Shown here: piece after piece, positions 1-64,000 of the stretch
Layout: each line of letters opens with the position of its first letter
Numbering within the stretch: the stretch's first letter is position 1
Assembly: GCF_001895145.1 (NCBI RefSeq)
Contig: NZ_BDIR01000001.1
Location: 186,001 to 250,000, forward strand
Direction of reading: 5' to 3'
DNA length: 64,000 nt
Source: Arcobacter sp. LA11
Lineage (GTDB): Bacteria; Campylobacterota; Campylobacteria; Campylobacterales; Arcobacteraceae
Made by a program: the position numbers and the translations under genes
Notes under the pieces: model-generated
What the model saw: the letters and a program-made list of their open reading frames with translations, nothing else
The model's database searches: none
Told to the model about the DNA's origin: nothing

Positions 1-149
1 TGTTCTTTTGTTTCTAACTGTTGAGTTAACTTTTTAATTTCTTGTTCTTTTTGCATTAACGCTTCACTTGAATTGTTAGTAAAAGAACAACCTGTAACAC
101 TGATCATAAGTGCAGCAGCTACTGCAGATATTTTTAAATATTGAGTCAT
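1..149 (-). CDS. Lipoprotein, N-terminal fragment (runs off the left edge)
   Basis: The reading frame starts at ATG 149 and continues past base 1, so only about 49 residues are visible. A hydrophobic leader ends in a lipobox (VTGC, Cys at about residue 20), which predicts lipidation and anchoring to a membrane. The mature part is polar and rich in E, K and Q, which suggests the start of a coiled coil. The gene is divergent from the OmpA-family gene at 277. The function cannot be told from this fragment. Confidence 0.7.
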   Translation of the reverse strand, partial: MTQYLKISAVAAALMISVTGCSFTNNSSEALMQKEQEIKKLTQQLETKE

Positions 150-276
150 TGTTTCCCTTTTCTTTAATATGTGAGAGTATATTATCATAAAAATAATAAA
201 ATAATTGTGTAATTAGTAATAAAATTGGTAATTTTATGATATAATTTTCAAAATTTATAAAAATTAGGAGTGAAAA

Positions 277-756
277 TTGAAAAAGTTAATAGCATCTTCA
301 ATTATTGGATTAGGGTTAGCAAGTAGTTTATCTGCTGCAGATTGTATTATGGTTCCAGATTTAAATGTAGAATTTAAAAATGATTCAACAGTATATATGA
401 ATAATGAAGAGAGACAAGAAGTTGTTGAATTCGCAAAGTTCTTAAAGAAATCAGGTCTTTATGCAATAGTAGAAGGTCATACAAGTAAGTTTGCATCGGC
501 AATGTATAACTATGATTTATCTCAAAGAAGAGCAGTTAAAGTAAGAACAGAACTTATTGCTTTAGGTGTAAATCCAAAGCAAATAAAAGGTATGGGATTT
601 GGTGAAAGTTCACCTTTATATGATAATAATACTGAAATTGGAGCACAAAAAAATAGAAGAGTTATAGCTGAGGTTTTTAATAATTCATCTGAGTTAATTA
701 GCTATGCTTCATCTGAAAAAGCAAGAATTTCTAAAATTAAATATCAAGAACAATAA
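277..756 (+). CDS. OmpA-family peptidoglycan-binding protein
   Basis: A 159-aa protein with an N-terminal signal peptide (about residues 1-20, ending SLSAA) followed almost at once by an OmpA-like C-terminal domain. The domain shows VEGHTS near residue 66, the LSQRRA segment, and a QKNRRV segment near residue 125, the usual peptidoglycan-contact region. It has no beta-barrel and is much shorter than OmpA, so it is probably a periplasmic or Pal-like protein tethering the envelope to the cell wall. The start is TTG at 277 with AGGAG at 266-270; the GTG at 270 is in another frame. Confidence 0.8.
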   Translation: MKKLIASSIIGLGLASSLSAADCIMVPDLNVEFKNDSTVYMNNEERQEVVEFAKFLKKSGLYAIVEGHTSKFASAMYNYDLSQRRAVKVRTELIALGVNPKQIKGMGFGESSPLYDNNTEIGAQKNRRVIAEVFNNSSELISYASSEKARISKIKYQEQ

Positions 757-903
757 TAATAAGTAGATAATTATTTTATTATTAAATGTAACAAAAAAAT
801 AATTATAAAACATTATTTTTAAACTAAAATTAAGATATAAACCTATAAAAGTTTTTTAGAAGTTTGTATCTTAATTTATTTCTTTTTTGATATACTTCAA
901 TTT

Positions 904-1773
904 ATGAATAAATTATCAAAACTTTTAAATGACTTCAACGAACTAGTAATGTTCAAACACTCAATTTTTTCTTTACCATTTATTTTTATTGCAATGGTCG
1001 TCTCTTCTGTTCAGATAAATGGAACAGGATGGTTTGGATTTAAATTATTAGTATTAGGAATACTAGCTGCAATAAGTGCACGAAACTTTGCAATGGGTTT
1101 TAATAGATATATGGATAGAGATATCGATGCTTTAAATCCTAGAACAGTAAATAGGCCAAATGTAGATGGTAGAATCTCTGCAAAACAAATGTTGATTTTT
1201 ACAATAGGAAATGCACTGTTATTTATAGTAGTTGCTTTTTTTGTAAATGATTTAGCTTTATATTTATCAATACCAATACTTTTTATTATTGGCTCTTATT
1301 CGTATTTTAAAAGATTCTCTTATTTAGCACATATTATTTTAGGTATTTCTTTAGCCCTTGCTCCAATTGCTGGAGTTGTAGCAGTAAGCGAAACTATTCC
1401 TTTATGGTCTATTCTTTTAAGTATAGGAGTTATGTTTTGGGTTGCGGGATTTGATTTATTATATTCTTTACAAGATATTGAAGTTGATAAAAAATTAGGT
1501 TTACATTCAATCCCTAGTAAGTTTGGCGCAAAAAAAACAATGAATATTTCAAAAGTTTTTCATTTTTTTACTGTGGTATTTTGGTTACTATTTGTAATTA
1601 GTTCTGAAGGTGGATTATTTGCATATATTGCAGTACTAGTTGGGGCTATTATGCTTACTTATGAACATATTATTGTAAATAGAGATTTTACTAAAATTGA
1701 TAAAGCTTTTTTTACTGTAAATGGTTACTTAGGAATAATATTTTTCATATTAATCATAATTGATTCAATTTGA
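904..1773 (+). CDS. mqnP: Menaquinone biosynthesis prenyltransferase MqnP (UbiA family)
   Basis: A 289-aa integral membrane protein with about eight hydrophobic segments. The first UbiA signature is N67, D71 and D75 (NRYMDRDID), which binds Mg-diphosphate. A second aspartate motif, DLLYSLQDIEVD, lies near residue 180. UbiA-family enzymes attach a polyprenyl chain to an aromatic acceptor. Campylobacterota make menaquinone by the futalosine route, where this enzyme is MqnP; assigning MqnP rather than UbiA rests on the inferred lineage. The gene appears to stand alone, with a 130-bp AT-rich upstream gap. Confidence 0.8.
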   Translation: MNKLSKLLNDFNELVMFKHSIFSLPFIFIAMVVSSVQINGTGWFGFKLLVLGILAAISARNFAMGFNRYMDRDIDALNPRTVNRPNVDGRISAKQMLIFTIGNALLFIVVAFFVNDLALYLSIPILFIIGSYSYFKRFSYLAHIILGISLALAPIAGVVAVSETIPLWSILLSIGVMFWVAGFDLLYSLQDIEVDKKLGLHSIPSKFGAKKTMNISKVFHFFTVVFWLLFVISSEGGLFAYIAVLVGAIMLTYEHIIVNRDFTKIDKAFFTVNGYLGIIFFILIIIDSI

Positions 1774-1853
1774 GACATTTCTGTTACAATTATTAAACCT
1801 CTCTTAAAATATTTTTGACTATAATTAAATAATTTATTTTCGGAGATTCTAAA

Positions 1854-2657
1854 ATGGGAAACAAACTTAAAGAGGTAACTTATCTAACCGTCAAAGACTT
1901 AAAAAAACATGATATTATACTTCCAGGAACTTACTCTAATACATTTGAAGGGATAGCAAAAAAATTAGAAGTAAATTTTGATAAAGAAAATATAATACTA
2001 AAAGACTTACAACAAGATGTTAATCATGTAGATACAATCGTAAAAAGAGCAAATGAAAATCTTACTACTTTGCATAAATCTACTTGTGATGCACAAAAAG
2101 CAATAAAAGATAAAGATGATGAATCTTTAAAAGCTATTAATAGTGAACTCTCTAAAATGCAAAAACAAATTGATTTTTTACAAAAAGAGCTTTTTTCTGA
2201 CCCTTTAACAGGAGCATACAACAGAAAATGGTTTGCAGATTATTATTTACAAGATGAAAAATTTCAAAACAATGGTTTTATTGCTTTTATAGATTTAAAT
2301 AAATTTAAAATTATAAATGATCAATATGGACATATAGTGGGAGATCAAGTTTTAAAGTATCTAGTGAAATTCTTACAAAATGAGTTGATATATCCTGGTG
2401 TAGATGTTGTTAGATATGCAGGAGATGAATTTATTGTATTATTTGATAAAGAAAAAACTGCATCTTTAAATGTAAATAAAATCATGAGAGAAGCACAGAA
2501 AAAACTATCTGAGCAAAAATTAAAGTCTGCAAAAATAAAAGAATTGAAATTTTCATTTTCTTATGGACTAACAAGTTTTAAAACAAATCAAGATGTAGAA
2601 CACATTCTAGATATTGTAGATGATTTAATGTATAAGAATAAAGAAGAAAATAGATAA
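1854..2657 (+). CDS. GGDEF-domain diguanylate cyclase
   Basis: A 267-aa protein. Residues 1-115 form a polar, probably coiled-coil sensory or dimerisation region without membrane segments. Residues 116-265 are a GGDEF domain that begins with DPLTGAYNR and carries AGDEF at 189-193 in place of GGDEF. The A variant is common in active cyclases, so c-di-GMP synthesis from two GTP is likely but not certain. No EAL domain is present. The ATG at 1854 follows CGGAGA. It lies between mqnP and tRNA-Arg. Confidence 0.85.
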   Translation: MGNKLKEVTYLTVKDLKKHDIILPGTYSNTFEGIAKKLEVNFDKENIILKDLQQDVNHVDTIVKRANENLTTLHKSTCDAQKAIKDKDDESLKAINSELSKMQKQIDFLQKELFSDPLTGAYNRKWFADYYLQDEKFQNNGFIAFIDLNKFKIINDQYGHIVGDQVLKYLVKFLQNELIYPGVDVVRYAGDEFIVLFDKEKTASLNVNKIMREAQKKLSEQKLKSAKIKELKFSFSYGLTSFKTNQDVEHILDIVDDLMYKNKEENR

Positions 2658-2715
2658 GAGCTTCTAAAAAAGCTATAAGTTTATCTATGCTATGATTCGA
2701 CTTTAATTTTTAAGC

Positions 2716-2792
2716 GCGTCTGTGGCTCAACTGGATAGAGCACTGGGTTTCGGCCCCGGTGGTTGTGGGTTCGAATCCTACCAGGCGTGCCA
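2716..2792 (+). tRNA. tRNA-Arg, anticodon UCG
   Basis: A 77-nt cloverleaf can be folded by hand. The acceptor stem pairs GCGTCTG with CAGGCGT, the D stem is GCTC/GAGC, the anticodon stem is CTGGG/CCCGG around loop TTTCGGC (anticodon TCG), and the T stem is GTGGG/CCTAC with loop TTCGAAT. The discriminator is G and CCA is encoded. The last 19 bases of the gene lie inside the 21-bp repeat that bounds the mobile element, so this tRNA is the integration target and stays intact after insertion. Confidence 0.95.
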
Positions 2793-2794
2793 TT
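2774..2794 (+). repeat. attL, 21-bp direct repeat within the tRNA-Arg 3' end
   Basis: Begins AATCCTACCAGG and ends GTGCCATT. It is identical over 21 bases to 22820-22840. It spans the 3' half of the tRNA T arm, the acceptor strand and CCA plus two bases, the usual crossover region for integrases that use tRNA genes. Confidence 0.9.
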
Positions 2795-2860
2795 CTATTT
2801 GAAACTCCTAAATATAGGGTTTCTTTAGACTTCAACTTTTCTGGGTGTCATTTCGGTGAC

Positions 2861-4075
2861 GTTAAGTGTCTACACTTTTCCAAAACATTCTCCAAAATTT
2901 TCATTTTTAACTGGAATATATTCAGAATATTTTTCTAATGTAACTTTAACATTTTCATGTCCCGCAATTTTGCTAACATATGTTATATCTTCGCCATTAG
3001 ATATTAATGTACTAATAAAAGTACCCCTTGTTTGGTGTAAATTTCTATAATTAACATTTGCAGACTCTAATATTTTAATCCAAATTTGTTCTCTAATTTT
3101 CCCAGCACTATGAAAATGCTTATTAGATTTTTTTGTTAAAAAAACGTAAGAATTTTGACTTCCAGTAATTTTATATTGATTTTCCAAATACGGAAGTAGT
3201 ATCTTTATGATAGGAATAATTCTTCTACTCTTAGTAGTTTTTAGAATATTTTTATGATTACCCTGAACAATTTGTTCTCTTACAGCAATAGTATTATTTT
3301 TAAAGTCTATTGATTCCCATTTTAAGCCTATTAATTCTGAAGCTCTTAATCCAGTAAAGAAAAATGTAGCTAACATATTTTTATCTTGATGTTGAGCAGT
3401 ATTAAGAATCTTACTAATTTCCTTTTGATTAAATGGTTTTAACTTAACTCTATTGACTTTTGGATTTTCTGTTTCTTTCAGTTTTTTAGCTTTTGAAATA
3501 GGATTAAACTTAATAATACTCTCTTCAATTGCATCTTCATACATGCTATTAATACAACTTCTTATTTTTAATATTGTAGCTTTAGCTAAATGTTCTTTTT
3601 CTTGAAGATTATTTTGCCAAATTGTAATCTCACTACTTGTGATTTTATCTAGCTGTTTATTTCCAAAAGGAGCTTTCAAATATTTCAGATAGTTTTTTTC
3701 ATGAGCATATATTGTAGATGAACATCTCCCTCCTTTTCTTAATTCGAAAGATCTCTCCATATACTCATTAACTGTTGGAATTTTACTGTTTGTGTTTTTA
3801 AAGAACTCACCACTTATAATTTTATATCGTAAAATTGGCATATATTGTGTCTCTGCAATTTTTCTATTTGCAGGTGTATCTTCAAGGTCTAAAGACTTTC
3901 TGTATCTTTTTCCATTGTGTGTGAAATTAACCCACAAAGTCTTTTTTATACCTTGCTTATTCTTTGATTCTTTTGTGTATAGTGTCATTGTGTTATCTCC
4001 TTTTTATTTGGTAACCACAAATCAACCATAAATACTTAATAATTATAGTTCATTTGTAGCTAAAAGACACTTAAC
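2861..4075. repeat. 11-bp inverted repeats flanking the integrase gene
   Basis: GTTAAGTGTCT at 2861-2871 recurs as its reverse complement at 4065-4075, on either side of int. A 12-bp direct copy of TTTCGGTGACGT also occurs at 2851-2862 and at 22705-22716 near attR. Placed near the ends and around int, these could be arm-type integrase or excisionase sites. That role is inferred from position only. Confidence 0.4.
2870..3988 (-). CDS. int: Tyrosine recombinase / integrase
   Basis: A 372-aa site-specific recombinase. Residues 65-160 form a SAM-like core-binding domain and residues 185-360 the catalytic domain. The visible catalytic set is R215 (TGLRASEL), H318 and R321 (HQTR), H344 (AGHEN) and Y354 (TLEKY). 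It would recombine the tRNA-Arg attachment site. The start at 3988 has AAGGAG. The gene lies 75 bp from the tRNA and ends close to attL, the standard arrangement for tRNA-integrating islands. The C-terminal codons overlap one of the 11-bp repeats. Confidence 0.92.
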   Translation of the reverse strand: MTLYTKESKNKQGIKKTLWVNFTHNGKRYRKSLDLEDTPANRKIAETQYMPILRYKIISGEFFKNTNSKIPTVNEYMERSFELRKGGRCSSTIYAHEKNYLKYLKAPFGNKQLDKITSSEITIWQNNLQEKEHLAKATILKIRSCINSMYEDAIEESIIKFNPISKAKKLKETENPKVNRVKLKPFNQKEISKILNTAQHQDKNMLATFFFTGLRASELIGLKWESIDFKNNTIAVREQIVQGNHKNILKTTKSRRIIPIIKILLPYLENQYKITGSQNSYVFLTKKSNKHFHSAGKIREQIWIKILESANVNYRNLHQTRGTFISTLISNGEDITYVSKIAGHENVKVTLEKYSEYIPVKNENFGECFGKV

Positions 4076-4407
4076 TAGGCGGCTATAGAAGAAATAATAT
4101 CTTCTATAGTCATATCAATGTTTTGTTGAATATGATTTTCTTTATCTGATATTCCCATAACCCATCTATCTAATGCTTCTTTATCAAACATTCTTTTTCT
4201 TTCTCTTTGAAAGTAGTGAATACTTGAAATAAATTCACCTCTCTTAATCATTGAATCAATAGAGTCTTTTGAATAACCTAAGTAATGAGCAGTTTCAATT
4301 GTTGACAACCATCTCTTTTCAATTTTGTTTTCAATTTTTTCATTTAATTGTTGTAGTAATTGATATATTTTTGGTATTTCATCAAGTGTTTCAAAATTAA
4401 CATTCAT
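4075..4407 (-). CDS. Helix-turn-helix (excisionase/MerR-like) DNA-binding protein
   Basis: A 110-aa protein. Residues 35-85 form a winged-helix HTH of the excisionase type (LSTIETAHYLGYSKDSID, then a basic wing RERKRMF). Such proteins bend DNA at att sites and control integrase directionality, or act as regulators. The ATG at 4407 has AAGGAG; the upstream TTG at 4410 is less likely. It is upstream of int and just downstream of the ParB-like gene on the same strand, so it is a plausible Xis. Its stop codon overlaps an 11-bp repeat. Confidence 0.65.
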   Translation of the reverse strand: MNVNFETLDEIPKIYQLLQQLNEKIENKIEKRWLSTIETAHYLGYSKDSIDSMIKRGEFISSIHYFQRERKRMFDKEALDRWVMGISDKENHIQQNIDMTIEDIISSIAA

Positions 4408-4417
4408 CAAGGACTCC

Positions 4418-5293
4418 TTATTTGATATTTTTGATTAAAAAATCAATTTCACTTTTAAAGTCAGCATTCAATTCATTTTTGAATTTTTTAGCTTCTTCAA
4501 CATTGACTGTTATCTCATTTTGGATTTTTGAAATAGATAATTTTTTAGATACTTCAAGTAAGTCATACATAAATATATTATGAAGTTTCTCTTTCATTGA
4601 TTTTTCGTTAGTCTTGTCTTCTTTTAATACTTCTGATATCTTAAATTCTTTTTTTTCCAAATTTTCTTCAATTATGATAGATAAGTTATCCATTTCATTT
4701 GCAGATAGTTTAGAGATTTTTGATAATTCAATCCCTTTTATCTGTTCCTTTTTATCTAGTCTTGAAAGCATGTTTTTAAGTGAAGGAGATTTTCTATGTA
4801 TTGGTTCCACTTGTGAAACTTTATTCGTAATACTTTTAATTGTACAATTCAAACTTTGAGCCATATGAGTAGAAAATGGTTCGATTGTTTCTACTCTTTT
4901 TTCTTTAGATAATGAATTGTTTTTACTTTTAAATGCTTTTGTAGCTGTTGGATGAAGTGACTCATAAATCTCTTTCTTATCTAGAATAAGATTATTTTCT
5001 TCCCATGGAGAAAGTTTTTTCCTAACTAGGTTTTCATCAATTTTAATAAGCTCTTCTCTCAGATTATTTTCATCTATGACGATGCATTCTATACATTCAT
5101 AGTCTAATCTATCACATGCTGCTAATCTATTATAACCACTGAGAAGCTCATATTTTTTATTAATCGTTATTGGATTAATAAGTCCAACTTCTTTGATTGA
5201 GTGTGATAACTCTTGTATTATTTTTTCATTTTGTCCATTGATTTTTTCTTGTGAATATTTTATTTCCATAATAGGAACATATATGATTTCCAT
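4418..5293 (-). CDS. ParB/Srx-fold N-terminal domain protein
   Basis: A 291-aa protein. Residues 1-95 resemble the ParB N-terminal domain: LINPITINKKYELLSGYNRL gives the GxxR-type nucleotide-binding element, followed by ENLVRKKLSPWEEN. Residues 130-165 may include an HTH. The C-terminal half is charged and helical. ParB-fold proteins bind CTP and act in partition, regulation or, in some elements, nuclease activity. No ParA lies nearby, so a role in element maintenance or transcription control is inferred. It has an AAGGA ribosome site and lies 27 bp after the methylase gene. Confidence 0.65.
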   Translation of the reverse strand: MEIIYVPIMEIKYSQEKINGQNEKIIQELSHSIKEVGLINPITINKKYELLSGYNRLAACDRLDYECIECIVIDENNLREELIKIDENLVRKKLSPWEENNLILDKKEIYESLHPTATKAFKSKNNSLSKEKRVETIEPFSTHMAQSLNCTIKSITNKVSQVEPIHRKSPSLKNMLSRLDKKEQIKGIELSKISKLSANEMDNLSIIIEENLEKKEFKISEVLKEDKTNEKSMKEKLHNIFMYDLLEVSKKLSISKIQNEITVNVEEAKKFKNELNADFKSEIDFLIKNIK

Positions 5294-5320
5294 TTTTTAT
5301 CCTTTGTATTTTTAATTTGA

Positions 5321-6484
5321 TTAAGCTACTAGTTGGCTTGGACTGTAATCTGTATTATTTAAGTTTGAAGGTTTATGTAGTAAAGAGTTTTTAAATAAAA
5401 TTAACTCTTTAACATCTTTTACTTTTCCATTTAATTTATTACTAGTAACTTCTTTTCTAATAAAGTCACCAACTTCGATATCAAATTTGTTTGCATAATA
5501 ATTTAATATTGGATGAGCATTATTGTTATAAATGAAATTAATATTTTCTAACTCTTTTATGATTTTTAAATGGTCAAAGTAAAGATTGTAATTTATGACA
5601 CAATCTTCTAGGTCTCTAGAAGTCATATTTGATAAATGTTCTTCACTTAGTATTTTTTTTCCCTCCTGAATGTAAGGAACATCAAGGTTGAATAAAACAT
5701 TAGGGTTACCTTTAAATTCGTCAAGTATTTCAAAAAAATCCTGGTTTCTAAATTCAATTTCTACTTGATTATAGATTTTAGAAAATTGTCTGATTTTTGG
5801 AATTTGATTAAAAAGAACACTATGATATCTTTCAATATCATAGACTTTATATGTAAATTTAAAATCAGTATCTCTCGCACCTTCTGAATTGTCATATTTT
5901 GGAATACCTGAGAACATCACCCCTTGAAGGAGTAAAAAAATAACACTTGTTCTAATGCCAAACTGATTGTTTTTTTGAAGTTGCATAAACTTTTCATTTA
6001 GTTCAAAATGAATTTGTTCATATTGTTCTAATCTAAGAATAAGCCCACCATATTTTTTAATGTACTTTGTTCTAATAATCTCTGAATATTCAGAGATTAA
6101 AGCTTCAGAGTTATTTCTAATATCATCATGTACTTGAACAAGACAAGGGTTAATATCATTTACTATGACTTTTTTAACACCACTTAGAATTAATGAATCC
6201 ATTAAAACTATTGTTGAATTCATTGCCCCGGCAAAGCCATCAATGAAAATGTCAAAACTTTTTCCAGTTTTTTCTATTTTCTCTAGATATAGTTTTTCAA
6301 AGATATAATTTAGTTCAACTTTCATTTTTTGTTTTGAACCAGGGTATTGGAAAACAACTCTCACCCCTTTATAAAACAAGTAAGAAAAGAAGATAAAAGT
6401 TTTTGTGAACTCTTCTTTAGATATTTGATTTTGTATTAATTTTTCTTCGAGGATTTGAATATCCTCTTTTAATAATTTTTTCAT
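5321..6484 (-). CDS. D12-class (Dam-like) DNA adenine methyltransferase, variant motif IV
   Basis: A 387-aa protein. The D12 hallmarks are visible in order: PGSK at 48-51, a SAM-binding IDGFAGA near 81-87, VNDINP near 109-113, and LDVPY at 267-271 in the motif IV position. Motif IV of N6-adenine methylases is normally DPPY; here a Val replaces the first Pro, which may weaken or alter catalysis. The AGGAG ribosome site supports the start. The gene is first in a leftward run leading through the ParB-like gene and xis-like gene to int. It could mark element DNA or protect against host restriction. Confidence 0.7.
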   Translation of the reverse strand: MKKLLKEDIQILEEKLIQNQISKEEFTKTFIFFSYLFYKGVRVVFQYPGSKQKMKVELNYIFEKLYLEKIEKTGKSFDIFIDGFAGAMNSTIVLMDSLILSGVKKVIVNDINPCLVQVHDDIRNNSEALISEYSEIIRTKYIKKYGGLILRLEQYEQIHFELNEKFMQLQKNNQFGIRTSVIFLLLQGVMFSGIPKYDNSEGARDTDFKFTYKVYDIERYHSVLFNQIPKIRQFSKIYNQVEIEFRNQDFFEILDEFKGNPNVLFNLDVPYIQEGKKILSEEHLSNMTSRDLEDCVINYNLYFDHLKIIKELENINFIYNNNAHPILNYYANKFDIEVGDFIRKEVTSNKLNGKVKDVKELILFKNSLLHKPSNLNNTDYSPSQLVA

Positions 6485-6884
6485 TATTAACTCCTAAAAG
6501 AAAACTTTTCTGTTTTAGAAAAGTAAGATTAGGAACTTAACTTTGACAAAACTGTAAAGTTAAGTTCAGTCAGTAGTCTTAAAGAATAAAATCTCGTTTA
6601 ACAGTAAGTTGTAAAAGAAGTAATCACATATGGAAGTCAAGTGATTATTTACACAGTGTGTTTCACACCAAAGAGATTTTTTTGTTATTAACTCATTGAA
6701 TTAAAAGTTAATCTCTTCACATAAAAGATTTGAATTTAACTCAGAAGTTTTCAACCAAAGACTGCTATTAGTTGGACTTTTTGAGTAAGTCTTTTAAATT
6801 GAAGAAATTGTATGAAATTAGAGTGGGACTAATCCCTCTAAGTAAAGATTTGCTAAACTATTTGAAAAGAATTTGGAAATTTAT
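6485..6884. other. 400-bp noncoding stretch with several inverted repeats
   Basis: No supported gene lies here. It separates divergent genes and holds CTTTTCT/AGAAAAG (6505-6523), a perfect 11-bp inverted repeat AACTTAACTTT/AAAGTTAAGTT (6534-6544 and 6556-6566), TAATCAC/GTGATTA (6621-6627 and 6641-6647) and CACAGTGTG (6652-6660). These may be promoter operators for the divergent genes, a partition site for the ParB-like protein, or a structured RNA. Confidence 0.5.
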
Positions 6885-8114
6885 ATGGAAGAAGAATTTA
6901 GAGAGTTAAGTGAAAAGGATTTAACTTATAAACCCCGAAAGAATTATTCTTATATTATTGCTAATGTAATACTTGAATCTATTTGCTATCACAATAAAAT
7001 AAATGAACCTCTAGAGGTATATCAATTTAAAGATATTGAATTTTATAACTGGATAGATGGAAATGAAGATATTCTTGAAGTTTTAAATAAAAGTACAAAT
7101 ATATATAAAGAAGCAACAAGAATTATTAGGATATTTAATTTAGTTAAATATAAACGTCCAAAATATGAACTATCAACAGAGAAATGGTTTAAGGAAAGAA
7201 GTTTTTCAATTGAAGATAATACAGTATTGAAAGAATTGATGCCATTACTATTGTACTACGTTGGAAACTGTTATGAAGGTTCTTATACTTTATTTTTTGA
7301 AAAATTAGATTTTTTAATTGAGTATGTTATTAAACCAGCAATAGAACATAATGAATCTTTTGAAAAAGAAAGAAGTGTGATAGATAGTATTAATAGTTTG
7401 GAAGAAGTTTTAATATTAGATGAAGATAATAATGAAGTTTTTGTTGTGGCTATTAAAATAAAATTATCTAGAGCTTCAAATAATAAGGTTGAAAAAATCT
7501 TAGTCTATGAGGATAATGAAGATTCTTCCATAAAAGAAACTTCTATTAATAGAGTAGTTTTAAAACAAAAAATATCTAATGAGAAAATGACTAGTAGTTC
7601 TTTTAATTCAATGTTATCTTATAAATCAAATTTTACAGATTATGAAGATAGTTATAATGGATATATTGAAGCTTTACTTGAATGTGATAGCTATATTTAT
7701 GAATATTTCCAACTTAAACCTCTAAAAAATATGCAAGTTTTTGATACAGAAGAAAGAAAAAAAGAACTTATAAGAAATGAAATATATCCTAACCCAAAAG
7801 ACAATAAATTTTACATCATTGCTGATGATACTGAAGAAAGGATTTTATCGACAGTTCTCCATTGTCTACCACATGCAGCTATTTTAGAGAATGATTATTT
7901 AAATGAAAAACTTATTCAAAAATTTAAAGACTATTCAAAAGGTGTAGGTTTTGATATTTGTCCTCCTCCAAATAATTCAGATGAACCAAGTTCAGATTTT
8001 AAAAGTGAAATAGAAGATAAAAATTCTGAAAAAGAAGAGAATAAAAATAAACAATCTTCCCCAAGTGATGAAGAGAATATAATAATGAAAGATTTAAATA
8101 AAAATATTTTTTAA
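6885..8114 (+). CDS. Hypothetical protein with acidic C-terminal tail
   Basis: A 409-aa protein that I do not recognise. The first 270 residues look globular and mixed helix/strand, rich in Y, E and K, with no membrane segment or signal peptide. The last 55 residues are low-complexity and acidic (runs of E, D, K, N and S), typical of a flexible tail. The ATG at 6885 has GGAAA ten bases upstream; the in-frame TTG at 6873 is less likely. It is divergent from the D12 methylase gene and ends in a strong hairpin at 8119-8141. Confidence 0.6.
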   Translation: MEEEFRELSEKDLTYKPRKNYSYIIANVILESICYHNKINEPLEVYQFKDIEFYNWIDGNEDILEVLNKSTNIYKEATRIIRIFNLVKYKRPKYELSTEKWFKERSFSIEDNTVLKELMPLLLYYVGNCYEGSYTLFFEKLDFLIEYVIKPAIEHNESFEKERSVIDSINSLEEVLILDEDNNEVFVVAIKIKLSRASNNKVEKILVYEDNEDSSIKETSINRVVLKQKISNEKMTSSSFNSMLSYKSNFTDYEDSYNGYIEALLECDSYIYEYFQLKPLKNMQVFDTEERKKELIRNEIYPNPKDNKFYIIADDTEERILSTVLHCLPHAAILENDYLNEKLIQKFKDYSKGVGFDICPPPNNSDEPSSDFKSEIEDKNSEKEENKNKQSSPSDEENIIMKDLNKNIF

Positions 8115-8118
8115 AAGT

Positions 8119-8141
8119 CTTGTAGTCAAAATGACTACAAG
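8119..8141. terminator. Hairpin between convergent genes
   Basis: A perfect 10-bp stem CTTGTAGTCA/TGACTACAAG with a 3-nt loop lies between the convergent stop codons at 8114 and 8143. The minus-strand product is followed by a U-rich stretch, so it probably terminates the M48 gene and may act in both directions. Confidence 0.7.
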
Positions 8142-8142
8142 C

Positions 8143-9105
8143 TTAATTAACGTTATTTAGATATAAAATTCGTTTATCTGTTTGTGGGTGTTCTGCTAGT
8201 AATCTCATTAGCACGGATTCATTTGTTTGATAAGTCCCTTCAATCTCTTTAATAGTTTCTAAGGCTTCAATCATAGAATTATTAGGAGATGAAGCCATCC
8301 CTATATAATCAGCTAAATGTTCCGCTTGTTTTGAAGCAAAAGCTCTTACATAGTTTAGAATATAGTTAAAAATTGATATTAAAACAAAAATGACTTTTGC
8401 AGTCAAATAAATAGGAAACATAAATATCAATAAGAAAATATTCTTTTTACTAAAATTAAGTAAATGTGTTGAGATATAATCAGAAGTATATTGAGCATAA
8501 GGAATAAAATAAATGATTGAATAATCTAATATTTTATAAATAGCGTCTTTATTAAGGATATGTCCTATCTCATGTCCTATAATTGCTTGAAGTTGATTCT
8601 CTTCACTTTGTTTAGTAAGTCCATCAAAGACAACAATAGCTTTACCATTTAAATTACTTATCGCAAAAGCATTATAGATATCTTCTTTTGAACGAATTAA
8701 AATAATATCCTCTGATAGATTTAAAGCTGATTTAGCTTTTAAATAAGCTTTTCTAACTTTTTCAGTTAGTTCATCTTCATACTCTTTATTTAAATCTATT
8801 TCTATTATTTCATCTTGTAATTCTAAATTGTCTTTGACAAGTGAACGAATATCTTTTTTTAAAGTTCTATTTACTTGAAATAAAATCAATAAAATAGTAA
8901 TAATTAAAGGTAAATCATAAACATATTGATACCACTGTGCTTTTGCAATAGTATGTTTTAGTAAGGTTTCGTGTAAAACCATAAAAGGAACTGTTATTGC
9001 TGTTTGTAAGATAAAAAATGAAATTACAAATATCACAATTAAAGAAATCCACTTTTTAACTGAGGTATTTTTTGTTTTACTTAAATCTATACTACTGTTT
9101 TGCAT
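8143..9105 (-). CDS. M48-family membrane zinc metallopeptidase
   Basis: A 320-aa protein. Two hydrophobic segments lie near residues 18-42 and 62-77, and a zinc motif HEIGH at 178-182, followed by further hydrophobic stretches (about 195-250). An E in the later EHLAD segment fits the third zinc ligand. The order resembles HtpX/M48 proteases, which cleave membrane or periplasmic proteins. On a mobile element its job is unknown. AGGAG precedes the start. The gene is divergent from an XRE regulator, and three palindromes lie in the shared gap. Confidence 0.85.
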   Translation of the reverse strand: MQNSSIDLSKTKNTSVKKWISLIVIFVISFFILQTAITVPFMVLHETLLKHTIAKAQWYQYVYDLPLIITILLILFQVNRTLKKDIRSLVKDNLELQDEIIEIDLNKEYEDELTEKVRKAYLKAKSALNLSEDIILIRSKEDIYNAFAISNLNGKAIVVFDGLTKQSEENQLQAIIGHEIGHILNKDAIYKILDYSIIYFIPYAQYTSDYISTHLLNFSKKNIFLLIFMFPIYLTAKVIFVLISIFNYILNYVRAFASKQAEHLADYIGMASSPNNSMIEALETIKEIEGTYQTNESVLMRLLAEHPQTDKRILYLNNVN

Positions 9106-9187
9106 TATCTGCTCCTCTTACTTTTAAACTATAAACGATTTTATCGCCAACTTGTATTTTTTTTCTTTCCATAATGTACTCCTTTAG

Positions 9188-9312
9188 CTTATACATATAA
9201 GTATAATATTATTGATGATACAAAAATTATATTTAAAGATAAATTATACATATATGTATTATTGATTTTTCTTTTAATGGCGTAAAATTCTTTTTAATTA
9301 TACATATATGTA
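9188..9312. promoter_or_regulatory. Three palindromic operator-like sites between M48 and XRE genes
   Basis: Related palindromes occur at 9188-9201 (CTTATA-CA-TATAAG), 9246-9259 (ATACATATATGTAT, perfect) and 9301-9312 (TACATATATGTA, perfect). The third ends 12 bp before the XRE start codon. Three copies of a shared TACATATA core at a divergent promoter are what a small XRE repressor would bind to control itself and the M48 gene. Confidence 0.7.
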
Positions 9313-9324
9313 AAAAGGTTTTTA

Positions 9325-9564
9325 ATGTACAATTTCACACAAGAAGAACTAATAAAGTTTCATAATAAAATTTCTGATAATGTGAAAAAGGTAAGAAAAG
9401 AAAAAGGTTATACTCAACTTGATTTATCTTTGGAGTTAGGTATGAAAAACTCTAGTTTTATTTCCCATGCTGAAAATCATAAAATTGAAACACATCATTA
9501 TTCAATAGAACATCTATATAAAATGTCAGTTATTTTTAAAGTTGAATTATCAGCGTTTTATTAA
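9325..9564 (+). CDS. XRE-family helix-turn-helix regulator
   Basis: A 79-aa protein made almost entirely of an XRE (Cro/CI type) HTH: VRKEKGYTQLDLSLELGM forms the turn and FISHAENH the recognition segment, at about residues 23-50. It is divergent from the M48 gene and its promoter gap contains three similar palindromes, so it likely represses itself and the protease gene. AAAAAGG lies upstream. The small size is normal for single-domain regulators of mobile elements. Confidence 0.85.
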   Translation: MYNFTQEELIKFHNKISDNVKKVRKEKGYTQLDLSLELGMKNSSFISHAENHKIETHHYSIEHLYKMSVIFKVELSAFY

Positions 9565-9583
9565 TTACAGAAAGAAAATAACC

Positions 9584-10615
9584 CTAATTCAAATATAAAT
9601 TATTATACTCCTTATTTAAAATAGGCTCTTTCTTTTTTTCAATTAAAGAGTCCAAATATTCATTAGTTAAATTATCTCTTTTTAGTTCATTTTCAAAGAT
9701 TGTTTCAAAGTCAATTTCCTTCATAATCTCTTTTGAGGTATCAACAATTTTTTTTAAATGTTCTTTCATATTATTGGCATCTCTATCCCAAGATTTTAAA
9801 TATAGTTCTGAATTTTGAGTAATACCTATATGTTTAGAAACAATATAAGCAACACTTTCTCGTTCTCCCTCTTTTTGTGAAGTATCTAAATGTATCTTTT
9901 TATAATTATCTTGTCCGTGCATTAAATGGTGTCCTAACTCGTGGAATAGTGTTCCAACTTTTGAATTTAAAGACTTTTTAGAATTTGAGTTTATAACTAT
10001 ATGTTTATTACTAATTTGATAGTAACCTCCAAGTGATTCTTTGAGTTTTTTTTCTTCAATACTTACGTTAAATTTCTTTTTTACTTCTTCGTATAATTCT
10101 TGTAACATTTCTTTTGAAATTGTTGAGTATGGATTGCTATATGATAAAGGTTTTATTTTTTCTAACTCTTTGGCATTAGTTTGAGAAACATCAAACACTG
10201 GTACTAAAATAAATGATATATCAGTTTTGATTTTTTGATTATTATTGTCAAGGATATATTTATATCTTCCTTTACTATCTTTTATTGCTTTATTATTCTC
10301 ATCTCTTTGAACTTTATAGTTTTGTTTTGGAGCAAAGACTTTTAAAGCTTGTCGTCCTTTATTAACCTTTACTTCCATATTTTGCCATTGTTTAAAACTT
10401 GATACATAAGATAAGTCCATAGCTCTTAATTGAGCTTGTGAGTTTAATAACCAGATATTGTTAAATGAATAGTTGTTAAATCTTGCAACATTAGAGTAAA
10501 ACTCTTTTACTATCTCTTCTGTTTTAGGATTATCAAGTTTTTTAATTAATTCTTCTAAATCTTTTTCAATATTAAATTGTTTTGTATCTATTTGTTTATT
10601 TTCATTTTTTGACAT
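9584..10615 (-). CDS. ardC: ArdC-family antirestriction protein (ssDNA-binding domain plus zincin domain)
   Basis: A 343-aa protein. Residues 15-145 match the ArdC N-terminal ssDNA-binding domain (FNNYSFNNIWLL near 46-57, the SFKQWQ segment, then KGRQALKVFAP). Residues 165-260 are a metallopeptidase-like domain with HELGH at 225-229. ArdC proteins protect incoming single-stranded DNA from restriction during conjugation. It lies 10 bp downstream of the relaxase gene on the same strand, fitting expression on transfer. The start has AAAGGA. Confidence 0.88.
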   Translation of the reverse strand: MSKNENKQIDTKQFNIEKDLEELIKKLDNPKTEEIVKEFYSNVARFNNYSFNNIWLLNSQAQLRAMDLSYVSSFKQWQNMEVKVNKGRQALKVFAPKQNYKVQRDENNKAIKDSKGRYKYILDNNNQKIKTDISFILVPVFDVSQTNAKELEKIKPLSYSNPYSTISKEMLQELYEEVKKKFNVSIEEKKLKESLGGYYQISNKHIVINSNSKKSLNSKVGTLFHELGHHLMHGQDNYKKIHLDTSQKEGERESVAYIVSKHIGITQNSELYLKSWDRDANNMKEHLKKIVDTSKEIMKEIDFETIFENELKRDNLTNEYLDSLIEKKKEPILNKEYNNLYLN

Positions 10616-10625
10616 AGTTTTTCCT

Positions 10626-11963
10626 TTATTTTAAATTTTTTTGTTCATAACTTGGTGATTGTTTTAAAGCTTGTTTTTTAGTATTAATTTGGCTTTTTAC
10701 AAATTTTAAATAACTGTTATACAATTCAAGTTTATTTGATAGGATTTCTTCTTGTGAATACATTTTAAGTGAATTATTTGAAAGTAGATAGTTTTTTACA
10801 TTTATCTTTTCACTAAATAGTTTTTTGATTTTCTCTTGATTCTCTTTGTTTTCAAGTAGAAGGATTAACTCAACATCTAAGTTTCTTATTTGTCTATTAA
10901 TATTGTCTTGTTGGTATTTAAGATTTTCTTCTATTTGCCTTCTTTTATGTCTCTGTTCATTCTTCCAATAGTTCTTACTTCTTACAACAGAAGTTATAAA
11001 ACTCTCTTGATTGATTTCACCATTTTTTAACTTTTGATTTTGAAGCTTTTCAAAAAAGTTGTGTTCTTTGTTTGTATATAAAGTAAAGTCTTTTAATGAT
11101 TTAAAACAGTTATTTCTATAAGTTTTCATTTCCTTTACATAGTGAAATACAAAACTATTTTTGTACTCCTTTAAAGACTTTATGGAGTCATTTATAGTTT
11201 TTATATGTAATAGAGTATGAGATATTGATTTTTTAACTGAGGATATTTCTTTAAAGAGATTCTTTTTTTCTTTTAGAATATAATATTTTTGAGTTCTTGA
11301 AAAATTAAAACGACTCTTTTTATCTTCAAAGATTCCTCTTGATATTTGATATAGAGTATCTATTTCACTTTTTGCAATAATATGGTGTTTTTTGTTCTCA
11401 TAATAAGATTTTATTTTTTCTATTTTACTCTCTTTCATTTCATTGAAGGTTTTAACTCCTAACTTTTCCCTAGTTTCTTTTTTTGTAAAAAATTGAATAT
11501 AATTAGTCATTAAAGATTTTTTATAATTAACTTTAAAGGGCTTATCCGTAGGGATTTTATTGGAAACTACAAGATGATAATGTTCCATATTAATATTTTC
11601 ACCATACTCATTTTTTCTAGGTTTTTCTTCAATAGCTAATAAATAGTTTTTGTCTTTGAAGTCATTTTGAAGTTTAGAGATAAATCGCTCTCTTAGATTT
11701 AATTGTTCTTCTTTATCAAGCTTTTCCCACCGTGAAACTTTACAAGGACTTATGATGATGTGTTTTAAGCCAATTTCTTCTACTTTTCCCTTTTCAAATA
11801 ATTGTATTTTCCCCTCCTTGGATTCTGATTTAAGATAATTAATTAGTCCATACTTTTCTCTATCATAGTAGTGTTTATCTTCCTTTTGTTTATTTTGGAC
11901 AACTTTAACTATTGGTTGTAAAGATTCTTCATTAACAGACTTTTTATATTTAAATTTACTCAT
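10626..11963 (-). CDS. Relaxase / mobilization protein (HUH type, probably MOBP-like)
   Basis: A 445-aa protein. Residues 30-200 carry features of a relaxase: KHIIISP near 68-73 and H128-Y-H130-L-V-V-S-N135, matching the HxHxxxxN metal motif. Candidate nucleophile tyrosines are Y32, Y33 and Y38. Residues 220-440 are strongly charged and helical, probably coiled coil. A relaxase nicks oriT and leads the strand into the recipient. The start overlaps the upstream gene by 8 bp. The MOBP-like assignment leans on the RP4/R64-like nick sequence at 13328-13335. Confidence 0.75.
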   Translation of the reverse strand: MSKFKYKKSVNEESLQPIVKVVQNKQKEDKHYYDREKYGLINYLKSESKEGKIQLFEKGKVEEIGLKHIIISPCKVSRWEKLDKEEQLNLRERFISKLQNDFKDKNYLLAIEEKPRKNEYGENINMEHYHLVVSNKIPTDKPFKVNYKKSLMTNYIQFFTKKETREKLGVKTFNEMKESKIEKIKSYYENKKHHIIAKSEIDTLYQISRGIFEDKKSRFNFSRTQKYYILKEKKNLFKEISSVKKSISHTLLHIKTINDSIKSLKEYKNSFVFHYVKEMKTYRNNCFKSLKDFTLYTNKEHNFFEKLQNQKLKNGEINQESFITSVVRSKNYWKNEQRHKRRQIEENLKYQQDNINRQIRNLDVELILLLENKENQEKIKKLFSEKINVKNYLLSNNSLKMYSQEEILSNKLELYNSYLKFVKSQINTKKQALKQSPSYEQKNLK

Positions 11964-12429
11964 TTGAAGCCTTTAAAACATTTTGTAATTGTTTAACATA
12001 AGAAGCTAATAGAAAGATTTTCTCTTTGCTATTATTAGTTTTATTTACTTGTGTGATTAAGGAGTTAATAACTGGTGTATTTACAAGTTTAAATAGTTTT
12101 TTATAGTCATATTCAACTTCTCTTTTTAATCTTAATTCTTTATTGTTTTTTGCTTTTAAGTTATTGATATATACAGAGTAAGAAGAGATTTTCTTGATAG
12201 TATCTTGGTTTATATTTGATTTTGAAATATCATATTGACTGATTAATAAATAAAGTAAATTTTCAAACTCTCTTATTATATGTTTCTTTAATGGATCTTC
12301 TTCTTTTTTTGAATTAAAAATCTTATCTTTACAGTATGCCGTTAAAGTCATTTTAGAGTTACTTACTTTTATTTGCAAATCTTGATACTCTTTTTCTTCT
12401 AAATAGACTGATATTTTCTTTCTTTTCAT
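11956..12429 (-). CDS. MobC-like relaxosome accessory protein
   Basis: A 157-aa basic protein. The N-terminus (KRKKISVYLEEKEYQDLQIK) has a ribbon-helix-helix pattern, followed by SNSKMTLTAYCKDKIF, which resembles mobilisation MobC-type proteins that bind oriT and aid the relaxase. The rest is helical and Lys-rich. I place the start at ATG 12429, which has AAAGAG; an upstream in-frame ATG at 12471 would overlap the previous gene. The stop overlaps the relaxase start, suggesting translational coupling. Confidence 0.65.
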   Translation of the reverse strand: MKRKKISVYLEEKEYQDLQIKVSNSKMTLTAYCKDKIFNSKKEEDPLKKHIIREFENLLYLLISQYDISKSNINQDTIKKISSYSVYINNLKAKNNKELRLKREVEYDYKKLFKLVNTPVINSLITQVNKTNNSKEKIFLLASYVKQLQNVLKASNE

Positions 12430-12439
12430 AAAATACTCT

Positions 12440-12880
12440 TTATGATAGTGAAAAAAGAGATTCAACATCACTCATAATTGAAGAAGCTATTAGTTTTGAA
12501 TTTTCTTTTATATAGATTTTAAAATGTTTATAATCAAAACCATTTAACAGAGCAACTTTTTTAATTAAGTATTCTCTATCTCTATCATTAAATTCTTTTT
12601 GTTTGAACATTGTTTGAAGTCTTTCAATCTCACCTTTGTATTTTTCAATTTCTTCTTTTTCTAAGATATCAAGTATCTCTTTTTTTATTTCTTGTAACTT
12701 CTTTTGTCCTTGTTTAAACAAATAAGTTTTACTTACTTTTGAAACTGTTTTTAAAGCTTTATCTTTTAAGTTCTTTACTTCATTTAGCCTAGGTAAGAAC
12801 TCTTTTTTTTGATGTGAATCTAATTGATTATAAAGTTCTACTGTATTGAAGTATTCCTCTTTTAATATTTCATTTGTCAT
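12440..12880 (-). CDS. Hypothetical protein in the mobilization operon
   Basis: A 146-aa, Lys- and Glu-rich protein that I do not recognise. Residues 30-95 look like a long helix or coiled coil. No membrane segment, cysteine motif or signal peptide is seen. It starts at ATG 12880 with AAGGAG and overlaps the upstream gene by 11 bp, so it is part of the leftward run that ends in ardC. A role in the relaxosome is possible from context only. Confidence 0.55.
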   Translation of the reverse strand: MTNEILKEEYFNTVELYNQLDSHQKKEFLPRLNEVKNLKDKALKTVSKVSKTYLFKQGQKKLQEIKKEILDILEKEEIEKYKGEIERLQTMFKQKEFNDRDREYLIKKVALLNGFDYKHFKIYIKENSKLIASSIMSDVESLFSLS

Positions 12881-13190
12881 AATTTTCTCCTTGGAATTTT
12901 TTTAGATACGAAGAAAAGGATGAGTCATTGTTATTACTTTTTTGATAGTTCTTTTTATAAGAGATATAATCAATAGACAATTTTTTTAAGACTCTTAATT
13001 CAGTAGTTGAAAAAGTTAAAGTTTGGGAATTAGAATTAGATTCTTTTAGTTTTATTGATGCAAGTTTGAGTTTGGTTTTTATTGAATCAATTATTGTTAT
13101 ATCAATATCTAAAATATTAAGGTAAAGAATATTATCAAAGACTTTGCTGAACCTTTTTAAATTCTTTTTATTTAGTGAAATAGTGTGCAT
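12870..13190 (-). CDS. Hypothetical protein, first gene of the mobilization operon
   Basis: A 106-aa protein, unrecognised. It is rich in K, L, S and I with no cysteine or clear motif. The Ser/Asn-rich C-terminal stretch looks flexible. The ATG at 13190 is preceded by AAGGAAGG. It sits about 145 bp from the nick-like site and heads the mobilization gene run, where oriT-binding accessory proteins are often encoded. Confidence 0.5.
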   Translation of the reverse strand: MHTISLNKKNLKRFSKVFDNILYLNILDIDITIIDSIKTKLKLASIKLKESNSNSQTLTFSTTELRVLKKLSIDYISYKKNYQKSNNNDSSFSSYLKKFQGENYDK

Positions 13191-13301
13191 GACCTTCCTT
13201 TAATTCGTATCTATTACTTATTTTAATAAATGAGACTAGATGTCAAAAATAATTTAATTGATTGTCTCTAATTGTAGTTTTATCTTTTTCTATAACCCAA
13301 T

Positions 13302-13335
13302 CAAACTGTGTTTGTGACGAGTACGTCTATCCTGC
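13302..13335. other. oriT: Candidate origin of transfer (oriT) with RP4/R64-like nick region
   Basis: TATCCTGC at 13328-13335 matches the known IncP/IncI nick-region consensus (YATCCTG/Y), with the expected cut between 13334 and 13335. A 5-bp inverted repeat CAAAC-TGT-GTTTG (13302-13314) lies 13 bp upstream, the sort of repeat relaxases recognise. The site is in the 241-bp gap between the mobilization operon and a divergent gene, the normal place for oriT. The strand nicked is inferred by analogy. Confidence 0.6.
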
Positions 13336-13431
13336 TAATAGAAATTCTTAAAAATTTGATTTAATCACTTACCTTGCACTTGTTAATTTATATAATGGTA
13401 CAAATGTAAAATGTTAGGTTTGGAAATTGAT

Positions 13432-14844
13432 ATGAATAAAGATTTATTAAAAGAGTATTTAAAAGATGCAGGTTTTGATTACCATACAAAGAAATTAAAA
13501 CAAGCAGAGTATGCAAAGAATATTGTATTTAAAGGTAAGAATAGGACTTATACCCTTGAAGAAGTAAATGACTATAAACGTAAAACAAAACCACGTCTTG
13601 TAAATAATGAAAGTAGCTCAGTTCATAGACATATAATGGATAACCATAAATTAGCTATTTTTCAAATTCGAACAATAAACCCTAAATTTAATATACCTTC
13701 AAATGTTTTATCAGTTAAAGAGATTGATAGACATTTAAAATTACAGTATCAACAGTTTATGAACTATTTTGATTATATGAATAATTTTAAAATTGATGGT
13801 AATAGGTTGAATAAGCAATATGTGTGGATTTTAGAATTAAGTAAAGCATTAAATATCCATTCTAATTCTATTGATGTTCTAGAAAGTAAATCAGATTTAG
13901 AACACTACTTGAAAAGTATAATATATTCTAAAAATAAGAACAATATTGGAAAAATTCAACTTATTATTACAGAATATACTTTGAAGCATTTAGAAAGACT
14001 ATTTAAAGATTTAAAAATAAGAGTTAAAAATAAATATATACAATTATCTCTAAAAAAAATTGGAGAAAAGTTCTATATAAAAGGAATGGGAGGTAAAGTT
14101 GAAGAAGGAATTTATTTTAAACTACTTACAAAAGAGAAAAACTCAAAGCTAAAACTAATAAAGTATTTTTATAAAAATATATTGAAAGAACGCAAACAAA
14201 AGCCTACAAAGGAACATTTTATTTTTGGAAGGTTGGGTTTTAGGATTAAGCAATTTAGTAAAGACTTTTTTAATCGAAAAGTTAAAAAGTATATTTTATA
14301 TAGAACTAATAATAAGCTATTCTCTATGATTAAGAATAAAAATAAAGATATTCAATTAACTCCAAGTATAAAAGATTTAAAAACATTTCTTTTTTATAGT
14401 GCTTCACTTTTTAGGAAACAATTTTTAAGATATGAAAATTATGAGAATATGAAGTTTGTATATTATTTGAAGAATAAGAAGTTTGATACAAAATGGGTTG
14501 AGATAGTTAATCTAAATACCTATGAAAAAGGAGGTTTTTTGGAGAGTTTTTCAAGTAATGGAGATATTTATAGGGAAGAAGATTTTTTAGGTAAATACGA
14601 TAGAAATATTAAACAGTTTTTTAAAGAATTAACAATTAAAAATATATTAACAAGAGATTCTTTTCTTGAAAACTATAAATCAAAAGAGTTTTATATGAAA
14701 AGATTAATCTCAAAATTATGGGTAGGGTACTTGGAGTACTTACATTATTGCGTCAGAAGAATCGGACTTAATGAATATATGGAAGAGTTAATTAGAAATA
14801 AATGTAGACTTTCAATAAGAGTAGATATTTTTGAGAATTTTTAA
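13432..14844 (+). CDS. Hypothetical basic protein (possible element replication or maintenance)
   Basis: A 470-aa, very Lys-rich protein that I do not recognise. It has no membrane segment, signal peptide or cysteine motif, and the basic charge suggests nucleic-acid binding. I prefer ATG 13432, preceded by GGAAA, because a TATAAT at 13391-13396 would put the transcript start near 13403, leaving almost no leader for ATG 13411. It is divergent from the mobilization operon across the oriT candidate. It could be a replication initiator, but nothing in the sequence proves this. Its stop overlaps the convergent nuclease gene by 4 bp. Confidence 0.55.
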   Translation: MNKDLLKEYLKDAGFDYHTKKLKQAEYAKNIVFKGKNRTYTLEEVNDYKRKTKPRLVNNESSSVHRHIMDNHKLAIFQIRTINPKFNIPSNVLSVKEIDRHLKLQYQQFMNYFDYMNNFKIDGNRLNKQYVWILELSKALNIHSNSIDVLESKSDLEHYLKSIIYSKNKNNIGKIQLIITEYTLKHLERLFKDLKIRVKNKYIQLSLKKIGEKFYIKGMGGKVEEGIYFKLLTKEKNSKLKLIKYFYKNILKERKQKPTKEHFIFGRLGFRIKQFSKDFFNRKVKKYILYRTNNKLFSMIKNKNKDIQLTPSIKDLKTFLFYSASLFRKQFLRYENYENMKFVYYLKNKKFDTKWVEIVNLNTYEKGGFLESFSSNGDIYREEDFLGKYDRNIKQFFKELTIKNILTRDSFLENYKSKEFYMKRLISKLWVGYLEYLHYCVRRIGLNEYMEELIRNKCRLSIRVDIFENF

Positions 14845-15611
14845 GTGTAAAGTTTGAGTTCTATTCCAATTGGACAATGATCTGAACCTTCAATCTCATC
14901 TAAAATAAATGCATTTAATAATGAATCTTTTAAATCTTCAGAAATGAATATATAATCAATTCTCCATCCTTCATTTTTTTCTCGTCCTTTTGAGCGATAT
15001 GACCACCAAGTATAAGCTTCATTTTTTTCTCCATGTATATATCTATATGTATCTATATATCCTTTCTTTACAAATTTATCCATACAAAAACGTTCTTTAT
15101 CTGAAAAACCTGACTTATCATATATCTTACTTTTTTTTAAATCAATATCTCTATGTGCAATATTGAAGTCTCCACAAATTATAATAGATTTGCCTTCTTT
15201 CCTAAGTTTTTCACAATATTTGTAAAATTTATTAAAAAATTTTATTTTAAAGTTTAATCTAGTTTTAGAAGTTTTACCATTAGGGAAATATACATTAAAG
15301 ATAATAATGTCATTATAATGATGTTCAATTATTCTACCCTCAGAATTTGAATCAACAAATTCACAAAAGTTAGAGTTAGAGAGAGGTATATTAGAGTATG
15401 TCAATGTTCCTGATAAGCCTTTATTTTTACCACTATTGACAATTGAAAAAGTGTAACCCTTATTTATATTACTAGGTACCTCTTTCTCTATTGCTTTTAT
15501 TTCTTGAAAACATAAAATATCTGGCTTTATGTATTCTATCCATTCAAGAACATTTTTTTTTGATAAGGCTCGAATTCCATTGACATTCCAAGAATAAATT
15601 TTTATAGACAT
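14841..15611 (-). CDS. xth: Exodeoxyribonuclease III-like AP endonuclease
   Basis: A 256-aa protein with the full ExoIII/EEP set in order: WNVNGIRA (8-15), FQEIKA near 35-40, GDFNIAHRDID near 146-156, RIDYIF near 218-223 and GSDHCPI near 243-249. These supply the Asn, Glu, Asp and His residues for metal-dependent cleavage at abasic sites. The length is normal (about 250-270). Because it lies within a mobile element it is probably an extra copy. It is convergent with the basic protein gene and overlaps it by 4 bp. Confidence 0.88.
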   Translation of the reverse strand: MSIKIYSWNVNGIRALSKKNVLEWIEYIKPDILCFQEIKAIEKEVPSNINKGYTFSIVNSGKNKGLSGTLTYSNIPLSNSNFCEFVDSNSEGRIIEHHYNDIIIFNVYFPNGKTSKTRLNFKIKFFNKFYKYCEKLRKEGKSIIICGDFNIAHRDIDLKKSKIYDKSGFSDKERFCMDKFVKKGYIDTYRYIHGEKNEAYTWWSYRSKGREKNEGWRIDYIFISEDLKDSLLNAFILDEIEGSDHCPIGIELKLYT

Positions 15612-15877
15612 ATTAAAAAGTTAAGTTATCCGTTGAAATATTTAGAATATCTCGTAAATCTTTATTCAGTATTGTATTTGTTACTAGGTTCTTATTTTTC
15701 ATGACCAAAACTATATTATAAAATTGCTAAATAGTGACAACAAATTATATAAGAATAAATTATTTTTAACTCCTTTTAGGAAATATTATTAAATACTTTT
15801 AATATCTTGCAAATTGCAATAAAATAAGAAAACCAGAAAATATGCGATATAATTCCATAAAAAATTAATAGGTAATT

Positions 15878-16762
15878 ATGGTAAAAAAAGAAAATAAAAA
15901 AACAAATGAAGAAGTTGAAGAAAAACCAGTAGACCCAAGGAATAAACTAAATGAATTAAATGGGAAAGCATGGATGCCTGAAACAAAAAGTTTTGTTTAT
16001 CAAAAAGGATTAGGTTCAAAACATCCTCATGCACAAATAGAAAAACAGCATCCTGCTCCATTTTCTTATCAAGATATTGAGAAATTGATTAATTTTTTCA
16101 CGAAATCAAATGATATTGTATTAGACCCATTTTCTGGGGTAGGATCTACAATTAAAGCAGCAGCTTTAAATAATAGAAAAGGTGTAGGGATTGAATTATC
16201 TGAACATTGGAACAATTTAGCAAAAGAAAGAATAGAGTTTGAAGTAGGAGAAGGTGAATCTAAAAATCACACTTTTATAAATAATGATTGTAGAAAAGCA
16301 TTAGATGAAATAAAGAAAGAAAGTATTGATTTTGTAGTTACAAGTCCTCCTTATTGGTCTATTTTAAATAAAAAAGCTGATCATAAAGTTAAAACAAGAG
16401 TTGAGAATGATTTGAAAACCAACTATTCTGACGATGATGATGATCTGGGGAATATTGAAGAATACAACAAGTTTTTAGATATATTAGTAAAAGATGTAAT
16501 TTTAAAATGTGGTAGAGCGCTAAAAGAAAAGAAATATTTGTGTTTAGTTGTGTCAGATTTTAGGAATAAATCTGAATATATAAGTTTTCATAGTGATTTA
16601 ATACAAAGAGTAAATAATTTAAAAATAGGTAAATATAAATTTTCATTACAAGGTGTTAAAGCTTTGTTACAAAATCATAAATCTCTAATGCCTTATGGTT
16701 ATCCTTATGCATATGTAGAGAATATCCATCATCAATATATATTAATCTTTAGAAAAGTCTAA
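15878..16762 (+). CDS. DNA methyltransferase, SPPY type (modification enzyme 1)
   Basis: A 294-aa protein. Motif I is LDPFSGVGST (82-91) and motif IV TSPPYW (155-160), so motif I precedes IV. SPPY is typical of N4-cytosine and some N6-adenine methylases. A Lys/Glu-rich region forms the first 20 residues. It is followed 3 bp later by a second methylase with the opposite motif order, and is convergent with a putative endonuclease pair. Two methylases with one nuclease fits a type IIS system, in which each strand of an asymmetric site needs its own enzyme. The 266-bp upstream gap shows nothing else. Confidence 0.85.
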   Translation: MVKKENKKTNEEVEEKPVDPRNKLNELNGKAWMPETKSFVYQKGLGSKHPHAQIEKQHPAPFSYQDIEKLINFFTKSNDIVLDPFSGVGSTIKAAALNNRKGVGIELSEHWNNLAKERIEFEVGEGESKNHTFINNDCRKALDEIKKESIDFVVTSPPYWSILNKKADHKVKTRVENDLKTNYSDDDDDLGNIEEYNKFLDILVKDVILKCGRALKEKKYLCLVVSDFRNKSEYISFHSDLIQRVNNLKIGKYKFSLQGVKALLQNHKSLMPYGYPYAYVENIHHQYILIFRKV

Positions 16763-16765
16763 AAT

Positions 16766-17587
16766 ATGATTGAATTCAATAAGAGTTATCAAGCAAATTG
16801 TGATATTTTTTTAAAAGATTTGATAAAAGAAAATATTAAATTTGATTTAGTGCTTACTGATCCACCTTATAATTTAAAAAAAGACTTTGGGAATAATAGT
16901 GATAATTTGACTCTTGATGAATTTATCTCTGTAAGTGAAGAACGAATTTCGGACTTAAAAAAGTTATTGTCAAAGAATGGAAGTGTTATATGGTTTGGTA
17001 TACATCATTTTATTGGTTTTATTCAAACAATAATGTATAAAGAGGGCTTACATTACCGTAGAATGAACATATGGTTTTATGAGAATGGATTTTCAAGAAG
17101 TAAGAAAACTCTTCAAACTCAGTATGAACCATTTTTATGGTTTTCAGAAAATGATAAAAAATGGGTTTATAATGTTGATGATGTAAGAGTCCCTTATAAA
17201 AGTAAAGATAGATTAAAAAACCCAGTTTATTATAAAGACTCAAAAGGGAATAAGAAAAAATGGGAGCCCAATCCAAATGGAGCGATGAGAGGTGATGTAT
17301 GGCAGTTCCCCACATTATCAGGTTCATTATATAAAAATGAAAGAACAAGCCATCCTACTCAAAAACCTGAATCGTTGATAACAGAAATAATAAAAGCATT
17401 TTGTCCTAAGAATGATGAGGGTTTTTATGAAGGAACAATTTTAGACCCCTTCCATGGATCAGGAACATTAGGTGTATGTTGTGAAAAATTGAATAATGAA
17501 GGGCATAAAATTAAATGGCTTGGCATAGAATTAGAAAAGAAATGGAATGATATTGGTATTCAAAGATTATCAGAAGTAAATAAGTAG
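16766..17587 (+). CDS. DNA methyltransferase, beta class, DPPY type (modification enzyme 2)
   Basis: A 273-aa protein. Motif IV is DPPY at 32-35 and motif I LDPFHGSGT near residue 228, with the target-recognition region between them, the beta-class order. SHPTQKP is visible near residue 193. DPPY favours N6-adenine. The start codon lies 3 bp past the stop of methylase 1, so they are translationally coupled. It shares a terminator hairpin with the convergent ferredoxin-nuclease gene. Confidence 0.87.
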   Translation: MIEFNKSYQANCDIFLKDLIKENIKFDLVLTDPPYNLKKDFGNNSDNLTLDEFISVSEERISDLKKLLSKNGSVIWFGIHHFIGFIQTIMYKEGLHYRRMNIWFYENGFSRSKKTLQTQYEPFLWFSENDKKWVYNVDDVRVPYKSKDRLKNPVYYKDSKGNKKKWEPNPNGAMRGDVWQFPTLSGSLYKNERTSHPTQKPESLITEIIKAFCPKNDEGFYEGTILDPFHGSGTLGVCCEKLNNEGHKIKWLGIELEKKWNDIGIQRLSEVNK

Positions 17588-17600
17588 TTATCTACTTATT
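17579..17600. terminator. Shared hairpin at the ends of convergent restriction-locus genes
   Basis: A perfect 9-bp stem AATAAGTAG/CTACTTATT with loop TTAT. Both stop codons lie in its arms: the methylase ends at 17587 and the opposite gene at 17592. It probably ends or stabilises both transcripts. The T tract is weak. Confidence 0.6.
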
Positions 17601-18665
17601 CGCTTCTAAAATATTTAATTCTCCTTCACTTATTGAGCAAGTGTTATCTAAAACTTTTTCCAGTGAACTTCGGATTGAGTATGAACTATAATCTGTATAA
17701 AATTCTTTTATTTTTTCTATATCAAGTTTTTTTCTATTCCATAATATAATTAATAATGCACCTAGTGTGATTGAATAAACTTTATATTCTGTTACTTCTT
17801 TTATATCTGCAATTACATTCCAATATTCTGAACGTTTATTTGGCAAAGAATAACTAATAATTAAAGGACATAAATCTTCTTTTTTTGTATTATATCTTGA
17901 ATGTAGTACCGCAATATTATCCAAAATATTTCTTGGAGAATTTAGGATGTCATTCCCAAATTCGACTTCAGAAACGCCAACTGTTGATTTATCTGAGAAT
18001 AATAAATCCATTCTAATATTAACATCTCCTCTTCTACGTATTACACTTTCCATTCCAAGTATAATTAATAGGTTTCTACTAATTAAATTTGGAAACTGTA
18101 GAGATAGTTTTGAATTAATTTCATTGATTTTTGAATATACATTTTGTAAATGACCATCTAAAACTTCATTTATATAATTATCTCTATCTACTGAATTAAA
18201 ATGTTCTTGAATCTCATTAAAAGTTTCTTTATCATATTCTACTTCCTCATAATGTTCTGATTCAAATGAATTTACTTCTGCAATATTAAGTTCATTAAAA
18301 GAAATAGCCCCAAAATCGCATCTTTCTATACATAAGGCACAGGAAATACATAAATCTGAGTTAATACTTGGAGAAGAATCTTCTATTGACCAAGTTATTG
18401 CTTGAGAAGGACAAACAGAGTGTTCTAAATCAGATGGAAATTCATTTATGATATCAAAGTTAAGTTCTTCTTTTGAAAAGTGCATACATTTTGGTTCTTT
18501 ACAGCTAAAACAATTTGAATATATAACTTTTTCTGAATCTTTAATTGAATAAAACGGTCTCCCTTGATCATCATATTTAATAGCTGTTATATTTTGATAA
18601 TTTTTTAATAAATAATTGCTATTTCTTGTTTTTTGTTTATAAAGTGTTAATTGATAGGTATCCAT
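17592..18665 (-). CDS. Ferredoxin-domain protein with degenerate PD-(D/E)XK-like domain
   Basis: A 357-aa protein of unusual build. Residues 50-120 hold eight cysteines in ferredoxin-like spacing: C52, C55, C60 and C85, then C106, C109, C112 and C116 (CISCALCIERC), enough for two [4Fe-4S] clusters. Residues 200-330 resemble the C-terminal domain of the upstream endonuclease: D220 and E233-V-E235 stand where that protein has D450 and E463-I-K465, and SLPNKRSE (273-280) matches LLPNNRSE. The catalytic Lys is thus a Glu. ATG 18665 has GGAG at a 7-nt spacing and is preferred to 18704. It overlaps the endonuclease gene by 29 bp. A redox-sensing subunit or partner of the nuclease is inferred. Confidence 0.65.
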   Translation of the reverse strand: MDTYQLTLYKQKTRNSNYLLKNYQNITAIKYDDQGRPFYSIKDSEKVIYSNCFSCKEPKCMHFSKEELNFDIINEFPSDLEHSVCPSQAITWSIEDSSPSINSDLCISCALCIERCDFGAISFNELNIAEVNSFESEHYEEVEYDKETFNEIQEHFNSVDRDNYINEVLDGHLQNVYSKINEINSKLSLQFPNLISRNLLIILGMESVIRRRGDVNIRMDLLFSDKSTVGVSEVEFGNDILNSPRNILDNIAVLHSRYNTKKEDLCPLIISYSLPNKRSEYWNVIADIKEVTEYKVYSITLGALLIILWNRKKLDIEKIKEFYTDYSSYSIRSSLEKVLDNTCSISEGELNILEANK

Positions 18666-20349
18666 GTAAGTTCTCCAGTTTTTGTTTTTCAAATTTTTCT
18701 TCACTTATATGATTTAAAATACATAGTTTTAATAAGGTATGGAAATCAATGATACCAATTTTAAAATGGAATGTTTTATAGATATCATTTATTAAGCTTT
18801 CCACCTCTGAACGATTGTTTGGAAGTAAATATCCTACTACAAGAGATGTTGTTTCCTTTGTACTTGTATATTGTTTTCTTGATGATAATATAATTTTGTT
18901 TTCTAATGCTTGTCTTACTGCTTTAGTTGAAATATTATGTTCTTCACCAGGTGATTTTATTTCTATAGGAATAGAATACTTTTCATCATCAATAGTTGCA
19001 TCAAATCTATTTGAATTTACTCCAGGTTGAGAATTAAAACAATTAAAATCCAAACTTTTGAATAGTCCAGCAATTAAAGGATAAAACTCACTTTGATTAG
19101 ATTTTACAAAACTTTCCAATTTATTACTAATAATACTATCTAAATTTTTTCCCTTATCTAATTCCTCCATTAACTCATTCAATAAATCTATTTCAAATCT
19201 GTTTTGATTCTTGTTACTATTAGAGCTAAAGGAAATTATTTCTCCTAGCTGTAAGCCTTCGTGAGTTGTTTTTATAGCTGGCTTATCTCCTTCCTTTTCT
19301 TCTTGATTCTTAGGGAGTAGCGATGGAAAGTATTTAGTTAGTATCTTTGATGAAAATTCTTGATAAGGTGAAAATACTAGGTTGTCCTCTATACTTTTTT
19401 CAATTTTTTGTACTTCTCTTAAATCTTTTTCTTTAAGTTCCATTGCTTCTGTATTTAGTATGAAATTACTTCTTTCTAACATTTGATAAAAAGCAAGGCG
19501 AATAATATTTTCTTTACACGTAGCATATTTACTATCTATGTCAGTTTCTCTAATATCTATATATGAAGTTATTTTATTTACATAAGTTTCACCAAAATCT
19601 GTTAAGTAATAGTATTGAACAGATCTTCCATAGTGGTTTTTTGTAGATTTTTTTTCTGCCCAATCTGTCCATAATAAAGCTGCATTTGGAAATCTTGTAT
19701 TATTGCTTCTAGTAGCTTTACTTAAAACTTTGTCTGTACTTCCCTTTACTTTAGATAAGTTTGATTGAAGATTAGAAAAACTTTTTGTTCTTAAATCTTT
19801 TATATACTCTATCATTTTATTGAAATTTTCTTCATTATCAGGATTTAAAGATAAAGGGCCTAGAATCATCTCATCTCTTGAGATATATCCTCCTAGTTTT
19901 TTCATAGTTTTAAGAATTGTAAAAAACGGACGTAATCTATACCCTCCAAGTACATTTAATACCTTATTTGGGTATACAACCCCAATTAAACATTCTCTCA
20001 TAAAAGGTTTTGGATTATCCCCAATTAGGCTACAGTGAGCACCTAGATATGTAAATTGGAATTTTAGACTTTCCCCTTCTATTGAATGTATCCAGCCTAA
20101 AAACCTATATATTTCAGAATACATTTTTGACTGATTATATAATGGATCTTTTGTTCTATCATCTCTAGTTGATCTTCTTAATGCTTCAGCACCCATGTAG
20201 CCACTTGACGTAGCAAGATTCTTAGATGTAAGTATCATTGAAATGTCATCTAAAGTAAATGGTTGAAGGCTATAAAGTTCGGCGTAAAGTTCTTTAAATA
20301 TATTGATTAAATTATTAAAGTCTGAACCAGGATTTGGTAATCTTAACAT
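18637..20349 (-). CDS. Putative type II (AlwI-like) restriction endonuclease
   Basis: A 570-aa protein. The middle contains segments that look like DNA-recognition winged helices (GGYRLRPFFTILKTMKKLGG near 135-155). The C-terminal third has a PD-(D/E)XK core: D450, then E463-I-K465 (IPIEIKSPGEE), followed by a conserved LLPNNRSE. Separate recognition and cleavage domains plus two adjacent methylases point to a type IIS enzyme; AlwI-like is a guess from overall form. The AAAGG start is clear. The gene overlaps the ferredoxin-nuclease gene by 29 bp, so both are made together. Confidence 0.7.
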   Translation of the reverse strand: MLRLPNPGSDFNNLINIFKELYAELYSLQPFTLDDISMILTSKNLATSSGYMGAEALRRSTRDDRTKDPLYNQSKMYSEIYRFLGWIHSIEGESLKFQFTYLGAHCSLIGDNPKPFMRECLIGVVYPNKVLNVLGGYRLRPFFTILKTMKKLGGYISRDEMILGPLSLNPDNEENFNKMIEYIKDLRTKSFSNLQSNLSKVKGSTDKVLSKATRSNNTRFPNAALLWTDWAEKKSTKNHYGRSVQYYYLTDFGETYVNKITSYIDIRETDIDSKYATCKENIIRLAFYQMLERSNFILNTEAMELKEKDLREVQKIEKSIEDNLVFSPYQEFSSKILTKYFPSLLPKNQEEKEGDKPAIKTTHEGLQLGEIISFSSNSNKNQNRFEIDLLNELMEELDKGKNLDSIISNKLESFVKSNQSEFYPLIAGLFKSLDFNCFNSQPGVNSNRFDATIDDEKYSIPIEIKSPGEEHNISTKAVRQALENKIILSSRKQYTSTKETTSLVVGYLLPNNRSEVESLINDIYKTFHFKIGIIDFHTLLKLCILNHISEEKFEKQKLENLHGYLSINTL

Positions 20350-20478
20350 TAAAATCCTTTTTTTGCGTAATTGTAGTAGAAAAATAATATTTATGCAACT
20401 TTTTTAATTGTAAATTATTGGAATAAATTAGTTTTAATAATGTAGAATACAAAGTATAAAAATAAATGAGAAGATATA

Positions 20479-20991
20479 ATGAATGAAGAAGAATTAAGAA
20501 AAAAAATATACGAGAGGTTAGGTTTAGAATTTGGAAGTCTAGTTTCTGAAAGTGGTAATGATTGGCAGAGAGCTAAAGATGAGGTCTTAAAAGAAGAAAG
20601 ACAGAAAGAATTTGAAAAGTTAAAGGATATAAACCCTACAGACTACTTAAATATAAATAAGGACTCTGAAGAATTTAAAATGGCTTTAAATTCAACATTT
20701 ATTGAGTCTTACAATTTAAAAATTCTTCTTGCCCAAAGAGATGATTTAATAAGCGAAGAAATTGACAAACTAATATTTTTTAGAGACAAAGATATTTTAA
20801 TCAATTTAAGTAAATTCCAGAAATTAACAATTGAGCAAATAGATAAAATGTTACCAATAAGTGTATATCTATGTAAAAAGAATTTGATAGAAAATCAAGA
20901 ACTAACTTCAGAACATAAGGATAAACTTATAGGTTTAATGAATAATAGTAGCCTTGATTATAAAGACTTAATAGATAAAATAAATATATAA
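20479..20991 (+). CDS. Hypothetical helical protein
   Basis: A 170-aa acidic, mostly helical protein that I do not recognise. It has no membrane segment, signal or motif. One cysteine lies near residue 135. It is divergent from the endonuclease gene across a 129-bp gap and is followed 81 bp later by the pentapeptide-like gene on the same strand. GAGAAG precedes the start. It is accessory cargo of the element. Confidence 0.5.
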   Translation: MNEEELRKKIYERLGLEFGSLVSESGNDWQRAKDEVLKEERQKEFEKLKDINPTDYLNINKDSEEFKMALNSTFIESYNLKILLAQRDDLISEEIDKLIFFRDKDILINLSKFQKLTIEQIDKMLPISVYLCKKNLIENQELTSEHKDKLIGLMNNSSLDYKDLIDKINI

Positions 20992-21072
20992 ATTACAATT
21001 TGTCATTTAATAGGTTTTATTTAGAATATTTTATAAATGAGGAAAATGTAAAAGTATTTAAAAAAGAGAATA

Positions 21073-22473
21073 ATGAATACAATAGAAAAAGAGTTAAAAC
21101 TTTCAAGAAATAATTTGGATAATCATTTGAATAGAAATAATAAAAGTATTAGTGTTAGTAAGAACACTAGTAACGGTATTATTCTAAGAGATTTAAATTT
21201 CAACACTGAGATTATTAGTTTTACTGGAAATGATTGTAACTATTCATTGATAGATAAAGATAAAAACTTAATAGATTCAAATAATATAAAAATGCTTACT
21301 TTTAATAATTGTAGTTTTGAATACTTCCCTATAATTAGGTCCTCAAATATATGGAAAGTTGAATTCTCAAATTGTAACTTCTATTCTAGTGAAAATTTAA
21401 AGAGTAGTATTCTTTCCTGTACTAATAAAAATAAAAAAGTATATTTTAATAAATGTGAGTTTGAAGCATTTCATTTAGGAGACATTAGTGATATTCAATA
21501 TAATAGTGAAGTGAGATTATCCTTCTTTGATATCTCAGAGTGTGAATTTGGAGAATTAACAATAGAAAATATTGAAATTATTTCAAAGTTTTATATTAAT
21601 AAGCAATACGATGGAAATAATAGTGTATGTAAAATTGAAAAACTTTTAATAAGTAATTCTATATTTAGAGAGAATTTTAAATTACACCATTGCGAGGTTG
21701 ATGAAATTAATATAAAAGATACAGATTTCGAAAAAAATGCAGATTTTTATAAGAGTCATTTTAAAAGTGGATTTATTTTAGATGAAGGAAAAGATTTAAC
21801 AGATATTTATTTTCAAGCAATAAATTTTAGAGGATTAACTCTTTTTGGAGATACAATATTTGATAATAAGTTTCATCTTAAATATATAACTCTTGAGGGT
21901 GCAAGTCATTTTAGAAATGCAAAATTTAAAAAAGGATTAGACTTAGATTATACAAATGTTAATATGGATAATCCAATAAACTTTTTTGGGATAAAAGGGT
22001 TAAGTAGTAAAATATCTAAATTAAACACATCTCAAGAGACTTATAGGGTAATAAAATATAACTTTGAAGAATTAGCAAATAAGTTAGAAGCAAATAAATA
22101 TCATAATTTAGAATTACAAAAACATAGAAAAAATATATATAAAAAAGTTAAAGACTGGTTTTTCTATGATGAAAAAATAAAACTTAGTGATTTATTAGAT
22201 GGTATTGTTTCAAGTATTCATTGGGCAAGTTCTATACATTCAAGTAATTGGTTGTTATCATTAATATGGATATTTATAGTTAGTTATTTAACAAATTTAT
22301 ATTTGTTTAATGTGTATTTACCTTCATTAGAATGTATGTTTAAATATATAAATATTTTATCTAAGCTTGAAGATTTTAATCAATCGTATTTAGTAATGAC
22401 CTTGAATAAAGTCTCACTAGGTTATTTATATTATCAGTTTTTAACTGCGGTAAGAAAAGACACTAGAAAATAA
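21073..22473 (+). CDS. Pentapeptide-repeat-like protein with C-terminal membrane segments
   Basis: A 466-aa protein. Residues 50-315 have many short, regularly spaced N-C/D-x-F segments (NNCSFEYF, SNCNFYSS, NKCEFEAF, HFRNAKFK), which suggests a degenerate right-handed pentapeptide helix. After a helical linker, hydrophobic stretches near residues 390-420 and 440-455 could span the membrane. Pentapeptide proteins with such C-terminal helices are often annotated as channel-like or as unknown effectors. It is the last gene before the right end of the element. Confidence 0.55.
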   Translation: MNTIEKELKLSRNNLDNHLNRNNKSISVSKNTSNGIILRDLNFNTEIISFTGNDCNYSLIDKDKNLIDSNNIKMLTFNNCSFEYFPIIRSSNIWKVEFSNCNFYSSENLKSSILSCTNKNKKVYFNKCEFEAFHLGDISDIQYNSEVRLSFFDISECEFGELTIENIEIISKFYINKQYDGNNSVCKIEKLLISNSIFRENFKLHHCEVDEINIKDTDFEKNADFYKSHFKSGFILDEGKDLTDIYFQAINFRGLTLFGDTIFDNKFHLKYITLEGASHFRNAKFKKGLDLDYTNVNMDNPINFFGIKGLSSKISKLNTSQETYRVIKYNFEELANKLEANKYHNLELQKHRKNIYKKVKDWFFYDEKIKLSDLLDGIVSSIHWASSIHSSNWLLSLIWIFIVSYLTNLYLFNVYLPSLECMFKYINILSKLEDFNQSYLVMTLNKVSLGYLYYQFLTAVRKDTRK

Positions 22474-22819
22474 GTGTGTCATGTTATTCAATGTGATTTT
22501 TTTGTAACTGTTCCATATCTGTTCCAAAATTAACTATAAATTTAGGTTATATAATTTCAAGAAGTCTTTATTTATGGTTATATATAGTTATCTGTGGTAG
22601 TTTTGTTCGAATCCTACCCTGTATACCGTTCCACCACATTCGCATATTTAAAATAAGAGCATAATTTTTACTTTATTTATGAAAGTTATCTGCTTTAGTA
22701 AATGTTTCGGTGACGTATAGGTGCCATTTATTACTATTAATTAAGATTTTTAATATTTTCTAAAAACTTAAAAGTGTGTATTTATGGTATTAAGTGGTAT
22801 TTACTAGTTTGATTGATGA
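22474..22819. other. Right-end noncoding region with partial att-like sequence
   Basis: No gene is supported in this 346-bp stretch. At 22605-22618 GTTCGAATCCTACC repeats 14 bases of the tRNA-Arg T arm (2769-2782), and TTTCGGTGACGT at 22705-22716 repeats 2851-2862. These look like remnants of an earlier integration or recombinase-binding sites. The tRNA-like piece cannot fold into a tRNA. Confidence 0.5.
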
Positions 22820-22840
22820 AATCCTACCAGGCGTGCCATT
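22820..22840 (+). repeat. attR, 21-bp direct repeat
   Basis: A second copy of the tRNA-Arg 3' end with no tRNA body in front of it. It lies 40 bp from the end of nifQ and marks the right boundary of the element. The identity stops at 22819 and 22841. Confidence 0.9.
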
Positions 22841-22880
22841 TTTAATCTAAATCATATGAAGTAATAATATTTATTAGCAG

Positions 22881-23201
22881 TTATGATGCTAAATCACATT
22901 TAAAACAATTAGTTATATCTTTACATGTAGCGCAAGCTGGTGCGGTTTTTCCAATACAATCATAAAGAAATTTTTTCCATCTTATTTCATCAGGTTTTTT
23001 ACTTGCTAGAAGTGAAAAATTTGTATTCATTACTCTTCCCATTTCTTTTCTACTAATAAGTCCTAAATCTGAATATAGGTGTCCCATCTTTAAAGAAGTT
23101 TTCGCAATCCAAGGCGCTAGTGTATTTTTTGCATATTCATCATTTGCATTTTTCTGAAGTAATTTTAATATTTCTGATTCCATAGTTTCTAATTCAGTCA
23201 T
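22881..23201 (-). CDS. nifQ: NifQ, molybdenum donor for FeMo-cofactor
   Basis: A 106-aa protein whose C-terminus has the NifQ pattern: RWKKFLYDC followed by C-x7-C-x2-C-x5-C (IGKTAPACATC, then DITNCFKC). NifQ carries a Mo-Fe-S cluster and delivers Mo to NifEN. It is shorter than most proteobacterial NifQ (about 170-190 aa), with the N-terminal part reduced. It is the last gene of a leftward run from nifV, and its end is 40 bp from attR. Confidence 0.75.
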   Translation of the reverse strand: MTELETMESEILKLLQKNANDEYAKNTLAPWIAKTSLKMGHLYSDLGLISRKEMGRVMNTNFSLLASKKPDEIRWKKFLYDCIGKTAPACATCKDITNCFKCDLAS

Positions 23202-23215
23202 AATTTTTTCCTTTT

Positions 23216-24211
23216 TTAATCAACGTCACAATACTCTAGAGTTAAACTCTCTGGTTTTTTTAGTCCTTCATTCTCTGCAATATAAAGATTTTTTAAATTC
23301 TTTAACTGTTCAATTGATTTTGGTAATATTTTTATTTCATTATCTTCAACGTCTAATTCTTCTAACTTTTCCAATTTACCTATTTCTTTTGGTAATTTTA
23401 TAAGAGAATTAGAACTAATACTTAGATTTGTAAGATTTTGTAATTTACAAACTTCCTTTGGAAGCGTTGTTAAAAAATTGTTATCTAAAATAAGGATTTT
23501 TAAATCCTCTAATTTACTTATATTAAAATCTAACGACTTCAAAGAGTTATCGCTTAGATCGAGTTTTATTAACATATCATGTGACTCTAAAGAGGGTAGA
23601 TTCTTTAATTGATTTCCTTCTAAAAGTAAGGTCTCTAATTCTTCAATTTTAGAAATTGAATCAGGTAAAAAACTCAAGTGATTAAATGAAATATCAAGAT
23701 AATACAAAGACTGCATTTTTGAAAAAGAATCAGGTAGTTCTTCTAGTTCATTTGTATCTAAAGATAGATAAAGCAGTTTTGTCAGATTTTCTAATTTTAT
23801 AGATAACTTTCTTATCTTATTTGCTGCTAGCGTTAATCTTGTGAGTGAAGATAAAAAGTACAGTTCTTCTGGTAATTCTTTTAAACGATTGCCATTTAAA
23901 TTAAAAATCATAAGTTTACTAAGTTTTCCTATTGAAGTAGGTATTTTTTCTAAAAGGTTGTTTTCACATTGCAGATTCTTTAGATTTTTCAACTCTCCTA
24001 TGGAGTTAGGCAATCTTGATAATCTATTATTTGAAAGTTTTAAAACTGATAGGTTAGTTAGGATTTTTATTGACTCTGGCAATTCTCTCAATTTCTTTTT
24101 TGAAAGGTCTAAATGAGTCATCATTTCAATGTCATCTTCATTAGTTGATATGGTCGATTCTAAATGGTTTGACCTAACCCATCTAACAAAATTATCAATA
24201 TCTTTGCTCAT
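23216..24211 (-). CDS. Leucine-rich repeat protein in the nif cluster
   Basis: A 331-aa protein built of about twelve 23-residue leucine-rich repeats (pattern LxxLxLxxNxLxxLPxxI) from residue 30 to the end. It has no signal peptide or membrane segment, so it is cytoplasmic. LRR proteins give protein-interaction surfaces. Its place between nifQ and a small Cys protein, in a run driven from the nifV promoter, suggests a nitrogenase-related scaffold, but no role is known to me. The start at 24211 has AAGGA. Confidence 0.8.
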   Translation of the reverse strand: MSKDIDNFVRWVRSNHLESTISTNEDDIEMMTHLDLSKKKLRELPESIKILTNLSVLKLSNNRLSRLPNSIGELKNLKNLQCENNLLEKIPTSIGKLSKLMIFNLNGNRLKELPEELYFLSSLTRLTLAANKIRKLSIKLENLTKLLYLSLDTNELEELPDSFSKMQSLYYLDISFNHLSFLPDSISKIEELETLLLEGNQLKNLPSLESHDMLIKLDLSDNSLKSLDFNISKLEDLKILILDNNFLTTLPKEVCKLQNLTNLSISSNSLIKLPKEIGKLEKLEELDVEDNEIKILPKSIEQLKNLKNLYIAENEGLKKPESLTLEYCDVD

Positions 24212-24212
24212 A

Positions 24213-24455
24213 TTAATCCTTCAACCTATCATTCATTGCATCAATTAAAAATGAAATTTCTTCATAATCAACAAAACCAAAATCTACCATGTTGTATAGA
24301 GCCATTAAAGGTTTTCTACAACAAGTTTTACTACATCCAGTAACTAACTTTTTTGCTTTTTTATATGGAAGATCTGTATTCTCAAAAATCTTTACAGCAT
24401 CATAGATACTCTTTTCTCCACATTCACAGATTCTTTTATTTTTTAAATCTTCCAT
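24213..24455 (-). CDS. Small cysteine protein, possibly BFD-like [2Fe-2S]
   Basis: An 80-aa protein with C10-E-C12 and, after 28 residues, C41-S-K-T-C45-C46. A CxC pair followed by a second pair about 30 residues later resembles the BFD-like [2Fe-2S] fold of bacterioferritin-associated ferredoxin and the NifU centre. The match is by spacing only. It lies 7 bp after the DUF683 gene and 2 bp before the LRR gene, so it is translated with them. Confidence 0.5.
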   Translation of the reverse strand: MEDLKNKRICECGEKSIYDAVKIFENTDLPYKKAKKLVTGCSKTCCRKPLMALYNMVDFGFVDYEEISFLIDAMNDRLKD

Positions 24456-24462
24456 TATTGAA

Positions 24463-24672
24463 TTACTTTAAATATGGATGTTCTTTTTTAAATGCATTAA
24501 CATCATCCATTGCTAAAGCAATTTTTTCACTAAGCTCAGGTAGTTTGTCGTACTCAGTCCAAATTGTATCTTCAACAATATCATGTACTACACCAGCTAG
24601 TTCTATAACTTTTCTTTTATATTTTGCAAGTTCTTTTTTCTTTTCTTTTTGTTCATCTGTTAATACTGCCAT
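24463..24672 (-). CDS. DUF683 / CCE_0567-family nif metalloprotein
   Basis: A 69-aa helical protein. The pattern KKELAKYKRKVIELAGVVHD followed by IVEDTIWTEYDKLPEL and a final helix matches the small nif-associated CCE_0567/DUF683 family, a two-helix coiled coil with metal-binding His and acidic residues. In other diazotrophs it lies by nifX or nifB. Its exact role is unknown. It follows the GNAT gene in the nifV run. Confidence 0.7.
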   Translation of the reverse strand: MAVLTDEQKEKKKELAKYKRKVIELAGVVHDIVEDTIWTEYDKLPELSEKIALAMDDVNAFKKEHPYLK

Positions 24673-24686
24673 TGTATTTTCCTTTT

Positions 24687-25493
24687 TTAAATTGCATATA
24701 AATTTTCAAGTTTCAAATCAGGTTTTTCACCTAAATACATTAAAGAAAAAACTGATTCTTTTTTAAACTTGTAACTTTCATAAAGTTCTGTTATCTCTTT
24801 TATATCTTTTGGTGCAAAGCCAAAAATTTTTTTAAGTCCGCGGTAATAAAGGACTCCTCTTAAAAGCTTTTCTGCATCTAGATAAGATTCTCCCTGCATA
24901 AGCCAAGGAGAAATTCTGATATATCTTTTATTTACTACATAAGAGTGTAAAAAACCTGTTTGAGTAGATAGTTTTAAAGAGTTGGAAAAAGAGCAATCAT
25001 TTTTTATATAAGATTCTCTATCATCCATAAAAACTTCTTTATCAATTCTTTTTGAAACATTTTCATAATCTTTGCCACTAACTTGTTTTGCAATAGAGTT
25101 TGAAAAGTTAAAAGGTGTTGCTTCTCCACTATGCATATATTTTATAAAAGAAGAGTGTTTTTCAAAGTTGAAAGCTTTCACATAGTTTTCTAATGGCTTT
25201 TCAATTAAAACAAATATATTCATAGATGTAGCATTTTGAATAAGTAGTTTTAAAAGTCTTGTTATAACTTCTTCATATTGTTTTAAAACATTTAAAATAT
25301 TTATAAAAATATGTTTATGAAATTCATAGGCACTTATAACACCTACTATTTTACCACTTTCATACGCTGCAAAGCAGTATTCAGGGTAGATACTATAAGT
25401 CTGTTTTAAAAGTTCTAATTCAAAGAGAATATCACTATCTAAGATATCAGAGATATCCTTTTCAAAATCATTTCTTAAATATCCAATGAACAT
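24687..25493 (-). CDS. GNAT-like protein coupled to nifV
   Basis: A 268-aa protein. Residues 5-125 look like a GNAT acyltransferase domain (FAAYESGKIVGVISAYEF, beta strands 2-4), and residues 170-260 form a second, weaker GNAT-like half with a YLDAEKLLRGVLYYRG segment. The double arrangement is seen in some CoA-dependent acyltransferases. The start overlaps nifV by 19 bp, so it is co-translated with homocitrate synthase. A link to acyl-CoA or homocitrate chemistry is inferred. Confidence 0.6.
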   Translation of the reverse strand: MFIGYLRNDFEKDISDILDSDILFELELLKQTYSIYPEYCFAAYESGKIVGVISAYEFHKHIFINILNVLKQYEEVITRLLKLLIQNATSMNIFVLIEKPLENYVKAFNFEKHSSFIKYMHSGEATPFNFSNSIAKQVSGKDYENVSKRIDKEVFMDDRESYIKNDCSFSNSLKLSTQTGFLHSYVVNKRYIRISPWLMQGESYLDAEKLLRGVLYYRGLKKIFGFAPKDIKEITELYESYKFKKESVFSLMYLGEKPDLKLENLYAI

Positions 25494-26593
25494 AAATACA
25501 ACTCTTTTAATTCTTTTGAATCTAATACTTTTTTTCTATTTGTAACAATCTCTCTAATTCTAGGTAAAATTTTTTGTAAGGTATTTTTATCTGGATAATT
25601 TATTCCTAAAGTTTTTAAGTGATAGTCAAGTGTTGAAGTACCAGAATGTTTCCCAATAGGAAAATATCTTTTAAGTCCAACTTCATTTGGAGTAAAAGGT
25701 TCATATGATGATTTTGATTTCATCATGCCATTTACATGAATTCCAGATTCATGAGAAAAGATATTTTCTCCAACGATTGGAAGGTTTGTATCTATTCTTC
25801 TATTTGATGCTAGTCCTACAGCCTGTACTAAGGATTTTAAATTATCAGAATCAATTTGTACTTTTTTTCCAAAAAGTCGTGTAAGACTCATTAGTACTTG
25901 TTCAAAAGATGCATTGCCCGCGCGCTCACCCAAACCAATAACTGTTGTATTGGCACTGATTGCTCCAGCTTCAAATCCTGAGATTGCATTTGCTGTTGCC
26001 ATTCCGAAATCATTATGTGTGTGCATCTCTATATCAAGTAAATCTAATGAACTTAGACTTTTTATATTTTCGTAGGTTTTATGAGGAGTAAGGGTTCCAA
26101 TTGTATCGCAATATCTAAATCTATTTGCTCCTAAATTTTTCCCTAAAGACATAATCTCTTCTAAGAATTTAAGATTTGCTCTAGAAGAATCTTCTCCTCC
26201 AATACAAACAAAAAGGTTTTCTTTTTTTGCTTCTAAAACTACAGTTTCAAGTTGTCTTAAAAGTTTCTCTTTATGCCCTTTAAATTTTACATCAATTAAA
26301 ATATCTGATACAGGAATTGATAAATCAACTGCTTTTAAACCACATTTCATAGAAGCTTCTAAATCACTCATAGTAGCTCTATTCCAACTCATGACTCTAA
26401 TAGGTAAATTTAATGCTAATATCTCTTTTAAATCATCTTGCTCTTTTTTCCCCATAGCAGGAATACCAACTTCTAATTCATCAGCACCAGCTTTAAAAAG
26501 TTTTTGTGCAATGTCTAGTTTTTCTTGCGTATTGAATGCTACATATGGAGCTTGTTCTCCATCTCTAAGAGTTGTGTCATTTATAAGAAACAT
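25475..26593 (-). CDS. nifV: Homocitrate synthase NifV
   Basis: A 372-aa protein of the DRE-TIM/LeuA type. The N-terminal metal and substrate motif is TLRDGEQAP and the metal histidines are in MHTHNDFG near residue 192. Later GERAGN and GIHVN complete the family pattern. NifV condenses acetyl-CoA and 2-oxoglutarate to homocitrate, the organic ligand of FeMo-cofactor. It heads a leftward run nifV-GNAT-DUF683-Cys protein-LRR-nifQ. A sigma-54 promoter lies 40 bp upstream. Confidence 0.93.
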   Translation of the reverse strand: MFLINDTTLRDGEQAPYVAFNTQEKLDIAQKLFKAGADELEVGIPAMGKKEQDDLKEILALNLPIRVMSWNRATMSDLEASMKCGLKAVDLSIPVSDILIDVKFKGHKEKLLRQLETVVLEAKKENLFVCIGGEDSSRANLKFLEEIMSLGKNLGANRFRYCDTIGTLTPHKTYENIKSLSSLDLLDIEMHTHNDFGMATANAISGFEAGAISANTTVIGLGERAGNASFEQVLMSLTRLFGKKVQIDSDNLKSLVQAVGLASNRRIDTNLPIVGENIFSHESGIHVNGMMKSKSSYEPFTPNEVGLKRYFPIGKHSGTSTLDYHLKTLGINYPDKNTLQKILPRIREIVTNRKKVLDSKELKELYLCSLDI

Positions 26594-26632
26594 CTAATTC
26601 TTCACCTTTATTTAGATTTCAAATATATAGAT

Positions 26633-26646
26633 GCAAAAAGTGTTCC
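26633..26646 (-). promoter_or_regulatory. Sigma-54 promoter of nifV
   Basis: On the minus strand GGAACACTTTTTGC has GG-N10-GC spacing and the TTTGC(A) -12 element. Transcription would start near 26621, giving a short leader to nifV at 26593. Confidence 0.9.
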
Positions 26647-26666
26647 ATTAAGATAAGAGATAAGGT

Positions 26667-28115
26667 TTAACCTATCTCTTTTTCAATAAGATTTTCTTTC
26701 TTATAGAAATGTTTTTTTACTGCTTCAAAAACTGATTTCTCAATTGGTTGAAGAGCATAAGAATCATCAGAAATTAAATTGATTGTATTTAATTCATCTT
26801 GAGGACAACCACCAATCTTTTCTGTTAAAAGAATATCTACATCTTTTAATGTTTCTTTAATTTCTTCTATAGGATATGAACCATCACAATCCTCAGGTCC
26901 TTTACAATATGCATTTTCAACTTTTCTATGCATTACAAATTTTATTGCTTTATCTCCAGCTTCATAGATTAAGAATTCTGTTGCATTACCAAAATGTAAG
27001 TTAACTGTACCTTCTCCTGCTGTTGTAACTGCAACAAGTTTAGTCTCTCCTATTGAACTCAATTCAGATTTTGATGCTTGTTCTATTTTTATTCTATTAT
27101 TAGCTTGGTCTAATGCTGCTCTCCAGTTTTCAATAACTTCATGTTTTTGTTTTCTTGCATTTATATCATATTGAGTTTCTAACTCTTCCCAAGACATATT
27201 TTGAAATACATCAGGAGTAAACTCTTCTCCTCTATCTTCACCAATAAGACCAACTGCATCAGCACGACATTGTCTACAATGAGACATAAGCTTCATATCC
27301 ATACCACAGGCTTCTTGTGCTGCCATTACTTCTTGATCTGTTGCACTTGCTTGTCCTGTTAAACCATAATGTGTACCATACTCTTCTTTTGAAAGAAGAG
27401 GCATAATATTATGTAAAAAAACATTCAATTCTTTTAGTTTTTTTGCAACATTTACTACTTCTTTATCATTAACACCTGGAATAAGTACAGAGTTTGCTTT
27501 AACTAAGATTCCTCTATCTGTAAGCATTTTTATACCTTTTAGTTGTTGTTCTAAAAGAATTTTTGCTCCTTCTTCTCCAAATACTTTTTTATGATTCCAA
27601 TGAACCCATGGATAAATTTTAGCTCCAATTTCGCCTGTTTCATCAACAGAATTAATAGTAACTGTCACATGGTCAACATTATATTTAACCATTTCATCAA
27701 CATAATCTGGAAGTCTTAGTCCATTTGTTGATAAACAAAGTTTTTGGTCTGGTGCTTTTTCATGAAGCATTCTAAATGTATCAAAAGTCTTTTTTGGATT
27801 TGCTAGAGCATCTCCAGGACCTGCTATCCCTACAACTGAAAGTTGTTGAATGTCACCACCAACATAAAGTACTTTTTTAACAGCATCTTCTGGACTTAAT
27901 TTATTTGATGTAACTCCAGGTCTAGATTCATTTGAACAGTCAAATTTTCTATTACAATAATTACATTGAATATTACATGCAGGGGCAACCGCAACGTGAA
28001 TTCTTGCATAATGTTGGTGTGCACCTTCACTATAACATGGATGATTATTAATCTTATCCATTACCTCTTGTTCTATAGTTTCTTGTGTGCTAGTTGATGT
28101 ACAAGAACAACTCAT
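26667..28115 (-). CDS. nifB: FeMo-cofactor radical SAM protein NifB
   Basis: A 482-aa protein. Residues 1-330 are the radical SAM domain with C47-x3-C51-x2-C54 (ACNIQCNYC), and further cysteines (CRQC near 278) for the K clusters. Residues 355-470 are a NifX-like domain. NifB fuses two [4Fe-4S] clusters with a SAM-derived carbide to make NifB-co. The length matches the fused form found in Proteobacteria. It is transcribed alone from a sigma-54 promoter. Confidence 0.95.
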   Translation of the reverse strand: MSCSCTSTSTQETIEQEVMDKINNHPCYSEGAHQHYARIHVAVAPACNIQCNYCNRKFDCSNESRPGVTSNKLSPEDAVKKVLYVGGDIQQLSVVGIAGPGDALANPKKTFDTFRMLHEKAPDQKLCLSTNGLRLPDYVDEMVKYNVDHVTVTINSVDETGEIGAKIYPWVHWNHKKVFGEEGAKILLEQQLKGIKMLTDRGILVKANSVLIPGVNDKEVVNVAKKLKELNVFLHNIMPLLSKEEYGTHYGLTGQASATDQEVMAAQEACGMDMKLMSHCRQCRADAVGLIGEDRGEEFTPDVFQNMSWEELETQYDINARKQKHEVIENWRAALDQANNRIKIEQASKSELSSIGETKLVAVTTAGEGTVNLHFGNATEFLIYEAGDKAIKFVMHRKVENAYCKGPEDCDGSYPIEEIKETLKDVDILLTEKIGGCPQDELNTINLISDDSYALQPIEKSVFEAVKKHFYKKENLIEKEIG

Positions 28116-28162
28116 GCTATCTCCTTTTAAAACTAATTCTTTTTATATTTCTAATAGCTTAT

Positions 28163-28176
28163 GCATATAATGTTCC
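28163..28176 (-). promoter_or_regulatory. Sigma-54 promoter of nifB
   Basis: On the minus strand GGAACATTATATGC has exact GG-N10-GC spacing and ends in TATGCAT, a weaker -12 than the other nif promoters. The predicted start is near 28151, 36 bp before nifB. Confidence 0.85.
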
Positions 28177-28208
28177 ATAGAATAAAGTCTAAAATCTAGG
28201 AACAGAAA

Positions 28209-28421
28209 ATGCATAAAGAAAAAAAAGGATTTATTATGACAATGCAAGAACAGATAAAAGAGCAACTTTTAAAAGAATTATTTTCAAATATTGATAATAT
28301 ATATGATTTTATGGATATGAGATATGATTTAGATAAACCTTGTAATGATGCAATTATTAAAAAATTAAATGAACTTAAAGATGTTACATATAAAGTTTCT
28401 GGGCTTTGTGATTTAAAATAA
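28209..28421 (+). CDS. Small hypothetical protein divergent from nifB
   Basis: A 70-aa protein that I do not recognise: charged, with two cysteines (about residues 45 and 67) and a helical MTMQEQIKEQLLKELF start. Both ATG 28209 (AGGA upstream) and ATG 28236 (AAGGA upstream) have ribosome sites, so the true length is 70 or 61 aa. It is divergent from nifB and convergent with the flavodiiron gene. No promoter could be assigned. Confidence 0.5.
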   Translation: MHKEKKGFIMTMQEQIKEQLLKELFSNIDNIYDFMDMRYDLDKPCNDAIIKKLNELKDVTYKVSGLCDLK

Positions 28422-28429
28422 AATTAATT

Positions 28430-29683
28430 TTAATTCATTGTCATTTCAATCATTTTGCCATTTAATATTTCTGCAAATTCAACACCATATTCATAACAGT
28501 TTTGAAGTTCATCTTTAGTAGGGATCAATTTTATTTTTTGATTTTCCATTGGAGGAACTTTAAAGTTTAATGATTTTAATCTATGAATAATCATATCTAC
28601 AGCTTCACCACTCCAGCCATAACTTCCAAATGCCCCTCCAACTTTTCCTCTTTTTTCTAAAAACATCATACAAGATAATAAATCCCAAACAGGTTTTGGA
28701 GCATCAGAATTGATTGTTGGTGTTCCTATTAAAATCCCATCACTTTCTTCAAGAATATTTATCATATTTTGTTCTTCTATAGAAGCTAAGTCATATACAT
28801 TTGTAATAATACCTTCTACACTCTCTGCTCCATCAAAAATTGATTCAGCCATATCTTTTGTATTTTTATAGCTTGTTAGATAAAAAATTGATAATATCTT
28901 TTTCCCATGTGAAATAACTTTATAATCATCTTGACTCCATTGTCTATAATAATCAATATACTTTTTTGGATTTTCTCTTAATATTGGTCCATGTAAAGTT
29001 GCAATAATATCGATTTCATATTTATCATAAAGCTTAATTGCATTTAAAGCATAGGATTTAAATGGTCGCATAATATGGTCATAATAGTATTTAAAAGCAT
29101 AAAAGAAATCACCTACTAAATCATCAAAAAGACGTTTGTCATAATAGTGACTTCCAAAAACATCCCCTGAGAAAAGAAGATTATCTTCATCCACATAAGA
29201 GCTCATAGTTTCAGGCCAATGCAAATATGGAGTAGTTAAAAACTTAATTGTTTTGTTCCCTAATTTTAAAGTCTTATTGGTCCATACAGTTTCAAAATCA
29301 ATATTCTCTTTTTGGGTAATAGCTTTTAACATAGAGGTTGCTTGCGGTGAAATCATTACCTTTGCTTGTGGTGCTCTATTGATTAATTCAGGAATTGCAC
29401 CTGCATGATCAGGTTCTAAATGATGACAAATAACATATTTAATTTCATCGTAAGTACAAAGTTGCTCAATTTTACTGAAAAATTCATTTTGAAACTCTAC
29501 TTTAACAGTATCTATAATTACAATACCTTCATCTGTTTTTATAAGATATGCGTTATAAGAAGACCCATTAGCTGTTTTCATAATAATATCAAATGTTCTA
29601 ATATCAGGGTCAAAAACTCCAATAAAGTATATATTTGGAGCTATTTCAACAGGTTTAGAACTCATATTAATCTTCTCATCCAA
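28430..29683 (-). CDS. Flavodiiron protein (O2/NO reductase)
   Basis: A 417-aa protein with a metallo-beta-lactamase-like di-iron domain (residues 10-250) and a flavodoxin domain (265-410). Di-iron ligands are seen in H88-x-E90-x-D92-H93, then LHWPET, SGDVFG and TLHGP. Flavodiiron proteins reduce O2 to water or NO to N2O with electrons from rubredoxin or NADH systems. As the last gene of a nif operon it probably scavenges O2 for nitrogenase. It overlaps the NifX-like gene by 22 bp. Confidence 0.9.
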   Translation of the reverse strand: MDEKINMSSKPVEIAPNIYFIGVFDPDIRTFDIIMKTANGSSYNAYLIKTDEGIVIIDTVKVEFQNEFFSKIEQLCTYDEIKYVICHHLEPDHAGAIPELINRAPQAKVMISPQATSMLKAITQKENIDFETVWTNKTLKLGNKTIKFLTTPYLHWPETMSSYVDEDNLLFSGDVFGSHYYDKRLFDDLVGDFFYAFKYYYDHIMRPFKSYALNAIKLYDKYEIDIIATLHGPILRENPKKYIDYYRQWSQDDYKVISHGKKILSIFYLTSYKNTKDMAESIFDGAESVEGIITNVYDLASIEEQNMINILEESDGILIGTPTINSDAPKPVWDLLSCMMFLEKRGKVGGAFGSYGWSGEAVDMIIHRLKSLNFKVPPMENQKIKLIPTKDELQNCYEYGVEFAEILNGKMIEMTMN

Positions 29684-30015
29684 ATTGGTGGATTATCTTT
29701 CATTTTTATAAGAGAAGTTAGAACATCTTCTATTTTTTCATTCTCTTTTGAACTTTGCATTGGGAAAACTTTTGCTGATTTTACCATCATAGCTGCTTTT
29801 GGACCAATCTGTTGAACATATAAGATATCACTATTTTCTAAACATTCTATTTTATAAGTTAATTTATCTATCTCATCTTCTATTTCTATTGAAGAATCAA
29901 TAGCTTTTACAAAAGTGTAAGAATCTGCAATTATTTCATAAATGTAAAACTTTTTACACCAGCCAAAATGTTCATTGACATGTATATTATCTTTAGAAGC
30001 GAATGCAATTTTCAT
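29662..30015 (-). CDS. NifX/NafY-family FeMo-cofactor-binding-like protein
   Basis: A 117-aa protein of the dinitrogenase iron-molybdenum cofactor family. The start MKIAFASKD and the following NEHFGWCKKFYIYEI are diagnostic; the conserved His (HFG) is the likely cofactor ligand. Such proteins carry NifB-co or VK cluster. It overlaps its neighbours on both sides by a few bases, in the operon from 31774 to 28430. It is a paralogue of NifX at 36232. Confidence 0.8.
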   Translation of the reverse strand: MKIAFASKDNIHVNEHFGWCKKFYIYEIIADSYTFVKAIDSSIEIEDEIDKLTYKIECLENSDILYVQQIGPKAAMMVKSAKVFPMQSSKENEKIEDVLTSLIKMKDNPPIWMRRLI

Positions 30016-30983
30016 AGTATAAATATCCTAACTCTAGGGTCAATAATTTTTTGCATAGTATCTGCAATCATTGTATATGTTCCTGTTGATGCAATCGAAC
30101 ATCCAACACATGCTCCTTGATAGGCAAGTCTTATCTCTAACTCTGGGTCATTTAAATAATCTATTAAGATAATATTTCCACCATCTTTTACTAAAATTGG
30201 TCTAATAAATCTATCTAAAGCATCATTTATAATTTCTAGTTGTTCTTCTTTTTCTTTGGCTCTAAAATTATGATTTAATTCAACACCTTCAGGAAGTTCT
30301 TTATCCATTCCTGTTAATTGAATAGAAGCCATGGTATGTCCATTCTGTGCAGCTTTTAACATGCAATCAAAACCCTCTTTAACTTCATCAACTTTTGTTC
30401 TATCTTGTAATAAAACAAGAGCTAATCTAAAGGCTGCTTGGGTATGATTTTTTGCAACTGCTCGTCTGAAATACTCTTTTGCTTTTTCTAAATCCTCTTC
30501 AACTCCAATCTTTGTTTGATACATGAGTGCTAGGTTAAAGTTTGCAGAGTCGTTATCATATTTACTAGCTTCTTCAAACCACTCTTTTGCTTTTGAGAAA
30601 TCTTTATTTACTCCTTCACCTTTTAAATACATCAAACCTAGATTTGCCATAGCTTGGTCATTTTTGATTTTTGATTCTTCTTTCCAAATACTCAAAGCAG
30701 TATTGAAGTCTTTATTTTTATATGCTACTAAGGCTTCTCTATGTTTCATAAAATTCTTTCCTTCTCTTGGATTAGGAAGTTCTCTTCCATTTTTTAGTTC
30801 ATTTACTATGTGCTTTATCAAGTATTTATGTGCAAGTTCAACTGCTTCATCATAATCTTCACTTGTCCCTTTAATATCAAAATCTAAAAACTCTACTAAA
30901 AAAGCATCCCCAAGTTCATTTTCTCCACTATAACATTCATATGGATATTCCAAGGATGCATAATATGCTAAATCTTTTTTCAC
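30012..30983 (-). CDS. HicB-like / Sel1-repeat / NifU-C fusion protein
   Basis: A 323-aa protein with three parts. Residues 1-75 resemble a HicB-type fold (ending NGRELPNPRE). Residues 80-240 are Sel1/TPR-like repeats (GLMYLKGEGVNKDFSKAKEWF and three more). Residues 250-323 are a NifU C-terminal scaffold with VKDGGNI and CVGCSIAS, whose CxxC binds a transferable Fe-S cluster. No full NifU is in this window. It probably assembles or delivers Fe-S clusters to a partner bound by the repeats; the HicB-like part is unexplained. Confidence 0.75.
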   Translation of the reverse strand: MKKDLAYYASLEYPYECYSGENELGDAFLVEFLDFDIKGTSEDYDEAVELAHKYLIKHIVNELKNGRELPNPREGKNFMKHREALVAYKNKDFNTALSIWKEESKIKNDQAMANLGLMYLKGEGVNKDFSKAKEWFEEASKYDNDSANFNLALMYQTKIGVEEDLEKAKEYFRRAVAKNHTQAAFRLALVLLQDRTKVDEVKEGFDCMLKAAQNGHTMASIQLTGMDKELPEGVELNHNFRAKEKEEQLEIINDALDRFIRPILVKDGGNIILIDYLNDPELEIRLAYQGACVGCSIASTGTYTMIADTMQKIIDPRVRIFIL

Positions 30984-30992
30984 TCTAAAATC

Positions 30993-31373
30993 CTAAAAAT
31001 CTAATGCTTTGTATTCAATCCTATCCTCTAAACTAATAGTTTCTCTAAAAGGTCGAGCTTGATTAGAAGGTGAAAAAACACCTCTTTTTTTATGCACTCT
31101 AATCTTGTAAATACCTTCTTTATCTCTATTCATAAAATATTCATCAAATTCCTCAATATAAGGCATGTCCCAAGCAATAGCACCTGGTGAGGGACATACA
31201 TCAAAACATTTAGGAACAGAACAATCTACACATTCGATACATTTTTCAGGTTTTACATATGTATATTCAGGGTCATCTAAAGGGGAGTCATCTGCACTTA
31301 CAATGGCTGTTGCTGGACATTCATCAACACAAGCATCGCAGTTTATACATTCTTCGGTTATAATTACGGACAT
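30993..31373 (-). CDS. 2[4Fe-4S] ferredoxin, nif-associated
   Basis: A 126-aa protein with two clusters: CINCDACVDECPATAI (residues 9-24) and a second, CIECVDC followed by CFDVCPSPGAI near 46-62. The spacer between the clusters is long and the C-terminus extends 60 residues beyond them, unlike simple clostridial ferredoxins. It is a paralogue of the ferredoxin at 54360, with the same PYIEEFDEYF/PYTEDFNDYF and IYKIRVHKK segments. It probably supplies electrons to nitrogenase or to NifB. Confidence 0.88.
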   Translation of the reverse strand: MSVIITEECINCDACVDECPATAIVSADDSPLDDPEYTYVKPEKCIECVDCSVPKCFDVCPSPGAIAWDMPYIEEFDEYFMNRDKEGIYKIRVHKKRGVFSPSNQARPFRETISLEDRIEYKALDF

Positions 31374-31387
31374 CCTTTGCCTTTATA

Positions 31388-31774
31388 TTAATTATTACTA
31401 CATTCACATGAACAAGATGTGGTTCCTGGATTTAGTAAATTATCAGCATTTGAAGGAGTGACTAATTTAAAATTGTTTTTTAGTATCTTTCGATAAATTT
31501 CTTCTATTGTTAAATAAACACTTGAAGAACTATAAACTTTAACGCCATTTTCATTTAAATGATTAAAAACACCTTCTCCCATATGATAAAAAACAGTACT
31601 TTTAGCACCTAAATCTTTTATACATTGTGCAGTTTCAATTCCATTACCACAACCTTTATTTTCTTTAACTTTAAAGTAACCAGATTCTGGGTTTAGTATC
31701 GCAAAGTATGGAGCATTTCCAAATAAATCTGAAATAGTTGTAGCATTCTCTTCCTCTAGTGGTATAGCAATCAT
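31388..31774 (-). CDS. NifX/NifB-C-like cofactor-binding protein with Cys tail
   Basis: A 128-aa protein whose first 105 residues fit the dinitrogenase Fe-Mo cofactor fold (MIAIPLEEENATTISDLFG, then ETAQCIKDLGAKSTVFYHMG). The C-terminus ends in a cysteine cluster (CSCEC) like metal-binding tails. It is the first gene of a leftward operon with a sigma-54 promoter at 31810-31823. It could carry an Fe-S or NifB-co precursor. Confidence 0.75.
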   Translation of the reverse strand: MIAIPLEEENATTISDLFGNAPYFAILNPESGYFKVKENKGCGNGIETAQCIKDLGAKSTVFYHMGEGVFNHLNENGVKVYSSSSVYLTIEEIYRKILKNNFKLVTPSNADNLLNPGTTSCSCECSNN

Positions 31775-31809
31775 TCTTTTTCCTTTTTCAATTTGTTAAA
31801 TATCTATAT

Positions 31810-31823
31810 GCAAAAACTATTCC
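31810..31823 (-). promoter_or_regulatory. Sigma-54 promoter, leftward nif operon
   Basis: On the minus strand GGAATAGTTTTTGC has GG-N10-GC spacing. Start near 31798, 24 bp before the gene at 31774. Its -24 GG lies 12 bp from the -24 GG of the opposite promoter. Confidence 0.9.
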
Positions 31824-31835
31824 TTTAAAATAGAA

Positions 31836-31849
31836 GGAACAGTTTTTGC
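31836..31849 (+). promoter_or_regulatory. Sigma-54 promoter of nifE
   Basis: GGAACAGTTTTTGC with exact spacing; predicted start near 31861, 22 bp before nifE. It is back-to-back with the promoter at 31810-31823, so a shared activator site could drive both. Confidence 0.9.
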
Positions 31850-31882
31850 ATATAGTTTTAAAAATCAATTTAAGAGTCTAAA

Positions 31883-33223
31883 ATGGTAAATAAAAAATTA
31901 ATTCGTGATTTATTAAATGAAACTGCGTGTTCTCATAACAAAGTTAAAAAAGCTTCTTGTGATAAACCAAAACCTGGAGCAACTTCTGGTGGATGTGCTT
32001 TTGAAGGTTCTCAAATAGCATTATTCCCTTATGCAGATGTTGTTCATTTAGTTCACTCTCCTGCAACATGCATTGGAGCATCTTGGGAGACTAGAGCAAC
32101 GCTTACTTCTCATGATGGAGAGAATAATACCGTTACGGGGTTTACTACAGATGTTAATACAAACGATGTAATTTTTGGTGGAGATAAAAAGCTTGAAGAA
32201 TCTATTGATTATATAATTGAACATAAAAATCCAAAAGCAATCTTTGTATATGAGACTTGTGTAACGGCTATGATTGGTGATGATATGGATAATGTTTGTG
32301 GAAGAATGGAAAAAAAGCATTGTATACCTGTCATAGTTATTCACTCTCCAGGCTTTGTAGGAGGTAAAAATCTAGGTTCAAGATTAGGAGGAGAATCGGT
32401 TCTTCATCAATTAATTGGAACAAAAGAACCTAAAGAAATTCACCCTTATGGAATAAATCTTATTGGAGAGTATAATGTAACTGGAGATATGTGGCAATAT
32501 ACTCCAATATTAGAAAAAATTGGTATTAAAGTTGTTTCTACTCTTGCAGGGGATGGACGAATTGAAGATATTCAAATGGCACATACTGCAAAGTTAAATG
32601 TTATTGTTTGTGCTAAGTCTTTAATAAGTTTAACAAGAAAAATGCAAGAACAATATCAAATTCCTTATATTTCTATCTCATTTTATGGTAAGCGTGATAC
32701 ATCAAATGCTATTAGAAGTATAGTAAATGCTTTTGGAGATAAAGAATTAGTTCAAAAAGCTGAAAAAATCATAGCACAAGAAGAAGAAAAACTAGAAAAA
32801 GCATTAATACCATATAGAAAAATACTAGAAGGAAAAAAAGCTATTTTAAATACAGGTGGTAATAAAACTTGGTCAATAGCCAGTGCATTACAAGATATAG
32901 GAATAGATGTTATTGCGACATCTGTAAAAAAAGCTACACTTGAAGATAAAGAGATTTGTGCTAAATATGTAAATATTTTAATGAAAGACCCAGGATCTGA
33001 ACAAGCTAAATTAATAGATGAACATAATGTTGATATTTTACTTGCTGGAGGTAGAAGCTTATATACTGCAATAAAAAAGAAAGTTGCCTTTGTCGATGTA
33101 AACCAAGAGAAGAAAATAAGTTATGGAGCTTATAGTGGACTTGTAAATTTAGCTAAAGATGTTTCTCATGCTGTAAATAACAAAGTATTCAAAGTTGTTG
33201 GAAAAGAGGAACCATGGAAGTAA
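31883..33223 (+). CDS. nifE: FeMo-cofactor scaffold NifE
   Basis: A 446-aa protein of the nitrogenase alpha-like family. P-cluster-like ligands are C38 (GGCAFEG), C63 (ATCIG) and C126 (YETCVTAMIGDD). NifE pairs with NifN to mature NifB-co into FeMo-co. Length is normal (about 450). Its end overlaps cowN by 10 bp. Confidence 0.95.
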   Translation: MVNKKLIRDLLNETACSHNKVKKASCDKPKPGATSGGCAFEGSQIALFPYADVVHLVHSPATCIGASWETRATLTSHDGENNTVTGFTTDVNTNDVIFGGDKKLEESIDYIIEHKNPKAIFVYETCVTAMIGDDMDNVCGRMEKKHCIPVIVIHSPGFVGGKNLGSRLGGESVLHQLIGTKEPKEIHPYGINLIGEYNVTGDMWQYTPILEKIGIKVVSTLAGDGRIEDIQMAHTAKLNVIVCAKSLISLTRKMQEQYQIPYISISFYGKRDTSNAIRSIVNAFGDKELVQKAEKIIAQEEEKLEKALIPYRKILEGKKAILNTGGNKTWSIASALQDIGIDVIATSVKKATLEDKEICAKYVNILMKDPGSEQAKLIDEHNVDILLAGGRSLYTAIKKKVAFVDVNQEKKISYGAYSGLVNLAKDVSHAVNNKVFKVVGKEEPWK

Positions 33224-33522
33224 ATGAAAAAAGAGATAGGTATGTTAGTTTTAATAATATAGATTGCTATAAAGATGCAGCAAATGTATTAGATGCAATG
33301 TATGAACTATTTGAAAAAGAAGCAGAATCAAAAAACAGTTTTTGGGAAAGATTTGATGAATATATTCCAGAGGACTATCATAACATTTATGAAAAAGAGA
33401 ATAACAAAGATATTCTTTATCACATTTGCTCAAATGTATTCTATATTTCAGATTTATTTGAGGAATATGATTTTGAAAAAGGAATAAAATTACTTGATAC
33501 TGTAGAATATGACTGCTGTTAA
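33214..33522 (+). CDS. cowN: CowN, CO-protection protein of nitrogenase
   Basis: A 102-aa protein. DRYVSFNNIDC at the start, FWERF in the middle and DLFEEYDFEKGIKLLDTVEYDCC at the end match the CowN family, which sustains N2 fixation in the presence of CO. Other members are about 90 aa; this one has about ten extra residues in the central loop. It starts inside nifE, so it is co-translated, and its stop codon lies in a 20-bp palindrome. Confidence 0.85.
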   Translation: MEVNEKRDRYVSFNNIDCYKDAANVLDAMYELFEKEAESKNSFWERFDEYIPEDYHNIYEKENNKDILYHICSNVFYISDLFEEYDFEKGIKLLDTVEYDCC

Positions 33523-33535
33523 ATTAATTTAACAG
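33516..33535. terminator. 20-bp perfect palindrome over the cowN stop
   Basis: CTGTTAAATT/AATTTAACAG is a perfect palindrome that includes the cowN stop (33520-33522). It has no T tract, so it may be an RNA stability hairpin rather than a terminator. It lies 8 bp before the nifN sigma-54 promoter and could also be a protein site. Confidence 0.5.
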
Positions 33536-33542
33536 TATAAAA

Positions 33543-33556
33543 GGAACACTTTTTGC
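33543..33556 (+). promoter_or_regulatory. Sigma-54 promoter of nifN
   Basis: GGAACACTTTTTGC with exact spacing. The predicted start is near 33568, 26 bp before nifN, so nifN can be expressed apart from nifE. Confidence 0.9.
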
Positions 33557-33593
33557 ATATTTTATAAATAAAATGGCATCAAGGACTTTTTAA

Positions 33594-34889
33594 ATGGAAG
33601 CAATAAGTGCAAAACCACTACAACTAAACCCCATCAAACTTTCTCAACCAATGGGAGCAATGCTTTGTTTTCTAGGTATTAAAAACTGCATGCCTTTAAT
33701 GCATGGAGCGCAAGGTTGTGCATCTTTTTCAAAAGTATTTTTTACACGCCATTTCAATGACCCAATTGCAGTTCAAACAACCGCAGTAAATGATATTACA
33801 GCAGTAATTGATGGTGGTGATTATGCAATTAGTGAAAGTATTAAAAATATTACAAAAAAAGTAAAACCTGATTTAGTAGGTCTTTTTACAACAGGGCTTA
33901 CAGAGACAAAAGGTGATGATATTAAAGGGGCTTGTCTTTTGATGGAAGGTATTCAAGAGATGGCTTATGTTAATACTCCTGATTTTGAAGGTTCAATTGA
34001 GAGTGGTTTTTCTAAATCAATTGAAGCAATTATTGATCAAATCGTAAACCCAACTACAAATATCGATAATCAAAAAGCTCTAATAATTCCAAATGTAAAT
34101 ATGAAACCAATTGAGGTTGAAAAAATAAAAGATACTATTTCATTGTTTGGTTACGAGGTTTTATCACTACCTGATTTAAGTGATTCTTTAGATGGACATT
34201 TGGGGTTAAAACAAGGTGCATTGAGCTCAGGAGGTATATCTTTAGATGAGGTAAAAAATTTAGGTTCATCTTCTTTAGTTCTATCAATTGGTAGTTCAGT
34301 AAAAAAAGCTGGAACAAAAATAAAAGAAAAAAATGAAAATATAAATTTAATTCATTATAACTCTTTAGGAGGACTTGAAAACTCAGATGAATTTTTTAAA
34401 ATGCTTTGTAAAATCAAAGAAATAAGTTCTCCACATCCTAGTATTGTTAGATGGAGAAAAAGACTTCAAGATGCCCTTCTTGATACACATTTTGCTATAG
34501 GAAGCTCATCTATTGTGCTTGCTCTTGAACCAGATCAATGTATATCTATTGCAAATACTATTATAGAAGCTGGAGCAAATATAAAAGCAATTGTAACAAC
34601 ACATAAAAATGATTTACTTGAGGAAATAGAGTGTGAACATCTTTTGATTGGAGATTTTGAAGATGTTGAAAAATATCTAAAAGAGAGTGATGTCCTAATT
34701 TCAAACTTCCATGGGGAAAGATATACAATGAAACATAAAAAAGCACTAATGTTAAGAGGTTTCCCTGATTATGAAGGAGTAGGGAATCAGCTTAAAAATG
34801 ACATTTTATATGAAGGTAGTACTTATTTATTATTTGAACTTGCAAATCTAATTAATCACTATAATCATGAGGCTAATCATGAGCATTAG
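33594..34889 (+). CDS. nifN: FeMo-cofactor scaffold NifN
   Basis: A 431-aa beta-like subunit. The start has QPMGAMLCFLGIKNC (C25, C32), HGAQGCASF (C42) and FTRHFNDPIAVQTT, the NifN/NifK pattern. The third P-cluster-type cysteine region reads TTGLTETKGDD and lacks the cysteine, as is usual for NifN. It forms the NifE2N2 scaffold. It ends 11 bp inside the next gene. Confidence 0.93.
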   Translation: MEAISAKPLQLNPIKLSQPMGAMLCFLGIKNCMPLMHGAQGCASFSKVFFTRHFNDPIAVQTTAVNDITAVIDGGDYAISESIKNITKKVKPDLVGLFTTGLTETKGDDIKGACLLMEGIQEMAYVNTPDFEGSIESGFSKSIEAIIDQIVNPTTNIDNQKALIIPNVNMKPIEVEKIKDTISLFGYEVLSLPDLSDSLDGHLGLKQGALSSGGISLDEVKNLGSSSLVLSIGSSVKKAGTKIKEKNENINLIHYNSLGGLENSDEFFKMLCKIKEISSPHPSIVRWRKRLQDALLDTHFAIGSSSIVLALEPDQCISIANTIIEAGANIKAIVTTHKNDLLEEIECEHLLIGDFEDVEKYLKESDVLISNFHGERYTMKHKKALMLRGFPDYEGVGNQLKNDILYEGSTYLLFELANLINHYNHEANHEH

Positions 34890-35256
34890 TATGCATAGAC
34901 CAATAGTTTCCGCTATTGCAATAGAAATGCTTAGTGGTAAAACTAGATTAATTGGTATTCCTAAACAAAGAGTACAAGTAATAATGACACTACCTGATAT
35001 TTCAGAATTTAATGATGAATTATATGAAGCAATTGAATTTTTCAAAGATAGAGCTGAGCCTTTTATAATAACCTCAAGTTCTAAAAAGAAATGTACAAGT
35101 CTAATAGAAAAATATCAATTACGAGAAAATTTAGTTTCTACAGAATATAAAGATTTTTCAAAAATTTTTACAATGATGGATGAAAATAAAAACTTAAAGA
35201 AATCACTAATGATTATAGATACAAATTGTCAAATTACACACAAGGATATTTTATAA
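34879..35256 (+). CDS. Tpx-fold protein without peroxidatic cysteine (copy 1)
   Basis: A 125-aa protein that looks like a shortened thiol peroxidase fold: strand VQVIMTLPDISEFN, a helix, then KSLMIIDTNCQITHKDIL at the end. In Tpx the strand is followed by PSLDTPVC with the catalytic Cys; here no Cys is present in that loop. A single Cys remains near the C-terminus. ATG 34879 has GAGG six bases upstream and is preferred to 34867. It is a paralogue of the next gene and of 51716-52228. Confidence 0.65.
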   Translation: MSISMHRPIVSAIAIEMLSGKTRLIGIPKQRVQVIMTLPDISEFNDELYEAIEFFKDRAEPFIITSSSKKKCTSLIEKYQLRENLVSTEYKDFSKIFTMMDENKNLKKSLMIIDTNCQITHKDIL

Positions 35257-35257
35257 A

Positions 35258-35779
35258 ATGGAAGTAAAATATAAAAAAGAAGTATATACATTAGGTAAAA
35301 GAGATAGAAAATTAGAAAGTGAAGCTCCTGCAGTAAGAGTTAAAATGATAGATGAACAAACAAAAGTTATTGGAATGATGGCTCCTAAAGTTCAAGTTAT
35401 GATTACCTTACCATGTATTAAATCATATAACAATGGACTACATAATATTATAAATGAATATGCATCAAAAACTATTGTCTATATTATTACAAAAAGTAGC
35501 GATGATAATCTTACAAAAGTAAAATCAGCATACTCTTTAGATGATGGATTTATTTCGAATGATTTTAAAGATTTTTCTTTAAAATTTGGTATAAATATGA
35601 GTGAAGAACTATTTGCGAAATCTATTTTTGTAATTGATAAAGAGGGAATTATTAAATATAAACAGATTCCTTCAAATATTGATAAAAGCTTTGATTTAGA
35701 AGAGTTCAAAGAAAAACTTTCACAAACAGTTAATTTTAAACAAAAAGGTCACATCCATGAGAACTGGATGGGTGTATAA
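35258..35779 (+). CDS. Tpx-fold protein without the usual peroxidatic cysteine (copy 2)
   Basis: A 173-aa protein with full Tpx length. YKKEVYTLGK and APAVRV match the Tpx N-terminus, VQVMITLPCIKSYNN aligns with the catalytic strand, and KSIFVIDKEGIIKYKQIP matches the C-terminal FVIDKDGKVVY. The catalytic PSLDTPVC becomes PCIKSYNN: the Cys is shifted six residues, so normal peroxidase chemistry is unlikely. It begins 1 bp after copy 1. Nif-specific binding or chaperone work is inferred. Confidence 0.7.
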   Translation: MEVKYKKEVYTLGKRDRKLESEAPAVRVKMIDEQTKVIGMMAPKVQVMITLPCIKSYNNGLHNIINEYASKTIVYIITKSSDDNLTKVKSAYSLDDGFISNDFKDFSLKFGINMSEELFAKSIFVIDKEGIIKYKQIPSNIDKSFDLEEFKEKLSQTVNFKQKGHIHENWMGV

Positions 35780-35861
35780 TGCTACTTGTTAATAATTTGT
35801 CTAAAAAAGTCCTTAAAACACCAAACAATATTTTATATCTATAAGCCCTAGGAATATAGAT

Positions 35862-36167
35862 ATGAGTAAAGAGACATATTTAGAACTATTTAAAAAATAT
35901 GATCTTTATAGAAGTGATATTTATATGTTAACAGAAGAAAAACCAACAGAGATTTTATTTCTTTTTGAAGAAGTTTGTGATGAGTTAATAAAAGAGAAAG
36001 CTATAAATAGACAAATTCCTCCTGAGTTTATAAATAATGCAAAATATTTTTCTGGACAAAATACTTTTGTCAATATTTATTTCTCAGATATAACTAACAG
36101 AGCCTTTTTTCTAAGCGATTTAATCGACTTTTTATCCCTGATAAAGTCAGCTAAAAAGAATCAATAA
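35862..36167 (+). CDS. Hypothetical small protein after the Tpx-like pair
   Basis: A 101-aa helical protein that I do not recognise. It is acidic at the start and rich in F, L, I and K, with one Cys near residue 41. It is 82 bp after copy 2 of the Tpx-like genes and ends 18 bp before the nifX promoter. Its start has GGAAT. It is likely the last gene of the nifN operon. Confidence 0.5.
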   Translation: MSKETYLELFKKYDLYRSDIYMLTEEKPTEILFLFEEVCDELIKEKAINRQIPPEFINNAKYFSGQNTFVNIYFSDITNRAFFLSDLIDFLSLIKSAKKNQ

Positions 36168-36185
36168 CTTTTCAATTTTTTTTGT

Positions 36186-36199
36186 GGAACACTATTTGC
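36186..36199 (+). promoter_or_regulatory. Sigma-54 promoter of the nifX operon
   Basis: TGGAACACTATTTGC, GG-N10-GC spacing exact. The predicted start is near 36211, 21 bp before nifX. Confidence 0.9.
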
Positions 36200-36231
36200 A
36201 TATATACTCATAAATCAATTGAGGATATACA

Positions 36232-36627
36232 ATGAGCAGTATAAAAATTACATCGAATAATCCAGAAGAAGGAACACTGAAAATAGCTTTTGCAACAAAA
36301 GATTTAGAGAATATAGATTCTCACTTTGGTAGTGCAAGACAATTTGCAGTTTATGAAGTAAGCAAGAGTTGTATAAACGTATGTGAAATTAAGAAAGTGA
36401 TAGAAAAAGATACAGATAAAACTGTAGCATTATTGGATGATATTGATATTGTCTATTTTACAAATGTAGGAGCAATAGCCGCTGCAAAATTAATCAATAA
36501 TGGAATTTTTACAATTAAGTATAAAGAAGTAGTAGAAATTGAAACTGAACTAAAAAAACTTCAAGAAATGCTAAATACTAATCCTCCTCCATTTATCAAA
36601 AAAATTATTGAAAAAAAGGCAGCATAA
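36232..36627 (+). CDS. nifX: Cofactor-transfer protein NifX
   Basis: A 131-aa protein of the NifX family. KIAFATKDLENIDSHFGSA places the conserved His of the HFG motif near residue 38, and NPPPFIKKII lies at the end. NifX binds VK cluster and NifB-co and moves them between NifB and NifEN. It overlaps the DUF269 gene by one base (stop-start TAATG). Confidence 0.88.
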   Translation: MSSIKITSNNPEEGTLKIAFATKDLENIDSHFGSARQFAVYEVSKSCINVCEIKKVIEKDTDKTVALLDDIDIVYFTNVGAIAAAKLINNGIFTIKYKEVVEIETELKKLQEMLNTNPPPFIKKIIEKKAA

Positions 36628-37055
36628 TGGAAGCGAAAGAACTCTTTTTAAAAACTTTAGTAGGACAAATTAGAGCTTTAGACCAATTTGGAACATGGGT
36701 AAATAAAAGTGATGATGATTTAGTAAAAGAAAAGTATGTAAGAACAAAAGAAGAATTAAAAGAGATACCTATCATTGCAGATATTGATGAAATGCAGATA
36801 AAAGATATTAGGTTAATTTATCAAGCAGTAGCTCTGGCTTTTGAAAAAATCACAGGAATTATGGCATCAGTTGTAATGGAAATGAGTCACGAAGGATTTG
36901 GTAGAGTTGTAGTATTTGCAAATGACATTGTACTTTGTGAAAAATATTTTAAAGATGCCCATAGATTTTCTTTTAGAACTTATGAAAAGCTAGAAGATGA
37001 AGGTGAAAAATACCTTTTAAAAGCTCAAGAAAAATATAAACAATATAAAAGTTAA
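36627..37055 (+). CDS. NifX-associated protein (DUF269)
   Basis: A 142-aa protein. LVGQIRALDQFGTWVNKSDD and later EGFGRVVVFANDIVLCEKYFKDAHRF match the DUF269 family, which nearly always follows nifX in diazotrophs. Function unknown; a role in cofactor handling is assumed from context. It is helical and cytoplasmic, with one Cys near 112. Confidence 0.88.
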   Translation: MEAKELFLKTLVGQIRALDQFGTWVNKSDDDLVKEKYVRTKEELKEIPIIADIDEMQIKDIRLIYQAVALAFEKITGIMASVVMEMSHEGFGRVVVFANDIVLCEKYFKDAHRFSFRTYEKLEDEGEKYLLKAQEKYKQYKS

Positions 37056-37073
37056 TAAGAGAGGAATTTTAGA

Positions 37074-37595
37074 ATGTCAAGTATGGGGATTTTTTGTGGA
37101 ACAGCGGGTGGAACTTCTTTAATTATTGCAGAAGCTATTGCAGAAGCCTTTGAAATAGAAGAAGATGATTTAATCAATATGGAAGAAGATTTTGATGATG
37201 TGGAACAAATGCTTGAATATGATGTTCTATTTATCGGAAGTTCTACTTGGGGACAAGGTGATGTACATCATGAATGGGTTGATCCGCAATTTGAAATAGA
37301 TTCTGATGAGGTTGATTTCTCAGGGAAAACTGTAGCTTTATTTGGTGCAGGGGATTGTGTAAAACATGGTGAACATTTTTGTTCTGCAATTGGAAAACTA
37401 TATAAAACTTTTACTAATGCAGGAGCAAATGTAATTGGGTTTGTTGATAAGTCAGATTATAACTATGAGTTTTCATTAGCAGAAATTGATGATAAACTTT
37501 GTGGATTAGCCATTGATGAACATAATGAAAAAGCTAAAACAGAAAGTAGAATAGAAAACTGGATTGAGAGCTTAAAAGCTCAAGTACCTGTATAA
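37074..37595 (+). CDS. nifF: Flavodoxin NifF
   Basis: A 173-aa flavodoxin. FCGTAGGTSLIIA (8-20) is the phosphate loop for FMN, STWGQGDVH near 57-65 the isoalloxazine loop, and GAGDCVKHGEHFC the third. Long-chain flavodoxins of this type donate electrons to the Fe protein. It follows DUF269 by 18 bp, with GAGAGGAA before its start. Confidence 0.9.
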   Translation: MSSMGIFCGTAGGTSLIIAEAIAEAFEIEEDDLINMEEDFDDVEQMLEYDVLFIGSSTWGQGDVHHEWVDPQFEIDSDEVDFSGKTVALFGAGDCVKHGEHFCSAIGKLYKTFTNAGANVIGFVDKSDYNYEFSLAEIDDKLCGLAIDEHNEKAKTESRIENWIESLKAQVPV

Positions 37596-37620
37596 GTATA
37601 GATATTTAAAAGGAATAAGT

Positions 37621-37968
37621 ATGGCAACAGTTGAGGAATTTTATAAATTAAGAGATACAGAGGATTATTTCAAATTTTTTGGGATTGATTTTGACCAAAC
37701 ATTAATCAATGTAAAAAGATTTCATATGATGAAAGAGTACGGAACTCTTATTAGAAAAGGATTAGATTCAATTACGGAAGAAAACAAATTATTAGAGTTT
37801 TTAAAATTCTCACTTCTAAGAGTATATGGAGATTATAAAAATGGTCATGCACCAAGTGCGGCAGATGTTTGGAATATGTATGAAACTGGAAAATTAGACG
37901 GGTGTTCTTCTTGTGGAACAACAGCTGGAACACCTATGGATAATAAAGGAAATTCTTGTGGCTGCTAA
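37621..37968 (+). CDS. nifW: Nitrogenase-protective protein NifW
   Basis: A 115-aa protein. TVEEFYKLRDTEDYFKFFGI, DQTLINVKRFHMMKEYG, and LLRVYGDYKNGHAPSAADVW match NifW, which binds MoFe protein and protects it from O2. The C-terminus is odd: a 20-residue Cys/Gly tail (CSSCGT, SCGC) that could bind metal. It overlaps nifZ by 11 bp. Confidence 0.85.
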   Translation: MATVEEFYKLRDTEDYFKFFGIDFDQTLINVKRFHMMKEYGTLIRKGLDSITEENKLLEFLKFSLLRVYGDYKNGHAPSAADVWNMYETGKLDGCSSCGTTAGTPMDNKGNSCGC

Positions 37969-38365
37969 TGGTATAGATAGTGAACAAATCGTAAATCCTG
38001 AGACTATTTTACATGATAGTGTAACTGCAACAAGATCAGGAAAAGATGAAGAAAAAGCTAAATTTGGAATAGGTCAAAAAGTAAAATTAATTAAAGAGAT
38101 AGTAAATGATGGTACATATCCTCATTCGCCTATAGGAACATTGATGATGCCAACTGGTGCTATTGGTTATATTAGGTCTGTTGGGGAGTTTTTACAAGTG
38201 ATTAGAGTTTATGAAGTTCATTTTTTAGGTGTGGATGAAGCACCTGTAGAAATAGTTGGTTGTAGAGAGCATGAACTTGAAGCAATGGAAGACTATAGAG
38301 ATGAAGTAGAAGAAGAACTTGAATTTATGAGAAAACATCGAGAAAAGTATTACAGTAAAGATTAA
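37958..38365 (+). CDS. nifZ: NifZ, P-cluster maturation factor
   Basis: A 135-aa protein. KFGIGQKVKLIKEIVNDGTY, GAIGYIRSVGEFLQVIRVYEV and VGCREHEL match NifZ, which helps form the second P-cluster of MoFe protein. I choose the GTG at 37958, with AAGGA at a 7-nt spacing. The longer form from 37913 lacks a ribosome site and would overlap nifW by 56 bp. Confidence 0.88.
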   Translation: MAANGIDSEQIVNPETILHDSVTATRSGKDEEKAKFGIGQKVKLIKEIVNDGTYPHSPIGTLMMPTGAIGYIRSVGEFLQVIRVYEVHFLGVDEAPVEIVGCREHELEAMEDYRDEVEEELEFMRKHREKYYSKD

Positions 38366-38373
38366 ATCAATAT

Positions 38374-38418
38374 CCAAGCTAAATGAAAGAGTTTAAAGAA
38401 CTTTTTCGTATGGCTTGG
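38374..38418 (+). promoter_or_regulatory. Clamped intercistronic RNA hairpin after nifZ
   Basis: An outer stem CCAAGC/GCTTGG (38374-38379, 38413-38418) encloses a 9-bp stem GAAAGAGTT/AACTTTTTC (38385-38393, 38399-38407, one G-U). No T tract follows, so a processing or stability structure rather than a terminator is likely. It lies 37 bp before the next gene. Confidence 0.55.
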
Positions 38419-38454
38419 TAAATAATAGCAATCTATAAATAAAGGAGAAGAAAG

Positions 38455-38793
38455 ATGGCAAAAGTTATATTTATGCATTTTGACACAGAAACTGATGGTG
38501 TATATGATGCGAAAATAGGTGAACCTATTGTTAGGTTAGCAAAAGAAAAAGGAGTACCACTTCCATCAGATACAAAAGATTATGCGAAAAGTCTAATCAC
38601 AGTTGAAAATCTAGCAGAAGAGGAACCTACATCATATATGGAAGATGAAGAATTAGATGTTCTTGTTGAACTTGGAGCAATTACTGCACAAGAGGCTGAG
38701 CAGTGTCAACAATTTACAATAAGTCCTAAAATTAGAATAGCGCCTATGATGTTAATTAAAGGCGATATTTTAGTAAAACCATATTCAATATAG
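38455..38793 (+). CDS. Cysteine-poor ferredoxin-fold protein in the nif operon
   Basis: A 112-aa acidic protein with the layout of a 2Fe-2S ferredoxin but only one cysteine (near residue 92). EPIVRLAKEKGVPLPSDTKD aligns with the cluster loop of the neighbouring ferredoxin and TSYMEDEELDVLVELGA with its FISDINDKEVKVIKEA. The CxxxxCxxC ligands are gone, so it should not bind a normal cluster. AAGGAG precedes the start. It could be a docking partner of the true ferredoxin 140 bp downstream. Confidence 0.6.
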   Translation: MAKVIFMHFDTETDGVYDAKIGEPIVRLAKEKGVPLPSDTKDYAKSLITVENLAEEEPTSYMEDEELDVLVELGAITAQEAEQCQQFTISPKIRIAPMMLIKGDILVKPYSI

Positions 38794-38813
38794 TAATAAT
38801 TTGAGTATTAAAA

Positions 38814-38916
38814 GAGCAACTCGTTGCTCTCTTTAGAATTTTGCTACTTTTAAGGATTTTTTATAAATCCTACTAAAAAGTAGATAAATATGAAAAGGTC
38901 CCTTTAAAATTGGGAC
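38814..38916 (+). ncRNA. Three-hairpin nif leader element, copy 1 (upstream of ferredoxin)
   Basis: Hairpin A is GAGCAA-CTCG-TTGCTC (38814-38829). Hairpin B has an outer CTACTTTT/AAAAGTAG (38844-38851, 38876-38883) and inner AGGATTT/AAATCCT (38853-38859, 38865-38871). Hairpin C is GTCCC/GGGAC (38898-38902, 38912-38916) with a 9-nt loop. It ends 18 bp before the ferredoxin ATG. The same design with compensatory changes occurs at 42716-42812, so base pairing seems to be selected. It could end, slow or process the transcript, or control translation. Confidence 0.7.
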
Positions 38917-38934
38917 AATTTAAAAGGAAACAAT

Positions 38935-39231
38935 ATGACAACAAGAGTAGAAATAGTAAATGATTTTTTAGCAATCAATGTAAAACCAGGGAGTACAATT
39001 CAAGATGTAGTTGAAGCATCTGGTTCAGCATTACCATTTGGCTGTAGAGATGGTGAGTGTGGAACATGTGTAGTTGAAATTGAACAAGGAATGGAGTTTA
39101 TATCTGATATTAATGATAAAGAAGTAAAAGTTATAAAAGAAGCATGTGCAGGAACTTGTACTGAAAACACAAGACTTTCTTGTCAAATGAAAATTGTAAA
39201 ACCTAACGGTGTTATAAGAATAAAGTACTAA
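38935..39231 (+). CDS. [2Fe-2S] ferredoxin, nif operon
   Basis: A 98-aa plant-type ferredoxin. C-R-D-G-E-C-G-T-C near residues 37-45 gives three ligands and RLSCQ near 84 the fourth. A second pair of cysteines in ACAGTC near 71-75 is not typical and may be from a nif-specific branch such as Shethna-like FeSII proteins, which protect nitrogenase from O2. That role is a possibility, not shown. It follows RNA element copy 1. Confidence 0.82.
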   Translation: MTTRVEIVNDFLAINVKPGSTIQDVVEASGSALPFGCRDGECGTCVVEIEQGMEFISDINDKEVKVIKEACAGTCTENTRLSCQMKIVKPNGVIRIKY

Positions 39232-39244
39232 AAAGTAAACATTT

Positions 39245-39277
39245 TTTTGCCTAAATTCATCAAGGATTTGGGCAAAA
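39245..39277 (+). promoter_or_regulatory. 12-bp hairpin before rpoN
   Basis: TTTTGCCTAAAT (39245-39256) pairs with ATTTGGGCAAAA (39266-39277) with a single G-U. The nine-base loop contains AAGG. The rpoN ATG is 10 bp further on and has no good ribosome site of its own, so the hairpin may set rpoN translation or separate it from the ferredoxin message. Confidence 0.55.
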
Positions 39278-39287
39278 TATAAATACT

Positions 39288-40535
39288 ATGGCACCTACAC
39301 TTTCAACCTCAGTTGCACAGAAGCAAAACCTAAACTTATCATTAAAATTGTGGTTACCAATGCTACAATCTTCATTGCAAGACCTAGAAAAACACTTAAA
39401 AAATGTCTCATATGAGAACCCTTTTTTAGAAATTAAGAAACCAAAAGAATTTTATAACAACTTTATGCCTCAAGGAACAAGTGGAGAGTTTATTGAGTCT
39501 TTAGCTTTATATAAAGAGTCATTAAATGATAAAATACATGAACAAATCTGTGCACCAAATTTTCCAACGCCAAACTCCCAAAAGGTCGCGTTAGAGATTT
39601 TATGTGATATAAATGAACATGGTTACTTTGATGGGGATATTAATAAAATTGCCCACACTTGTGGAGTATATAAAGAGTATGTCGAATCTATAAGACAAAG
39701 ATTCTCAAGATTAGAGCCTTCAGGTATTGCTTCAATTAATTTATCAGAGTCATTTCTATTTCAATTGGATGCTTGTGATAAAAAAATTGATGATGAACTT
39801 TATTCTTTTATAAAAAAGATTATAAAGGATATTGCCCATTTAGATAAATATGCAACACATCATAGATTTGAAGATGCAAAAGATGTGATTAAATATTTTA
39901 ATAACCCTCCTGCTGTGAATTATATAAATACAAATATACAGGTTATACCTGATTTTTTTGTAGATATAGGTGAAGATATTAATATAAGAATAAATCATGC
40001 CTACTATCCAGATATAGAAGTAAAAGATCCTTTTTCTTCAAAAAATAATGGAATAAAAGAGAAGCTTAAAGAAGCAAGAGATTTAGTGAATTTATTAAAT
40101 TTAAGAAAATCAACTCTATACAAAATTGTACTTTTAATAGTTGAAAAGCAAATTTCATTTTTTGTAGGTGGAGAACTTAGACCTTTTTCTATGCAAGAGT
40201 TAGCAGGAGAGTTAGGTTTTGCAGAATCTACAATTAGTAGAGCAGTTGCAAATAAACATATAGAGTGTAGTTTAGGAGTATTTCCTTTAAAACATTTTTT
40301 CACTAATGCTGTAAATAATCAAGATTTATCATCATCTCAAATAAAAAGTTATATTAAATCACTTGTAGAATATGAGAATAGAGAAAAACCTTTAACTGAC
40401 CAACATATTCTTGATATGATTCATGAAAAGTTCAGTCTTAAAATGGTTAGGAGAACTATTACAAAATATAGAAAAATGCTTGAAATTCCTTCTTCAAAAG
40501 AGAGAAAAAAACTTTATAAAGTTGAAAATTTATAA
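39288..40535 (+). CDS. rpoN: Sigma-54 factor RpoN, nif-located copy
   Basis: A 415-aa protein. Residues 1-45 are the activator-interacting region (QKQNLNLSLKLWLPMLQSSL). The core-binding part follows, and a HTH (QELAGELGFAESTISRAV) precedes the C-terminal RpoN box RRTITKYRKMLEIPSS that reads the -24 element. Campylobacterota normally have one rpoN for flagellar genes elsewhere, so a nif-specific second copy is inferred. Its position inside the nifX operon suggests positive feedback. Confidence 0.9.
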   Translation: MAPTLSTSVAQKQNLNLSLKLWLPMLQSSLQDLEKHLKNVSYENPFLEIKKPKEFYNNFMPQGTSGEFIESLALYKESLNDKIHEQICAPNFPTPNSQKVALEILCDINEHGYFDGDINKIAHTCGVYKEYVESIRQRFSRLEPSGIASINLSESFLFQLDACDKKIDDELYSFIKKIIKDIAHLDKYATHHRFEDAKDVIKYFNNPPAVNYINTNIQVIPDFFVDIGEDINIRINHAYYPDIEVKDPFSSKNNGIKEKLKEARDLVNLLNLRKSTLYKIVLLIVEKQISFFVGGELRPFSMQELAGELGFAESTISRAVANKHIECSLGVFPLKHFFTNAVNNQDLSSSQIKSYIKSLVEYENREKPLTDQHILDMIHEKFSLKMVRRTITKYRKMLEIPSSKERKKLYKVENL

Positions 40536-40931
40536 ATGAAAAATTTAGATATTAATAAATATATATTAGATATTGATGTAATGGATAAACATCACAAAGA
40601 TTTTATTGAAATATTTATAAATTTGGATTTCAAGAATGATGAAACATTAATGAAAGATATTAATTCAATTATTCTTCAGACAATAACACATTTTTCAGAT
40701 GAAGAAGAATTAATGGAAAAATATTTATATCCAAGAGTAACTGAACATAAAGAAGAGCATGACAAAATTCTTTATGAATTGAAATACTTTTATAACAAAG
40801 CAAATAATCCCTTTGGAAAAAAACTTTTAAAATCTTTTTGTAAAGAGAGATTGCCACAATGGTTTGAAGATCATATTATTTCAATGGATAGTGATTTAGC
40901 ACAAGTTATCAAAAATAAAAAGATGGAATAA
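40536..40931 (+). CDS. Hemerythrin-like O2-binding protein
   Basis: A 131-aa four-helix bundle. Di-iron ligands fit H19 or H20 (DKHHKDF), HFSDEEE near 56-62 (HxxxE), EHKEEH near 73-78 (HxxxH) and FEDHIISMD near 112-119 (HxxxxD). Bacteriohemerythrins bind O2 reversibly. It begins immediately after the rpoN stop, so an O2 buffer for nitrogenase is the likely role. Confidence 0.85.
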   Translation: MKNLDINKYILDIDVMDKHHKDFIEIFINLDFKNDETLMKDINSIILQTITHFSDEEELMEKYLYPRVTEHKEEHDKILYELKYFYNKANNPFGKKLLKSFCKERLPQWFEDHIISMDSDLAQVIKNKKME

Positions 40932-40938
40932 AGATTGC
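40925..40938 (+). promoter_or_regulatory. Candidate sigma-54 promoter inside the end of the hemerythrin gene
   Basis: TGGAATAAAGATTGC has GG-N10-GC spacing. It overlaps the hemerythrin stop codon and would start transcription near 40950, 21 bp before the next gene. The -24 (GGAATA) is weaker than its nif neighbours. Confidence 0.6.
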
Positions 40939-40970
40939 ATTATACTAAAAAACTACAATAAGGAATAAGA

Positions 40971-41537
40971 ATGTCAACACCAATGGAATATATTAAAACT
41001 AACAGTCTAGACTGGCAACCGTCATTTAATGGTACATTATCAAATGGAATGAATGGATATAGAGGAGCTTTGATTATTGAAGAGGGAAAACAAATAAGTT
41101 CAGATAGAAAACTTCCTCCAAGAATACAAGCAAAACAGGTTATTATGATTTCAAAAGAAGAAAAAATAAAATTCTTCGCTTGTGAATTGGAGAGTTTTAA
41201 TGATTTTAAACCAATGTTTGAAAAATATAAACAATTTTTTGACCAAGAGAGTATGAACCTTTTATATGTAACAGATTTAGATGGAAATGGAACATTTGAA
41301 TATGATGATGTAACATTTACTGCAATTATGTTAGATGAAAGTTCAGTTTGGAATGAACTTTTAGATTTAGCCTCATTGGAAAAATCAGATATGAAACAGT
41401 ATAAAAAGCAAGATGCAAAAGTTGAAAAGCTTTACAATGAACTTTTAAACACTCAAATAGAAGAATCTATTAAAACATATGAAGAAATGTGTAATCTTAT
41501 AGGTGAAAGTTCAAAACAACTAATGGGAGCTGTTTAA
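40971..41537 (+). CDS. Nif-cluster protein with EF-hand-like loop
   Basis: A 188-aa protein that I do not recognise. Near residues 103-114 DLDGNGTFEYDD looks like an EF-hand calcium loop (DxDxNGxxxxxD) between helical stretches. No membrane segment or Cys motif is present (two cysteines only). It is followed by a strong terminator, so it ends the nifX operon or stands alone on the promoter at 40925. Ca2+ binding is inferred from one loop only. Confidence 0.6.
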   Translation: MSTPMEYIKTNSLDWQPSFNGTLSNGMNGYRGALIIEEGKQISSDRKLPPRIQAKQVIMISKEEKIKFFACELESFNDFKPMFEKYKQFFDQESMNLLYVTDLDGNGTFEYDDVTFTAIMLDESSVWNELLDLASLEKSDMKQYKKQDAKVEKLYNELLNTQIEESIKTYEEMCNLIGESSKQLMGAV

Positions 41538-41542
41538 ATTCT

Positions 41543-41580
41543 AAAAGAGAAAGGTTAGTTTGCTTTTCTCTTTCCTTTTT
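41543..41580 (+). terminator. Rho-independent terminator before nifH
   Basis: AAAAGAGAAA (41543-41552) pairs perfectly with TTTTCTCTTT (41564-41573) and is followed by CC and a long T run. It insulates nifH from upstream transcription. Confidence 0.85.
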
Positions 41581-41588
41581 TTTACGAA

Positions 41589-41633
41589 ATTTACATAAAT
41601 GTAAATAAGATAAAATATATCTTATTTTATCTT
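41589..41633. promoter_or_regulatory. Two adjacent palindromes upstream of nifH
   Basis: ATTTACAT-AA-ATGTAAAT (41589-41606) is a perfect 8-bp inverted repeat. Right next to it AAGATAAAATA and TATTTTATCTT (41607-41617, 41623-41633) form a perfect 11-bp inverted repeat around TATCT. They lie 86-130 bp upstream of the -24 element, where activators bind. They do not match TGT-N10-ACA. Confidence 0.55.
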
Positions 41634-41718
41634 TTTAAAAAACTATTCTCTTCTTAATCCCTATAATATCACACTTCATACTGAATTTTTAAAGTTTTTA
41701 TTTTTAAAAACATTCTGT

Positions 41719-41732
41719 GGAACACTATGTGC
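41719..41732 (+). promoter_or_regulatory. Sigma-54 promoter of nifH
   Basis: TGGAACACTATGTGC has exact GG-N10-GC spacing. The predicted start is near 41744, 29 bp before nifH. The same core precedes the nifX operon (TGGAACACTATTTGC). Confidence 0.93.
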
Positions 41733-41754
41733 ATTTACTGTTTTGAAAATATAA

Positions 41755-42681
<927 letters not shown>

Positions 42682-42715
42682 GCTTCTTTTATTTAATAAG
42701 TTTTAGGCAAAAAGA

Positions 42716-42812
42716 GAGGAACTTGTTCCTCCTTTAGGGTTTGTTTCTTTAAGGATTTTTTATAAATCCTGTTAAAAGAAGTTAAAAAGGAAGGTCCCTT
42801 CAAATTTGGGAC
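42716..42812 (+). ncRNA. Three-hairpin nif leader element, copy 2 (between nifH and the next gene)
   Basis: Hairpin A is GAGGAA-CTTG-TTCCTC (42716-42731). Hairpin B has outer TTCTTT/AAAGAA (42745-42750, 42775-42780) and the same inner AGGATTT/AAATCCT as copy 1. Hairpin C is GTCCC/GGGAC (42794-42798, 42808-42812). The C-G pair of hairpin A in copy 1 is G-C here, and an A-T pair in B is T-A. It ends 18 bp before ATG 42831. A role in tuning nifH against nifDK transcripts would fit its place. Confidence 0.75.
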
Positions 42813-42830
42813 AAATTTTAAGGAGAAGAA

Positions 42831-43187
42831 ATGTTTATATGTGGATACCACTTCCCAGCTGATATGGGTAATGATGTAAGTTTTGATAAAGTTATTGAGA
42901 AAGTAGAAGATGGAACAAGTGCAGCAGGTAAAACTGTTACTTTAACAAGTGAAACTAGAGAAGGAACTCTTTTAGAAGAGCTAACTGTTCCAGAGGGAAC
43001 TTTCGCTCACACTGCATTTGTTGATTATTTTGATAATGTGGCAGAAATGGAAGGGGATACTAAAATGGTTTATTATACAAATAAATACCAAATCTCTGAA
43101 ATTTCAAAAAGTGTTGATGGTGATGTAACTAAAGCTTTATGTAAAAAATTAGATGACATGAACCTATATAGAGTAAAAGTAGCGTAA
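42831..43187 (+). CDS. Uncharacterised protein between nifH and nifD
   Basis: A 118-aa acidic, soluble protein. It starts MFICGYHFPADMGNDVSFDK and has cysteines near residues 4 and 107. It is not a PII (NifI) protein, which occupies this site in methanogens and some other anaerobes: no T-loop or PII pattern is seen. The ribosome site is AAGGAG. It sits in the structural operon between nifH and nifD, so a direct link to nitrogenase is likely, but no family is recognised. Confidence 0.7.
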   Translation: MFICGYHFPADMGNDVSFDKVIEKVEDGTSAAGKTVTLTSETREGTLLEELTVPEGTFAHTAFVDYFDNVAEMEGDTKMVYYTNKYQISEISKSVDGDVTKALCKKLDDMNLYRVKVA

Positions 43188-43218
43188 GCTATTTTTGCTT
43201 CTTAATTAAGGAGAAGAT

Positions 43219-44685
43219 ATGGGACCAGAAACATTAGAAAGTTTACAAACAGAAGCTATTGAAGAGATACTTGAAGCTTATCCTGCAAAAGCTAAAAAAA
43301 ATAGAGCAAAACATTTAGGTGTTGATACACCAGAAGGTGTAAAAGGTTCTTGTGATACTACAAGATCAAATAAACAAACAGTACCAGGAGTAATGTCGCA
43401 AAGAGGTTGTGCTTATGCGGGTTCAAAAGGTGTTGTTTGGGGACCAATTAAAGATATGATTCATATTTCTCATGGACCTATTGGGTGTGGACAATATTCA
43501 AGAGGTGGTAGAAGAAATTATTATATTGGTACTACAGGTGTTGATACATTCGTAACAATGAATTTTTCAACTGATTTTAACGAAAAAGATATCGTATTTG
43601 GTGGAGATAAAAAACTAAAGAAAGCTTTAGAAGAAATTGATGATTTATTTCCACTAAATAATGGTGTATCTATTCAATCAGAGTGTCCAATTGGTTTAAT
43701 TGGAGATGATATACAAGCCGTTGCCAAAATGCATAAAAAAGAGACTGGACATCAAACTGTTGCAGTTTCATGTGAGGGTTTTAGAGGAGTTTCTCAATCA
43801 CTTGGTCATCACATCGCAAATGATATGATTCGAGATCATGTTATGCCAGATACTTCTCATAGAAAAGATTTTGAATCAACTCCTTATGATGTGGCAATTA
43901 TTGGTGATTATAACATTGGTGGAGATGCTTGGTCAACAAGAATTCTTCTTGAAGAGATGGGATTAAGAGTTATTGCTCAATGGTCTGGTGATGCAACTTA
44001 TAAAGAGCTAGCAATTGCACCAAAAGCAAAACTTAACTTACTTCACTGTTATAGATCTATGAATTATATTTCAAGACATATGGAACAAGAATTTGGTATT
44101 CCATGGTTAGAATACAATTTCTTTGGACCTTCTAAAACAACTGAAAGTTTAAGAAAAATTGCTTCATGTTTTGATGAAAAAATTCAAGAACAAACAGAAA
44201 AAGTTATTGCTAAATATACTGCAATGACAGATGCTGTAATTGCTAAATATAAACCAATGTTAGAGGGTAAAAAAGTTATGCTTTATGTTGGTGGATTAAG
44301 ACCAAGACATGTTATTGGAGCTTATGAAGATTTAGGAATGGAAGTAATAGGAACTGGTTATGAGTTTGGACATGGTGATGATTATAAAAGAACTAAAGAA
44401 GATTTAAAAAGATCTACTTTAATTTATGATGATGCTAATGAGTACGAATTAGAAGAGTTTGTAAAAAAACTTAGACCTGATTTAGTTGCTGCTGGTGTAA
44501 AAGAGAAATATGTATTCCAGAAAATGGGTCTGCCATTTAGACAGATGCACTCTTGGGATTATAGTGGGCCTTACCACGGTTATGATGCATTTGCAATTTT
44601 TGCAAAAGATATGGATTTAGCTATGAATTCTCCTGTATGGGATCATACTACTGCTCCATGGGAAAAAGAAGAGATAGGAGCGTAA
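43219..44685 (+). CDS. nifD: Nitrogenase MoFe protein alpha chain NifD
   Basis: A 488-aa protein. P-cluster ligands are C64 (RGCAYAG), C90 (IGCGQ) and C156 ([11 protein letters not shown]). FeMo-co ligands are C277 (LLHCYRS) and H444 ([10 protein letters not shown]). Q194 and H197 in GVSQSLGHH, and R361 (GGLRPRH) match substrate- and cofactor-contact residues. The end is 1 bp from nifK. All hallmark residues of a Mo nitrogenase are kept, and no vnfG/anfG is present. Confidence 0.97.
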
Positions 44686-44686
44686 T

Positions 44687-46234
44687 ATGCAAGATATAGA
44701 CAATATTGTAAACGGACAAAAACTATTTTTAAAACCTGAATATCAAGAAGTTTTAAAAAATAAAAAAGAGTTTGAAGGTAATGCTGGTTCAGTAAATCCT
44801 GAAAAAGTATCTGAAATTCAAAAATGGACTGAGTCTTGGGAATATAGAGAAAAGAACTTAGCAAGAGAAGCAATTACTGTTAACCCAGCTAAAGCATGTC
44901 AACCTTTAGGTGCTGTAATGGTTGGTCTTGGTTTTGAGAATACAATGCCTTATGTTCATGGTTCTCATGGTTGTGTTGCTTATTTTAGAACATATTTTAC
45001 TAGACACTTTAAAGAGCCAACTCCTTGTGTTTCAGATTCAATGAGTGAATCAGCAGCAGTTTTTGGTGGATTAGCAAATATGAAAGATGGTCTAAGAAAC
45101 TGTAATGCACTTTATAAACCTGATATGATTGCCGTATCAACTACATGTATGGCTGAGGTAATTGGAGATGATTTAAATGCATTTATTACAGGTGCAAGAG
45201 AGAATGCAGAAGGTGAATTAGATAATATCGAAATTCCTTATGCACATACCCCATCTTTTGTTGGTTCACATATTACAGGTTATGATAATATGATGAAATC
45301 AACTTTAGAGCAGTTAAATCCAACTAGAGCTGAAAGAGTTGTTGATGAGGAAAGAATTAATATTATCCCTGGATTTGAACCATACCTTGGATCTTTAAAA
45401 GAGATTAAAAATATTTCTAAAATGTTCTCTGACAAAATTGTAATGATTGGTGACCATGAAGAACAATGGGATACTGGTGCTGGTGAATATAAATTATATG
45501 CTGGTGGTACAAAAATTGAAGATGCGAAAACTGCAATTAACGCTAACGCAACTATCTCTTTACAAAAGTATTCTTCAATTGCAACAGCAAAAACAATTAA
45601 AAATAAATGGAAACAAACTTTTGAGACTTGTAATCCAATTGGCTTAAGTGGTACTGATGCTTTTGTTATGAAATTATCTGAATTAACAGGTAAAGAAGTA
45701 CCAGAAGAACTTAAAAATCAAAGAGCTAAGTTAGTTGATGCGATGCAAGATTCATATCCATATATGCATGGTAAGAAAATTGCAATCTGGGGAGATCCTG
45801 ACTTTTTATTAGGTTTAGTTTCTTTCTTAGTTGAAATGGGTTCTATTCCAACTCATATTGTTTGTCATAATGCTCCTAGAAAAGGTTGGCAAGCTGATAT
45901 GGAAGCTATCTTAGCTAAATCAAATAGAGCTGATGAGTGTAATATTTGGCCTAACAAAGATTTATGGGCATTAAGAAGTTTATTATTTACAGAACCAGTA
46001 GATTTTATGATTGGTAATGTTTATGGTAAAGAGCTTTATAGAGATACAAAAATTCCTCTAATTAGAATTGGATTCCCAATTTTTGATAGACATCACTTAC
46101 ATAGATACTCAATGAGTGGTTATGAAGGTGGAATTAATCTTTTAACTTGGATTACGAATGGTATTTTAGACCAATTAGATGAAGAGACTAAAGATATTGC
46201 TGAAACGGATTATTTCTTCGATTCAGTAAGATAA
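44687..46234 (+). CDS. nifK: Nitrogenase MoFe protein beta chain NifK
   Basis: A 515-aa protein. P-cluster ligands are C71 (KACQPLG), C96 (HGCVAYF) and C154 (STTCMAEVIGDD). The length matches proteobacterial NifK (about 520), including the N-terminal extension. The start overlaps nothing and lies 1 bp after nifD. A hairpin with a U-rich tail follows the stop. Confidence 0.97.
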   Translation: MQDIDNIVNGQKLFLKPEYQEVLKNKKEFEGNAGSVNPEKVSEIQKWTESWEYREKNLAREAITVNPAKACQPLGAVMVGLGFENTMPYVHGSHGCVAYFRTYFTRHFKEPTPCVSDSMSESAAVFGGLANMKDGLRNCNALYKPDMIAVSTTCMAEVIGDDLNAFITGARENAEGELDNIEIPYAHTPSFVGSHITGYDNMMKSTLEQLNPTRAERVVDEERINIIPGFEPYLGSLKEIKNISKMFSDKIVMIGDHEEQWDTGAGEYKLYAGGTKIEDAKTAINANATISLQKYSSIATAKTIKNKWKQTFETCNPIGLSGTDAFVMKLSELTGKEVPEELKNQRAKLVDAMQDSYPYMHGKKIAIWGDPDFLLGLVSFLVEMGSIPTHIVCHNAPRKGWQADMEAILAKSNRADECNIWPNKDLWALRSLLFTEPVDFMIGNVYGKELYRDTKIPLIRIGFPIFDRHHLHRYSMSGYEGGINLLTWITNGILDQLDEETKDIAETDYFFDSVR

Positions 46235-46241
46235 TATAAAT

Positions 46242-46268
46242 ACTAGAGGGCTATCCTCTAGTTTTATA
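46242..46268 (+). terminator. Terminator after nifK
   Basis: ACTAGAGG (46242-46249) pairs perfectly with CCTCTAGT (46255-46262) and is followed by TTTATATT. It probably ends the nifHDK transcript or attenuates read-through to the Mop gene. Confidence 0.75.
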
Positions 46269-46287
46269 TTTGATTACATTACTTCTT

Positions 46288-46689
46288 ATGAACAAGATAA
46301 AAGCTACAATCTTAAATATACAAAACATAGATAATCTTAATATAGTAGAGTTTGATTTTAACTCAATAAAATTAAAAATGATGAGTTTGGAATTAAAAGA
46401 AGGAATAACTATAGGTAAAAAAGTTATTCTTACTGTAAAACCTTCACATATTTCTTTAGCAAAAAATCTTGAGGGGAATTTAACTATCTCAAATAAAATT
46501 GATGCAACTATAGAAGAGATAATAGATGGAGAACTTTTATCCTTATATAAAATTGCTACTCATGATACTATATTAGAAAGTATATTTACATATTCTTGCT
46601 CAAAAGAAATGAGTTTAAAAAAAGGTGAAGAAATAACTTTATTAATAAAAGCTAGTGATCTTTCAATATTAGAAATACTAGATGATTGA
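46288..46689 (+). CDS. Molybdopterin/molybdate-binding (Mop/TOBE) protein
   Basis: A 133-aa protein with two TOBE-like halves: NKIKATILNIQNIDNLNIVE at the start, VKPSHISLAKN near 54-64, then NKIDATIEEIIDGELLS near 70-87 and LLIKASDLSILEI near the end. Such molbindins store or sense molybdate. It follows nifK by 53 bp and fits Mo supply for FeMo-co. The ATG at 46288 lacks a strong ribosome site; a TTG at 46270 is an alternative. Confidence 0.75.
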   Translation: MNKIKATILNIQNIDNLNIVEFDFNSIKLKMMSLELKEGITIGKKVILTVKPSHISLAKNLEGNLTISNKIDATIEEIIDGELLSLYKIATHDTILESIFTYSCSKEMSLKKGEEITLLIKASDLSILEILDD

Positions 46690-46772
46690 AATACTAAAAA
46701 CAATAGAAGTTGACCCTTCCATTTTATCTTTTAAACTAGTAGGAAACACTACTTTAATTCATCAAAATTAAG

Positions 46773-46786
46773 GGAATAGATTTTGC
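46773..46786 (+). promoter_or_regulatory. Sigma-54 promoter before a 31-aa membrane protein gene
   Basis: GGAATAGATTTTGC has GG-N10-GC spacing and a TTTTGCAT -12. Start near 46798, 20 bp before the small ORF at 46818. Confidence 0.7.
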
Positions 46787-46817
46787 ATTACTATTTTAAT
46801 AAATTTTAGGAGCTAAT

Positions 46818-46913
46818 ATGTTATTTCTAGAACACTTGATATTACCATTCGTACTTATTACTTATACTGCTGGAGTAGTACTCTATGCAAATTACAAATA
46901 TAAAAAACAATAA
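46818..46913 (+). CDS. 31-aa single-span membrane protein
   Basis: A tiny gene with AGGAG at a 5-nt spacing before ATG 46818 and its own sigma-54 promoter. The peptide has a hydrophobic stretch LILPFVLITYTAGVVLYA (residues 7-24) and a basic tail YKYKKQ, as in small inner-membrane proteins. Function unknown; the promoter ties it to N2-fixing conditions. Confidence 0.6.
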   Translation: MLFLEHLILPFVLITYTAGVVLYANYKYKKQ

Positions 46914-46923
46914 AATTTAATAC

Positions 46924-46937
46924 GGAACACTTTTTGC
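46924..46937 (+). promoter_or_regulatory. Sigma-54 promoter of the aldo/keto reductase operon
   Basis: GGAACACTTTTTGC, exact spacing, identical to the nifN and nifV cores. The predicted start is near 46949. The gene at 47045 is first in this transcript. Confidence 0.88.
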
Positions 46938-47044
46938 ATATACATTTTTAACCTTTTTGTAAATTAGTTTAAAAGAGCAAGAATGTACCACCTTCTTTGC
47001 TCTTTATTTTTTATAGAAGAATATACAAAGGAGTAATATTTTAT

Positions 47045-48157
47045 ATGCATTTAGCAACATCTAAATCAACTCACAATTTTGCAAAAAAATTCTCACATTA
47101 TAAAGATTTTTATATAAAACATAATAATTTAGTATTTTCAAAACTAGGACTTGGAACATTTAATAAAGAACCTTACAAAGAGGAAAATTACGTTTTTCAT
47201 TACATTGAAGGTGTAAAACAAGCTATTAGAAGTGGAATTAACCTAATAGATACCGCAAGTAATTATAGATATGGACAGAGTGAAAAAGAGATTGGAATGG
47301 CATTAAAAGAGTTATTTGAAGCAAAGGAAGTAGATAGAGAAGAACTAATTATTTGTTCAAAGGGTGGGTTTATTCAACTTGATTATCCTTTTCCTAAAAA
47401 TCCATATCTCTGGATAGAAGAGAATATTTTAGATACAAAACTTGCAAGACAAGATGATATAGAACTTGATCAACATTGTATGACACCAGATTTTTTAGAG
47501 TGGTCTTGTCTTAAATCCTTGGAAAATATGAATATAAAAGCCTTAGATATTTACTTTTTACATAATCCAGAAATGCAACTAATGAAACTTGGATATACAA
47601 AATTTCTAAAAAAAATAGAATCTATTTTCAAAAGATTTGAAAAAATGGTTGAAAAAGGAATGATTAAATATTATGGAATTGCAACTTGGAATGGCTTTAC
47701 AAATGAAAAAAACTCACAAGAATATATAAACTTAGAAGATCTAGTAGAAATAGCCAAAAAAGTAGGTGGGAAAAACCATAAATTTAAGTTTATACAAACA
47801 CCATTTAATATCGCTAAAACATCTATCTATACTATGCCAACACAAAGTGTAAAAGGTGAAGAGTGTACACTTTTACAAGCAACACATAGATTAGAAATTG
47901 GTGTAATATCAAGTTCATCACTTCTTCAAATGAATCTTTTTAAGAAGTCATTTAATCCTGAAGTAGGATATCTTCTTGACTCACAAATGATTTTAAAAAA
48001 TGATATTCAATTAGCTTTACATTTTGTTCGTTCAACACCTGGAATTATTAGTGCACTTTTTGCATCAAAAGTTCCAGTACATATAAAAGAGAATTTAGAG
48101 ATTAGTAAAATAAAATCAACCCCTAGAACAAAATATGATTTAATGTATAGAGTATAA
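47045..48157 (+). CDS. Aldo/keto reductase, nif-coregulated
   Basis: A 370-aa protein. Family marks are LGLGTFNKE near 36-44, DTASNYRYGQSE near 73-84 (catalytic Asp/Tyr region), SKGG near 109 and KYYGIATWNGF near 207. Aldo/keto reductases use NAD(P)H. The N-terminal start at ATG 47045 has AAGGAG about 11 bases upstream; the longer frame from TTG 46997 lacks support. It is 3 bp before the flavoprotein gene and driven by a nif-type promoter, so it may belong to a redox or NAD pathway for nitrogenase. Confidence 0.8.
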   Translation: MHLATSKSTHNFAKKFSHYKDFYIKHNNLVFSKLGLGTFNKEPYKEENYVFHYIEGVKQAIRSGINLIDTASNYRYGQSEKEIGMALKELFEAKEVDREELIICSKGGFIQLDYPFPKNPYLWIEENILDTKLARQDDIELDQHCMTPDFLEWSCLKSLENMNIKALDIYFLHNPEMQLMKLGYTKFLKKIESIFKRFEKMVEKGMIKYYGIATWNGFTNEKNSQEYINLEDLVEIAKKVGGKNHKFKFIQTPFNIAKTSIYTMPTQSVKGEECTLLQATHRLEIGVISSSSLLQMNLFKKSFNPEVGYLLDSQMILKNDIQLALHFVRSTPGIISALFASKVPVHIKENLEISKIKSTPRTKYDLMYRV

Positions 48158-48160
48158 AAT

Positions 48161-49807
48161 ATGATATATGATGTAATAGTTGTTGGGGGTGGTATAGCAG
48201 GACTTATGGCTGCAATTGAAGCAAAAACGCAAACAAATAAAGTGGCTCTAATCACAAAAGGAAATATTTTTAAGTCAAACTCTGCAATGGCTAGTGGAGG
48301 AATAAATGCTGTACTTGATTCTGAAGATAAAGAAGGAATTCAAGCCCATATCCAAGATACTTTTAAATCATCAAAAGGTTTAGGAAATATTAAAACTATC
48401 ACTTACATGTGCAAACAAGCTTCAGATGTAATTTCTAAACTTGTCTCTTATGGTGTACCCTTTCAAAGAAATGAATCAGGAAATATTGCACAAAGATCAT
48501 TTGGAGGTTCAGGAATAAATAGAACTTGTTATATAGAAGATAAAACAGGTTCTGCTATTACTCAAGCTCTTATAAAAAAAGCAAAAGAGTTAGGAATAAA
48601 ATTTCTAGTAAATACTTACGTTTTAAACCTTGCAATTCATGAAAAAAAGATAGCAGGAGTTATTTCTCTTAGAAGAATTGATTCAACTATTTTAGTCTAT
48701 CAAGGAAAATCTGTTGTTCTTGCAGGAGGAGGATATGCTGGTATTTATAGAGGAAATTCTACAAATGCTCAAGATTACACTGGAGACTTATTAGCTGTTT
48801 GTTTACGAGCAGGATTAACATTGAAAGATATGGAGTTTCTGCAATTTCATCCAACGGGTATTTCAAAGACTAACTATCTAGTAACAGAAGCTGCTAGAGG
48901 GGAAGGAGGATACTTAATTAATAGCAATAGAGAAAGATTTGTAAACGAATTAGATACACGAGATAAAATTGCAAAAGCTATTTTAGAACAACAAAATTTA
49001 GGACAAGAAGTCTTTATTGATTTAAGACATTTAAGCTTAGAGACTATACAAAAAAAATTACCTTCTTTATACTCTGTTGCTTTGAACCAAATAGGTATTG
49101 ATATAAGTAGTGAACTTTTAAAGATAAAACCAGTTGCCCATTATAGTATGGGTGGAGTACATACGGATATGACACAAAGTGAAATAAAAGGTCTTTTTAT
49201 TTGTGGAGAAATGGCTGCAAATGAAGTGCATGGAGGAAATAGACTAGGAGGAAATTCTTTACTTGAAGCTACTGTTTTTGGAGAACTTGCAGGTCAAAAG
49301 GCATTAGAGTATTCAAAAAATAAGACACATGAGCAAATAGATTATAATCTTGTAATAAATGATATTACGAATATTGACAAAATATTTACAGGAGAAACAA
49401 GTAAGAATTTTAATGCAATTAGAATCTCTTTAGGAAATGCCATGTTTAAAGATGTAGGGATTATAAGAACCAAAGATAGTTTAATAAGAGCTTTTGATTA
49501 TATTAAATATCTTAGAAATCAATCTTACTCACTTCATTGTATAAATAAAGAGAAAAAGAATAATGTTGAACTCATATCAATTTTAGAACTAAGAAATGCC
49601 CTTGAAGTATCAGAAGCTATTATTTTAGCAGCAAAAAAAAGAAAAGAGAGTAGAGGTGCACATCATAGAGAAGATTATCCTCAAACCAAGAAAGAGTATT
49701 CAAAACATATTTTAGTTAGAGAGTTTCAAAAAGGCTTTTTCAAATTAGAATTTGAAGAAAATGATTTTCTTACAAGACTACGGAATTTAATTATAAATAG
49801 GATGTGA
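48161..49807 (+). CDS. FAD-dependent NadB/SdhA-family flavoprotein
   Basis: A 548-aa protein. Residues 1-35 hold the FAD Rossmann loop GGGIAGL. FQRNESGNIAQRSFGGSGINR, the HPTG segment near 229, and VHGGNRLGGNSLLEATVFGE near 365-384 are typical of fumarate reductase/L-aspartate oxidase flavoproteins. No iron-sulfur or membrane subunit follows, which favours a soluble oxidase such as NadB or a fumarate-reductase-like enzyme. It is coupled to the aldo/keto reductase gene and precedes nifT. Confidence 0.75.
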   Translation: MIYDVIVVGGGIAGLMAAIEAKTQTNKVALITKGNIFKSNSAMASGGINAVLDSEDKEGIQAHIQDTFKSSKGLGNIKTITYMCKQASDVISKLVSYGVPFQRNESGNIAQRSFGGSGINRTCYIEDKTGSAITQALIKKAKELGIKFLVNTYVLNLAIHEKKIAGVISLRRIDSTILVYQGKSVVLAGGGYAGIYRGNSTNAQDYTGDLLAVCLRAGLTLKDMEFLQFHPTGISKTNYLVTEAARGEGGYLINSNRERFVNELDTRDKIAKAILEQQNLGQEVFIDLRHLSLETIQKKLPSLYSVALNQIGIDISSELLKIKPVAHYSMGGVHTDMTQSEIKGLFICGEMAANEVHGGNRLGGNSLLEATVFGELAGQKALEYSKNKTHEQIDYNLVINDITNIDKIFTGETSKNFNAIRISLGNAMFKDVGIIRTKDSLIRAFDYIKYLRNQSYSLHCINKEKKNNVELISILELRNALEVSEAIILAAKKRKESRGAHHREDYPQTKKEYSKHILVREFQKGFFKLEFEENDFLTRLRNLIINRM

Positions 49808-49870
49808 TCTTAGTTTAAAGGGGACAATATAAATAGTCTCTTTTAAAATGAAATTTAAAAAGGAGAAGAT

Positions 49871-50080
49871 ATGGCAAAAGTAATGTTAAGAGAGAGTGAA
49901 GGTATCGTATATTTTTATTTTGCAAAAAAAGATATGGAAGAAACTATAGAATCATTAGAATTTGATTCAGAAGAGATGTGGGGAGGAAATACTAAGTTAT
50001 CAAATGGGGAAACTTGGTGGATTAAACCAGGTGTTAAAAAGCTTCCAAAAGAAGAAGTTTGTAAAAAAATTGCTGAATAA
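49871..50080 (+). CDS. nifT: NifT/FixU family protein
   Basis: A 69-aa protein. MAKVMLRESEGIVYFYFAKK, then EMWGGNTKLSNGETWWIKPG and LPKEEV match NifT/FixU, a small protein of nif/fix operons with no settled role. AAGGAG lies before the start. A strong terminator follows. Confidence 0.85.
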   Translation: MAKVMLRESEGIVYFYFAKKDMEETIESLEFDSEEMWGGNTKLSNGETWWIKPGVKKLPKEEVCKKIAE

Positions 50081-50090
50081 TTATTCATAT

Positions 50091-50137
50091 GGGTATTTTA
50101 TGAACATATTTTTGTTCATAAGATACCCTATTTTTTT
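50091..50137 (+). terminator. Terminator after nifT
   Basis: A 15-bp stem GGGTATTTTATGAAC/GTTCATAAGATACCC with one G-U pair and a T run at 50131-50137. It ends the operon from 46924 and insulates nifA. Confidence 0.9.
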
Positions 50138-50178
50138 CTATAATTATACTAATTACAATATACTAAAGGACAAAAAAT

Positions 50179-51726
50179 ATGGCATTAATGGATAAGTCAG
50201 CATGTGCAGATTGTCTCACACTAAAAGAATTAACTACACTTTATGATATTGCATCGGTAATATCTAATCATTATGATTTAGAAACTTCGTTAGAGAAATC
50301 AATGAAAATTTTAAAAAATACACTAAATCTTACAAACTGTACTATTCACTTACTTGAAGAAGAAAAATTAGAAGTATTTGCATCAATAGAATTATCATCT
50401 ATTCAAAAAAAGCTTGCAACATACAAATTAGGTGAAGGTGTTACAGGAGTAGCAGCCCAATCAAAAGAACCAGTAGTAGTTGAAAATATCCATAATGATT
50501 CTCTATTTTTAAATAAATCAGGGAAAAGAGATTTTAATAATATGTCATATGTAGCAGTACCTTTAATGATAGAAGACCAAACAATAGGTGTTTTAGGGGC
50601 AACTTTAACTAAGACAACAGAGATTGGATTTGAAGATTGTGTAAGAATTCTAACTATTGTATCATCGATTTTTGCACACTCTATTTATTCATTTCAATTA
50701 AATAACAATGAAAAAGAGAGACTAAAAGAGTTAAAACTTTATTACAAAATGGAATGGGATGCAAAGGTTCACAATTTTGGTGACATAATTGGAGATAGTC
50801 CAAAAATGCAACAAGTTTTCCAAGTAATTCAAAGAATTGCACAGTCTGATGTGACTGTTCTTGTCCGTGGAGAGACAGGAACAGGAAAAGAACTAGTAGC
50901 TGCTGCAATCCATAAAAGAAGTAAAAGAAAAGAGGAACCTTTTATTAAATTAAACTGTGCTGCAATTACAGATACACTACTTGAAAGTGAACTTTTTGGA
51001 CATGAAAAAGGTGCTTTTACTGATGCTAGAGAGACTAGAAAAGGTCGTTTTGAACTTGCAGATGGAGGAACACTTTTTTTAGATGAGATTGGGGATATCT
51101 CTGCTTCTGCACAAGTTAAACTTTTAAGAGTTCTTCAAGAAAGAGAATTTGAAAGAGTTGGAGGAAGTAAAACCATAAAAGTAAATGTAAGGTTAGTTGC
51201 TGCAACAAATAGAAATCTTGAACAAATGGTTAAAGAGGGAGAGTTTAGAGAAGATTTATATTACAGATTAAATGTAATTCCCATTGATTTACCGCCATTA
51301 AGAGAAAGAGGAGATGATATTAGACAATTAGTTGAGTTTTTCCTAGAAAAGTCAATAAAGAATCATAAAAAGGTAGTTAAAATTACAGAAGAAGCAATGG
51401 AAATTTTATCAAGTTATCCTTGGCCTGGAAATGTAAGAGAACTAGAAAATACTCTTGAAAGAATTGTTCTTATGGGTAGTGAAGATGGTATTACAAAAAT
51501 GGACATGCTTTTACTACTCCCCGCTCTTAATGATGACAAGTTGAAAAAAGAATACAAAGCTATACCTATGGAAAACAAGACCTTAGAAGAAATTGAACAA
51601 GAAGCTATTGAAACTGCTTTAGCAAACAATAACTTTAACCAATCACATGCAGCAATAGAACTAGGAATTTCATTAAGACAAATCAGTTACAAAATCAAGA
51701 AATATGGAATTACAAATGAAATATAA
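50179..51726 (+). CDS. nifA: Nitrogen fixation activator NifA
   Basis: A 515-aa sigma-54 enhancer-binding protein. Residues 15-165 are a GAF domain, 195-425 the AAA+ domain with Walker A GETGTGKE and FLDEIGD, and 475-512 a Fis-type HTH. The GAFTGA loop that touches sigma-54 reads GAFTDA. No cysteine-rich linker of the O2-sensitive rhizobial type is present; an N-terminal CxxC (CADC) is. No sigma-54 promoter was found upstream. Three overlapping genes follow. Confidence 0.92.
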   Translation: MALMDKSACADCLTLKELTTLYDIASVISNHYDLETSLEKSMKILKNTLNLTNCTIHLLEEEKLEVFASIELSSIQKKLATYKLGEGVTGVAAQSKEPVVVENIHNDSLFLNKSGKRDFNNMSYVAVPLMIEDQTIGVLGATLTKTTEIGFEDCVRILTIVSSIFAHSIYSFQLNNNEKERLKELKLYYKMEWDAKVHNFGDIIGDSPKMQQVFQVIQRIAQSDVTVLVRGETGTGKELVAAAIHKRSKRKEEPFIKLNCAAITDTLLESELFGHEKGAFTDARETRKGRFELADGGTLFLDEIGDISASAQVKLLRVLQEREFERVGGSKTIKVNVRLVAATNRNLEQMVKEGEFREDLYYRLNVIPIDLPPLRERGDDIRQLVEFFLEKSIKNHKKVVKITEEAMEILSSYPWPGNVRELENTLERIVLMGSEDGITKMDMLLLLPALNDDKLKKEYKAIPMENKTLEEIEQEAIETALANNNFNQSHAAIELGISLRQISYKIKKYGITNEI

Positions 51727-52228
51727 AAATGAAGAGTTTGAACTAACAGAAGAATTTATAGATATAGGTTATATGGCAGAAGAAATTGAAGCTATTGATA
51801 TAGAAGATAAAGAGATTTTAATCAAAAAAGCAAGTGAAAATAGAATGATTCAAATCTTTTTGTCTTTTCCAAGTTTTGAAGAGTTTAAAGATGAAATTAT
51901 TGCATTTGATGAGTTTATGAATGATGCAAAAGTTGAAATTTTTACATATCTTCTTTTTAATGAAAAATTTGAAATTGCGCATAAATTTAAAAAAGTTGTT
52001 CCTGTTTTTGATGTAAACCAAGACTATGCAAATATGTATGGAACGAAAATTGTAAGTGGAACGTTAGAAAACAAATTAACAAAAGCTTTATTTATCATTG
52101 GAAAAGATGGAGCTATTTATCATATTGATATGCCTGATGATTTAGAAAATCCTTTTGATATGGAAAGAGTAAGGGTTGAACTAAATAAGGTTTATCAATC
52201 ATATACAGGAGTAGGTTGCCATGGATAA
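51716..52228 (+). CDS. Tpx-fold protein without peroxidatic cysteine (copy 3)
   Basis: A 170-aa paralogue of the 35258-35779 protein. YKNEEFELTEEFID, the strand IQIFLSFPSFEEFKDE and KALFIIGKDGAIYHIDMP align with the Tpx frame. The catalytic loop PSFEEFKDE has no Cys; the only Cys is in the last five residues (GCHG). ATG 51716 is preferred to 51704. It overlaps nifA by 11 bp and the SIR2-like gene by 8 bp. Confidence 0.68.
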   Translation: MKYKNEEFELTEEFIDIGYMAEEIEAIDIEDKEILIKKASENRMIQIFLSFPSFEEFKDEIIAFDEFMNDAKVEIFTYLLFNEKFEIAHKFKKVVPVFDVNQDYANMYGTKIVSGTLENKLTKALFIIGKDGAIYHIDMPDDLENPFDMERVRVELNKVYQSYTGVGCHG

Positions 52229-53045
52229 TATTTTAGAAAAATTAAAAGAAGGCTCACTAGTTCCATTTTTAGGAATGGGAGTTTTTAAAGAAACAGTAGC
52301 AAAAGATGGAAGTATATTACCATTTGATAGTGATTCAATGATTTTAGCATTAAATAATGGACGAGCAATGAGTCCAAGACTAATGTATGAATATAGTCGT
52401 GCTGCAATGAGCTTAGAGCAAAGAAAAGGTAGAGATTTTATAGTTCAAATGACAAATCATATTTTTTCTTCAAAAGAGTATGAGCTTCCAAGTGCTTATA
52501 CTTGGTTATCAACGATAAAACCCAAATACGTAATAGATACAAATATGGATGATAGTTTACAAAAAATATATAGTGATGTTGAACATTTTTTAATTACAGG
52601 AGTTTCAAGAATTACTGCTGATTATGATAGATTTGTGATTTATAAATATGAACCTGCAACTTCTAATTATACAAAAATAGAAAAAGAAGCCCTAAGTCTT
52701 GATTTACCAATATTATTTAAACCTATGGGGACAACAAAGCCTGAGATGAATTTTATTGTATCAGATGCAGATTTCGTTGATTGGTTAACAGAAGCCATGG
52801 GTGGTTTTGCATTACCTCCAATCCTAAAAGAGTTTAGGTCAGATAAAGAGTATTTATTTATGGGAGTTGATTTCTCAAAAGATACTTTCAGAATGGTTGC
52901 AAATGAAATAACCATAGGATTAAAAGGTGGGATTACACTTTTAGATAAAGAAGAATTAACTAAAAAAGAGAATAAATTTATTAAAACTCATAATCTTGAG
53001 AATTTAAATATTAGTATTAATGAATTTATAAAAAGCAATGTCTAG
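52221..53045 (+). CDS. SIR2-like protein in the nifA operon
   Basis: A 274-aa protein with SIR2-family features: GSLVPFLGMGV near 11-21 (nucleotide-binding loop), YVIDTNMDD near 104-112, and LFKPMGTTKP near 165-174. The catalytic His of classical sirtuins is not evident, so it is more like the SIR2-like/NADase group than a deacetylase. It overlaps both neighbours by 8 bp. NAD-linked control of nitrogenase or NifA is a possible role. Confidence 0.65.
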   Translation: MDNILEKLKEGSLVPFLGMGVFKETVAKDGSILPFDSDSMILALNNGRAMSPRLMYEYSRAAMSLEQRKGRDFIVQMTNHIFSSKEYELPSAYTWLSTIKPKYVIDTNMDDSLQKIYSDVEHFLITGVSRITADYDRFVIYKYEPATSNYTKIEKEALSLDLPILFKPMGTTKPEMNFIVSDADFVDWLTEAMGGFALPPILKEFRSDKEYLFMGVDFSKDTFRMVANEITIGLKGGITLLDKEELTKKENKFIKTHNLENLNISINEFIKSNV

Positions 53046-54285
53046 TACAACAAATTCCTGTGACTTCTGCGGAAAAGAGATAAAAGAAGTTAAAAAGATT
53101 TTTAGTAGCGAAACAGCTCATATTTGTGATGAATGTATTACTATGTGTTCAAAAGTCCTTGATAAAGAAATAATACAAGAATCAAAAAAAGAGTTTCAAA
53201 AGGGTTTAAATGTTCCTATAAAAATAAAAGAGCATTTAGATGAATATGTAATTGGTCAAGATGATGCCAAAAAAGTCCTTGCTGTTGCACTTTATAATCA
53301 TTACAAAAGAATAGATAAACCAATAGTCAAAAATGTCGAGCTTGAAAAATCAAATATTATGTTAATTGGGCCAACAGGTTCAGGAAAAACTTTACTTGCT
53401 AAATCTCTTGCAAAGATAATGGATGTTCCTTTTGCAGTTGCTGATGCAACTGCTTTAACAGAAGCTGGTTATGTTGGAGAAGATGTTGAATCAATCTTAT
53501 CTAGACTTCTTGCTGCTGCTGATTTTGATTTAGAAAAAGCAAAACGAGGGATTGTATATATTGATGAAATTGATAAAATTGCAAATAAAAGTGAAAGTGC
53601 TACAAGTGGAAGGGATGTTAGTGGTGAAGGAGTACAGCAAGGTCTTTTAAAAATACTAGAAGGTGCAGATGTCTATGTTCCTGTAAAAGGAAGTAGAAAA
53701 AATTCAACTGCAGAGACAGTTCTTTTTGATACTACACATGTTTTATTTATTTGTGGTGGAGCTTTTGTTGGTTTACGAAAAGATAAAGAAAAAGAAAAAT
53801 CTTCTGTTATGGGGTTTGTAAATTCGGATGAAATACAAGTAGAAAAAAAAGATATAGAAGCTAAAGAGCTTATATCTTTTGGATTAATTCCTGAATTTAT
53901 TGGTAGAATTCCAGTTATTGCTGAATTGAATAAACTATCTAAAGAGGATTTAATAAAAGTTCTTACTGAGCCTAAAAATGCCATTACAAAACAATATGAG
54001 ATATTATTTGAACTAGATGGAGTAGATTTAGAATTCAATAAAGAATCACTTGATGAAATAGCAGAAATTGCTGTTGAAAAAGATGTTGGAGCAAGGGGAC
54101 TTAGAGGTATAATTGAAAAATATATGTTACCTTTACAATATACTATTCCCTCAGAAGACAATCTTGGAACATGTGTTATTACCAAAGAATATATAGAAAA
54201 TAAAGCTGAGGTTGAATTAATTTATAAAAAACCATCTACTAAAAAAGCATCAAAAAAAATTAATTATAATGATATTAAAAAATGA
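53038..54285 (+). CDS. clpX: ClpX paralogue in the nif region
   Basis: A 415-aa AAA+ unfoldase. The N-terminal zinc finger has C8, C11, C30 and C33. The Walker A is GPTGSGKT near 113-120 and Walker B VYIDEID near 173-179; [12 protein letters not shown] follows. The ClpP-docking IGF loop reads MGF. Housekeeping clpX is expected elsewhere, so this is likely a nif-specific copy, as in Azotobacter (clpX2 near nifM), where it turns over NifB/NifEN. It overlaps the SIR2-like gene by 8 bp. Confidence 0.88.
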
Positions 54286-54309
54286 TTTGTTTGTTTGATA
54301 TTATTTAAA

Positions 54310-54323
54310 GGAATAATAATTGC
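54310..54323 (+). promoter_or_regulatory. Sigma-54 promoter of the second ferredoxin
   Basis: GGAATAATAATTGC, GG-N10-GC spacing exact; start near 54335, 25 bp before the ferredoxin ATG. Confidence 0.78.
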
Positions 54324-54359
54324 ATTATATTCTTCATATTTAAAGAAGAAGGATAAAAA

Positions 54360-54746
54360 ATGGCAGTTAGAATTACAGAAGAATGTATATCATGTGAAGC
54401 ATGTGCTCCGGAGTGTCCCGTTGCAGCAATATTAGAAGAAGGACATGAAAAAAATCCTTACGAAGACTTTTTTTATGTAAAACCAGAGTCTTGTGTAGAG
54501 TGTGTAGATCATGCAGATACTCCAAGATGTGCAGAAGCTTGTCCTACAGAAGGTGCAATTGTTTGGGATATGCCTTATACTGAAGATTTTAACGATTACT
54601 TTGCACTAAGAAATGAAGAAGGTATTTATAAAATTAGAGTACATAAGAAGAAAGGTTTAATGCTTCCAGAAGTAAAGTCTCAAAAGTTTATTGCAGATAT
54701 TACTATGGCTGATAGAGAGTCAGAATCAAATGTTCAAAATTTTTAA
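54360..54746 (+). CDS. 2[4Fe-4S] ferredoxin, second copy
   Basis: A 128-aa protein with CISCEACAPECPVAA (9-23) and CVECVDH, then CAEACPTEGAI near 58-68. It is a paralogue of the protein at 30993-31373, with the same long C-terminal extension (IYKIRVHKKKG). It likely carries electrons to nitrogenase. It is the last nif-linked gene on the right and is convergent with a histidine kinase. No clear terminator lies in the gap. Confidence 0.87.
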   Translation: MAVRITEECISCEACAPECPVAAILEEGHEKNPYEDFFYVKPESCVECVDHADTPRCAEACPTEGAIVWDMPYTEDFNDYFALRNEEGIYKIRVHKKKGLMLPEVKSQKFIADITMADRESESNVQNF

Positions 54747-54831
54747 ATAAAAGAACAAATGAAATAGTAGGTATTTAATAGTTGCAGGATTTGTTTATTC
54801 TCAAAGATACCAGATACTTATACTTTTAATA

Positions 54832-56796
54832 TTAATTAAGAGGAATAGTTATTGAAAATTCTGCACCTTTATACTCTTTTTCTTTATACTTAAAAGTTTT
54901 ATTTTCTACACTAATAAAGCCTTCTAAATGCTTTTGTATAATCTGATAAGTCATATATAAACCTATTCCTGTACCTTGTGATTGGTGTTTTGTTGTAAAG
55001 TAGGCTTCAAATATTTTTTCAATATTTTGTTTTGGAATTCCACCTGCATTGTCTTTTATTGTGATTATCATCTTTCCATCTTGTTCAAATTCTGAACAAT
55101 CTGAAACTTCACAATCTTGCATTTTGCATTCAGATACTCTTTTGATATCAAATAAAATGATTTTTTCATTTTGTTTACTAGTTTCAAACGCATCAATCGC
55201 ATTATTTAAGATATTAATAATTGCCTGTATTAGCTCATTTTCATAAGTAAGAATTTGAAAATTCTGAATATTTTTAATAATATGAATATTTCTATTAGAA
55301 AATCTTGAAGATGTTAATTGAACTGTTTTTTCATATAATTCTTCTGTAGTAAATTCTTTTGCTATTTTATTAGGATTAAAAAACTCTCTAAAATCATCAA
55401 TTGTTTGAGATAAATATTTTGTAGATTTTAGAATTGCATTTATTGATTCATTTTGTGTGTCTTTTGTAAGTATTCCTAAATCATCTTCTAGTTTAATTCT
55501 ACTAGTAGCAGTACTAATTAAGTTTAATGGTTGTCTCCATTGGTGAGCGATATTTCCTATCATCTCTCCCATAGAAGCCATCTTTGATTGTTGATATAAA
55601 ATCATATCTTTTTTTCTATTTGCATTTAACTCTTTTAAAATTCGTTTATTATAATTATCAAAAAACTTTTTTAGAACATCAGATATATAAGTTGCAATAA
55701 ACAATAAGAATATAGTCATCAAAAGACTTATAATCATAGTGTTTTTTAGTGATTCATCATTTATCTCTTTTAACTCTTTTTCTTTTTTATCTAGATATTT
55801 TATTAATTCTTTATCATAAAATCCAGATGCTATAGCCCACTGCCAATCTTCTAAACCTTTTATATAAGTAACTTTACTAGCAGGTTTTCCTGTTTCAGGC
55901 ATAATTGTTCCAATATACTTTATATATCCACTACCTTCTTTAGCTTTTTTTATTATTTCTTTAGTAATTTCAAAACCATTTGCATCTTTTAAGTTTAATC
56001 GATTTTTTCCTATATAAGACTCTTTTACATGAGCTAGTTGTGTTCCATCATAATCAAAAATAAAAACATATCCATTTTTTCCATAAGTAATTTTTTGAAT
56101 ATGATCTTCTATCATATGATTTTTTAAATTTTTTGTAAAATCATCGATATATTCACCTGTTCCTACAAATATACCTAAAGGCTTAAATAGTTTATTAAAA
56201 GTGATTTTTTTATATTCACCTTTTAAATCATTAGGTTTAAACCAATATAATTCATTGAAAAAAGTATCTTTCTTTTTAAGATTTTCAATCATAGTCTCTG
56301 TAATCAATTGACCTTTTTTATCTTTTGTTCCTAGTACAGATTTCCCTTCTAATTGGGGTTTTAAAGGATGAAGAACATTTTCACCTTTCATATTAAAAAT
56401 ATAAAAGTATCCTCTATCATTGTTGAATCTTATATTTCTAAGTGCTTCTTTTATAAGTTCTAAAATTTCTGTATCATCTTTATCAGAAAATTTGTTATAA
56501 ATATTTTCTATGATTGAGTAAGCTTGATTAATACTATTTTCTAAATCTTTATGTAATTCTTTTTCTAATTTAGCTTTTTCGTTAATAACATCGTTATAAA
56601 CCTTTTCTACTTGTACTTTTATAAGAGCTTTATTTGTTTCTATATAATTTTTTTTATAGACTTCTAAATCTTTTCTAAAGTTTTTTTCATTTTGTATATA
56701 AATAAGAGAGTTCACTATTATGGCAATAGTCATGATTACTACAATAGGGGAGTATTTAACAAAGTTTAAAAGTTGTTTCTCACTATTTATTAACAT
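54832..56796 (-). CDS. Cache-domain sensor histidine kinase
   Basis: A 654-aa protein. A membrane helix at 16-34, a periplasmic Cache region (about 40-345, with two similar GYFYIF/GYVFIFDY strands), a second helix at 350-370, a HisKA with IAHQWRQPLN (His near residue 416) and an HATPase (DNAGGIPKQNIEKIF, GTGIGLYM). No receiver or response regulator is adjacent, so it is an orphan kinase. It starts 3 bp after the LPP20 gene. Confidence 0.88.
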   Translation of the reverse strand: MLINSEKQLLNFVKYSPIVVIMTIAIIVNSLIYIQNEKNFRKDLEVYKKNYIETNKALIKVQVEKVYNDVINEKAKLEKELHKDLENSINQAYSIIENIYNKFSDKDDTEILELIKEALRNIRFNNDRGYFYIFNMKGENVLHPLKPQLEGKSVLGTKDKKGQLITETMIENLKKKDTFFNELYWFKPNDLKGEYKKITFNKLFKPLGIFVGTGEYIDDFTKNLKNHMIEDHIQKITYGKNGYVFIFDYDGTQLAHVKESYIGKNRLNLKDANGFEITKEIIKKAKEGSGYIKYIGTIMPETGKPASKVTYIKGLEDWQWAIASGFYDKELIKYLDKKEKELKEINDESLKNTMIISLLMTIFLLFIATYISDVLKKFFDNYNKRILKELNANRKKDMILYQQSKMASMGEMIGNIAHQWRQPLNLISTATSRIKLEDDLGILTKDTQNESINAILKSTKYLSQTIDDFREFFNPNKIAKEFTTEELYEKTVQLTSSRFSNRNIHIIKNIQNFQILTYENELIQAIINILNNAIDAFETSKQNEKIILFDIKRVSECKMQDCEVSDCSEFEQDGKMIITIKDNAGGIPKQNIEKIFEAYFTTKHQSQGTGIGLYMTYQIIQKHLEGFISVENKTFKYKEKEYKGAEFSITIPLN

Positions 56797-56799
56797 GAA

Positions 56800-57360
56800 T
56801 TATTGCTCTAACATAATACTTATGTCTTTTTTCGCTCTATTTGATAGAAAGTTTTTATATAAAGTCTGATTTACTTTGAATAATAATTTACTATTATTTT
56901 GAATTTGTTCTGTAACAATATCAGAAGCTACAGAAATCTGAACAAAAAGTTCATTATCTGAACTTACCCAAGTATTTATAACCTTAGAATGAGTCAATGC
57001 TTTTAGCGATATATGCTCTGCAAATTTTTTAATATCTTTATCATAAGTTAGAGCATCACTAGTCTCTTCATCATAATCTCTATAAAGTTTAAGTACTTTA
57101 ATGTAAATCTTTTTTGTAAGGTTATGGCTTGCATTGATAAGTGCTCTTTGTCTATGAAAGTTAAACTCTTTTTTATCAATATTAGTTGTTGCTCCAATCT
57201 GCGTTATATAGCCTTTTTTTTCAGGATTTGTTAACCAATCAGGACTATTAGCTGGTAATACTACTTCTTTTTTAGATGTAGTCGTATTACTTGAAAAAGG
57301 GTAAAAACAACCTCCTAAAAGAAGAGATATTATAATTGATAAAAAAAGAGTTTTTTTCAT
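56800..57360 (-). CDS. LPP20-family lipoprotein
   Basis: A 186-aa protein with a lipobox LLLGGC (Cys at 18). After PDWLTNPEKKGYITQIGATT, the LPP20 family pattern, come helices typical of the fold. LPP20 lipoproteins are common in Campylobacterota and sit in the outer membrane. It appears co-transcribed with the histidine kinase. Confidence 0.8.
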   Translation of the reverse strand: MKKTLFLSIIISLLLGGCFYPFSSNTTTSKKEVVLPANSPDWLTNPEKKGYITQIGATTNIDKKEFNFHRQRALINASHNLTKKIYIKVLKLYRDYDEETSDALTYDKDIKKFAEHISLKALTHSKVINTWVSSDNELFVQISVASDIVTEQIQNNSKLLFKVNQTLYKNFLSNRAKKDISIMLEQ

Positions 57361-57393
57361 TTAGTTTTTCCTATATATTTAAATAGCTTTAGT

Positions 57394-58563
57394 CTAGTTA
57401 TCAGTAAATTTTTTGATAATTTTTCTAGATTTTGCTAGTGCTTTTTTACTTGAGTTTTTATCAAATGTCAAAGCTACGGCCATTCTTCTACCTACATGTG
57501 ACTGAGGTTTTCCAAATACTCTTACAAATGAATCTTTTGTAAAAGCACTTTTTTCAATTTTTATTTCTGGATTAAAAGTATCATTTTTTGCTTTATACGC
57601 AGCACTTGCCCCTGCACCATAATCAATATAATCTAAAGGCAATCCTAATACTGCTCTAACATGAAGTGCAAACTCACTTTGAGATTGAGTAATCATAGTA
57701 ACCATCCCTGTATCATGAGGTCTTGGACTTACTTCTGAGAAGTATACTTCATCACCTTTTACAAACATTTCTACACCAAAAATACCACGACCACCTAAAC
57801 CATCAGTTACAGTTTTAGCAATCTTTTGTGCACTTTTTTTAGCTTTTTTACTCATATCCATTGGTTGCCATGAGAAAATATAGTCACCATCTTGTTGTAT
57901 ATGTCCAATTGGTTCACAAAATACAGTTTGTTTTTCATTTCTAACTGTAAGCATTGTAATTTCATAATCAAATTTAACAAATGCTTCAACGATTAACTCA
58001 CTTGCATCACCTCTGGCTTCTTTTGCAATTTCCCATGAAGCTTTTAAATCTTTTTTACTTTTTGCAACACTTTGACCATGTCCTGATGAACTCATAACAG
58101 GTTTAATAACACAAGGGAAACCCATGTTTTTTGCAGCTTTTTGTAAGCCTTCAAAAGTAGAAACAAATTCGTATGGACCAGTTTTTACTTTTAGTTCTTC
58201 TGCTGCAAACTGACGAATATTTTTTCTATTCATTGTTTTATTTACTGCATCAGCATTTGGAATAACATGAAAACCTTCTTTTTCAGCAGTAAAAAGAGCT
58301 TCAATATTGATTGCTTCAACTTCAGGTAAAATATAAGTTGGTTTTTCTTTTCTTATTACATCTAAAATTTCGTTTTCATTTTTCATGTTTATAGTATAAG
58401 CTCTATTTGCTACAAGTTGTGCGGGAGCATTGTTATAACTATCAACTGCGATTGTTTCAATACCAAGCCTTTGAGCTTCTATGATAACTTCTTTACCAAG
58501 TTCTCCACTTCCTAGAAGCATGATTTTAATTGAATCAGATTTTAGAGGTGCTGTAAATTTCAT
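57394..58563 (-). CDS. purT: Phosphoribosylglycinamide formyltransferase 2 (PurT)
   Basis: A 389-aa ATP-grasp enzyme. [19 protein letters not shown] at the start, [15 protein letters not shown] in the middle and [14 protein letters not shown] near 275-290 match PurT, which uses formate and ATP to formylate GAR in purine synthesis. Length is normal (about 390). Start overlaps the Bax-like gene by 4 bp. Confidence 0.95.
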
Positions 58564-59327
58564 TTTTTTCCTTCTTTTTGTATTAATTCTTCATTTTCTT
58601 TTTTGATTTTTGCTTGAAAATTTTTATCAAAGTTTATAAGTTTATTTTTTCTAATAATTGCTTTTAAAATTTTTACATAATTATGTCCAATACCTGAATA
58701 TTTTGACATTGTGGCACTTAATTTCATCCCATCTACAAGTTTTCCTGCTGTTCTCATTTGTTTTCTTTTTAATCTAAACTCATAGTATGCCCCTGTACGA
58801 TTTAAGTTTTTCATATATGCTTTAATAGAAGCTTGTAAGTTTGGAAAAATCCTTATAAAATGCTTTTTCCCAGAAGCTCGTCTAAGTGGCATCATCCCAA
58901 TTGCAGGATTGTATGTCCAGTGACCAAAAATATTATTTGCTTTTTTAAAAAATCTACTTTTACCCCAACCACTCTCTGTCGCAGCTTGTGCTAAAGCCAT
59001 AGATGGAGGAATAATATCAATTCTTTCTAAATATCTTGAATAGTTATATATATTCTGTACTTTATATTTGATTTGTAAATCTTTTAATTTTTTATACTCT
59101 TCAGAGTTAGGGTCTAAATTTTTATTTTTATTTAGAGATTTAACAAAAGCTCTTTCTTTCAAAATTTCTCTATTTTCTATTTCAATTCTTTCATTAAAAT
59201 AGTTAAAGAAATAATCTTTTTGTTGTGCTATAGGTAGTTTATAGTAACTTTTTGGAAAGCCAGCATCTGCATTAAGTGTAATTAATAATGCAGATACTAA
59301 GATTAATATTTTAAATAAATTTTTCAT
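58560..59327 (-). CDS. Bax-like glucosaminidase
   Basis: A 255-aa protein with a signal peptide (1-22). [19 protein letters not shown] near 92-110 contains the catalytic Glu of the glucosaminidase (lysozyme-like) domain, and NNIFGHW follows. Such enzymes cut peptidoglycan sugars. It overlaps purT by 4 bp and starts at the dapF stop. Confidence 0.82.
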
Positions 59328-60064
59328 TATATTGAAGCTGTAAAAATCTGTTTTACAGCACCTTTAAAATATATTTTTTCTGATATTTTTGAAATAGTTA
59401 ATTCTTCTTCACTTTTTGGATAAACAAAAGTTTTGTTTTCTACTAAATCTAAATCATTAGCTCTTATAAAACAAGCAACCATTCCTGTTCCACAAGCAAG
59501 AGTTTCACCCTCTACACCTCTTTCATATGTTCTAACTTTTATAATGCCATTTTCGATTTTTGCAAAGTTTACATTTGCGTTGTGTTCATATCTCATTTTT
59601 GCACATAAATCATGGTCATATTTTTCTAAATCATCAACAATAGTTACTAAGTGAGGAACTCCTGTATCAATTAGGTACCAAGTAAAACCTTCTTGTTGAA
59701 ACTCTTCTTTTATAACAACAGGTTTTGTCATTTGAGATTCAACAATATTATCATCTACTTCTGATTCAATTAGTCCAGCTTCAGTTAAAAATTTCATTTG
59801 TGATGAAGCTAAACCGTTATTGTATGCATAGTGTGCTACAGCTCTAGTTGCATTTCCACACATTGCAGCATCACTTCCATCACTATTATAAAATTGCCAT
59901 TTAAAATCTGCTTCATCACAAGGCAATAGTACAACAAAACCATCTGCTCCTATTCCTTCTGTTCTATTACATAATCTTATTGCATCTTCAGTATAGTCTT
60001 TTTCAATAAATGTATGAAAAATTACAAAATCATTTCCACTTGCAGAATATTTTGTATATGTCAT
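59327..60064 (-). CDS. dapF: Diaminopimelate epimerase DapF
   Basis: A 245-aa protein with the two catalytic cysteines in AAMCGNATRA (near 70) and LACGTGMVA (near 190), and SGNDFVIF at the start. It converts LL- to meso-diaminopimelate for lysine and peptidoglycan. It is coupled to coaE by a 4-bp overlap. Confidence 0.95.
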   Translation of the reverse strand: MTYTKYSASGNDFVIFHTFIEKDYTEDAIRLCNRTEGIGADGFVVLLPCDEADFKWQFYNSDGSDAAMCGNATRAVAHYAYNNGLASSQMKFLTEAGLIESEVDDNIVESQMTKPVVIKEEFQQEGFTWYLIDTGVPHLVTIVDDLEKYDHDLCAKMRYEHNANVNFAKIENGIIKVRTYERGVEGETLACGTGMVACFIRANDLDLVENKTFVYPKSEEELTISKISEKIYFKGAVKQIFTASI

Positions 60065-60651
60065 AAAATCTCCTTAATGATTCTTTCTACTTCTCTTTGC
60101 AAATTTTTTAAATTTGAAGAGTTATCAATTACTAAATCAGCTAAATCTTTTTTCTTTTCTATATCCATTTGATTAGATATTTTAAGCGCTGCTTCTTCTT
60201 CATTGATACCATCCCTTTGCATTAATCTTTGAATTTGTAACTCTTTTGGCGTATAAATTACTAAAGATTTTGGTATTGGATAATGCATCTTTTCAAAAAA
60301 TAGTGGAATATCTATGAAATAGGGTTTATTTTGTTTTTCAAATATTGCAGCTTCTTTTATAATCTCTTCTTTTATCAAAGGATGTATAAAAGCTTCTAGT
60401 TTTAATTTTTCTTCTTCATTTGAAAAAATTATTCTACCTAGGTTTTTTCTTAGAACTTTTCCATTCTCTACAAACTCATTTCCAAACATTTGGGCAATTT
60501 TGCCACTATGCATATCAAGTAGCTTATGGGCTATTTTATCTGCATCAATTGTAAGAAAACCATGAAGTTTTAGTAGATTACAAACTGTACTTTTACCTGT
60601 CGCAATTCCACCTGTTAAAGCTATTGCATGTTTAAATAAATCATTACTCAT
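60061..60651 (-). CDS. coaE: Dephospho-CoA kinase CoaE
   Basis: A 196-aa kinase. The P loop is GGIATGKSTV (14-23), followed by DADKIAHKLL and IDIPLFFEK near 112-120. It makes CoA from dephospho-CoA, the last step of CoA synthesis. It is coupled to dapF downstream. Confidence 0.95.
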   Translation of the reverse strand: MSNDLFKHAIALTGGIATGKSTVCNLLKLHGFLTIDADKIAHKLLDMHSGKIAQMFGNEFVENGKVLRKNLGRIIFSNEEEKLKLEAFIHPLIKEEIIKEAAIFEKQNKPYFIDIPLFFEKMHYPIPKSLVIYTPKELQIQRLMQRDGINEEEAALKISNQMDIEKKKDLADLVIDNSSNLKNLQREVERIIKEIL

Positions 60652-60712
60652 AGTAGTTATATTACTATAATAATGATTTATTTAACTTTATTTAAGTTTT
60701 TAGAAGAGTTGC

Positions 60713-61255
60713 TTATCTTTTTGCGATACCAGTAAGTGCTTTATGTTGACCTGCTGGAAATACAAAAGATGCATGATGAATTTCTGTAGAATAGTATTCT
60801 AAATCACTTAATAAATCTGATCTTTGTAATACAATATCTGCTGTTGGGTGATATTTTTTAGAAGCTAAAATGGCAGTTGAATGTCCAAATCTAAATGGCA
60901 TTGCAATCCAAAAGTTTCTTCCCACAAGTTCTAAATCTTCTTTTAGTTCATTACTATCGTTACTAAAGCTTGATGTTTTAAATGTAATAACACCGTCATC
61001 TTTTAATACTCTTTCAATATTTGCTAATAACATTTCATCAAGTTTTACATCAGTAAAGATTATTACATCAATATTTTTTTCATTTTTAGAAGTTAAAAGT
61101 GATACATCACCAAACTCAATATTTCCTGTATGCTTTGAAGCTTCTTTCTTTAAATTTTCAGTTGAATTTCCAATTATTAAAACATTTTGAGCTTCTTTAT
61201 GAGTACAAAGTGGAGTATGCACCATCATTTCATTAAAAGTTTGATTATCTCTCAT
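60713..61255 (-). CDS. Short spermidine synthase-like protein
   Basis: A 180-aa protein. NEMMVHTPLCTHKEAQNVLIIGN is the SpeE-like start with a SAM-type nucleotide loop, and the C-terminal STEIHHASFVFPAGQHKAL matches polyamine synthases. SpeE is usually 260-300 aa, so the N-terminal substrate-binding part is missing. The catalytic Asp pattern is weak, and activity is uncertain. Confidence 0.7.
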   Translation of the reverse strand: MRDNQTFNEMMVHTPLCTHKEAQNVLIIGNSTENLKKEASKHTGNIEFGDVSLLTSKNEKNIDVIIFTDVKLDEMLLANIERVLKDDGVITFKTSSFSNDSNELKEDLELVGRNFWIAMPFRFGHSTAILASKKYHPTADIVLQRSDLLSDLEYYSTEIHHASFVFPAGQHKALTGIAKR

Positions 61256-61328
61256 TTATGAATGTCCTTATTTTTTATAAAATTTTGGATATAATACCAA
61301 AAAATTTTTAAATTACAAGGATAAATTA

Positions 61329-61553
61329 ATGTGTGCTGAAAAATTACAGCGTATTTTAATGGCAATAGTATTAACGGTATCACTTTTTTTACTTTTAAAT
61401 GGTTCTATTTTTGGAATTGTTTTACAAGTATTTGTGATTTCAATGGTTTTAATATGGGCATTCACAGATTTTTGTCCTTCTCTTTGGGCATTTAAAAAAA
61501 TGTTTGGAGCTTGTGAAAAAAAAGAAAATAAGGAAAATAATGGCAACAGTTAG
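61329..61553 (+). CDS. DUF2892 (YgaP-like) membrane protein
   Basis: A 74-aa protein with two hydrophobic helices (about 10-26 and 28-46) and the family end DFCPSLWAFKKMFGAC. DUF2892 proteins are small inner-membrane proteins often linked to rhodanese domains. It overlaps the purM start by 14 bp. Confidence 0.78.
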   Translation: MCAEKLQRILMAIVLTVSLFLLLNGSIFGIVLQVFVISMVLIWAFTDFCPSLWAFKKMFGACEKKENKENNGNS

Positions 61554-62535
61554 TTACAAAGATGCTGGCGTAGATATCGATGCAGGAAATCAATTTGTAG
61601 AGAATATTAAACCTCTTGTTAAATCAACGATGATTCCAGGAGTACTTGGTGGAATTGGTTCATTTGCAGGTGCATTTGAACTTCCAACAGGATACAAAGA
61701 ACCTGTAATTCTTTCTGGAACAGATGGAGTTGGAACAAAATTAAAATTAGCAATTGATTCTAAAAAATTTGATACAGTTGGTATTGACTTAGTAGCTATG
61801 TGTACAAATGATTTATTATGTAACTTTGGAGAGCCATTATTCTTCTTGGATTATTATGCAACTGCAAAGCTTGAAGTTGATGAAGCTACTGATGTTGTAA
61901 AAGGTATTGCAGAGGGTTGTATTAGATCTGAGTGTTCATTAGTTGGTGGAGAAACTGCTGAGATGCCAGGTATGTACAAAGAAGGTGATTTTGATTTAGC
62001 TGGTTTTTGTGTTGGTATTGCGGAAAAAGCAGAGTTAAATAGGATTGAAAGAATTGAAGCTGGTGATACACTAATTGCACTTCCAAGTTCTGGTATCCAC
62101 TCAAATGGTTTTTCACTTGTAAGAAAGCTTCTTTTAGAAAAATTAGGAATGTCTTTAGAAGATGAGTTTGATGGAAAACTATTAAAAGATGTATTATTAG
62201 AACCAACAAGAATTTATGTAAAAGAATTCAAAGCAAACAAAGAACACATCAATGCCTTAGCACATATTACAGGTGGTGGTATTACAGAAAATTTACCAAG
62301 AGTTTTACCTGATAATTTTAAAGCAGTTGTAAAAAGAGATGCTATTAAAGTATTACCAATTTTTGAATTTATGGGACAGTTTGTAGAAACAGAAGAGATG
62401 TATAGAACATTTAATATGGGTGTTGGTATGGTTCTTGTTGTTAATCCTGCAAATGTAGATGCTGTACTTGCAAACACTGATGGATATGTTATTGGTGAGA
62501 TTGCAAATGGTGAAAAAGGTGTAGAGTTTATTTAA
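61540..62535 (+). CDS. purM: Phosphoribosylformylglycinamidine cyclo-ligase PurM
   Basis: A 331-aa protein. MATVSYKDAGVDIDAGNQFV, then SGTDGVGTKLKLA and VGGETAEMPGMY match PurM (AIR synthase). I place the start at ATG 61540 with AAGGA; a longer frame from 61504 would add 12 residues without support. A terminator follows. Confidence 0.95.
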   Translation: MATVSYKDAGVDIDAGNQFVENIKPLVKSTMIPGVLGGIGSFAGAFELPTGYKEPVILSGTDGVGTKLKLAIDSKKFDTVGIDLVAMCTNDLLCNFGEPLFFLDYYATAKLEVDEATDVVKGIAEGCIRSECSLVGGETAEMPGMYKEGDFDLAGFCVGIAEKAELNRIERIEAGDTLIALPSSGIHSNGFSLVRKLLLEKLGMSLEDEFDGKLLKDVLLEPTRIYVKEFKANKEHINALAHITGGGITENLPRVLPDNFKAVVKRDAIKVLPIFEFMGQFVETEEMYRTFNMGVGMVLVVNPANVDAVLANTDGYVIGEIANGEKGVEFI

Positions 62536-62559
62536 TATAAAATCTTAAATAATTTATAA

Positions 62560-62590
62560 AAAGGGTAGCCAAGATGGTTACCCTTTTTTT
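62560..62590 (+). terminator. Terminator after purM
   Basis: AAGGGTAGCC pairs with GGTTACCCTT around AAGAT (one G-U pair) and is followed by a T run. It is a typical rho-independent terminator. Confidence 0.88.
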
Positions 62591-62677
62591 ATGTCTAAAT
62601 TTTTTTATGAGTATTAACTTATCATATCTTTTTCACATCCTTTAAGTATTCTTATACTTGAGACGAAGGAGAAAGTA

Positions 62678-64000
62678 ATGTTTAAAAATGTTAGTATAAA
62701 AGTAAAAGTTTTAGCTATTGCGCTTTTAGGATTATTTCTATTAGCTAGTGTTGTAGGCTTTATTTCTGTAAATAAAGCAAGTGAAGCCTTAATGAAAAAA
62801 AGTTATGGTTCCTTAACTTCCGCTAGGGATGGAAAAACTGAACAAATCAAAAACTTTTTTGCAGATAAAATAGCAAGTATAGATACTCTTGTAAAAACAA
62901 AAGATGCAATAGAGTTAGCTTATGATATGGATAGTATTGAAGGTATGATGAATATCAATGCTGACGGAAAATTTCCCATTGAAGAGCAGCATGTAAAAAA
63001 TGTAACAGCCCCACATGAAAAGTTTTTTAATAATTATATGAAAGCAAATGGATATGCAAATATTTATATGGTAAATGTGCGAACAGCACAAGTTATGTAT
63101 GCTGCTGATAAGAAAAGTGATTATGGAGAAAATTTAAAAACTGGTGAATTAAAGAGTAGTGGTTTAGGTGAAGTTTTTGAAAAAACAATGAAAAATATGA
63201 AACCTACTTTTGTAGATATAAAACCCTATGGACCAAGTAACAATGTCCCAACAATGTTTTTAGGAGCTCCAATTCTTGAAGATGAAGAGCTAACTGGAAT
63301 TTTAGTTTTTCAAATTAGTGATAAAACTATAAATAGTGTAATGAAGTTTAGAAAAGGTTATGGTAAGACCCAAGAAGACTATTTAGTAGGAACTGATTTT
63401 CTTATGAGAAGTGATAGTTATTTAAATCCTAAAACCCATAGTACAAAAGCATCTTTTGCTAACCCTAAGAAAGGTAATGTAAAAACAGAAGCTTCTCTTT
63501 CTGCTTTAAAAGGTAAGTTAGAAACGAAAATTACTACAAATTATAATGGTACCTCGGTATTATCTGCATATGGATTGATTAAAATAGGAAAAGATTTAAA
63601 ATGGGCAATAATATCTGAGATAGATGAATCTGAAGTTTTGATGGCTTCTAAAAATATCAAAACTCAAAGTACTATTATTGCTCTTGTCTTCTTAGTTGTA
63701 ATTGCATTTATTGTTTATTTCGTAATAAATAAAGAGGTGATAAAACCTCTTAATGATTTTCAAAATGGTTTAGTAGAATTCTTTAAATATTTAAATAAAG
63801 AGACTGAAGCGGTTACCTTATTAGAAAATAAAACAAAAGATGAAATAGGGGTAATGTCCCAAATAGTAAATGAGAATATTGTAAAAACTAAATCTTTACT
63901 AGAGGAAGATGCTGCTTTAATTGAAGATGTAAAAAGAGTAGTTTCTTTAGTAAAGGAAGGGAAGATAAAACAAGAAGTTAAAAAAAGTACAAGTGACGAA
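62678..64000 (+). CDS. Methyl-accepting chemotaxis protein, N-terminal part (runs off right edge)
   Basis: An open frame of 441 codons to the window end, starting at ATG 62678 with GAAGGAG. A membrane helix at about 10-30, a large periplasmic Cache-like sensing region (about 40-325), a second helix at 330-350, and a HAMP-like segment (KEVIKPLNDFQNGL) follow. The signalling domain would lie beyond base 64000. It is a chemoreceptor for an unknown ligand. Confidence 0.88.
   Translation, partial: MFKNVSIKVKVLAIALLGLFLLASVVGFISVNKASEALMKKSYGSLTSARDGKTEQIKNFFADKIASIDTLVKTKDAIELAYDMDSIEGMMNINADGKFPIEEQHVKNVTAPHEKFFNNYMKANGYANIYMVNVRTAQVMYAADKKSDYGENLKTGELKSSGLGEVFEKTMKNMKPTFVDIKPYGPSNNVPTMFLGAPILEDEELTGILVFQISDKTINSVMKFRKGYGKTQEDYLVGTDFLMRSDSYLNPKTHSTKASFANPKKGNVKTEASLSALKGKLETKITTNYNGTSVLSAYGLIKIGKDLKWAIISEIDESEVLMASKNIKTQSTIIALVFLVVIAFIVYFVINKEVIKPLNDFQNGLVEFFKYLNKETEAVTLLENKTKDEIGVMSQIVNENIVKTKSLLEEDAALIEDVKRVVSLVKEGKIKQEVKKSTSDE

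Follow-up and report, generated by a model that had tools for sequence, protein, structure and literature searches.

Type IIT restriction enzymes cleave inside or near an asymmetric recognition sequence, have their catalytic sites on two subunits or domains, and usually have one methyltransferase for each strand. The two sites differ from each other, and the usual number of methyltransferases is two (PMC4081073). In BsrDI, BtsI and BspD6I, the larger subunit recognizes the site and cuts one strand, and the smaller subunit cuts the other (PMC4081073). The BtsI system consists of two R subunits together with the methyltransferases M1 and M2 (PMC2909958).

Here we describe a locus of Arcobacter sp. 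LA11, within a stretch of 64,000 nucleotides (the window), that encodes two DNA methyltransferases (M1 and M2), a large subunit (R) and a small subunit containing a ferredoxin domain (the Fe-S subunit). The gene set, the homology of the proteins, their predicted folds, the conservation of cysteines and active sites, and the existence of ferredoxin-less sister systems were established computationally. We estimate a probability of roughly 0.78 that the locus is a restriction–modification system of the BspD6I/BtsI-like Type IIT with a cluster-bearing small subunit, an assignment that draws on predicted folds. A sequence-only reading of the same DNA had called it a restriction-type locus, which our results bear out, and had considered the layout not to be a standard type II one. 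The latter holds for the ferredoxin domain, but the set of two nucleases and two methylases is standard for Type IIT systems such as BtsI. What is non-standard here is the ferredoxin domain on a Type IIT small subunit; the layout itself is known. The open-licence literature searched yielded no restriction enzyme with a ferredoxin domain, although one may be annotated elsewhere.

Gene organization of the locus

M1 (15878–16762, forward strand) matches Pfam N6_N4_Mtase in two stretches in permuted order (E = 5.5e-25). M2 (16766–17587, forward strand) is a MboIIA-like methyltransferase, with matches in Pfam (E = 2.1e-46) and to MboIIA in the PDB (1g60, E = 2.6e-33). Both run toward the R/Fe-S subunit pair, and the stop codon of M2 lies 4 bp from that of the Fe-S subunit. 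On the reverse strand, R (18637–20349, 570 aa, an 18-member family, A4, also characterized by its predicted fold) lies upstream of the Fe-S subunit (17592–18665, 357 aa, a 17-member family, A3), the two ORFs overlapping by 29 bp at the end of R. Translation of the Fe-S subunit from an ATG at 18665, with GGAG ahead of it, gives the 357-aa protein, and an alternative GTG at 18704 gives a 370-aa ORF; from the sequence around the starts, the former is preferable. Residue numbers for this subunit refer to the 370-aa ORF unless stated otherwise.

The genes and coordinates given in the sequence-only reading agree with the ORF list, and the opposite motif orders that it described for the methylases are present: motif I (DPFSGVG) precedes SPPYW in M1, and DPPY precedes motif I (DPFHGSG) in M2. 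Judged by sequence, M1 is a probable N4-cytosine (or N6-adenine) methyltransferase, and M2 a probable N6-adenine methyltransferase. The two belong to different methylase classes in all complete loci. The convergence of the methylases with the nuclease pair, also noted earlier, is seen in the window and in many relatives, but not in L028, L029, L030, L032, L103 and L104, where the four genes are codirectional. In several relatives, M1 has an N-terminal HTH_17/MerR-type domain (Pfam E ~1e-13; L021 8623–9870, reverse strand; L104 1980–3092, forward strand), which may serve to autoregulate the system. The M1 of the window lacks this domain, and no hidden helix-turn-helix was seen by eye ahead of it.

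The locus is carried as cargo by an element of roughly 20 kb that is integrated in tRNA-Arg (window 2716–22840). The tRNA-Arg gene (2716–2792) lies at the left edge, where its 3′ end forms the first copy (2774–2794, forward strand) of a 21-bp exact attachment repeat, AATCCTACCAGGCGTGCCATT; the second copy marks the right edge (22820–22840, forward strand). The element encodes a tyrosine integrase (2870–3988, reverse strand; Pfam Phage_integrase, E = 5.8e-22), a NikA-like mobilization protein (11956–12471; below Pfam's cut-off), an HTH_17 protein, a ParB-like protein and an ArdC-like antirestriction protein, and is integrative and probably mobilizable. To the right of the element, the sequence is homologous to genus relatives from about 22881 onward. 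An empty integration site was not found in these relatives, in which the tRNA gene does not lie next to the right flank. A stretch resembling a tRNA 3′ end, gttcgaatcctacc, is present at 22606–22640, about 200 bp inside the right repeat, and may be left over from a previous integration. The element also contains an exonuclease III-like gene (14841–15611), 49% identical to the genus core copy, which is on another contig. A 387-aa protein (5321–6484) has, by eye, the look of a D12-type DNA adenine methylase (FQYPGSK, NLDVPY), with no Pfam match at E 0.01.

The ferredoxin domain of the small subunit

Residues 27–170 of the Fe-S subunit (18195–18626, reverse strand) form a ferredoxin-type domain. 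Its eight Cys residues (65, 68, 73, 98, 119, 122, 125 and 129) are spaced C-x2-C-x4-C-x24-C-P and C-x2-C-x2-C-x3-C, giving two Cys4 groups with CP..AI signatures. All eight are kept in 17/17 full-length Fe-S subunits, in which the mean column identity is 41%, and each of these proteins has a Pfam Fer4 match. Structure models of the two nuclease proteins were usable (mean pLDDT of 86.5 and 81.2). The predicted fold of residues 27–170 resembles WOR5 and HycB-type Fe-S subunits with Z of 5.7–6.9, values that are middling taken alone and agree with the cysteine pattern. In its two Cys4 groups, their spacing, its fold and its family, the domain corresponds to a two-cluster ferredoxin, and judging by sequence and model it most likely carries two [4Fe-4S] clusters.

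The conserved cysteines, the Fer4 matches and the fold support the earlier proposal of a ferredoxin–nuclease fusion with eight ferredoxin-spaced cysteines. Neither the sequence nor the predicted fold points to zinc or to a non-cluster fold, the outcome that the proposal had named as telling against it. Molybdenum, which had been listed with iron for analysis, has no basis in this subunit.

Nuclease domains and predicted folds

The C-terminal half of the Fe-S subunit contains a PD-(D/E)XK nuclease domain (residues 186–345; 17670–18149, reverse strand) that is homologous to the nuclease domain of R (residues 398–550; 18700–19158, reverse strand). The homology clearly exceeds chance and was detected by profile–profile comparison (hhalign, E = 1.2e-9, 140 columns), by phmmer within the genome (E = 8e-4), and by cross-family HMM searches (down to E = 6e-14). 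These comparisons confirm the kinship of the two domains that had been claimed from sequence, and together with the predicted folds they run counter to unrelated nuclease domains. D220, E233-V-E235 and SLPNKRSE of the Fe-S subunit (357-aa numbering; in the 370-aa ORF, the first two are D233 and E246-x-E248) correspond to D450, E463-I-K465 and LLPNNRSE of R in the alignment, and the D-x12-E spacing is identical in both. The alignment also upholds the previously noted Glu at the Lys position of the Fe-S subunit.

D450, E463 and K465 are kept in 18/18 R sequences. Among the small subunits, D233 and E246 are present in 20/20 and E248 in 19/20, the lone exception being a Lys in the Poribacteria subunit (L025 2903–3997; E-V-K for E-V-E). 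This subunit is a natural variant useful for the active-site question. Both R and the Fe-S subunit thus have the fold and residues of PD-(D/E)XK nucleases, with Lys in R and Glu, an accepted variant, in the Fe-S subunit. Active enzymes are known with Glu (BamHI) or Gln (BglII and NotI) at the Lys position (PMC4081073), and E113 of BamHI is a catalytic residue (PMC8845596). Because BamHI has Glu there, the substitution is, by analogy, no sign of a dead site, and from sequence and model the nuclease site of the Fe-S subunit is expected to be active. A different analogy is offered by BbvCI R1, of which the K169E variant is employed as an inactive subunit (PMC6326814); because this change abolishes activity, E-x-E could instead be a weak or dead site.

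The predicted fold of R resembles that of Nt.BspD6I along the whole protein (Z 16.8 across 384 residues, rmsd 8.8). Its N-terminal recognition region (residues 1–336; 19342–20349, reverse strand) is similar to the BpuJI DNA-binding domain (Z 13.3), and residues 386–570 are similar to ss.BspD6I (Z 12.0); R also aligns to FokI, with Z of 13.2 and a poor rmsd. Residues 186–352 of the Fe-S subunit are predicted to resemble the Nt.BspD6I cleavage domain (Z 11.9) and ss.BspD6I (Z 10.7, 155/186 residues). Structure prediction for both proteins, suggested as a check in the sequence-only reading, returned ferredoxin-type and nuclease folds with BspD6I-like matches. A viral structure library gave generic nuclease matches only. 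Neither R nor the Fe-S subunit gave a sequence match to BspD6I, or to another restriction enzyme of solved structure, when the PDB was searched with phmmer/hmmsearch at the limits used, and the link to BspD6I therefore rests on predicted folds.

As in Type IIT enzymes, sequence and predicted fold indicate two different catalytic sites (E-x-K on R, E-x-E on the Fe-S subunit), and two methyltransferases, M1 and M2, are found in all complete loci. The predicted structure of R is organized like that of a BspD6I-like large subunit, with a recognition region at the N-terminus and a PD-(D/E)XK domain at the C-terminus. The small subunit of such an enzyme consists of a nuclease domain only, which is not the case in the window but is the case in L102–L104, described below. 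The enzyme of the window would work in the BspD6I-like way, as a variant of it.

Distribution and ferredoxin-less sister systems

Relatives of R were found on one viral contig, on 11 genome contigs and on further viral contigs. The genome contigs belong to Anaerolineae, Leptolinea, Poribacteria, Oceanobacillus, Cytobacillus, Defluviitaleaceae, Thermosyntropha, Trinickia and Actinobacteria, and cover at least five phyla besides that of the window. Every related locus uncut by a contig end contains R, a small subunit, M1 and M2; the recurrence of the gene pair in other genomes, which had been proposed as a further check, extends to both methylases. The system occurs in at least six phyla, and its Fe-S subunits retain every cluster ligand. 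In L026 (Oceanobacillus massiliensis), M1 is split into two ORFs (9644–10923), perhaps by a frameshift or sequencing error.

A class-wide genome search found R in this genome only, out of 397, and no relatives of the Fe-S fusion beyond ordinary ferredoxins were found in 99 kin. Queries with R of the window and of its relatives revealed no relative of R in the plasmid and phage collections, and no relative of the Fe-S subunit was found in the plasmid collection. Neither R nor the nuclease domain was recognized by Pfam, NCBIfam, PADLOC or PHROGs. The methylases form two well-supported clades, with M2 about 65% and about 42% identical, respectively, to M2 of the window. From these sequences, the clades may represent two different recognition sites for one kind of system.

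The viral contigs L102, L103 and L104 encode R together with a small subunit of 214–215 aa without the ferredoxin domain, and L103 and L104 show M1 and M2 in full. The short subunit is clearly related to the Fe-S subunit (hhalign, E = 8.8e-35), and R of these sisters is also a clear relative of R in the window. Because the methylases of L103 and L104 sit in the well-supported clade of the window (M2 68% identical), the sequences suggest that these systems share a related or equal recognition site with it. The ferredoxin domain is dispensable for the existence of this kind of system and, on the same comparison, is probably not needed for specificity. It is a separable, optional module, since it occurs in both aerobes (Oceanobacillus, Cytobacillus and Trinickia) and anaerobes (Anaerolineae and Thermosyntropha) and is absent from sisters with close methylases.

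In the methylase trees, the ferredoxin-less forms are nested inside the clade of the window, which suggests loss of the ferredoxin domain; the R tree, in which they stand apart on a long branch, does not agree. To look for a docking site for the ferredoxin domain on R, we compared which otherwise conserved positions differ in the ferredoxin-less forms. Residues 62–76 change together in these forms, with clustering that is not significant (p = 0.16). The system is small and clonable, and because the sister lineage has related methylases without the ferredoxin domain, the part of the Fe-S cluster in DNA cutting can be compared directly. The question of whether a cluster serves structure, docking or redox control in a DNA-cutting enzyme thereby becomes addressable.

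Proposed mechanism and alternative explanations

For the division of the strands, the occupancy of the clusters and their role, we infer the following scheme. R would bind an asymmetric site through its N-terminal recognition region, and its C-terminal PD-(D/E)XK domain would cut one strand. The Fe-S subunit would dock onto R and DNA and cut the other strand with its D...E-x-E site, and each strand of the site would be protected by one of the two methylases, M1 and M2. Stabilized by its clusters, the ferredoxin domain would serve the small subunit in folding and docking. Second-strand cleavage would need an intact cluster, and an enzyme that had lost it would revert to a nickase. The docking role is a guess, to which we give about even odds.

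The clusters might instead act as sensors of oxygen, nitric oxide or iron starvation that switch second-strand cleavage on or off, which would link restriction to redox state as the sequence-only reading had suggested; we consider this possibility doubtful. Their complete signature, with eight Cys in all 17 subunits, and the similarity of the fold to electron-transfer subunits would suit a sensor, and the sisters show that the domain itself is not essential to the nuclease. However, the loci have only four genes in common, with no partner reductase or redox regulator conserved alongside, and their presence in aerobes and anaerobes shows no link to one lifestyle, which argues against a function tied to one lifestyle, not against a stress sensor. 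With such control, intact clusters would give breaks, whereas oxidative or nitrosative damage or iron starvation would give nicks only or stop cutting, and defence would be tied to the redox or iron state of the cell. That the state of the two clusters gates double-strand cutting, with a sister lineage free of this control, can be put forward only tentatively. An enzyme turned from a double-strand cutter into a nickase by its cluster state would be, to our knowledge, the first redox-controlled restriction enzyme.

We regard it as unlikely that the Fe-S subunit is catalytically inactive and, as a paralogue of the R nuclease domain, only aids R in binding DNA or dimerizing, with R cutting alone or the enzyme being a nickase. 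Glu in place of Lys in D...E-x-K would fit such a role, as would the inactivation of BbvCI R1 by K169E (PMC6326814), but BamHI, BglII and NotI remain active with Glu or Gln (PMC4081073), and conservation of the acidic triad across phyla, with D and E in 20/20, the second E in 19/20 and Lys as the sole alternative, is unexpected for a dead domain. Least probable is a structural zinc held by the cysteines, as in BslI, with a superficial resemblance to ferredoxin. Zn-Cys4 motifs do occur in the restriction enzymes BslI, PacI and DpnI (PMC4081073), but two complete Cys4 groups bearing CP..AI signatures, Fer4 matches in 17/17, no zinc family among the Pfam matches, and a predicted fold like that of WOR5, HycB and other Fe-S subunits all speak for clusters.

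Comparison with known systems

Read as a Type IIT system with a cluster-bearing small subunit, the locus has the complement of BtsI and BsrDI, namely M1, M2, an R that in those enzymes nicks alone, and a small subunit that completes the cut (PMC2909958, PMC4081073). No Fe-S domain is described for their small subunit, which sets them apart by description, not by sequence comparison. BspD6I, a Type IIT/IIS heterodimer, likewise pairs a large subunit for recognition and cutting with a smaller nuclease subunit, and the predicted folds of both match; it differs in that ss.BspD6I (186 aa) has no ferredoxin domain, and its sequence similarity to the window subunits is undetected. The N-terminal 336 residues of R resemble the recognition domain of BpuJI, and R aligns to FokI, but we know of no second, different nuclease subunit paired with either enzyme.

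The ferredoxin domain is like HycB and the WOR5 small subunit in fold over residues 27–170 and, as with the DmsB-type dicluster ferredoxins, in its C-x2-C-x4-C and C-x2-C-x2-C-x3-C spacing. It differs from all of these in the ~24 residues that separate Cys 3 from Cys 4 in the first group, and in being fused to a nuclease, whereas they belong to redox complexes. Cas4, AddB and Dna2 likewise combine an Fe-S cluster with a PD-(D/E)XK nuclease domain in one protein. In these proteins, four Cys in the nuclease domain hold one cluster, whereas the Fe-S subunit has eight Cys in a separate N-terminal ferredoxin domain, all at positions 65–129, and a nuclease domain (186–345) without conserved Cys.
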